20,693 nt of DNA from a virus. Each line of letters begins with the position of its first letter. Within the stretch, counting starts at the first letter, position 1. Under the pieces are notes generated by a model. The model ran no database searches and was not told the DNA's origin. It saw only the letters and a program-made list of their open reading frames with translations. A program made the position numbers and the translations under genes. This document shows positions 1 through 20,693 of this stretch, one piece after another. The DNA lies in IMG/VR virus record IMGVR_UViG_3300045135_002561, positions 1 to 20,693 of that record; one strand, given 5' to 3'.

Positions 1-501
1 ATTACTCCTGCTCCTGGGTTTGAAGTAATCGCTTCGGCAAACACCAAAGGTCGTGGTTCTGAAGATGGTCGATACATCTCGGCAAACATTGTTGACGATG
101 CATTCCTTGAGCGTTTCACCATTACTCACGAACAGCCTTACCCAACCGAAGCAACTGAGCGTAAGATTGTTCTTAAGCACATGGAAAAGTACAACTGCAT
201 GGACGAAGAATTTGCACAGATTCTGTCAAGCTGGTCAGACGGCATTCGCAAAACGTTCCACGATGGCGGCATCGATGATTTGGTTTCAACTCGTCGTTTG
301 TGCCACATCGTACAGACATACTCAATCTTTAAAGACCGTAAGCGTTCAATTGAACTTTGCGTTAACCGCTTTGAAGAAGACGTCCGTGATGCATTCATCG
401 ATCTTTACGAAAAGATGGATGCATCTATAAATGCAGTACAAGAAAGCAGTCCTACGGTTAATCGTGAAGAAGAAATTGATAATATTTTAAATAACATCTA
501 A
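1..501 (+). CDS. AAA+ ATPase of the MoxR/CobS type, C-terminal part
   Basis: The frame is open from the first base, so the gene begins upstream; 166 residues and the stop are visible. The first residues contain a sensor-1-like segment (VIASANTKGRG), followed by a DDAFLERF motif typical of the arginine-finger region of MoxR/CobS-type AAA+ proteins. Walker A and B must lie upstream. The rest is helical and charged and ends in an acidic tail. Homologues labelled CobS or MoxR are common in marine T4-like phages, where they are thought to remodel protein complexes; the substrate is unknown. An ATG at base 181 is internal, since homology extends upstream of it. The family call is good; the function is open. 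Confidence 0.8.
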   Translation: MTPAPGFEVIASANTKGRGSEDGRYISANIVDDAFLERFTITHEQPYPTEATERKIVLKHMEKYNCMDEEFAQILSSWSDGIRKTFHDGGIDDLVSTRRLCHIVQTYSIFKDRKRSIELCVNRFEEDVRDAFIDLYEKMDASINAVQESSPTVNREEEIDNILNNI

Positions 502-510
502 AGGTATATT

Positions 511-840
511 ATGACTATTGATTATAAGTTCCGCGAAGACGAGCTCATCGCGGAGTTCAAAAATTATGTCGATTCAACTTATGCTGGTCACTACGGCTCA
601 AACGAACAAAAATTGCAGTCCGCTGAAGTTATTGTTGCTCGTGGTAATGGCATGGGATTCTTTTCTGGAAACGTTGATAAGTATAACGACCGTTATGGAA
701 AGAAAGGTACTCCAGCAGATCACCGTAAAGACATTATAAAAATCATTCATTACGGATTCTTTATGCTATACGAACATGATCGAATGCATGCAAATAAAAC
801 TTACACATTGGATTTACTTTCCAAAAAAGATGTGATATAA
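511..840 (+). CDS. Small phage protein resembling DUF3310
   Basis: 109 residues, starting 9 bases after the ATPase stop, with AAAGG upstream of the ATG. The central part (residues about 44-90) reads GNVDKYNDRYGKKG, then a gap, then HRKDIIKIIHYGFFMLY. This resembles the GNxxKYxxRxGKK...DLxKAxxYL pattern of the DUF3310 family, found widely in phages and without a secure function. The N-terminal part has a DSTYAGHYG segment that I also associate with T4-like phage relatives. The last codons overlap the -10 element of the clamp promoter, so this gene end and the next promoter are interlocked. The gene is well supported; the family assignment is from pattern memory only. Confidence 0.7.
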   Translation: MTIDYKFREDELIAEFKNYVDSTYAGHYGSNEQKLQSAEVIVARGNGMGFFSGNVDKYNDRYGKKGTPADHRKDIIKIIHYGFFMLYEHDRMHANKTYTLDLLSKKDVI

Positions 841-841
841 T
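813..841 (+). promoter_or_regulatory. Sigma70-like early promoter for gene 45
   Basis: TTTACT (813-818), a 17-base spacer and TATAAT (836-841), with an extended -10 TG at 833-834. The stop codon of the preceding gene (838-840) lies inside the -10 hexamer. Transcription would start near 848, leaving a leader of about 26 bases before the clamp ATG. It matches six other promoters in the window in spacing and sequence. Confidence 0.75.
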
Positions 842-874
842 TACTAACTCATTTATGATAAAGGCGAATGTACT

Positions 875-1552
875 ATGAAACTATCAACTGAAACTCTAAG
901 CGTGCTGAAAAACTTTTCGGCAATTAATTCAAATATTGTAATTAATTCTGGGAATCGAATTAAAACGATGGCTGAGGCGAAGAATGTTATGGCATCCGCA
1001 ACAGTTTCTGAAAAATTTCCAGATTCTTTTGGGGTATATGACTTAGGCGAATTCTTATCGGTTTACGGAATGTTTGATGATCCTGATCTTACATTTGATA
1101 ACGATATGAAATATGTAGTTATTAGCGAAGGACGGCGATCAGTTAAGTATTTCTTTTCTGATACCAGTATTTTAACTACACCTGGGAAAGATATTAAAAT
1201 GCCGCCTGTTGATGTTAGCTTAACATTAACTGCTGACGATATTAATTCTATTCGTCGTGCGGCATCTGCGCTTGGAGTAAGTGATGTCGTTATAACTAAT
1301 GAAGGTGGTAATCTTTCGGTCGTTGTAACTGACGTCAAAAATTCTACTTCCAATACATTTGAAATTGGAGTAGAAGGCGAATCTGAGATCGATGAGCAGT
1401 TTGCATTTGTGTTTAATGTATCAAATTTCAAAATGATTCAAGGAAATTACGATGTAGAAATTTCTAAAAAATTAATATCAAAATTTAGTAACACCAATGG
1501 CGATGTTGATTACTTCATCGCATTAGAAAAAACCTCAACTATTGGAGAATAA
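875..1552 (+). CDS. 45: DNA polymerase sliding clamp (T4 gp45-like)
   Basis: 225 residues, close to the 228 of T4 gp45. The N-terminus (MKLSTETLSVLKNFSAINS) closely follows the T4 pattern MKLSKDTTALLKNFATINS, and the C-terminal part keeps the FNVSNFKMIQGNYDVEIS stretch corresponding to T4 NMANMKMQPGNYKLLL, ending in a YFIALEKTS segment like the T4 YVVALEADS. The trimeric ring tethers gp43 to DNA and, in T4, also activates late transcription. An AAGGCG ribosome site precedes the ATG. It is the first gene after its own early promoter and is followed 2 bases later by the next gene, so 45, the acidic protein and dsbA probably share a transcript. RegA in T4 represses gene 45 translation; that may apply here. 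Confidence 0.97.
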   Translation: MKLSTETLSVLKNFSAINSNIVINSGNRIKTMAEAKNVMASATVSEKFPDSFGVYDLGEFLSVYGMFDDPDLTFDNDMKYVVISEGRRSVKYFFSDTSILTTPGKDIKMPPVDVSLTLTADDINSIRRAASALGVSDVVITNEGGNLSVVVTDVKNSTSNTFEIGVEGESEIDEQFAFVFNVSNFKMIQGNYDVEISKKLISKFSNTNGDVDYFIALEKTSTIGE

Positions 1553-1554
1553 GT

Positions 1555-1812
1555 ATGACTGAAGAAGCAACAATTGTTACAGAAGGCGAAGCAGAAGTGG
1601 AAATTCCACAAGATGAACCTGCAACAATCACCGTCAACGATCTTGCCGATTGTGTTAAGATTATTGACATTTGTGCAAAACGCGGTGCATTTGAAGGAAG
1701 TGAATTAGAATTAATTGGTCAAGTACGTTCGCGTTTGGTCAATTTCGTTAACAGCACAGTGCCACCTGAAGAAGCAACTGACGAAGAAGCAACTGAGACG
1801 GAAGGCGAATAG
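1555..1812 (+). CDS. Small acidic protein of unknown function
   Basis: 85 residues, strongly acidic at both ends, with a central ordered segment (about residues 25-68) containing DLADCVKIIDICAKRGAFEGSEL and a following helix. I recognise this central pattern from small uncharacterised proteins of marine T4-like phages, but know no function. The tail carries a duplicated EEAT unit encoded by a 14-base tandem repeat. The gene starts 2 bases after the clamp gene and its stop lies in the loop of a strong hairpin, which suggests it closes a transcriptional or RNA-processing unit. An interaction with the clamp or polymerase is possible from position only. Confidence 0.75.
   Translation: MTEEATIVTEGEAEVEIPQDEPATITVNDLADCVKIIDICAKRGAFEGSELELIGQVRSRLVNFVNSTVPPEEATDEEATETEGE
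1768..1796 (+). repeat. 14-base tandem repeat in the acidic tail
   Basis: GAAGAAGCAACTGA occurs at 1768-1781 and again at 1783-1796, an offset of 15 bases that keeps the reading frame. It encodes the repeated EEAT of the acidic tail and looks like a slippage duplication of five codons. Confidence 0.8.
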
Positions 1813-1820
1813 CCTTCCGT
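1798..1820 (+). terminator. Strong hairpin at the end of the clamp operon, possible terminator
   Basis: ACGGAAGGC (1798-1806) pairs perfectly with GCCTTCCGT (1812-1820) around the 5-base loop GAATA, giving a 9-bp GC-rich stem. The TAG stop of the acidic protein (1810-1812) straddles the loop and the first stem base. Only a weak T-run (TTCT) follows, so intrinsic termination is uncertain; an mRNA-stabilising or processing structure separating the 45 transcript from dsbA is equally possible. Confidence 0.55.
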
Positions 1821-1837
1821 TCTATGGAAATTATAAT

Positions 1838-2140
1838 ATGATAGATGATGTATTTGTTACAAATATTCGTAAAGAATTTGGAGTGATTTTTGAAATGTTG
1901 ACTAATCCTAAAGATAAAGAACGTTTAATTAATGCAGTAAAAGAAATGTCAAATTCCATGACTCGTATGGATGCCGAGCGCGATCATCAAAAGAATATCG
2001 TTGATAAAGTATACGACGAAACTGGAATTGACAAGAAGTACATTAAAAAACTTTCTGCCATTTACCACCGACAAACATTTGCTCAAGTACAAACCGAACG
2101 TGAAGAGCTTGAAGGACTATATGAAGAATTGTTTGGATAA
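1838..2140 (+). CDS. dsbA: dsDNA-binding protein, late transcription (T4 DsbA-like)
   Basis: 100 residues from the ATG at 1838; the frame is open further upstream, but that part overlaps the acidic gene and hairpin and does not match the family. The C-terminal half aligns well with T4 DsbA: YDETGIDKKYIKKLSAIYHR here against DELGVDGKMFNRLLALYHK, and EREELEGLYEELFG against ETEEVVELYDAVF. T4 DsbA (89 residues) binds double-stranded DNA near late promoters and enhances late transcription with gp55, gp33 and gp45. Its place just behind the clamp gene suits that. No strong ribosome site is visible before the ATG, so translation may depend on the upstream gene. Confidence 0.85.
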   Translation: MIDDVFVTNIRKEFGVIFEMLTNPKDKERLINAVKEMSNSMTRMDAERDHQKNIVDKVYDETGIDKKYIKKLSAIYHRQTFAQVQTEREELEGLYEELFG

Positions 2141-2143
2141 TAG

Positions 2144-2172
2144 TTTACAAATATCTTGATGTGTGATATAAT
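2144..2172 (+). promoter_or_regulatory. Sigma70-like early promoter for gene 44
   Basis: TTTACA (2144-2149), a 17-base spacer, then TATAAT (2167-2172) with TG at 2164-2165. The -35 begins 3 bases after the dsbA stop. A small inverted repeat, ATATC (2151-2155) and GATAT (2165-2169), lies in the spacer and the -10. The ATG of gene 44 is 25 bases downstream of the -10. Confidence 0.8.
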
Positions 2173-2196
2173 TGATTTTTCATTATGGAGTAAACT

Positions 2197-3132
2197 ATGT
2201 CTGAATTTCTTTGGGTAGAAAAACATCGCCCTCGCAAAATCGAAGAATGCATTCTTTCTAAGTCTTTAAAGACCACCTTTGAATCAATCGTCAAAGGTGG
2301 TGAATTACCTAATATGATGTTTTATGGTACAGCAGGTGTTGGTAAGACAACTGTGGCTCGAGCATTATGTAATGAATTGGATTTAGACTATATTGTCATT
2401 AACGGATCTGAAGAAGGCAATATTGATACTCTTCGAGGCAAAATTAAACAGTTTGCTTCGGCAGTGTCTTTGACTGGTGGATACAAGGTAGTAATTCTCG
2501 ATGAGGCCGATTATCTTAATCCTCAATCTACGCAACCTGCTCTCCGCGGGTTCATTGAAGAGTTCTCTAATAATTGCCGTTTCATTTTAACATGTAACTT
2601 TAAGCAACGTATTATTGAACCTTTGCATTCTCGTTGTTCTGTTTATGATTTTTCGATTCCTTCTAAAGAAAAACCAGTCATTGCGGCTGGTTTCTTCAAA
2701 CGTTTGGTAAAGATCTTATCTGACGAAAACGTTGATTATGATCAGAAAGCATTGGTAAGTGTAGTTGAAAAACATTTTCCGGATTGGCGTCGTGTGCTTA
2801 ACGAATGCCAACGGTACAGCATCTCTGGTAAAATTGATGCCGGGGTTCTTATAAATATAGATAACGACAACATAAAAACTCTTATGACATCTCTTAAAGA
2901 AAAGAATTTTAAGACGATGCGTAAATGGGTAGTCGATAATATAGACGTAGAACCTCAATCCATATTTCGAATGATATATGACAATATGACTGATTATGCG
3001 CAGCCACAATGTATTCCACAAATTGTTTTAATCATTGCTGATTATCAATATAAGAATGCATTCGTGTGTGATCACGAAATTAACATGGTCGCATGTTTAA
3101 CTGAACTGATGGCGAATGTAGATTTTAAATGA
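2197..3132 (+). CDS. 44: Clamp loader ATPase, large subunit (T4 gp44-like)
   Basis: 311 residues (T4 gp44: 319). An AAA+ protein of the RFC/clamp loader type: Walker A GTAGVGKTT (44-52), Walker B VVILDEAD (98-105), sensor 1 LTCN (131-134) and the SRC arginine-finger motif (145-147). The N-terminal WVEKHRPRKIEECIL is typical of RFC-type loaders. Four gp44 with one gp62 load the gp45 ring onto primer ends. The last 16 or so codons are repeated, diverged, at the end of the next gene, an HNH endonuclease that appears to have been inserted directly behind or into this 3' end. The visible gene is intact. Confidence 0.97.
   Translation: MSEFLWVEKHRPRKIEECILSKSLKTTFESIVKGGELPNMMFYGTAGVGKTTVARALCNELDLDYIVINGSEEGNIDTLRGKIKQFASAVSLTGGYKVVILDEADYLNPQSTQPALRGFIEEFSNNCRFILTCNFKQRIIEPLHSRCSVYDFSIPSKEKPVIAAGFFKRLVKILSDENVDYDQKALVSVVEKHFPDWRRVLNECQRYSISGKIDAGVLINIDNDNIKTLMTSLKEKNFKTMRKWVVDNIDVEPQSIFRMIYDNMTDYAQPQCIPQIVLIIADYQYKNAFVCDHEINMVACLTELMANVDFK
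3081..3132 (+). repeat. 3' end of gene 44, upstream copy of a 52-base duplication
   Basis: This segment, through the TGA stop of gene 44, matches 3853-3904 at 45 of 52 positions by eye. Both copies are read in the same frame and encode VACLTELMANVD, then FK here and WK in the other copy. Apart from the F/W codon (two bases) and the first codon, the differences are synonymous or within the stop codon. Confidence 0.9.
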
Positions 3133-3161
3133 AAATAATTCCAAAAATTAATGCATACTTG

Positions 3162-3169
3162 TATAAATA
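3162..3169 (+). promoter_or_regulatory. T4-type late promoter before the HNH gene
   Basis: A perfect TATAAATA octamer, the T4 late promoter consensus recognised by gp55-RNA polymerase with gp33 and the clamp, sits 33 bases before the HNH start codon in a non-coding gap. The context GTATAAATAGTATTG is nearly shared with the second late promoter at 6493, and both have GCATACTT just upstream. Confidence 0.75.
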
Positions 3170-3202
3170 GTATTGATATTAATATAAAGAGAAATTTGTC
3201 GT

Positions 3203-3904
3203 ATGGCTATTCAAGAAGGTGCAATTTGGTGGAATAATGGTGAGATCAATAAAAGATCTGTTGATTGCCCAGGAGAAGGATTCGTTAAAGGCCGTAAAAG
3301 TTTTAAACGAAAACCACATTCAGATGAACATCGTAAAAAATTATCAAAAGCATTAAAAGGTAAAGCTGCTTGGAATAAAGGTTTGGTTGATTCAGTTTCT
3401 GAAGAGACCAGAAACAAGATGTCAGATTCAGCAAAGGCCCGCTCTAAAAGAGGTATCATGCCGGATAACACTGGTAATACTGCTTGGAATAAAGGCCTAA
3501 CAAAAGAAACTGATGAAAGAGTTAAAAAATACGCCAATACGCAGTACGGTCAACTGCGTATTGGAAATTACATTACAGGCAAAGATCACCCAAATTGGAA
3601 TGATAGTAAAAGCGAGTACCAAGAATATTCTTATAAGGTAATGAGATTATCAGAACATAATTATAAGAATAATAAAAGCATCATAAACCCTGAAGGTTTG
3701 CCTAGGGGTAAATGTGGTGTAGATGGTGTATATCAGTTAGATCATATTATACCTATACATTATGGATTTATAAATAATATACCGGTGGAAATCATCGCTG
3801 ATACATCCAATCTACAAATGCTATCTTGGGAAAGCAATCGCATTAAAAGTAATAACGTGGTCGCATGTTTAACTGAATTGATGGCAAATGTGGATTGGAA
3901 ATAA
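3203..3904 (+). CDS. HNH homing endonuclease with NUMOD3 motifs, fused to a gp44 tail
   Basis: 233 residues. Residues 8-31 (WWNNGEINKR, then CPGEGFVKGR) form a DNA-recognition module frequent in phage HNH enzymes. Residues about 38-60 (HSDEHRKKLSKALKGK, then WNKG) and 72-100 are NUMOD3-like DNA-binding motifs. The HNH nuclease follows: LDHIIPIHYG and, further on, NLQMLSWESNRIKSNN, giving the expected D-H, N and N/K pattern. The natural domain should end there, but the frame continues for about 14 residues identical but for one to the gp44 C-terminus and uses that stop. A late promoter precedes it; the ribosome site (AAAGAG) is modest. It is probably a mobile, free-standing homing endonuclease. 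Confidence 0.9.
   Translation: MAIQEGAIWWNNGEINKRSVDCPGEGFVKGRKSFKRKPHSDEHRKKLSKALKGKAAWNKGLVDSVSEETRNKMSDSAKARSKRGIMPDNTGNTAWNKGLTKETDERVKKYANTQYGQLRIGNYITGKDHPNWNDSKSEYQEYSYKVMRLSEHNYKNNKSIINPEGLPRGKCGVDGVYQLDHIIPIHYGFINNIPVEIIADTSNLQMLSWESNRIKSNNVVACLTELMANVDWK
3853..3904 (+). repeat. 3' end of gene 44, downstream copy of the 52-base duplication
   Basis: Second copy of the gene 44 end, providing the last codons and TAA stop of the HNH gene. It is joined to what looks like the original downstream flank (the 264-residue membrane protein gene starts 22 bases later), so this copy may be the ancestral end of gene 44 and the upstream one the copy brought in. That ordering is inference. Confidence 0.85.
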
Positions 3905-3926
3905 TAACCTAAGATAGGTATATTCC

Positions 3927-4721
3927 ATGATACATTACATAGCATTCGTAACATCATTAGTCATTGCTGCTGTTGCGGCATACTTCTCAATCGCAGGATT
4001 GGTCGCTATGTTTTCTGGTGCGGTGGTATCCATTATTGTAATGGCCACCGTTCTGGAAATCGGAAAACTTGTAACCGCAACATGGTTGCATATACAATGG
4101 AAAGTAACAAAGTTAGCATATAAGATATATCTGTCAAGTGCAGTTATAGTTTTAATGTTAATCACAAGTATGGGCATCTTTGGTTATTTGTCAAAGGCTC
4201 ACTTGGACCAAATGTTGGTTACGGGAAATAACGAAGTTGAAATTGCTAGGATAGATACAAAGCTTAAAAGCGAGTATACTAGATTAGCATCTTTAGACCG
4301 ACAACTCAAAGCATTAGACGATGCACTGGATCGTTATATTGAATTGGGGTATGTAACCAAAGGGTTTGAGATGAGAGAGTCTCAGGCCGATGATAGAAAA
4401 GGTATAAGCGAACTTCGTGAAACAATTAATGGAAACATTCTTGAGCTTCAAGAAGAACGTGTCGGTTATGAAAAATCTCAGTTAGGATTTGAGGCCGAGC
4501 TTGGACCGATTAAATATGTGGCTGCATTGCTTTATGGCGAAGGTGCTGAAAAGAAATATGATGAAGCTATTCGTATTATTATTTTGATGCTGGTGTTTGT
4601 GTTTGATCCTTTAGCTGTAATGCTATTAATTGTATCAACAGGTGGAATTGTTCAAAGGAAAGAAATCGCTAAACAAGCTCCACCTATCGTACAATCGGAT
4701 CAGATATATAACTTAGATTAA
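3927..4721 (+). CDS. Four-helix membrane protein with central coiled coil
   Basis: 264 residues. Hydrophobic segments at about 4-26, 28-50, 67-88 and 214-238 look like transmembrane helices. Between the third and fourth lies a long charged helical region (about 95-195) rich in heptad-like leucines, for example DTKLKSEYTRLASLDRQLKAL and ISELRETINGNILELQEERV, typical of a coiled coil. Proteins of this shape recur in marine T4-like phages with no function assigned; an inner-membrane role during infection is likely from the topology alone. It follows the HNH gene and precedes dexA by 17 bases. An in-gene TATAAATA at 3769 could add a late transcript. Confidence 0.85.
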   Translation: MIHYIAFVTSLVIAAVAAYFSIAGLVAMFSGAVVSIIVMATVLEIGKLVTATWLHIQWKVTKLAYKIYLSSAVIVLMLITSMGIFGYLSKAHLDQMLVTGNNEVEIARIDTKLKSEYTRLASLDRQLKALDDALDRYIELGYVTKGFEMRESQADDRKGISELRETINGNILELQEERVGYEKSQLGFEAELGPIKYVAALLYGEGAEKKYDEAIRIIILMLVFVFDPLAVMLLIVSTGGIVQRKEIAKQAPPIVQSDQIYNLD

Positions 4722-4738
4722 TTGAAAAGGACTATATT

Positions 4739-5323
4739 ATGGATTTAATATATGATTATGAAACATTAGGGCAAAACACGCAGACGCTTCCAATAGTCTC
4801 AATTGCCCTTTTAAAGTTTGACACCAAAAGATTTGAATCAAACCAGTATTCATATTCTGAATTACTAAGTATGACTGAATACTACAAGTTTGATGTTTCT
4901 GAACAAATACAGAAGCTAGGTCGTAAAATCGAAAAGGGAACATTGGCATGGTGGGAAGAACAACCTAAGGATGTTCGTGATTCTCAACTTAAACCGTCTG
5001 ATGATGATATTTCTATTTACATGTTGCCCGAAATATTTTATAATATTTGCAGTGATCAAAAAATGAAAGTGTATACTCGCGGAAATACTTTTGATCCAAT
5101 GATTACGGAAAATCTGTTTCTTCAGCTAGGAAAGAAACAGCCGTATCCTTGGTGGTCTATCCGCGATGTACGATCGCTTTTTGAAGGAATGTCTTGGGGA
5201 TCAGGTCTTAAGAATAGTTTTGAAATTCCTGAACTTAAAGAACATTTTAAAAAGCATAACCCCGTGCATGATATTGCTATGGATGTTTATCGTTTTCAAA
5301 CCCTTGTGAGAGCTATTTCGTAA
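4739..5323 (+). CDS. dexA: DexA-type 3'-5' exonuclease, DEDDh family
   Basis: 194 residues. Matches T4 exonuclease A in several blocks: YDYETLG (D6, E8) against T4 DFETMG, then TLAWWEEQPKDVR with PSDDDIS against TIEWWKNQSPEARKN and PSDEDVS, then RGNTFDPMI (D119), WWSIRDVRSLFE, and HDIAMD (H177, D182), the H-x4-D of DEDDh enzymes. These are the expected metal and catalytic residues. T4 DexA is a non-essential exonuclease of the DnaQ superfamily; related Rv2179c-like proteins degrade RNA, so the natural substrate could be either. The ribosome site is AAAAGGA; the stop overlaps the gene 62 start. Confidence 0.88.
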   Translation: MDLIYDYETLGQNTQTLPIVSIALLKFDTKRFESNQYSYSELLSMTEYYKFDVSEQIQKLGRKIEKGTLAWWEEQPKDVRDSQLKPSDDDISIYMLPEIFYNICSDQKMKVYTRGNTFDPMITENLFLQLGKKQPYPWWSIRDVRSLFEGMSWGSGLKNSFEIPELKEHFKKHNPVHDIAMDVYRFQTLVRAIS

Positions 5324-5700
5324 TGACCCCATTTGATTATTTAAATGCTATTAGTACAACCAAGAAAAATTTAATCGTTGACGAAGAAACAGAAAAGGCC
5401 TATAATTCATTTATGGTTAATAGGTCCTTATCTTATTTCCAAGACACCGTTATTTTTGCAAATGAAATGAATCGTTATCATCACCTTGATAATAAATGTA
5501 AGTTTGATTTTTTAATAAATACAATTAGGAAAAGGAAGCGCTTTTCAAAATGGTTTAAAGCTGATAATTCCGATACGATTGAAGTGATTAAAGAATACTA
5601 TGGCTATAGCAATGAAAAAGCCCGCCAAGTACAATCACTTTTAAATGAAACTCAAATTGAAACAATTAAACAAAAGGTGTATAAAGGTGGAAGAAAATAA
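5323..5700 (+). CDS. 62: Clamp loader small subunit (T4 gp62-like, short form)
   Basis: 125 residues, shorter than T4 gp62 (187), as I recall for non-coliphage members of the T4 group. Shared features include FMVNRSLSYFQDTVIFANEMN, where T4 has [21 protein letters not shown], and FDFLINTIRKRKRFSKWFK, where T4 has FNYLMAAVPRGKRYGKWAK. Gp62 joins the gp44 tetramer in the clamp loader. The start codon overlaps the dexA stop by one base and its end overlaps the proposed regA start, so expression is probably translationally coupled. Gene 62 is separated from 44 here by the HNH, membrane protein and dexA genes, whereas in T4 they are adjacent. Confidence 0.9.
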   Translation: MTPFDYLNAISTTKKNLIVDEETEKAYNSFMVNRSLSYFQDTVIFANEMNRYHHLDNKCKFDFLINTIRKRKRFSKWFKADNSDTIEVIKEYYGYSNEKARQVQSLLNETQIETIKQKVYKGGRK

Positions 5701-6103
5701 TAATATTACTATAGAATGGACTCCAGCCATGATGCTGGAAATTACCTTGAATGAGCCAGACGATTTTTTAAAGGTGAAAGAAACCCTTACTCGCATCGGT
5801 GTTGCTTCTCGTAAAGATAATCGTTTATATCAGTCTTGCCATATTCTTCATAAGCAAGGACGTTATTTCATTGTTCATTTTAAAGAACTATTTTTACTCG
5901 ATGGAAAGCCAAGCAACTTAGTTGAAAACGATATTCAACGTCGTAACACAATTGCAACTCTTCTTTCTGATTGGGGATTAATTACTATTTCCAATCCAGA
6001 ACAAGCAAAAGATGTTGCGCAACTTCGTCAAATTAAAATTATTCCTTTTAAGGAAAAAAGTAATTGGGAGCTTTGTCCTAAGTACAATATCGGCAATAAA
6101 TGA
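5687..6103 (+). CDS. regA: RegA translational repressor
   Basis: The core is unmistakable: DFLKVKETLTRIGVASRKDN, LYQSCHILHKQGRYFIVHFKE, RRNTIATLLSDWGL, and a C-terminus FKEKSNWELCPKYNIGNK that parallels FKQKHEWKLVPKYTIGN of T4 RegA (122 residues). RegA binds AU-rich mRNA around start codons of early genes, in T4 including 44, 45 and its own. The start is uncertain. I chose GTG 5687 (138 residues) because AAAAGG lies 9 bases upstream; it overlaps gene 62 by 14 bases. The alternatives are the paired ATGs at 5729 and 5732, which have weaker ribosome sites but give a T4-like N-terminus (MLEITLNEPDDFLKV). Confidence 0.93.
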   Translation: MEENNNITIEWTPAMMLEITLNEPDDFLKVKETLTRIGVASRKDNRLYQSCHILHKQGRYFIVHFKELFLLDGKPSNLVENDIQRRNTIATLLSDWGLITISNPEQAKDVAQLRQIKIIPFKEKSNWELCPKYNIGNK

Positions 6104-6240
6104 TGGAGGTTGAAGAACATATTGATCGAATGTTTCAGATGTTCGGTCAGTTACCAAATCCGGTGCAAGAGCCAAAACGTTTTGCATATTATGTTAAATT
6201 ATACAAATATTATGTAAGTAAAAATGAGGAAATGAAATGA
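6100..6240 (+). CDS. 46-residue conserved-looking small protein
   Basis: A short gene squeezed between regA and the co-chaperonin gene: its ATG overlaps the regA stop (ATGA), and its TGA overlaps the next ATG. It begins with two ATGs in frame (6100 and 6103). The product is helical: an acidic start (EVEEHIDRMFQMFG), then LPNPVQEPKRFAYYVKLYKYYV. I recall similar small proteins with a PNP..PKRFAYYVKLY motif beside regA in marine T4-like phages. The function is unknown. The tight overlaps on both sides argue that it is translated. Confidence 0.75.
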   Translation: MMEVEEHIDRMFQMFGQLPNPVQEPKRFAYYVKLYKYYVSKNEEMK

Positions 6241-6488
6241 AGCCAACATATAATAACCTATTTGTTCAACAGCTGAAAAAAGAATCAACCACATCAGGTG
6301 GTATTATTCTTACGACTGATGTTGAAACCGGAAATAAACCTGCGGTCATCGTTGCTGTAGGACCTGAAGCTGAAGGTGTACAACCTGGGATGCGATGCTA
6401 CATTAAGTGGAGCGAAGCAATCCCTGTTACGCATGATGGTGTTCAGGGTGCATTTATTTCTGAAAAAAATGTTCTAGCATACTTTTAA
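6237..6488 (+). CDS. GroES-like co-chaperonin (functional analogue of T4 gp31)
   Basis: 83 residues with the GroES layout: an N-terminal strand (YNNLFVQQLKKES), then a short mobile-loop region reading TTSGGIILT, which corresponds to the GroES SAGGIVLTG that contacts GroEL, then VAVGPEAEGVQPGMRCYIKW and a final strand ISEKNVLAYF. It is closer to bacterial GroES in the mobile loop than T4 gp31 is, though shorter than GroES (97). In T4, gp31 replaces GroES to fold the major capsid protein; the same role is inferred. The start codon overlaps the stop of the preceding small gene. Confidence 0.85.
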   Translation: MKPTYNNLFVQQLKKESTTSGGIILTTDVETGNKPAVIVAVGPEAEGVQPGMRCYIKWSEAIPVTHDGVQGAFISEKNVLAYF

Positions 6489-6492
6489 TAAG

Positions 6493-6500
6493 TATAAATA
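6493..6500 (+). promoter_or_regulatory. T4-type late promoter before the heat-shock gene
   Basis: Perfect TATAAATA octamer in the 79-base gap between the co-chaperonin and hsp20 genes, followed by GAATTG. An inverted repeat ATACTT (6479-6484) and AAGTAT (6490-6495) overlaps it. It would put hsp20, the small membrane protein and probably the peroxiredoxin under late control. Confidence 0.75.
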
Positions 6501-6504
6501 GAAT

Positions 6505-6528
6505 TGCGATGCGGATGGTCCGGTCGCA
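6505..6528 (+). promoter_or_regulatory. Hairpin in the late leader of hsp20
   Basis: TGCGA (6505-6509) and CGGA (6512-6515) pair with TCCG and TCGCA in 6519-6528 around the 3-base loop TGG, with a small internal bulge. It begins at about the expected late transcription start, so the mRNA would carry a 5' hairpin. No T-run follows, so it is not an intrinsic terminator. A 5' stabiliser or RNA thermosensor is conceivable but unproven. Confidence 0.4.
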
Positions 6529-6567
6529 TATACAACACAACCTTGCTTAATTTTAGGAGGTACCGTT

Positions 6568-7014
6568 ATGGTAACTAAAGCATTTACTTTTCCACGTTCA
6601 CATTTTATTGGTTTTGATCACGTTTGGAACGAGATTGAAAGACTGTCAGACATGGCAGACAATAAATTGTATCCGCCTCACAATGTAGTCAAACACGATG
6701 AAACATCGTTTTCAGTTGAGCTTGCTCTTGCTGGTTATAAAAAAGAAGAGCTGACAATTGAAGTTAAAGATGGAATTCTCATCGTAAAAGGCGAAAATGA
6801 AGGCCAAGATAGAGAATACCTTCACAAAGGAATCTCTACGAAAAAGTTCACTCGCACCTTTCGGTTATCAGAGCATGTCGTTGTTGATGGAGCAGATTTC
6901 ACGGATGGACTATTAGTCATTGACCTGAAAGTAGTTCTCCCAGAAGAAAAGCGTCCACGTTTTATCCCAATTGGGGCAACAACCGATAAGCAACTTTTAA
7001 CTGAAGGAGAATGA
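6568..7014 (+). CDS. hsp20: Small heat-shock protein, Hsp20/IbpA family
   Basis: 148 residues. The alpha-crystallin domain spans about residues 38-128: PPHNVVKHDETSFSVELALAGYKKEELTIEVKDGILIVKGE is the usual first half, GISTKKFTRTFRLSEHVVVDGADFTDGLLVIDL the second half with the conserved A-x-x-x-n-GLL motif. The FIGFDHVWNEIERL N-terminus is IbpA-like. Such proteins form oligomers that hold unfolding proteins; they are frequent in marine T4-like phages. A near-perfect ribosome site (AGGAGG, 6555-6560) and a late promoter suggest strong late expression, perhaps to support virion assembly together with the co-chaperonin next door. Confidence 0.95.
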   Translation: MVTKAFTFPRSHFIGFDHVWNEIERLSDMADNKLYPPHNVVKHDETSFSVELALAGYKKEELTIEVKDGILIVKGENEGQDREYLHKGISTKKFTRTFRLSEHVVVDGADFTDGLLVIDLKVVLPEEKRPRFIPIGATTDKQLLTEGE

Positions 7015-7223
7015 TGGACAACACCATAAAGGAAAAACTTTTTAATACGTTTCAGGCAATAATGATGATTGGGCTAGTTGTAGCAGTGTTATTATCGCCA
7101 GTGCGTACTCAAACGGTTCTTGCTGTAGAAGAACCAGTAACCTATGTTGAGATCAGCGAAGATCAAATGGTCTTTGGTCAAGACGAGGTTCAAAAAGATC
7201 TGCATGACCGACTAGGTCTGTAA
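7011..7223 (+). CDS. Small single-pass membrane or exported protein
   Basis: 70 residues. A hydrophobic stretch at about residues 14-30 (FQAIMMIGLVVAVLLSP), preceded by lysines, looks like a signal anchor or signal peptide with the rest (acidic, EEPVTYVEISEDQMVFGQDE) on the outer side. The start overlaps the hsp20 stop (two ATGs in frame, 7011 and 7014) with GAAGGAG upstream, so it is translationally coupled. I do not recognise the family. A hairpin follows it. Confidence 0.65.
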   Translation: MMDNTIKEKLFNTFQAIMMIGLVVAVLLSPVRTQTVLAVEEPVTYVEISEDQMVFGQDEVQKDLHDRLGL

Positions 7224-7229
7224 AATATG

Positions 7230-7261
7230 TCCCGTGCCTCTGCCGTTGGTACGCGCGGGAT
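7230..7261 (+). terminator. Imperfect GC-rich hairpin after the small membrane gene
   Basis: TCCCG (7230-7234) can pair with CGGGA and TGCC with GGT just before it, within the 65-base gap before the peroxiredoxin gene. The local GC content is clearly above that of the surroundings. The stem is interrupted and the T-run behind it is poor (TCTCTTAAT), so this is only a possible terminator or processing site. Confidence 0.35.
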
Positions 7262-7288
7262 CTCTTAATAAAATATGGAGTATTTGAT

Positions 7289-7798
7289 ATGTTATTACCA
7301 GATGTAACCTTTTACATGAGAGAAAGGTGTGATTCAATTGAAAGTGAGAATCCGTTTAAATGGGTTTATAAAACAACAAAAGATTTGTTTAGCAATAAAC
7401 GAGTTATCATTTTTGGACTTCCTGGAGCATTTACTCCAACATGTTCAAATTCCCAACTTCCCAATTATGAAAAAATGTATAATCAATTTATTGAAAAAGG
7501 CATTGACGAGATTTGGTGCACTTCAGTAAATGATGCTTTTGTTATGTACCAGTGGGGATTATCTCAGGGTTTAAAAAACGTAAAGTTATTGCCTGACGGA
7601 AATGGCGACTTTGCTGCAGGCCTCGGTATGCTAGTGAAAAAGAAAAATCTCGGATTTGGAGATCGTTCTTGGAGGTATGCAATGGAGGTAAATAATTTGG
7701 AAATTATTAATAAATGGGTAGAAGATGATTTAATGAATAACTGCCCAACCGATCCATACCAATGTTCAGCGCCTGAATACTTAATTGATCAACTATAG
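7289..7798 (+). CDS. Peroxiredoxin, Prx5-like
   Basis: 169 residues with the peroxiredoxin active site LPGAFTPTCS, peroxidatic Cys52. It is followed by stretches typical of the Prx5 type found in bacteria and in Prx-glutaredoxin hybrids: DEIWCTSVNDAFVMYQWG, VKLLPDGNGDFAAGLGMLV and LGFGDRSWRYAMEV. Two further cysteines near the end (about 152 and 159) and one at 77 could act as resolving cysteines. Such enzymes reduce hydrogen peroxide and organic peroxides using thioredoxin or glutaredoxin. The protein appears complete and catalytically intact. It sits behind the heat-shock group and is an auxiliary metabolic gene by context. TATGGAG precedes the ATG. Confidence 0.92.
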   Translation: MLLPDVTFYMRERCDSIESENPFKWVYKTTKDLFSNKRVIIFGLPGAFTPTCSNSQLPNYEKMYNQFIEKGIDEIWCTSVNDAFVMYQWGLSQGLKNVKLLPDGNGDFAAGLGMLVKKKNLGFGDRSWRYAMEVNNLEIINKWVEDDLMNNCPTDPYQCSAPEYLIDQL

Positions 7799-7808
7799 GA
7801 AAAAAATT

Positions 7809-8093
7809 ATGTCTAACACAAAAGTCGTACGTCTTAACACCGGTGAAGAAGTGATCGCTAACATTGAAGAATCTTCTCATGGAAATATTTTGTTATCGAA
7901 GCCATTGCTTCTTATCCCGATGCAAGAGGGAAGACTAACCTTTGCGACATGGCTGCCGTATAATGAAGATGATTTTGTTGTTGTGAGCGAAAGCGCAATC
8001 GTATTTATGATTAACCCAGTTAACGAAATGCTTAGCCAATATCAAAATGCTACAGGCCAGATCATTACTCCAGATAAAAAAATCATAATGTAG
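7809..8093 (+). CDS. Small beta-rich protein of unknown function, LSm-like in outline
   Basis: 94 residues from the ATG at 7809, chosen because AGGA lies 8 bases upstream; the open frame extends to 7785 inside the peroxiredoxin gene. It starts VVRLNTGEEVIANIEES and continues ILLSKPLLLIPMQEG, then ATWLPYNEDDFVVVSESAIVFMINPVNEMLSQYQNATG. The G-E-x-I-x-x-I opening and alternating hydrophobic strands recall Sm-like small beta barrels, and similar proteins occur in T4-like phages, but I cannot assign a family. It ends immediately before the -35 box of the polymerase promoter. Confidence 0.65.
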   Translation: MSNTKVVRLNTGEEVIANIEESSHGNILLSKPLLLIPMQEGRLTFATWLPYNEDDFVVVSESAIVFMINPVNEMLSQYQNATGQIITPDKKIIM

Positions 8094-8122
8094 TTTACAA
8101 TTCTATTCAACTGTGATACAAT
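8094..8122 (+). promoter_or_regulatory. Sigma70-like early promoter for DNA polymerase
   Basis: TTTACA (8094-8099) begins at the base after the stop of the preceding gene; the spacer is 17 bases and the -10 is TACAAT (8117-8122) with TG at 8114-8115. The gene 43 ATG lies 32 bases downstream, preceded by AGGATGG. Confidence 0.78.
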
Positions 8123-8153
8123 ATACTTCTATTGATTATTATTAGGATGGCGA

Positions 8154-10685
8154 ATGGAATTTTACACAAATGTGGCACGGTACGGTAATTCTTTACTGTA
8201 TCGTGGCTACAAAAACAATCATCGTGTTCAAACACGAATAAAATTTAAACCTACTTTATTTGTACCTGATGCAAAGTCAGATGTTTTTGCTCTTGACGGT
8301 ATGGCCGTTTCTCCAGTGAAGTTTGATGACATGCGTGAAGCAAAAGACTTCATTCAAATGTACAAGGATGTACCGAACTTTAAAATCTATGGCAATACTA
8401 ACTATGTGACTCAGTTTATTCAGGAAACTTACCCAGGAGAAATCAAGTTTGATCCTGATGTTGTAAACGTTGGATATTACGACATCGAGGTAATGAAAAC
8501 AGACGACGGCTATTCAGATCCGGCAGATGCCAACAATCCAATCAATGCAATATGTTATCGAAATAACCAAGACGATAAGTACTACTTATGGTATCTTAAA
8601 GAATGGTCAAAAGAAAATTCAGAACTTGACTTAACTGGATTTGATGTAGAATATTTCTATTGTGAAACGGAAGCCAACTTACTACAATCATTTGTTGGTT
8701 GGTGGTCTTCATCAATGAATACGCCTGATGTTATAACTGGTTGGAACTGTCGATTTTTCGATACTCCTTATACAATTAATCGGATCGTTAAAGTTCTTGG
8801 CGAAGATGCCGCTATGAAGTTATCTCCTTGGGGTAAAGTAAATCAAAGAGCAGTTAAAGTTAACGGTCGTGAACAACAGTTTTACGAAATCGTTGGCATC
8901 GTTGAATTGGACTATCTTGAACTTTACAAAAAGTTTACATATTCACCACAAGAATCATACAAGCTTGACCACATTGCGCATGTTGAGCTCGGTGAAAAGA
9001 AATTATCTTACGATGAATATAAAGATCTTCAGAATCTGTATGAAGAAAATCCTCAAAAGTTTGGTGACTATAACATTAAGGACGTTGGCATTGTATATCG
9101 TTTGGACGATAAGCTTGGCCTGATTAACTTAGCTATGACACTTGCTTACCGCGGTGGTGTCAATTATGGTGACACATTAGGTACGACCGCAATATGGGAT
9201 TCAATCATTTATCGTGACCTGTGCGACAAAGGTATTGTTGTACAACCAAACCAAGATAAAATGAAAACGGATTTTGCTGGCGGTTATGTTAAAACACCGC
9301 AAGTTGGTATGCATGACTGGGTTGTGTCCTTTGATTTAAACTCTCTCTATCCGCATATCATTATGCAATGTAATATGTCGCCTGAAACGATTTGTGATGA
9401 TATAGTTCAACTTGTTGATGTTGATCGCTGCTTAGACAAAAAGAATACTCCTAATCCTTGGCCAAACGAAAGAGCAATGGCAGCCAATGGAACTACCTAT
9501 AAAAAAGATAAGCAAGGTATTATTCCTGCTATCATTGAACAGATTTATGCCGATCGTAAATCAACTAAAAAGCTAATGCTTGCGGCTCAGCAGGAATTGG
9601 TTAATGCCGATAAGTCCGATAAAAGATTAATCTACCAGCTTGAAAAGAAAGTAGCTACTTTGGATAATCAACAGATGGCCGCTAAAATTCTTATGAATAG
9701 TTTGTACGGTGCAATGGGTAATCGCTATTTCCGCCACTTTGATTTACGAATGGCCGAAGGCATTACTCTGACAGGTCAGTTGGCAATTCGTTGGGCTGAA
9801 AAAGCATTTAATAATTTTATGAATAAGATTGTCGGTACAAAGAATGAAGATTATGTAATTGCAATTGATACTGATTCAAACTATGTTTCATTTGGTCCAC
9901 TTGTGAAAAAGCTCGGATTGGATACTCGTCCAACAAAAGAAATTGTTAACATAATTGACAAGATGGTTAAAGATCAGTTTGAACCAATGATAGCAAAGTC
10001 ATATGAAGAATTGGCTAAACATATGAACTCCTATCAAAATAAAATGGTAATGGAACGTGAGGTCATTGCAGATAAAGGTGTATGGACTGCTAAGAAACGA
10101 TACATTTTAAATGTACATAACTCCGAAGGTGTAGAGTATAAAGAACCAAAGCTAAAGATTATGGGTATTGAAGCAATTAAGTCTAGTACACCGGCAGTAT
10201 GTCGTGATGCTATGAAGAATATGTTTAAAGTTATTATGTCAGGTTCGCAAAGCAATACTCAGAAAGCGATTGCACAATTTAAAAGCCATTTTAGTTCATT
10301 GCCGCCTGAAGAAGTTTCCTTTCCACGTGGAGTATCGGATGTAATTAAATGGAAAGACTCAAAGATGGTCTATAAGAAAGGCTGTCCTATTCATGTTCGC
10401 GGTGCATTACTTTATAACAATGTGCTAACTGACAAAGGACTTAAGGCATATGAAAAGATTCAGAACGGCGACAAAGTAAAGTTCTGCTATCTTCGCAAGC
10501 CAAATCCGATTAAAGAAAATGTTATTTCATTTCCGGATTACTTACCTTCTGAATTCCAATTACATAAGTATGTGGATTATGATATGATGTTTAACAAAAC
10601 CTTTCTTGATGCTATCACTCCGATTCTTGATGCTATCGGTTGGACGTCTGAAGAACAAGTATCTTTGGAAGATTTCTTTGGTTAA
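8154..10685 (+). CDS. 43: DNA polymerase, family B (T4 gp43-like)
   Basis: 843 residues, somewhat shorter than T4 gp43 (898). The 3'-5' exonuclease motifs are present: DIE (110-112), NCRFFD (198-203) and YNIKD (306-310). The polymerase motifs follow: A, SFDLNSLYPHII (D near 394); B, KILMNSLYGAMGN (about 512-524); C, IDTDSNYV (aspartates near 571-573). Motif A has His where T4 has Ser (SLYPS); I recall this histidine from marine T4-like polymerases. The last residues (VSLEDFFG) resemble the C-terminal clamp-binding peptide of T4 gp43. No intein or intron interrupts the gene. It has its own early promoter and the next promoter starts 5 bases after its stop. Confidence 0.98.
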   Translation: MEFYTNVARYGNSLLYRGYKNNHRVQTRIKFKPTLFVPDAKSDVFALDGMAVSPVKFDDMREAKDFIQMYKDVPNFKIYGNTNYVTQFIQETYPGEIKFDPDVVNVGYYDIEVMKTDDGYSDPADANNPINAICYRNNQDDKYYLWYLKEWSKENSELDLTGFDVEYFYCETEANLLQSFVGWWSSSMNTPDVITGWNCRFFDTPYTINRIVKVLGEDAAMKLSPWGKVNQRAVKVNGREQQFYEIVGIVELDYLELYKKFTYSPQESYKLDHIAHVELGEKKLSYDEYKDLQNLYEENPQKFGDYNIKDVGIVYRLDDKLGLINLAMTLAYRGGVNYGDTLGTTAIWDSIIYRDLCDKGIVVQPNQDKMKTDFAGGYVKTPQVGMHDWVVSFDLNSLYPHIIMQCNMSPETICDDIVQLVDVDRCLDKKNTPNPWPNERAMAANGTTYKKDKQGIIPAIIEQIYADRKSTKKLMLAAQQELVNADKSDKRLIYQLEKKVATLDNQQMAAKILMNSLYGAMGNRYFRHFDLRMAEGITLTGQLAIRWAEKAFNNFMNKIVGTKNEDYVIAIDTDSNYVSFGPLVKKLGLDTRPTKEIVNIIDKMVKDQFEPMIAKSYEELAKHMNSYQNKMVMEREVIADKGVWTAKKRYILNVHNSEGVEYKEPKLKIMGIEAIKSSTPAVCRDAMKNMFKVIMSGSQSNTQKAIAQFKSHFSSLPPEEVSFPRGVSDVIKWKDSKMVYKKGCPIHVRGALLYNNVLTDKGLKAYEKIQNGDKVKFCYLRKPNPIKENVISFPDYLPSEFQLHKYVDYDMMFNKTFLDAITPILDAIGWTSEEQVSLEDFFG

Positions 10686-10711
10686 ACCATTTACATTGTT
10701 AAATAAATGGT
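10686..10711. repeat. Inverted repeat overlapping the -35 of the nuclease promoter
   Basis: ACCATTTA (10686-10693) is perfectly repeated inverted as TAAATGGT (10704-10711), with a 10-base gap. The left arm covers the first four bases of the -35 box and the right arm reaches to within one base of the -10. As RNA from upstream it would form an AT-rich hairpin right after the polymerase stop codon. Confidence 0.6.
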
Positions 10712-10718
10712 GTATAAT
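10690..10718 (+). promoter_or_regulatory. Sigma70-like early promoter for the nuclease gene
   Basis: TTTACA (10690-10695), 17-base spacer, TATAAT (10713-10718) preceded by GGTG. Only 6 bases separate the -10 from the ATG at 10725, so the predicted transcription start falls on or next to the start codon, unlike the six other promoters of this set. Confidence 0.78.
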
Positions 10719-10724
10719 GGTATC

Positions 10725-11198
10725 ATGAATAAAGAAACAGCGATTAAAAAACAAGGAGAATTCGGCGAACGTTTGGTTCAAAAAATGTTTAAAGAAAAGT
10801 ATTCTTTAAATGTAATAAAAAACCCAGATGAATTTGGCCGATGGGATATGTTTGTTTATAACGATGATCATTCGTTTGCTCGAACAGTTCAAGTTAAAAC
10901 TGTTGCAAGATATTGCGCAAAAAATTATTTTGCACTTCATGGCGGAGTAACTGGTCGTGCAATACAAACAATGATTACCGCCGATTCATTAATACTTGTT
11001 TGTCGAAATCCTTGGGGATTTACAGATTATGAGTACGGTGGTAAAATATTAGAAGTGGTCGACCACGAAGGATACAAAGTAAATATAAAAGGTGAATATG
11101 TAATACCATCAACACCAAATTGTTTAACTGTTTTAGACGAACTTGATCCAAACGTCTTAAAAGAATTGGACGCATTTGATACAAGAAAACGGAGATAA
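10725..11198 (+). CDS. Putative PD-(D/E)XK-fold nuclease
   Basis: 157 residues from the ATG at 10725; an ATG at 10707 in the same frame lies within the promoter and would not be transcribed. The motif order fits a restriction-endonuclease-like fold: an N-terminal helix with QGEFGERLV (11-18), an aspartate in a short strand GRWDMF (D41), then VQVKT (Q56-V-K58), that is D-x14-QxK, where Q replaces the usual D/E. Related layouts occur in Holliday junction resolvases and repair nucleases. No function is proven; a role in replication or recombination is inferred from its place behind the polymerase gene. No ribosome site lies before the ATG. The gene ends 2 bases before the MazG-like gene. Confidence 0.7.
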   Translation: MNKETAIKKQGEFGERLVQKMFKEKYSLNVIKNPDEFGRWDMFVYNDDHSFARTVQVKTVARYCAKNYFALHGGVTGRAIQTMITADSLILVCRNPWGFTDYEYGGKILEVVDHEGYKVNIKGEYVIPSTPNCLTVLDELDPNVLKELDAFDTRKRR

Positions 11199-11200
11199 TT

Positions 11201-11611
11201 ATGAGTAAAGACTGGGCCCGTGACATTGACGATATGCATGCGCGATTTAATGTACATGAATGGGTAGAAAATAATCCTGAACTTCTTCAAAAGTTTTTGA
11301 AATTCCGTATGGCATTTCTCGATGAAGAACTAAATGAAACAAAACTTGCGGTTGAAAACAATGATCCTGAAGAAATCGTAGACGGTTTAATTGATCTTTG
11401 CGTTGTTGCAATTGGCACTCTTAATGCATTTGGTGTCGATGCACATAAGGCATGGGATGAAGTCCATCGTGCTAATATGAACAAACAAAAAGGCGTTAAA
11501 GAAAGTCGGCCTAATCCGCTCGGCCTACCTGATATGATCAAAATGCCAGATTGGATTCCACCTGACCATTCAGACAACCATGGAATATTCGGTAAAATGT
11601 TTGAAAAATAA
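11201..11611 (+). CDS. MazG-like nucleotide pyrophosphohydrolase
   Basis: 136 residues, mostly helical. The metal-binding signature of all-alpha NTP pyrophosphatases is visible: FLDEELNE (E42, E43, E46) followed by EEIVDGLIDLCVVAIGT (E58, D61, D65), the EExxE and ExxD pairs of MazG/HisE-type enzymes. The C-terminal segment (about 98-136) with NPLGLPDMIKMPDWIPPD is an extension. These enzymes hydrolyse (d)NTPs to (d)NMP and pyrophosphate; in phages they may adjust nucleotide pools or ppGpp-linked responses. The substrate cannot be read from the sequence. It is coupled closely to the nuclease gene upstream. Confidence 0.82.
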   Translation: MSKDWARDIDDMHARFNVHEWVENNPELLQKFLKFRMAFLDEELNETKLAVENNDPEEIVDGLIDLCVVAIGTLNAFGVDAHKAWDEVHRANMNKQKGVKESRPNPLGLPDMIKMPDWIPPDHSDNHGIFGKMFEK

Positions 11612-11646
11612 TTAAAATTTTATAAACCTCTTGGTTGGAGATTGTG

Positions 11647-11751
11647 ATGGTATTGCTAGCAATTTGGGGCTATATCGACATCTTAAAGTTTATGATCAAA
11701 CCCGAAGGATGGGTAGGTCCATCACACGAGGGTAACCACGGACTTCTATAA
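11647..11751 (+). CDS. 34-residue small protein
   Basis: A short gene between the MazG-like and primase-fold genes. GGAG lies 6 bases before its ATG and its TAA overlaps the next ATG (TAATG), an arrangement typical of translational coupling. The product has a hydrophobic aromatic start (MVLLAIWGYIDILKFMI) and a polar tail with PEGWVGPSHEGNHG. It may associate with membrane or be a small regulatory peptide; I know no relative. Confidence 0.55.
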   Translation: MVLLAIWGYIDILKFMIKPEGWVGPSHEGNHGLL

Positions 11752-12692
11752 TGTATAGCTTAACTATCTTTAAAAGCATTTACGATAATAAGACCAACAA
11801 ACGTATGGACTTTTCCTCGTGGAATAAATTTGAAGATTTTCTTTATAAGCTATCAGAGCAGCCGCTTAAAAATAAAAAATCGGCTGTTCTCATCTCTCCA
11901 GCAACCTACGAGCCTGATACAACACGTAAGAATAAGAATGTGATTGAATGGGCTCGCTGGGCGGCTGTTGATGTTGACGACCATGAATTCAAAGGTGACC
12001 TAGAAAAAGAACTTCGATCTAGGTTCGGTAATTGGTATTTTGTTTGTTATAGTACCGCAAGCAGTACCGAAGATCGTCCTAAATTTCGTTTAGTATTTCC
12101 TCTTAAAGATGCAGTGCCAAATGAAAATATCAAAAAGTTTTGGTATGCATTACAAACTGAACTTGGCGAAATTGGCGATAAGCAAACTAAAGACTTATCA
12201 CGCATGTACTATATCCCAGGTTCATACGCCAATGCGCATAACTTTATTTTTACGAATGAAGGTTCTTTTATTGACCCTGATGTATTAATCCAAAAGCATC
12301 CAATGGAAGAACGTGCCAAAGGTAAAACATTCTTTGAAAGATTGCCTGAAGAAATGCAGCAAATGATTATTCAGCATCGCAAAGATCAGATGGAAAATAC
12401 AACAGTATCTTGGCAATCATATCGTGATTGTCCTTTCTTATCAAAAGGTATGTTGGATTCATATATTGAAACGACTCATGTTGCTGACACCGGTCGTTAT
12501 CACAAAATGTATCAGTTAATGGTACATATTGCAGGTAATGCAGTATCTTCTAAATATCCAATCACTCCTTACGAAATCGCTGACCTATGCCGACAAATTG
12601 ATATTGATACAGGTAACCGATATGAAGATCGACCGCTTGATGTTGAAGCTTCAAGAGCTATTGAGTTTGTTTATAAAAACGTCTCTATATAG
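11751..12692 (+). CDS. Primase-polymerase (AEP)-like replication protein
   Basis: 313 residues. An archaeo-eukaryotic primase-like core is suggested by: WARWAAVDVDDH (D74, D76), the DxD metal motif; CYSTASSTEDRPKFRLVFPL (99-118), matching the YST.S..P..RFRLV.P strand of phage and plasmid primase-like proteins; and TKDLSRMYYIPGS (146-158), matching their D..R....PG motif. The C-terminal half (about 185-313) is helical with a GRYHKMYQLMVHIAGNAV segment like PriCT-type or helper domains. T4 uses a DnaG-type primase (gp61), so this protein would be an extra or alternative priming, repair or gap-filling enzyme; activity is inferred. The ATG overlaps the preceding stop. Confidence 0.62.
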   Translation: MYSLTIFKSIYDNKTNKRMDFSSWNKFEDFLYKLSEQPLKNKKSAVLISPATYEPDTTRKNKNVIEWARWAAVDVDDHEFKGDLEKELRSRFGNWYFVCYSTASSTEDRPKFRLVFPLKDAVPNENIKKFWYALQTELGEIGDKQTKDLSRMYYIPGSYANAHNFIFTNEGSFIDPDVLIQKHPMEERAKGKTFFERLPEEMQQMIIQHRKDQMENTTVSWQSYRDCPFLSKGMLDSYIETTHVADTGRYHKMYQLMVHIAGNAVSSKYPITPYEIADLCRQIDIDTGNRYEDRPLDVEASRAIEFVYKNVSI

Positions 12693-12700
12693 AATAAAAC

Positions 12701-12731
12701 AATCTAAAAAAACTATTTACTTTTTTAGATT
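12701..12731. terminator. AT-rich perfect inverted repeat, terminator-like, overlapping a promoter
   Basis: AATCTAAAAAA (12701-12711) pairs perfectly with TTTTTTAGATT (12721-12731) around a 9-base loop. Read as RNA on the + strand it ends in a U-run, as intrinsic terminators do, although the stem is almost all A-U. It begins 8 bases after the stop of the primase-like gene, and its loop and right arm contain the -35 box of the next promoter. It could end the upstream transcript or act as an operator. Confidence 0.5.
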
Positions 12732-12744
12732 TATGGTGTATAAT
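12716..12744 (+). promoter_or_regulatory. Sigma70-like early promoter for the nucleotide-metabolism group
   Basis: TTTACT (12716-12721), 17-base spacer, TATAAT (12739-12744) preceded by GGTG. The -35 lies inside the inverted repeat at 12701-12731. The first start codon is 38 bases downstream. It would drive the small basic protein, the dATP/dGTP hydrolase-like gene, gene 42 and the dCMP deaminase gene. Confidence 0.78.
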
Positions 12745-12781
12745 TGTTCTGTAAAATGAAAAATGCAAAGGAAATTATATT

Positions 12782-13045
12782 ATGATTCGTTATTCAGCCA
12801 ACTATGTTACTACTCTTGATGCTTCTTCTTCCGTTGACATGGAAAAGCTTGCCGCGATTCGTGCAGGCATCAAAGAATTCAATAAATTCAACAAGCTTTG
12901 TGGTAAAAAAGGTAGCCGTGTAGTTGTTCGTGGTCGCAAGCCACATGCTAAAATAAATGGCAAGTCATACGATTGGGGTGGCAACATTGTTGGTGGCATT
13001 AAGAACGCTACTCGTTTGGACGTTTACATTTATGATCGCTCATAG
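12782..13045 (+). CDS. Small basic protein of unknown function
   Basis: 87 residues, rich in Lys and Arg in the middle (FNKLCGKKGSRVVVRGRKPH) with two glycine-rich turns (DWGGNIVGGI). The start has AAAGGAAA upstream. A nucleic-acid-binding role is suggested only by its charge. It is the promoter-proximal gene of the gene 42 group and is followed 8 bases later by the next gene. I do not recognise the family. Confidence 0.65.
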   Translation: MIRYSANYVTTLDASSSVDMEKLAAIRAGIKEFNKFNKLCGKKGSRVVVRGRKPHAKINGKSYDWGGNIVGGIKNATRLDVYIYDRS

Positions 13046-13053
13046 GAGATTAT

Positions 13054-13365
13054 ATGAAATACGATGAAGGTAAACCGCCTATACATTTAGTACCACCTGA
13101 GTGCATTATTGGTGCAGCTCGGGTTTTTGGCTTTGGTGCAGCCAAGTACGGCGAAAACAATTGGCGTCATGATGTAGGCAATACATCATACGGCCGTACC
13201 TATTCTTCAATTCAGCGCCACTTAAATGCTTTTTGGGCAGGCGAAGATATTGATCCAGAATCTGGTTTGAGTCATATTGATCATGCTATTACGCAACTTA
13301 TGATTTTAAAAATGCAAACAATTGAAGGTCCTGAAATGGATGACCGCTTTGGAGTTAAAGAATGA
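13054..13365 (+). CDS. dATP/dGTP pyrophosphohydrolase-like protein (DUF5664 type)
   Basis: 103 residues. The signature of the phage dATP/dGTP diphosphohydrolase N-terminal family is clear: KYDEGKP (2-8) with LVPPE, then FGAAKYGENNWR (27-38) and RHLNAFWAGEDIDPESGLSHIDHA (55-78). The family is an all-alpha NTP pyrophosphatase relative; the MazZ enzyme of Z-genome phages belongs near it. No PurZ-like gene is in this window, so there is no sign that it serves a 2-aminoadenine genome here. It probably trims purine dNTP pools. AGGAG precedes the ATG, and its stop overlaps the start of gene 42. Confidence 0.85.
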   Translation: MKYDEGKPPIHLVPPECIIGAARVFGFGAAKYGENNWRHDVGNTSYGRTYSSIQRHLNAFWAGEDIDPESGLSHIDHAITQLMILKMQTIEGPEMDDRFGVKE

Positions 13366-14060
13366 ATGTAAGTGATATTCGTAATCATTTTATTAATGAA
13401 CTTAAGAATGAAAATTTCGTGGTTGATCGCAATGGTGGTAAGACTATTGAACTGTTAGGCGCTTCTTTTGAAGCTGATGAATCTGCCATTTTCGGTACAG
13501 TCAACCGTGAATATGTTAAAGCAGAAATTGATTGGTATCGCAAAATGTCGACAAACATTAATGACATTTACACGAATGGTCGTGAACCTCCTGCTGCATG
13601 GAAAATGACAGCTAATGATAAAGGCGAAGTAAATTCAAATTACGGATACTTAGTTTTTAGTATGGATAATTATGATCAGTTTAATAATGTAATTGAAGAA
13701 CTAGATCGTAATCCTTATAGCCGTCGTGCTTCAATGATATACACACGACCATCAATATGGAATGATTATAATGAAAACGGTAAAAATGATTTCATCTGCA
13801 CCAATGCCGTAACATATTATATCCGTAATCGTCAAGTGCATTGCGTTGTTCAAATGCGAAGCAACGATGTTGTTTATGGCTACAAAAATGATCGTGCATG
13901 GCAAAAATATTTGCTTAATCTCGTTGCTTATAATCTTAACATTAAAAACCCAACTGCAACTGAAACTTTTAACCAAAGCGAAATTCTAACTGCCGGCAAA
14001 ATTTATTGGCAGGTCCAGAATTTACACGTATACGAAAAACATTTTGACTTGGTGAAATAA
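13362..14060 (+). CDS. 42: dCMP hydroxymethylase (T4 gp42-like)
   Basis: 232 residues (T4: 246). A thymidylate-synthase-fold enzyme that matches T4 gp42 along its length: FVVDRNGGKTIELLGASFEADE, EVNSNYGYLVFSMDNYDQ, MIYTRPS, DFICTNAVTYYIRN with catalytic Cys146, and MRSNDVVYGYKNDRAWQKY. Asp177 in the KNDRAW segment corresponds to T4 Asp179, which replaces the Asn of thymidylate synthase and favours dCMP over dUMP, so hydroxymethylation of dCMP is the best reading. This predicts hydroxymethylcytosine in the phage DNA. It overlaps both neighbours by 1-4 bases and is followed by dCMP deaminase. Confidence 0.93.
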   Translation: MNVSDIRNHFINELKNENFVVDRNGGKTIELLGASFEADESAIFGTVNREYVKAEIDWYRKMSTNINDIYTNGREPPAAWKMTANDKGEVNSNYGYLVFSMDNYDQFNNVIEELDRNPYSRRASMIYTRPSIWNDYNENGKNDFICTNAVTYYIRNRQVHCVVQMRSNDVVYGYKNDRAWQKYLLNLVAYNLNIKNPTATETFNQSEILTAGKIYWQVQNLHVYEKHFDLVK

Positions 14061-14500
14061 TGAGTAAGTGGGATGAAAGATTTTTACGAATGGCCGAAGA
14101 GGTATCAACTTGGTCAAAGGATCCTTCTCGTAAAATAGGTGTGGTTGCGGTTGACGAAAATCATCGTGTTCTTTCGCAAGGATACAATGGTTTTCCGCGC
14201 GGCATAGATGATAATCCTGTCAGATACGAAAATCGAAATATAAAATACAAGTATATTGTTCATGGCGAAATGAATTGCATATATAATGCAACATATAATG
14301 GTGTATCGTTACATGGAGCAACACTATATGTTTATGGTCTTCCTGTATGCAACGAATGCGCAAAAGGAATTATACAAACCGGAATTAAAAAAGTAATTAT
14401 GAAAAAACATGATGATGTACCAGAAAAGTGGTCTGATTCTTGGAAAGATACAAAAAGAATCTTTGATGAAGCCGGTATTACATGGGGATTTCTAAAATAG
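14060..14500 (+). CDS. cd: Deoxycytidylate (dCMP) deaminase
   Basis: 146 residues. Zinc site of the cytidine deaminase superfamily: HGE (68-70, catalytic Glu70) and PVCNEC (Cys97, Cys100). The opening SKWDERFLRMAEEVSTWSKDPSRKIGVVAV and the GYNGFPRG segment are typical of dCMP deaminases. The canonical HAE is HGE here. It is shorter than T4 Cd (193). The enzyme makes dUMP for thymidylate synthesis and competes with gp42 for dCMP, so the pair sets the balance between modified C and T. The ATG overlaps the gene 42 stop; the next promoter starts 4 bases after its own stop. Confidence 0.9.
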   Translation: MSKWDERFLRMAEEVSTWSKDPSRKIGVVAVDENHRVLSQGYNGFPRGIDDNPVRYENRNIKYKYIVHGEMNCIYNATYNGVSLHGATLYVYGLPVCNECAKGIIQTGIKKVIMKKHDDVPEKWSDSWKDTKRIFDEAGITWGFLK

Positions 14501-14503
14501 CTA

Positions 14504-14532
14504 TTTACATTAAGGCATACATAGTGTATAAT
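14504..14532 (+). promoter_or_regulatory. Sigma70-like early promoter for the sugar/glycosyltransferase group
   Basis: TTTACA (14504-14509), 17-base spacer, TATAAT (14527-14532) preceded by AGTG. A short palindrome, ATACA and TGTAT around TAG (14517-14529), overlaps the -10. The next ATG is 24 bases downstream, with GAGGTG before it. Confidence 0.78.
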
Positions 14533-14555
14533 AGTAAATCAATTTGAGGTGATGT

Positions 14556-16049
14556 ATGTCTATTAATTTAATTATTCCAGCCGCAGGTGCCGCTACGAGG
14601 CTTCGGCCTCTTTCTTCTAATACGTCTAAAGTAATGGTCCGTGTTAACGGTAAACCATGCTTAGACTATATTCTTGAACATGCTTCAAAGAATGCTGAAC
14701 TGTCTGAGATCGTTATTGTTGATGGTCAATTTAATGATATCCGCGAATATTGTTCGAAGCGCCATCCTAATGTTAAGTTTGTAAATCAACCATCGCTTAA
14801 CGGTCCACGTGATGCAATTGCTCTTGGTATGAATGCTCTTGACGATCCAACAAAGCCTGTTATTGTTTGGTTAGGCGATGCAATTATTCTTGAAGAAAAC
14901 CTGCCTTTAGGTACTGACTTCTTATTATGTAAAGAAGTTGATAATCAGTCAGCATGGTGTATGTGGGACGGTGAAAAGTATTATAATAAGCCAAGTGGTG
15001 TAATTAACAATGCAGTTGCTCTTGTTGGCCTCTATTCCTTTAAAAATGGGAAAAATGCCCAAAATGCATTCAATTGTGTGGATCTATACGATATCTCATA
15101 TGCCCTCGAAGTTTACGGCAAATACGAACGTGTTGTGACCAATTTGTGGTATGATATTGGTGATTTACCTACATATTATAAAACATGTGCAGAATTACTG
15201 AATTTGAAGAGTAGAGCCTTTAATAATATTTCGTACGATGCCGACCTTTGTACTATTACCAAGACACCTGACTATCATGATCCGATTTCAGTTGAAACAT
15301 TACATAACGAACGTACATGGTATAATAACTTAACACCAGAGCAATCTTTATTTGTTCCTCGTGTCCTGCCTTCAAAGACTAATCTTACGATGTCATATGA
15401 AAGTGGTACACTGCTATCTGATTTGATGTTATATGAAGATCTTTCGGAATCGGCATGGGAATACATAATTGATAAAGTCTTTCGTATTAAGTTAAAGTAT
15501 TTTAACAATCAATGCGATGAACCATCATTCATACATAACTTCTATGATTATTCAAAGCGCATTTGGCTTGATAAGACAAGAGATCGTCTTGATAATACTA
15601 CATTCAAAGAGTCGTATGTTTGCAAGTTAAAAGAGATTGCCGTTAATACTTATCGTCAAACTAAACCAATCAGCGGTATGCACGGCGATTTACACTTTGG
15701 TAATATTCTTTATAATCAGCAGACCGATCAAATTAAACTGATTGATCCTCGCGGCGAATATGGCCATCACGTTGGTACTTGCGGTGATAACCTTTATGAC
15801 TTCGCTAAACTTGCGCATGATCTCTATCACGGCTATGGTGCTATGGTTAACAACACGGCTCCAAATGAAGTAGTTAAAAAGATTTTTAAACGCAAGCTTA
15901 AAGAGTATGACTTACCAGTGGACATAATTATTGATGCAGGTGTACTGCTAATTGCTACATGCATTCCATTGCATTACGATGATAAGAATCGCCAAAAAAG
16001 ATTTAAAGATTACGTAGAAGGATATCTTAATGAAAAGTATAGTATTTGA
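14556..16049 (+). CDS. Bifunctional sugar nucleotidyltransferase and APH-type kinase
   Basis: 497 residues, two domains. Residues about 3-215 are a sugar-1-phosphate nucleotidyltransferase: IIPAAGAATRLRPLSSNTSKVMVRVNGKP (7-34) is the nucleotide-binding signature, with Ser-Lys in place of the usual Pro-Lys; WLGDAI (Asp108) is the metal site and LWYDIGDLPTYYKT (197-210) the typical closing motif. Residues about 265-497 are an aminoglycoside-phosphotransferase/choline-kinase fold: HGDLHFGN (376-383, catalytic Asp378) and LIDPRGEYG (metal Asp397). Such fusions occur in bacterial capsule loci and would phosphorylate and activate a sugar or small alcohol. It heads an operon with a HAD phosphatase and a glycosyltransferase. 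The substrate is unknown. Confidence 0.85.
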   Translation: MSINLIIPAAGAATRLRPLSSNTSKVMVRVNGKPCLDYILEHASKNAELSEIVIVDGQFNDIREYCSKRHPNVKFVNQPSLNGPRDAIALGMNALDDPTKPVIVWLGDAIILEENLPLGTDFLLCKEVDNQSAWCMWDGEKYYNKPSGVINNAVALVGLYSFKNGKNAQNAFNCVDLYDISYALEVYGKYERVVTNLWYDIGDLPTYYKTCAELLNLKSRAFNNISYDADLCTITKTPDYHDPISVETLHNERTWYNNLTPEQSLFVPRVLPSKTNLTMSYESGTLLSDLMLYEDLSESAWEYIIDKVFRIKLKYFNNQCDEPSFIHNFYDYSKRIWLDKTRDRLDNTTFKESYVCKLKEIAVNTYRQTKPISGMHGDLHFGNILYNQQTDQIKLIDPRGEYGHHVGTCGDNLYDFAKLAHDLYHGYGAMVNNTAPNEVVKKIFKRKLKEYDLPVDIIIDAGVLLIATCIPLHYDDKNRQKRFKDYVEGYLNEKYSI

Positions 16050-16383
16050 TCTTGATGATACAATTTGCTATCCTAACCATGATGCTAAAGATACGCATAC
16101 TAAATATGCATTAGCTAAACCTAATAAAAAAGTAATTGAATCTATTTACAAACTTAAAGAATTAGAGTATAATATTATTATTCACAGTGCAAGGCGTATG
16201 GTTACGCATGATGGTAATATAGAAAAAATTATAGCCGATGTTGGTAAAGTAACTGAAGATTGGCTAAAAGAACATAACGTTGTTTATGATGAACTTATTT
16301 TTGGAAAGCCGTATTCTTCTACCTATTATGTAGATGATAAGGCAATGAATCTTGAGGACTTTTATCAATGGGTAAACAAATAG
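16030..16383 (+). CDS. HAD-superfamily phosphatase, capsule-biosynthesis type
   Basis: 117 residues with all HAD motifs: FDLDDT (Asp7 nucleophile, Asp9), HSAR (Ser53), FGKP (Lys93) and VDDKAMN (Asp102, Asp103). The short length with almost no cap resembles the small phosphatases in capsule and lipopolysaccharide loci. It probably removes phosphate from the sugar or alcohol handled by the preceding enzyme. The start overlaps the upstream gene by 20 bases, with AAGGA before the ATG, and its end overlaps the glycosyltransferase gene by 16 bases, so these three genes are translationally coupled. Confidence 0.85.
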   Translation: MKSIVFDLDDTICYPNHDAKDTHTKYALAKPNKKVIESIYKLKELEYNIIIHSARRMVTHDGNIEKIIADVGKVTEDWLKEHNVVYDELIFGKPYSSTYYVDDKAMNLEDFYQWVNK

Positions 16384-17603
16384 CATTTGCCAAGCTCGGT
16401 AAATCAATTAAATTCGTAACAGCATATTCTCCAATTGGCGGTGATAATGAAGCACCGTCAATGTTGCGTATATTAGCAAACAATAATCCTGACATAACAT
16501 TTCATATCATTGGTCGCTCTGACTTTAATCGTTTAACTGACGAGCAACGAGTTGACTTATTTCCATACGATAATGTAAAAGATGCATTTGATGGACATAA
16601 AGGTCCTGCAGATCCAGACCGTGTTATTCATTATTTTGATGATCTTGGTTTTCAACCTGATGCATTTATAATGATGATGGGACAAGTAGGCAATGTTTCA
16701 ATTCCTAATCGAATTTGGGGTCAACGTGATCCGACTAAAACTGTCTCAATTATTGATATGACCAAAAATTATACCACACCTATTACCAAGTGGTTAAATG
16801 ATAATACAGATATGAAAGTGATTGAAATTTGTAATGATCCTCGGTATACTTTAAAACAAAGTAAAGACTGTTTTGCTGATCCTGCAATTTCGTTATCACA
16901 GTATACGTATGAATACGAACGTGAAGCTTCACGGGATTATGAAGATCAAACTCGTGTTAAAACAAAAGTACAAGCTAAATATGCTGAAGCCGAAAAGATA
17001 TTCCTATATGATCGTAAGAAGGTAGCTGCGAATGCAGAAGGACGTGATACTAATTTTATGGTTGTTTTAAATGAAGGAACTCCTTCAAGATACAATCTTT
17101 TAAAAGAATGGGTTTTAAACTCAGTCGACGATGTTGAAATTTATGGCAAGTGGGACCATGAAAATGCTTTAAGCGATAGCAGGTTTAAAGGATCAATGCC
17201 TCTTGAAGATTTACAGAAAAAATTAAAGAATGTTCGTTCGACATTTATCATCCCTATTGCAAAAGGTTGGACAACATCAAAGTATATCGAAATGATTCAT
17301 GCTGGAGTTATTCCGTTTTTCCATCCAACATATGACGATCAAGATAATTTAAAAGTACCTAGTTGGCTTCGTCCTAAAGATCCTAAGCAAATGGTGCAGG
17401 CTGTGGAAATGCTTAAAGACGATAAGATATATAATAAGTTAATTAAGGAACTGCAAGATCAGTTTTGCAGACCAGAATATTATGATGGCACTAGACTTAA
17501 TGAAATTGTTATGACTCACGTGATTGAAAACTATTCAGCACCTGACTTATCTAAATACGAAAAACAAACAATTGAAACATTTGATTTAACAAACTTTTTT
17601 TAG
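16368..17603 (+). CDS. GT-B fold glycosyltransferase, candidate DNA glycosyltransferase
   Basis: 411 residues. An N-terminal Rossmann-like part (SIKFVTAYSPIGGDNEAPSM, 13-32, then ITFHIIGRSDF) and a C-terminal one from about 229: NFMVVLNEG, EIYGKWD (257-263), GSMPLEDLQKKLKNVRSTFIIP (275-296) and GWTTSKYIEMIHAGVIPFFHPTYDD (300-324), the usual donor-binding half with its E...G.IP pattern. This layout resembles T4 beta-glucosyltransferase, where a matching stretch runs GKIPMNMVSEKNSQAIAALI and then RVWETMASDAVML. The similarity is of fold and order, not close identity. Coupling to the activating kinase/nucleotidyltransferase and a nearby gene 42 suggests that the acceptor is hydroxymethylcytosine DNA; a glycan or protein acceptor cannot be excluded. 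Confidence 0.72.
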   Translation: MGKQIAFAKLGKSIKFVTAYSPIGGDNEAPSMLRILANNNPDITFHIIGRSDFNRLTDEQRVDLFPYDNVKDAFDGHKGPADPDRVIHYFDDLGFQPDAFIMMMGQVGNVSIPNRIWGQRDPTKTVSIIDMTKNYTTPITKWLNDNTDMKVIEICNDPRYTLKQSKDCFADPAISLSQYTYEYEREASRDYEDQTRVKTKVQAKYAEAEKIFLYDRKKVAANAEGRDTNFMVVLNEGTPSRYNLLKEWVLNSVDDVEIYGKWDHENALSDSRFKGSMPLEDLQKKLKNVRSTFIIPIAKGWTTSKYIEMIHAGVIPFFHPTYDDQDNLKVPSWLRPKDPKQMVQAVEMLKDDKIYNKLIKELQDQFCRPEYYDGTRLNEIVMTHVIENYSAPDLSKYEKQTIETFDLTNFF

Positions 17604-17612
17604 GATATTAAT

Positions 17613-18821
17613 ATGAGAGATATTACTTGGGCACCGTTGGTCCCATTGATTGGAGGCCTTCCTTTAGGAGCAGAAAGATCTATTGGTAAACCACCTGAAG
17701 CAGTTTATTCATACGATGGATTTTATGGAAATGATAGCCAGTACCATAACTATCAAGTTGAAACAAAGGGGAGAGACATTCCATACATTTCGTTAGACGA
17801 AGATAAAAATGTTAAGAATGTTAACATCCTTGTTGCAACTCCTCCGTGCGCAGGGTTGTCACAGCTAAACACTGGTAAATCAAAAGAAGCAAAAGGCGCC
17901 GATGCCGAAGTTAATAAGTGGATGTATCAGTCGGCAATTGACGGCATGCAATTATTTAAATCAGATGTAATCATTGGAGAAAATGCTCCAGCGCTTTATA
18001 CTCACAAAGGTAAACCTGTTGCTGATCGTCTTTTAAAGATTGCTCGTGAAAACGGATATGCCATGACATTGTATAAAACTACAACATCATTGCATGGTAT
18101 TCCACAAAATCGAGACCGTACATTTTACATTTTTTGGAAAGGTGGTAAAGCTCCAATCATGAATTGGTTTAAAGAGCCTCGTAAAAACTTTAAGGAGTAC
18201 CTAAGAGAAATCCCAGAATGGGCAAGTCAGAATGACTTAGTTATTAATAATCGCGTCGGAGTTCGTGAGTCCTATTTTAACTTTGTTCAGAATAAGTTTC
18301 CCGAAAAAGATGCTCGTCAAACAATTAACGAAGCTGGTCGTAATACCGCGTTTTCTTTTATTCAGCGTAACGGTTATCTTGAAGAAGCAAGGGACTGGTT
18401 TGAAGAGACAGGTGATGAAAAAGGTGTTGCTTTAGCTGAGCATGCAATTAAAAAGTTTTCGCAAGGTCTTGGAATTTGGGACAGCTCAACACATGTCTTT
18501 GATGATTGTATGAATGCAGTTATCGGTCGTAACCTTGCTGATACTGTCCACCCAGAAGAGGATCGTTCTTTAACAATTCGTGAAGCATTGCATATGATGG
18601 GATTCCCGCATGATTTTGTTCTTCAAGGCGGTCTTGCGAAAATGAATATGATTGCTCAAAATGTTCCAGTCTGTACTGCGGCATCAATGGTTTCAGATGC
18701 AGTCAAATTTATTAATGGCGAATTGGAAATGACCAATGATGATTTTGTAAAACAGAATAATCATAACCAAACAATTGATGTTGGTCGTGTTTCGGTAAAT
18801 ACTTTGGAAGAATTCTTATAA
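17613..18821 (+). CDS. C5-cytosine DNA methyltransferase family protein
   Basis: 402 residues with the ordered motifs of the family: a diverged motif I (PLIGGLPLGAERS, 11-23), motif IV ATPPCAGLS with catalytic Cys79, motif VI IGENAPA (usual ENV is ENA), motif VIII HGIPQNRDRTFYIF (161-174), motif IX-like RSLTIREALHMMGFP (318-332) and motif X-like QNVPVCTA (349-356). The target-recognition region between about 180 and 315 is unlike any I know. Cysteine and the QxRxR arginines are intact, so activity is likely. In a phage expected to contain hydroxymethylcytosine, a C5 methyltransferase is surprising: it may act on residual or host cytosine or on another substrate. TTAGGATA precedes the start. 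Confidence 0.85.
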   Translation: MRDITWAPLVPLIGGLPLGAERSIGKPPEAVYSYDGFYGNDSQYHNYQVETKGRDIPYISLDEDKNVKNVNILVATPPCAGLSQLNTGKSKEAKGADAEVNKWMYQSAIDGMQLFKSDVIIGENAPALYTHKGKPVADRLLKIARENGYAMTLYKTTTSLHGIPQNRDRTFYIFWKGGKAPIMNWFKEPRKNFKEYLREIPEWASQNDLVINNRVGVRESYFNFVQNKFPEKDARQTINEAGRNTAFSFIQRNGYLEEARDWFEETGDEKGVALAEHAIKKFSQGLGIWDSSTHVFDDCMNAVIGRNLADTVHPEEDRSLTIREALHMMGFPHDFVLQGGLAKMNMIAQNVPVCTAASMVSDAVKFINGELEMTNDDFVKQNNHNQTIDVGRVSVNTLEEFL

Positions 18822-18826
18822 ACCTA

Positions 18827-18855
18827 TTTACATAAACGTAAATGTTTGATATAAT
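18827..18855 (+). promoter_or_regulatory. Sigma70-like early promoter for the uvsX group
   Basis: TTTACA (18827-18832), 17-base spacer, TATAAT (18850-18855) with TG at 18847-18848. It begins 5 bases after the methyltransferase stop. An inverted repeat, ATTTAC (18826-18831) and GTAAAT (18838-18843), covers the -35. The first ATG lies 38 bases downstream with GAGGAAA before it. Confidence 0.8.
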
Positions 18856-18892
18856 ATAATCTGCACAATGACAAACTTATGAGGAAATTGTT

Positions 18893-19219
18893 ATGAAAAA
18901 AGTAATGAAAGCAAGTGATGTTGGTTCAGCTCTTAAGCACCTACCTGGGCATATGGGACGAGCTGTATTTTCTACATTGGAAAAAGGACAGTATGCAATT
19001 AATGCCAAAAGCATTGTAATGGAAAATGCTCGAACTGGAGAAACTTTCAATGTTGGTTCTTGTTCAAATGTAAAAGCAAAAGAACTTTTTGCATCCAATA
19101 TGGAATTGCCAAAACGCCGTTTGGAAAGTACCTTTGCTGGAGTTGTTGGTGAATTCTTTGCATCTCGTGGTACTTGGAAAGATAAAGGCGAATGGATCGT
19201 AAAATATACAGAGGCATAA
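18893..19219 (+). CDS. Small protein of unknown function before uvsX
   Basis: 108 residues, basic start (MKKVMKASDVGSALKHLPGHMGRAVF), then a short beta-like segment (GQYAINAKSIVMENARTGETFNVGSCS) and a helical C-terminal half ending WIVKYTEA. It has a good ribosome site and its stop lies 3 bases before the uvsX ATG, so it is likely co-translated with UvsX. A DNA- or UvsX-binding role is possible from position only. I do not recognise the family. Confidence 0.68.
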   Translation: MKKVMKASDVGSALKHLPGHMGRAVFSTLEKGQYAINAKSIVMENARTGETFNVGSCSNVKAKELFASNMELPKRRLESTFAGVVGEFFASRGTWKDKGEWIVKYTEA

Positions 19220-19222
19220 TAT

Positions 19223-20278
19223 ATGAGCTTAATGGCAAAACTTAAAAAGAATAGTCGAATTGATCAGACGGCTATTCTTTCTGAATCAAAATTCTTTTCA
19301 GATAAAGACATGGTAACAACCGATGTGCCAATGATCAACGTTGCATTATCTGGTTCCGTTGACGGTGGTCTTAGCCCAGGTCTAACCGTTCTTGCTGGAC
19401 CTTCTAAACACTTTAAGACATCGTTTGCTTTACTTATGGCATCGTCATATTTGAAAAAGTATCCCGAGGCAGTAATGCTATTTTATGATTCGGAGTTTGG
19501 ATCTCCGCAGGCATACTTTGAAACATTTGATATTGACACAAGCCGAGTATTGCATACACCGATTACCGATGTTGAAAAACTAAAGTTTGATTTGATTAAT
19601 CAGCTTGAGGCAATTGAGCGTGGTGAAAAGGTCATCGTTGTTATTGACTCAATCGGTAACCTTGCATCCAAGAAAGAATTGGAAGATGCGATTAACGAAA
19701 AGTCAGTTGCAGATATGTCACGTGCTAAGGCTCTTAAAGGTCTATTCCGTATGACTACTCCATATCTTGCGATGAAAGATATTCCATTGTTGGCTATTAA
19801 CCACACATACACCGAGATGGGCCTATTCCCTAAAGCTGTGGTTTCAGGCGGCACAGGCATTTACTATTCGGCCGATAACATTTGGATTCTTGGACGGCGT
19901 CAGAATAAAACAGGCACTGAAGTAACAGGATATGACTTTGTTATCAATGTTGAAAAATCGCGTTATGTCAAAGAAAAGTCTAAGATTCCTATCAGTGTAT
20001 CGTGGGATGCAGGTATTGAAAGGTATAGTGGTTTAATGGATCTTGCACTTGCTCTAGGTTTCATTGTCAAGTCAGGCTCTTGGTATCAGGTAATTGATTT
20101 TGAAACTGGCGAAATTGAACAGAAAAAGCTAAGAGCAAATCAGATTACCAATGAGTTTTACGATAGTCTCCTAAAGAATGAAAAGTTCAAAGATGCAATT
20201 AAGCAGCAGTATACGATCGGCTATAAGTCTCAGTTATCTGAAGATTTTCTAGAAGAAATTGATTTACAAGAAGGATAA
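19223..20278 (+). CDS. uvsX: UvsX RecA-like recombinase
   Basis: 351 residues (T4: 391). RecA core with Walker A GPSKHFKTS (59-67), the T4-type variant of the P-loop, and Walker B VIVVIDS (137-143). FYDSEFGSPQAYFETFDID, DMSRAKALKGLFRM, LLAINHTYTEMGLFPKAVVSGGTGIYYSADNIWILGRRQ and FVINVEKSRYVKEKSKIPI are all characteristic of UvsX. The C-terminus is shorter than in T4 and acidic (LEEIDLQEG). UvsX forms filaments on single-stranded DNA with UvsY and drives recombination-dependent replication and repair. It lies just before a small gene and helicase 41, with which it works. Confidence 0.97.
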   Translation: MSLMAKLKKNSRIDQTAILSESKFFSDKDMVTTDVPMINVALSGSVDGGLSPGLTVLAGPSKHFKTSFALLMASSYLKKYPEAVMLFYDSEFGSPQAYFETFDIDTSRVLHTPITDVEKLKFDLINQLEAIERGEKVIVVIDSIGNLASKKELEDAINEKSVADMSRAKALKGLFRMTTPYLAMKDIPLLAINHTYTEMGLFPKAVVSGGTGIYYSADNIWILGRRQNKTGTEVTGYDFVINVEKSRYVKEKSKIPISVSWDAGIERYSGLMDLALALGFIVKSGSWYQVIDFETGEIEQKKLRANQITNEFYDSLLKNEKFKDAIKQQYTIGYKSQLSEDFLEEIDLQEG

Positions 20279-20282
20279 AATA

Positions 20283-20615
20283 ATGTATAATATTATCACT
20301 GATGAACATTTTTCTTTCATTGAAGATCACGAAGGTGTTTCAGTTGTTAAAATTGAAAAAGGCGAATTCACTGGAGTTGAATATCAATATAAAAATGTTC
20401 GAATTCGTGAGGAAGGAGATGAAGGGATTTTAAGTTTTAGTTATGATGTAATAAATGATTCAGGTAAGGATGTTACAACAACCAATTTTACAAATACAAT
20501 AGGAGACATCCTTACCTTTGTTATAACAGATGCAATTAGTGACGAGTCATTTCAAATAGGAAAAAAGAATGGAAACATCGATTCAAACAACGATTCTGAG
20601 GAACCTACTAAGTAA
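20283..20615 (+). CDS. Small acidic protein between uvsX and gene 41
   Basis: 110 residues from the ATG at 20283; the frame is open from 20259, but that part is within uvsX and has no ribosome site of its own, while AAGGA lies upstream of 20283. The product is beta-rich and acidic: MYNIITDEHFSFIEDHEGVS, VKIEKGEFTGVEYQYKNVRI, LSFSYDVINDSG, then an acidic polar tail. I recall an uncharacterised protein in this place in other T4-like marine phages. Its last 47 bases overlap the start of gene 41 in another frame. Confidence 0.75.
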   Translation: MYNIITDEHFSFIEDHEGVSVVKIEKGEFTGVEYQYKNVRIREEGDEGILSFSYDVINDSGKDVTTTNFTNTIGDILTFVITDAISDESFQIGKKNGNIDSNNDSEEPTK

Positions 20616-20693
20616 TGAGCAATACACAAGAAAAGTTATTCCGTTCCTAAAGAAAGATTATTTTGAGGGTATTCACCGTACCCTCTTTGATCA
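20569..20693 (+). CDS. 41: Replicative DNA helicase (T4 gp41-like), N-terminal fragment
   Basis: Frame open from the ATG at 20569 to the end of the window (41 complete codons). The product begins METSIQTTILRNLLSNEQYT and continues RKVIPFLKKDYFEGIHRTLFD, the pattern of the N-terminal domain of gp41/DnaB-type helicases (first helix ILxNLLxNExYxRKVxPFLKxxYF). AGGAAAA lies 8-12 bases upstream. Position right after the uvsX group fits the gene order of T4 relatives. The motor domain lies beyond the window, so the call rests on this short N-terminal match and context. Confidence 0.8.
   Translation, partial: METSIQTTILRNLLSNEQYTRKVIPFLKKDYFEGIHRTLFD

Follow-up and report, generated by a model that had tools for sequence, protein, structure and literature searches.

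The window analysed here is the whole 20,693-nucleotide stretch of viral DNA in IMG/VR record IMGVR_UViG_3300045135_002561, in which gene 44, a nuclease gene and a membrane protein gene lie on the same strand (Table 1). The identification of gene 44 in the first-pass annotation was correct, as its product aligns over its full length with the phrog_168 clamp loader in PHROGs (E = 1.7e-119). The gene is uninterrupted, and the insert carrying the nuclease gene lies past its stop codon. The membrane protein gene behind the insert gave no match in Pfam or PHROG, and distant homologues of it are found in large phages of Stenotrophomonas, Xanthomonas, Salicola and others. In L002, gene 44, an exonuclease gene and a homologous membrane protein gene are likewise neighbours.

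Table 1. Features at the gene 44 locus, in positions of the window
Feature	Position	Strand	Basis
Gene 44, clamp-loader large subunit, 311 aa, intact	2197..3132	+	phrog_168; Pfam AAA, Gp44_lid
Candidate cleavage zone on HNH-free gene 44 alleles, around GAAATTAAY	3072..3092	+	
Copy A, gene 44 3′ end in current use	3082..3132	+	44/51 to copy B
T4-type late-promoter core TATAAATA in the HNH leader	3162..3169	+	Conserved in relatives' leaders
NUMOD3-HNH homing-type endonuclease gene, 233 aa including the gp44-derived tail	3203..3904	+	
NUMOD3 motif, residues 37-74	3311..3424	+	Pfam PF07460, E = 4.3e-10
HNH nuclease core, residues 137-217	3611..3853	+	Model, structural matches, invariant residues
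Copy B, second gene 44 3′ end, final 16 residues of the HNH protein	3854..3904	+	
Membrane protein gene behind the insert	3927..4721	+	ORF

The 3′ end of gene 44 is present twice in the window. Positions 3081-3132 and 3853-3904 are identical at 45 of 52 positions in the same reading frame, with a stop codon terminating each, as had been claimed from a first reading of the sequence; counted in whole codons, the last 51 nt of gene 44 (3082-3132) and of the HNH gene (3854-3904) agree in frame at 44 of 51. The runner-up among all 52-mers of the window, on both strands, matches the repeat at 27 of 52 positions. The homology has a sharp left edge at ...TAAC, and none extends beyond the stop. Six codons differ between copies A and B, and the earlier description of the differences as mostly synonymous holds for four of them (including TGA/TAA). 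The other two exchange M for V and F for W, all of which are frequent at those sites across the gp44 family. Among 62 distinct gp44 tails, the average pair is identical at 34.8 +/- 3.9 of 51 positions and 3% of pairs reach at least 44, so that the agreement between copies A and B exceeds that of 97% of pairs of distinct relatives. When each copy is compared with the gene 44 ends of 81 relatives, the mean identities are 34.1 and 34.3 of 51. These near-equal values indicate that both copies are equally gp44-like, that is, ordinary gp44 ends.

The insert codes solely for the HNH protein, and no integrase is found among its products. The protein matches phrog_5104 (E = 6.9e-31), and its residues 162-219 match the HNH endonuclease family phrog_6050 (E = 2.3e-5). 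In a structure search, the best rows were the Gme HNH nicking enzyme (Z 5.9) and the GVE2 HNH protein (Z 5.6), with the remaining rows being mostly HNH nucleases. The family has the invariant residues Y-x-x-D-H and N-L-x-x-x-x-W-x-x-N-x-x-K, and NUMOD3 is found in 13 of 15 aligned members. Most of the HNH core is modelled with a pLDDT of about 82-93, which drops to 52 and then 39 over the gp44 tail. A plain Foldseek search with the whole model gave no significant match and none of the Pfam HNH models match the protein, so that support for an HNH nuclease core is moderate; sequence searches of the PDB also returned nothing significant. HNH homology stops at about residue 217, and the nearest HNH homologues not located behind gene 44 (L081-L083 and phiM7) end 1-3 residues past N-x-x-K. 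The HNH part is therefore complete without the tail, which agrees with the earlier placement of the domain end near residue 218.

Two further observations concern the HNH gene. A perfect 12-bp inverted repeat (3534-3564, CCAATACGCAGT-acggtca-ACTGCGTATTGG) lies between the NUMOD3 motif and the HNH core; it is terminator-like on the minus strand and is absent from L105, L107, L262 and L264. The N-terminal sequence WWNNGxxNKRSxECPG of the gene 44 HNH family is found at the C-terminus of other nuclease-like ORFs at other sites (L268-L288), many of which, judged by eye, have GIY-YIG-like starts, and it is probably a portable DNA-binding module.

The leader of the HNH gene contains the T4-type late-promoter core. 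In the window alone, TATAAATA is not above chance, and it is conservation across leaders that carries the signal, with exact copies in 11 of 13 distinct relatives' leaders where about 0.011 would be expected per leader. In some relatives, the leader also forms a start-codon hairpin resembling that of T4 endonuclease genes (PMC2988022). L116 has a strong version of this hairpin (z -6.4) and L105 and L110 a clear one, but L107 and the window lack it, and the leader alignment shows no compensatory pairs.

Searches with alignments of the HNH family recovered about 14 distinct NUMOD3-HNH relatives from diverse T4-like phages, all directly behind gene 44. The full-length orthologues (L105-L116, L262-L267) share about 45-60% identity with the window protein. 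A second gene 44 end of 12-54 nt, here called the remnant, lies at the far edge of the insert in every group of these relatives except one; in that group (L264-L267) the HNH gene is present and a second end was not detected. The remnant measures 51 nt in the window, about 54 nt in L107 and 33 nt in L262, 18-24 nt in L105, L110, L113, L114 and L115, and 12-18 nt in L108, L109, L111, L112 and L116, the many remnants of just 12-24 nt each being weak taken singly. Its position relative to the nuclease gene also varies. The remnant is fused in frame to the HNH gene in the window and in its closest relative, L262/L263, lies past the HNH stop codon in L110, L111, L112 and L116, and ends or follows a second nuclease gene in L105, L107, L108, L109 and L113-L115, where the second genes tested with Pfam or PHROGs were HNH_3, HNH or HNH-type. 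HNH relatives located elsewhere do not share the tail, as those between genes 18 and 19 carry neither a gp44 tail nor a duplicated end of gene 18. A strict protein motif for a second gp44 tail, a rule blind to short remnants, found none in the 80 closest gp44 loci; an exact degenerate tail pattern had no match over IMG/VR, and a GTDB genome scan yielded no relative.

Occupied gene 44 alleles were then compared with empty ones. In the 80 nearest gp44 loci, where identity reaches 78%, there is a single gene 44 end and no HNH gene, and the downstream genes vary greatly. The first-pass annotation had looked to HNH-free phages for one gene 44 end and a direct junction downstream, and this is what they usually have: the gene 44 stop codon overlaps the next start (ATGA or TAATG) in 69 of 76 HNH-free loci and in 0 of 12 HNH-bearing loci. 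Expressed as loss, the overlap is missing from 12/12 loci with the HNH gene versus 7/76 without it (Fisher 2e-10), and it is present again at most remnants. Across the 72 loci of the L262 type, a clear second end is found solely in the one bearing the HNH gene, with none in the other 71, so that HNH-free relatives carrying both copies, which would have spoken against an insertion, are not evident in this set.

The most direct comparison is between L111 and the HNH-free L238. Their gene 44 sequences agree without a difference over a stretch of at least 251 nt that ends 49 nt short of the stop. Past this point, L111 continues with a diverged but still functional gene 44 end, followed by a leader and the HNH gene, behind which lie 13 nt of L238's gene 44 end and then L238's next gene. 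The insert thus brings a replacement end and the resident's own end is displaced; aligned in this way, the two alleles show insertion with end replacement almost base by base. For other loci, we compared the remnant with an HNH-free allele having the same downstream gene and with the proximal gene 44 end of the locus itself. Of 18 positions, the HNH-free allele and the own end matched at 18 versus 15 in L105, 18 versus 14 in L114, 17 versus 11 in L113 and 15 versus 11 in L109; in L111 the figures were 12 versus 7 of 12, and L112 gave a tie. Together with the pattern of stop/start overlap, these matches mark the distal copy as the end that belonged to the resident and the proximal one as the newcomer. 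They also bear out the earlier proposal that the two copies are ends from two related phages and not a fresh duplication, since the relatives' remnants match another gene 44 allele.

For the window, whose polarity is taken from relatives in a comparison set that holds no near-identical HNH-free phage, copy A would have arrived with the HNH cassette, as the pairs L111/L238, L113/L234, L114/L186 and L105/L213 suggest by analogy. Copy B would be the original end of the resident phage. The closest gene 44 relative, L001, adds a weak hint in the same direction, matching copy B at 40/51 and copy A at 34/51. The membrane protein gene would then be the native neighbour of copy B. Of the earlier interpretation, insertion with a replacement end is supported by relatives that have a replaced end and the old end behind the insert, above all L111/L238. 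The displaced end is usually not the tail of the nuclease itself, however: often it lies past the HNH stop or forms the end of a second nuclease gene, and in some loci its reading frame is lost.

The HNH gene also has a history separate from that of gene 44. Among the relatives (window excluded), identity in the HNH gene is not correlated with identity in gene 44 (r = 0.18), and L113 and L111 have HNH genes that are 95.6% identical and gene 44s that are 74% identical. That the one does not track the other indicates that the HNH gene moves. The gene 44s of HNH-bearing loci are alike only across their last ~40 nt, with p = 0.0007 for the last 42 nt, 0.008 for the 3′ end when the last codon is excluded and 0.21 for the first 840 nt, values that are approximate because the label permutation ignores relatedness. 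The family has a fixed cognate site, and relatives hold empty alleles.

The comparison of alleles makes it very probable that the HNH gene encodes a free-standing homing endonuclease dedicated to the 3′ end of gene 44 and that it carries a replacement end with it. The mobile unit shown by the aligned loci consists of the last ~50 nt of the donor's gene 44, the leader, in which the TATAAATA late promoter is usually present, and the HNH gene. Its arrival replaces the gene 44 end of the recipient and leaves the gene intact, with 12-54 nt of the old end persisting behind the insert, beside the recipient's downstream gene. In the mechanism we propose, the HNH nuclease would nick or cut gene 44 alleles that lack the HNH gene, some 50 nt upstream of the stop. 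The left side of the break would be repaired through homology with the donor gene 44, importing the donor end and the HNH gene, while the right side, where there is no homology, would be joined to whatever is left of the recipient's end, with the minimum remnant set by the start of the next gene. In the window, this join would have fallen in frame at the C-terminus of the nuclease and so created the gp44 tail. The left edges of the two longest repeats, at -51/-52 in the window and -54 in L107, and the left breakpoint of L111 at -49 fall within about 5 nt of one another. This clustering, a coincidence noticed post hoc, suggests that they mark the cleavage site of the nuclease, and it agrees with the region previously proposed for cleavage, 3081-3100.

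Inserts of other kinds are also found at these gene ends. At the same gene 44 end, L253 has a PD-(D/E)XK-like nuclease gene (L253:5948-6577), and L240 and L247 have HNH_3 genes (L240:5945-6628, L247:4883-5674); behind each of them lies a second gene 44 end, 17-26 nt long. L188 and L191 carry the same 68-aa gene behind identical gene 44 ends (L188:3462-3668, L191:1243-1449), and their second ends and downstream genes differ, as if an 18-nt repeat were the recombination joint. The gene upstream of gene 44, whose product ends in KPEWV or similar, is likewise followed by a small insert and then by a copy of its own 3′ end in L237:4673-4994, L216:3640-3759 and L112:2888-3007, with a 20-nt match in L237.

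Several other explanations were weighed against homing. A group I intron or intein was rejected because gene 44 is of full length and the insert, lying past its stop, leaves nothing to splice, and a tRNA-type integrative element because the HNH protein is encoded alone, without an integrase. If the gene 44 end had been duplicated in tandem within this genome, and the HNH gene had subsequently entered between the copies or become fused to one, this would account for copies A and B being closer (44/51) than most pairs of relatives. However, the differences within the repeats of the window, L262 and L107 are mostly synonymous (19/22 differing codons, and 9/9 in L107, where the second copy is out of frame), despite the second copy being unconstrained as gp44. 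Both copies must have been functional gp44 ends until recently, which rejects an old local duplication; moreover, the relatives' remnants match a different gene 44 allele and not their own, and two clear ends occur in 0/71 HNH-free L262 relatives. We find this origin scarcely credible. It is also highly improbable that the tail is functional and has been retained because it tethers the nuclease to clamp loader or replisome. Such a role would fit the two independent in-frame HNH fusions (window and L262/L263), the several in-frame fusions to the second nuclease and the conservation of the tail residues, but most orthologues have no tail and end in KKHKLL or similar, the remnants of L105, L107, L240 and L253 are out of frame, and the tail is modelled with low confidence. 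Retention of the frame is also explained by keeping the stop next to the following start. With the displaced end so often past the HNH stop, within a second nuclease gene or out of frame, the tail looks incidental to the protein and probably has no role.

General recombination at gene-end "boundary" sequences, with the nuclease as a passenger, was also considered. Because the ribosome-binding region and start codon (ATGA) of the next gene lie within the end of gene 44, any insert joined there by homologous or microhomology recombination would acquire two flanking copies. The same short repeats indeed accompany other inserts, with or without a nuclease (L188/L191, L253); in L188 and L191 a single shared insert is paired with different second copies and downstream genes, and a similar repeat surrounds the insert upstream of gene 44 in L237. 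Yet where the second end is clear, the insert is in most cases an endonuclease gene. The HNH family keeps to one site, and it moves between phages whose gene 44s are about 70% identical. The replaced end of L111 reaches to -49, an edge shared with the window and L107 and well upstream of the ribosome-binding site and start. As a full account of the locus, we regard boundary recombination as unlikely, although recombination at gene ends could contribute, with or without nucleases. What tips the sequence comparisons towards homing of the gene 44 HNH family is the L111 allele, together with the constancy of the site and the mobility of the gene.

Among known systems, integrases that insert into tRNA genes regenerate the 3′ end of the gene, because the insert carries a copy of it. 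The logic here is the same, with the target's 3′ end carried by the insert, but there is no integrase, att core or identical direct repeat; instead, the copies are diverged and the breakpoints vary. In phage Aeh1, nrdA is split by MobE into two working parts. Both cases have a homing endonuclease in an essential gene of a T4-like phage whose function survives, while gene 44, in contrast to nrdA, is kept whole by a replacement end. To our knowledge, the homing endonuclease genes of T4 sit between genes and leave no second copy of the end of the target gene. The phrog_5104 HNH genes between genes 18 and 19 of T4-like phages have a homologous HNH core, but differ in their N-terminus and site and have no duplicated gene end. 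With the free-standing Seg and Mob homing endonucleases of T4-like phages, the HNH gene shares its form as an intron-less nuclease gene beside an essential gene, its late promoter, the start hairpin of many relatives, and spread between phages with co-conversion of flanks (PMC2988022). The text of the review on these enzymes, which also covers MobE of Aeh1, has no word starting with "duplicat" and leaves gene 44 unmentioned (PMC2988022).

A phage precedent for insertion with a replacement end was not found in the open-access literature searched, and by analogy the closest known parallel is the mobile ORFs (mORFs) of fungal mitochondria. These ORFs accompany duplicated C-termini in atp6 of Allomyces and in atp6, atp9, cox2 and nad3 of Glomus, with Glomus atp9 consisting of a 51 nt inserted end, the mORF and a 52 nt native end (PMC3630166). 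In both systems, an essential gene has an endonuclease ORF at its 3′ end, and the insert supplies a foreign, diverged, in-frame replacement C-terminus, with the native C-terminus displaced to directly behind the endonuclease (PMC3630166). The mORFs, however, encode LAGLIDADG or GIY-YIG enzymes and reside in mitochondria, whereas the gene 44 inserts encode NUMOD3-HNH proteins, reside in T4-like phages and have a late-promoter leader, and the phage displaced end is often just 12-24 nt. Because the HNH protein belongs to the NUMOD3-HNH family, unrelated to the mORF enzymes, it would work like an mORF without being one by descent.

In essence, an intron-less selfish nuclease can reside at an essential gene and leave it unbroken, with no need of a splicing element, because it carries the end of that gene. 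As this trick is known in fungal mitochondria and now in phages with a different nuclease family, it probably arose more than once. The pairs of occupied and empty alleles, one of them nearly base-exact, and the predicted cut ~50 nt before the stop make the mechanism directly testable. More tentatively, and with the balance leaning somewhat against it, the gene 44 3′ end may be a general docking site where unrelated nucleases (NUMOD3-HNH, HNH_3, PD-(D/E)XK-like) independently insert and regenerate the end; if true, it would be the phage counterpart of a tRNA-gene attachment site. Displaced gene ends explain odd C-terminal tails of annotated phage nucleases, and searching for such ends offers a way to find inserts of this kind.

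Follow-up and report, generated by a model that had tools for sequence, protein, structure and literature searches.

The locus described here raises the question of which enzyme primes the replication fork in a T4-type phage that encodes an archaeo-eukaryotic primase (AEP)-like protein near its DNA polymerase. In the textbook model of the T4 replisome, gp41 and gp61 together make up a single primosome, and a review counts gp61 among the genes of the T4 core genome (PMC2993671). The DNA analyzed (the whole 20,693-base stretch of IMG/VR record IMGVR_UViG_3300045135_002561, hereafter the window) is a T4-type replication region in which gp43, gp44, gp45, and UvsX are all present:

875–1552, + strand: gp45-type sliding clamp, 47% identical to the annotated clamp of phage C48C1
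2197–3132, + strand: gp44-type clamp loader, 67% identical to the annotated clamp loader of C48C1
8154–10685, + strand: gp43-type DNA polymerase (phrog_262, 1061 bits)
11201–11611, + strand: MazG-like nucleotide pyrophosphohydrolase (phrog_671, E 1.4e-23; PF01503, E 8.6e-13)
11647–11751, + strand: 34-aa ORF between MazG and the AEP, read from the sequence, whose TAA overlaps the ATG of the AEP gene (TAATG)
11751–12692, + strand: open ORF with an ATG start, encoding a likely standalone AEP-type primase of 313 aa (P0001), from profile matches, predicted fold, and conservation
13362–14060, + strand: thymidylate synthase-family enzyme (phrog_160, E 9e-50; PF00303)
19223–20278, + strand: UvsX-like recombinase (phrog_97, E 2.6e-86)

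A C-5 cytosine methyltransferase is also encoded in the window, while a gp41-type helicase was not identified within its 20,693 bases, whose end falls shortly behind UvsX. The TAATG overlap between the 34-aa ORF and the AEP start suggests possible translational coupling. An Rfam scan of the window returned no family at the gathering score.

Several further genes accompany this region. A short protein at 13054–13365 matches the dATP/dGTP diphosphohydrolase N-terminal family (PF18909, E 9e-29), a nucleotide-pool gene near the AEP, and the product of the ORF at 14556–16049 joins a nucleotidyltransferase domain (PF00483) to a second half with a weak kinase/phosphotransferase-like match, with two additional ORFs behind it (16030–16383 and 16368–17603). 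A Redoxin-family protein is encoded at 7289–7798 (PF08534, E 2e-20), and C48C1 also has a gene annotated as a peroxyredoxin. Directly behind gp44, the ORF at 3203–3904, which we take to be HNH/NUMOD-like in appearance, has at its end a close duplicate of the gp44 C-terminus, and a 55-nt direct repeat (3081–3135 and 3853–3907) is 85% identical between its copies. This ORF looks like a homing endonuclease insertion carrying a copy of the 3′ end of its target.

Profile searches with P0001 recovered phrog_9765 (“DNA primase”, E 8e-51), followed by phrog_256 (“DNA helicase”, 4e-10), phrog_3228 (“replicative helicase-primase”, 7e-8), and phrog_2135 (“DNA primase”, 4e-6). The first of these, which contains proteins of C48C1 and of the Vibrio phages V6Aob and henriette 12B8, is the same family as P0001, and its members are annotated as DNA primase in the deposited records of C48C1 and V6Aob and in the RefSeq entry for henriette; as far as these records show, the label was given by similarity, and they state no link to the loss of gp61. 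A DnaG/gp61 identity for P0001 was rejected, with no row for the gp61 family phrog_47 up to E 1. Searches against Pfam and NCBIfam gave no significant family, and no PDB chain was matched by sequence. BT4734-like_N, an AEP-related domain, was matched in seven of 28 family members at a best E of 0.0076, too weakly for use.

A model of P0001 built from 24 window and IMG/VR sequences reached a pLDDT of 88.2 and a pTM of 0.60. Foldseek comparison of residues 1–190 with the PDB returned the AEP domain of the cyanophage S-2L PrimPol (6zp9) at E 1.2e-5 and probability 1.00, the sole PDB match at E ≤ 0.001, and the same chain gave the best structural alignment (Z 9.0, rmsd 3.6 Å, 146 residues aligned). 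The next structural matches were the CAPP Prim-Pol (Z 7.1) and RepB′ (Z 6.4 and 6.0), at Z values under 8 that may be chance; AEP chains lead both fold searches of residues 1–190, and many lower rows are also AEPs. In a library of predicted viral structures 82 matches were found at E ≤ 0.001, and primases, VirE proteins, and helicase-primases are named among the matches listed. On this predicted fold, P0001 is very likely a member of the AEP superfamily, in agreement with the AEP core proposed in a first-pass annotation of the window. The C-terminal part, modeled alone (residues 189–313; pLDDT 86.7, pTM 0.80), had no PDB match at E ≤ 0.001. Its best structural match was to spidroin domains (Z 4.9), taken as a generic helical arrangement, and primase helix bundles and PriCT domains were absent among the matches listed for it.

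Within P0001, the predicted domains and motifs are as follows:

11751–12302, + strand: predicted AEP catalytic domain, residues 1–184, the range aligned to S-2L PrimPol 6zp9
11970–11978, + strand: motif I, D74-V75-D76, putative metal ligands by analogy, with D74 and D76 invariant
12081–12089, + strand: motif II, K111-F112-R113, with Arg where most AEP families have His
12177–12203, + strand: motif III/IV region, D143 to R151, with D143, D148, and R151 invariant
12348–12689, + strand: C-terminal helical domain, approximately residues 200–313, predicted in a separate model, with an invariant C227

The three motifs from which the AEP core had been proposed are present in the order given there: DVD (D74-V75-D76), RPKFRLVFPL (residues 109–118), and D148..R151....P156-G157. 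For conservation analysis, 205 loci including the window yielded 204 AEP proteins, of which 161 are distinct and all 161 are full length. Residues D74, D76, K111, R113, D143, D148, R151, and P156 are identical in 161/161 of these relatives, and therefore the motifs are not a chance occurrence. C227 is likewise invariant (161/161), whereas G157 is not conserved and is mostly Ala in the alignment. Measured from stop to stop, the 161 ORFs span 282–385 aa; therefore none is fused to a helicase, and assignment of P0001 to the fused phage primase-helicase class (S-2L, NrS-1, and VirE type) was rejected on the length of all 161 ORFs (≤385 aa).

The sequence alignment of P0001 with S-2L PrimPol falls short of significance (its score is matched or exceeded by 297 of 2,000 shuffles), and hhalign gives the pair a probability of 0.2 percent, so the residue correspondences that follow are mapped by eye. 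The D143–R151 stretch parallels S-2L D146–R154, and R113 occupies the usual AEP motif II His position; a conserved His is absent from the motif II region of the relatives, in which K111 and R113 are invariant. Most AEP families have His in motif II, and Gln, Tyr, Arg, or Lys is found in some (PMC5862659 section 8). According to the same section, the His is not universal across the PrimPol-PV1 supergroup and DR0530-like AEPs, the latter having Arg/Lys. The roles suggested for K111 and R113 in motif II are drawn by analogy from PMC8065100, which describes the functions of the S-2L residues, and from PMC5862659. The third metal ligand of P0001 is likely D143 or D148. D148 lies in the D..R motif of the first-pass annotation, and the equally invariant D143, aligned by eye with S-2L D146, would fit at least as well. 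The invariant R151 is a candidate counterpart of the conserved motif IV flange Arg of the PrimPol-PV1 supergroup.

The genomic neighborhood of the AEP was compared across 201 records, after removal of four repeated contigs. On the same strand and ≤4 kb upstream of the AEP, gp43 is found in 138/145 records with ≥4 kb of upstream sequence, a set chosen for carrying the AEP that consequently does not measure its loss rate; the seven records without it include the three Vibrio loci searched. Within 10 kb downstream, UvsX is encoded in 40 and gp41 in 35 of the 48 records with ≥8 kb of downstream sequence. In 123 of the 192 records with ≥700 nt upstream, a MazG gene lies directly upstream, ending between −60 and +200 nt relative to the AEP start, and gp43 precedes MazG in 128/130 records holding both. 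Of the two operon partners initially proposed for P0001, MazG is thus retained, while the nuclease-like ORF at 10707–11198 (no Pfam hit, weak PHROG hits) was found only in the window and at no other AEP locus searched. In the Vibrio phages the AEP adjoins a helicase gene instead, which is Dda-like in V6Aob. The constancy with which the AEP is placed in the replication core points to a core role at the fork.

The co-occurrence of the AEP with T4-type replication proteins was assessed with PHROG profiles for gp61 (phrog_47, DnaG-type), gp41 (phrog_19), and the AEP (phrog_9765). No gp61 was detected in any of 71 AEP-carrying records (0/9 in a search with T4 positive, 0/14, and 0/48), most of the IMG/VR records among them being fragments outside which gp61 could lie; the window itself is a 20,693-base fragment, and the counts concern its relatives. 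Much of the weight therefore falls on the named phages and on a few records >90 kb. Among the negative carriers are C48C1 (circular, 156 kb), V6Aob, and henriette 12B8, all three described as complete, as well as IMG/VR records of 114,689, 135,206, 151,660, and 177,535 bases. The same profile was found in 7/7 T4-type phages without the AEP (T4, P-SSM2, Syn9, S-PM2, KVP40, HTVC008M, and, weakly, RM378), and phrog_9765 was found in 0/7 of these gp61-bearing phages versus 8/8 AEP carriers. Of 14 control genomes, phrog_47 matched ten, which are the ten bacteria, indicating that the profile reaches ordinary DnaG.

Other replisome components were also searched for. The gp41 family was found in 20/23 AEP carriers tested. 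The deposited annotation of C48C1 includes a polymerase, clamp, clamp loader, SbcCD-type (gp46/47-like) nuclease, SSB, DnaB-type helicase, and UvsY, and its sole annotated primase is the AEP. Two additional markers were set aside. The DnaG zinc ribbon PF01807, tried as a second gp61 probe, matched 0/14 and was uninformative because all five gp61-positive phages included were missed (T4, Syn9, P-SSM2, HTVC008M, and KVP40). The gp59 loader, considered as a marker of an altered primosome, is variable (4/8 AEP carriers and 5/7 controls), so nothing specific about primosome assembly follows from it.

Relatives of P0001 abound in environmental contigs but are seldom met among cultured phages. Of 50,697 phage records, 24 match P0001, and only six match over ≥80% of the protein: C48C1, V6Aob, 2.058.O, 3.058.O, and two records of henriette 12B8. 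P0001 shares 48% identity with the C48C1 protein over its full length and about 30% with those of the Vibrio phages. By the same type of phage-record search, gp43 was matched in 2,592 records and gp61 in 2,338. IMG/VR scans recovered at least 592 confirmed AEP relatives among 600 matched stretches in one case and at least 526 in the other. Cultured collections, with their six records, hide this family. Among genome contigs, 10/52 pattern-matched stretches encode relatives; all ten are titled as MAG or bin sequences, and for this reason no host was inferred. Relatives in bins named after diverse bacteria are probably phage contigs binned with their hosts. Separately, an uncharacterized 328-aa protein of cyanophage S-TIM5 (H6WG13) matches the AEP model at E 6e-12 and may represent another standalone AEP, this one from a large cyanophage.

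The simplest reading of these data is a non-orthologous replacement of gp61, with the AEP priming alongside gp41. P0001 is likely a standalone AEP replicative primase of a T4-type replisome, occupying the place of the DnaG-type gp61. We consider it quite likely that the family provides the sole fork primase, and reasonably likely, with somewhat more reserve, that it works in partnership with gp41. The observations behind this reading are the homology to annotated phage primases and helicase-primases, the predicted AEP fold, the invariant candidate catalytic residues, the replication-core synteny, the lack of detectable gp61 in the tested carriers, and the presence of gp41 in most of them.

The same protein could instead be an auxiliary PrimPol whose task is re-priming or gap filling where the DNA is damaged or modified, with host DnaG priming the fork together with a phage or host helicase. 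Such roles exist, as in lesion re-priming by human PrimPol (PMC5862659), and the methyltransferase and thymidylate synthase-family enzyme of the window raise the possibility of modified DNA. A gene of accessory function would be expected to be gained and lost repeatedly, yet the AEP is syntenic with gp43 in 138/145 records, its candidate catalytic residues never vary among 161 relatives, no gp61 was detected alongside it in any of the 71 carriers tested, and the gp61-bearing T4-type phages are without it (0/7). We therefore regard an auxiliary role as unlikely. The initial proposal of a second priming system beside gp61 is not supported, given that gp61 was not detected in these 71 carriers and that the replication-core position is conserved, and nothing was found that ties the protein to damage tolerance or to modified DNA.

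It is less probable still that a second phage primase, either a very divergent gp61 or another enzyme, escaped detection and primes the fork, the AEP being one of two. Profile searches can miss divergent proteins, many of the records are fragmentary, and phage 0305phi8-36 has both an AEP and a DnaG (PMC2147016). Against this, phrog_47 is sensitive enough to match the ten bacterial controls and the distant RM378 primase, and it finds nothing in C48C1, V6Aob, henriette 12B8, or the four IMG/VR records of 114–178 kb. The AEP superfamily is functionally broad, and together with the motif II Arg in place of the usual His (a position assigned by eye) this breadth leaves a very slight probability that P0001 is an AEP-fold nucleotidyltransferase that does something other than priming, such as simple gap filling as a polymerase or regulation. 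Its closest annotated relatives, however, are phage primases and helicase-primases, and its genomic position is the replication core.

If P0001 is the fork primase, its N-terminal AEP domain would bind two metal ions through D74, D76, and D143 (or D148), while K111, R113, and R151 would hold the triphosphate of the incoming (d)NTP. A separate gp41-type hexameric helicase would unwind the fork, and the AEP domain would lay short primers on the lagging-strand template, with both catalysis and primer type assumed here. These primers would then be extended by gp43 with the clamp and clamp loader. The C-terminal helical domain (~200–313) may act as a template- or initiation-binding module, by analogy with helix-bundle domains in other AEPs, and the MazG enzyme, whose gene mostly lies immediately before that of the AEP, may serve to sanitize the (d)NTP pool. 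Should P0001 be a true PrimPol, its primers may consist of DNA instead of RNA.

To place the replacement in the history of these phages, gp41 phylogenies were examined. In a tree of 63 of the 81 gp41 sequences recovered (short and identical sequences and a second T4 copy were left out), AEP carriers fall in two places, with the marine group near cyanophages and the Vibrio phages apart, a pattern that would require either two swaps or a transfer. A single clade of AEP carriers was not rejected (p-AU 0.2) with 25 rows picked by hand, and in that 25-row tree T4 and KVP40, both long branches, fall among the marine AEP rows. In a tree of 45 rows, picked by hand from the 63 with RM378 dropped, the marine AEP group has a support of only 48, the careful search being incomplete. 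The swap may have happened more than once, in the marine clade and in the Vibrio phages.

Phage AEPs, including those beside DnaB helicases, replicative PrimPols, and the “DNA primase” label of this family are already known. The S-2L PrimPol, the best fold match of the P0001 AEP domain, also has an acid-x-D-D motif I and is 737 aa long. It carries a VirE-type domain at its C-terminus and is the only polymerase of that phage (PMC8065100), whereas P0001 is standalone beside a B-family polymerase and, by eye, has Arg for the motif II His. The NrS-1 PrimPol combines an AEP with a helix-bundle domain (PMC8718748) and is a weak fold match (Z 5.4, rmsd 14.0, 182 residues); unlike P0001, it includes a fused helicase domain and serves as the replicative polymerase in its own right (PMC8718748 and PMC7102993). 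AEP-ATPase fusions occur in jumbo siphoviruses (PMC7824862). In phage 0305phi8-36, an AEP-type primase with an adjacent DnaB is proposed to work with this separate DnaB-type helicase, but unlike here that phage also has a DnaG primase and DNA polymerase III (PMC2147016). T4 gp61 itself presumably has the same replisome role as P0001 while belonging to the unrelated DnaG-type family. No report of an AEP substituting for gp61 among T4-type phages was found in the open-license PMC literature, as searched mostly by title and the start of the abstract, and an earlier notice may exist.

At its broadest, the proposal is that a large, largely uncultured marine T4-type lineage uses a hybrid primosome of the DnaB-type gp41 helicase and a standalone AEP wholly replacing gp61, with swaps perhaps repeated and MazG co-opted as a coupled pool-cleaning partner; we give this full version an even chance. 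Should a lineage of hundreds of IMG/VR contigs have no primase other than the AEP, primase identity would be exchangeable within an otherwise conserved fork, and these phages would offer a direct test of how DnaB-family helicases cooperate with a primase of unrelated structure.
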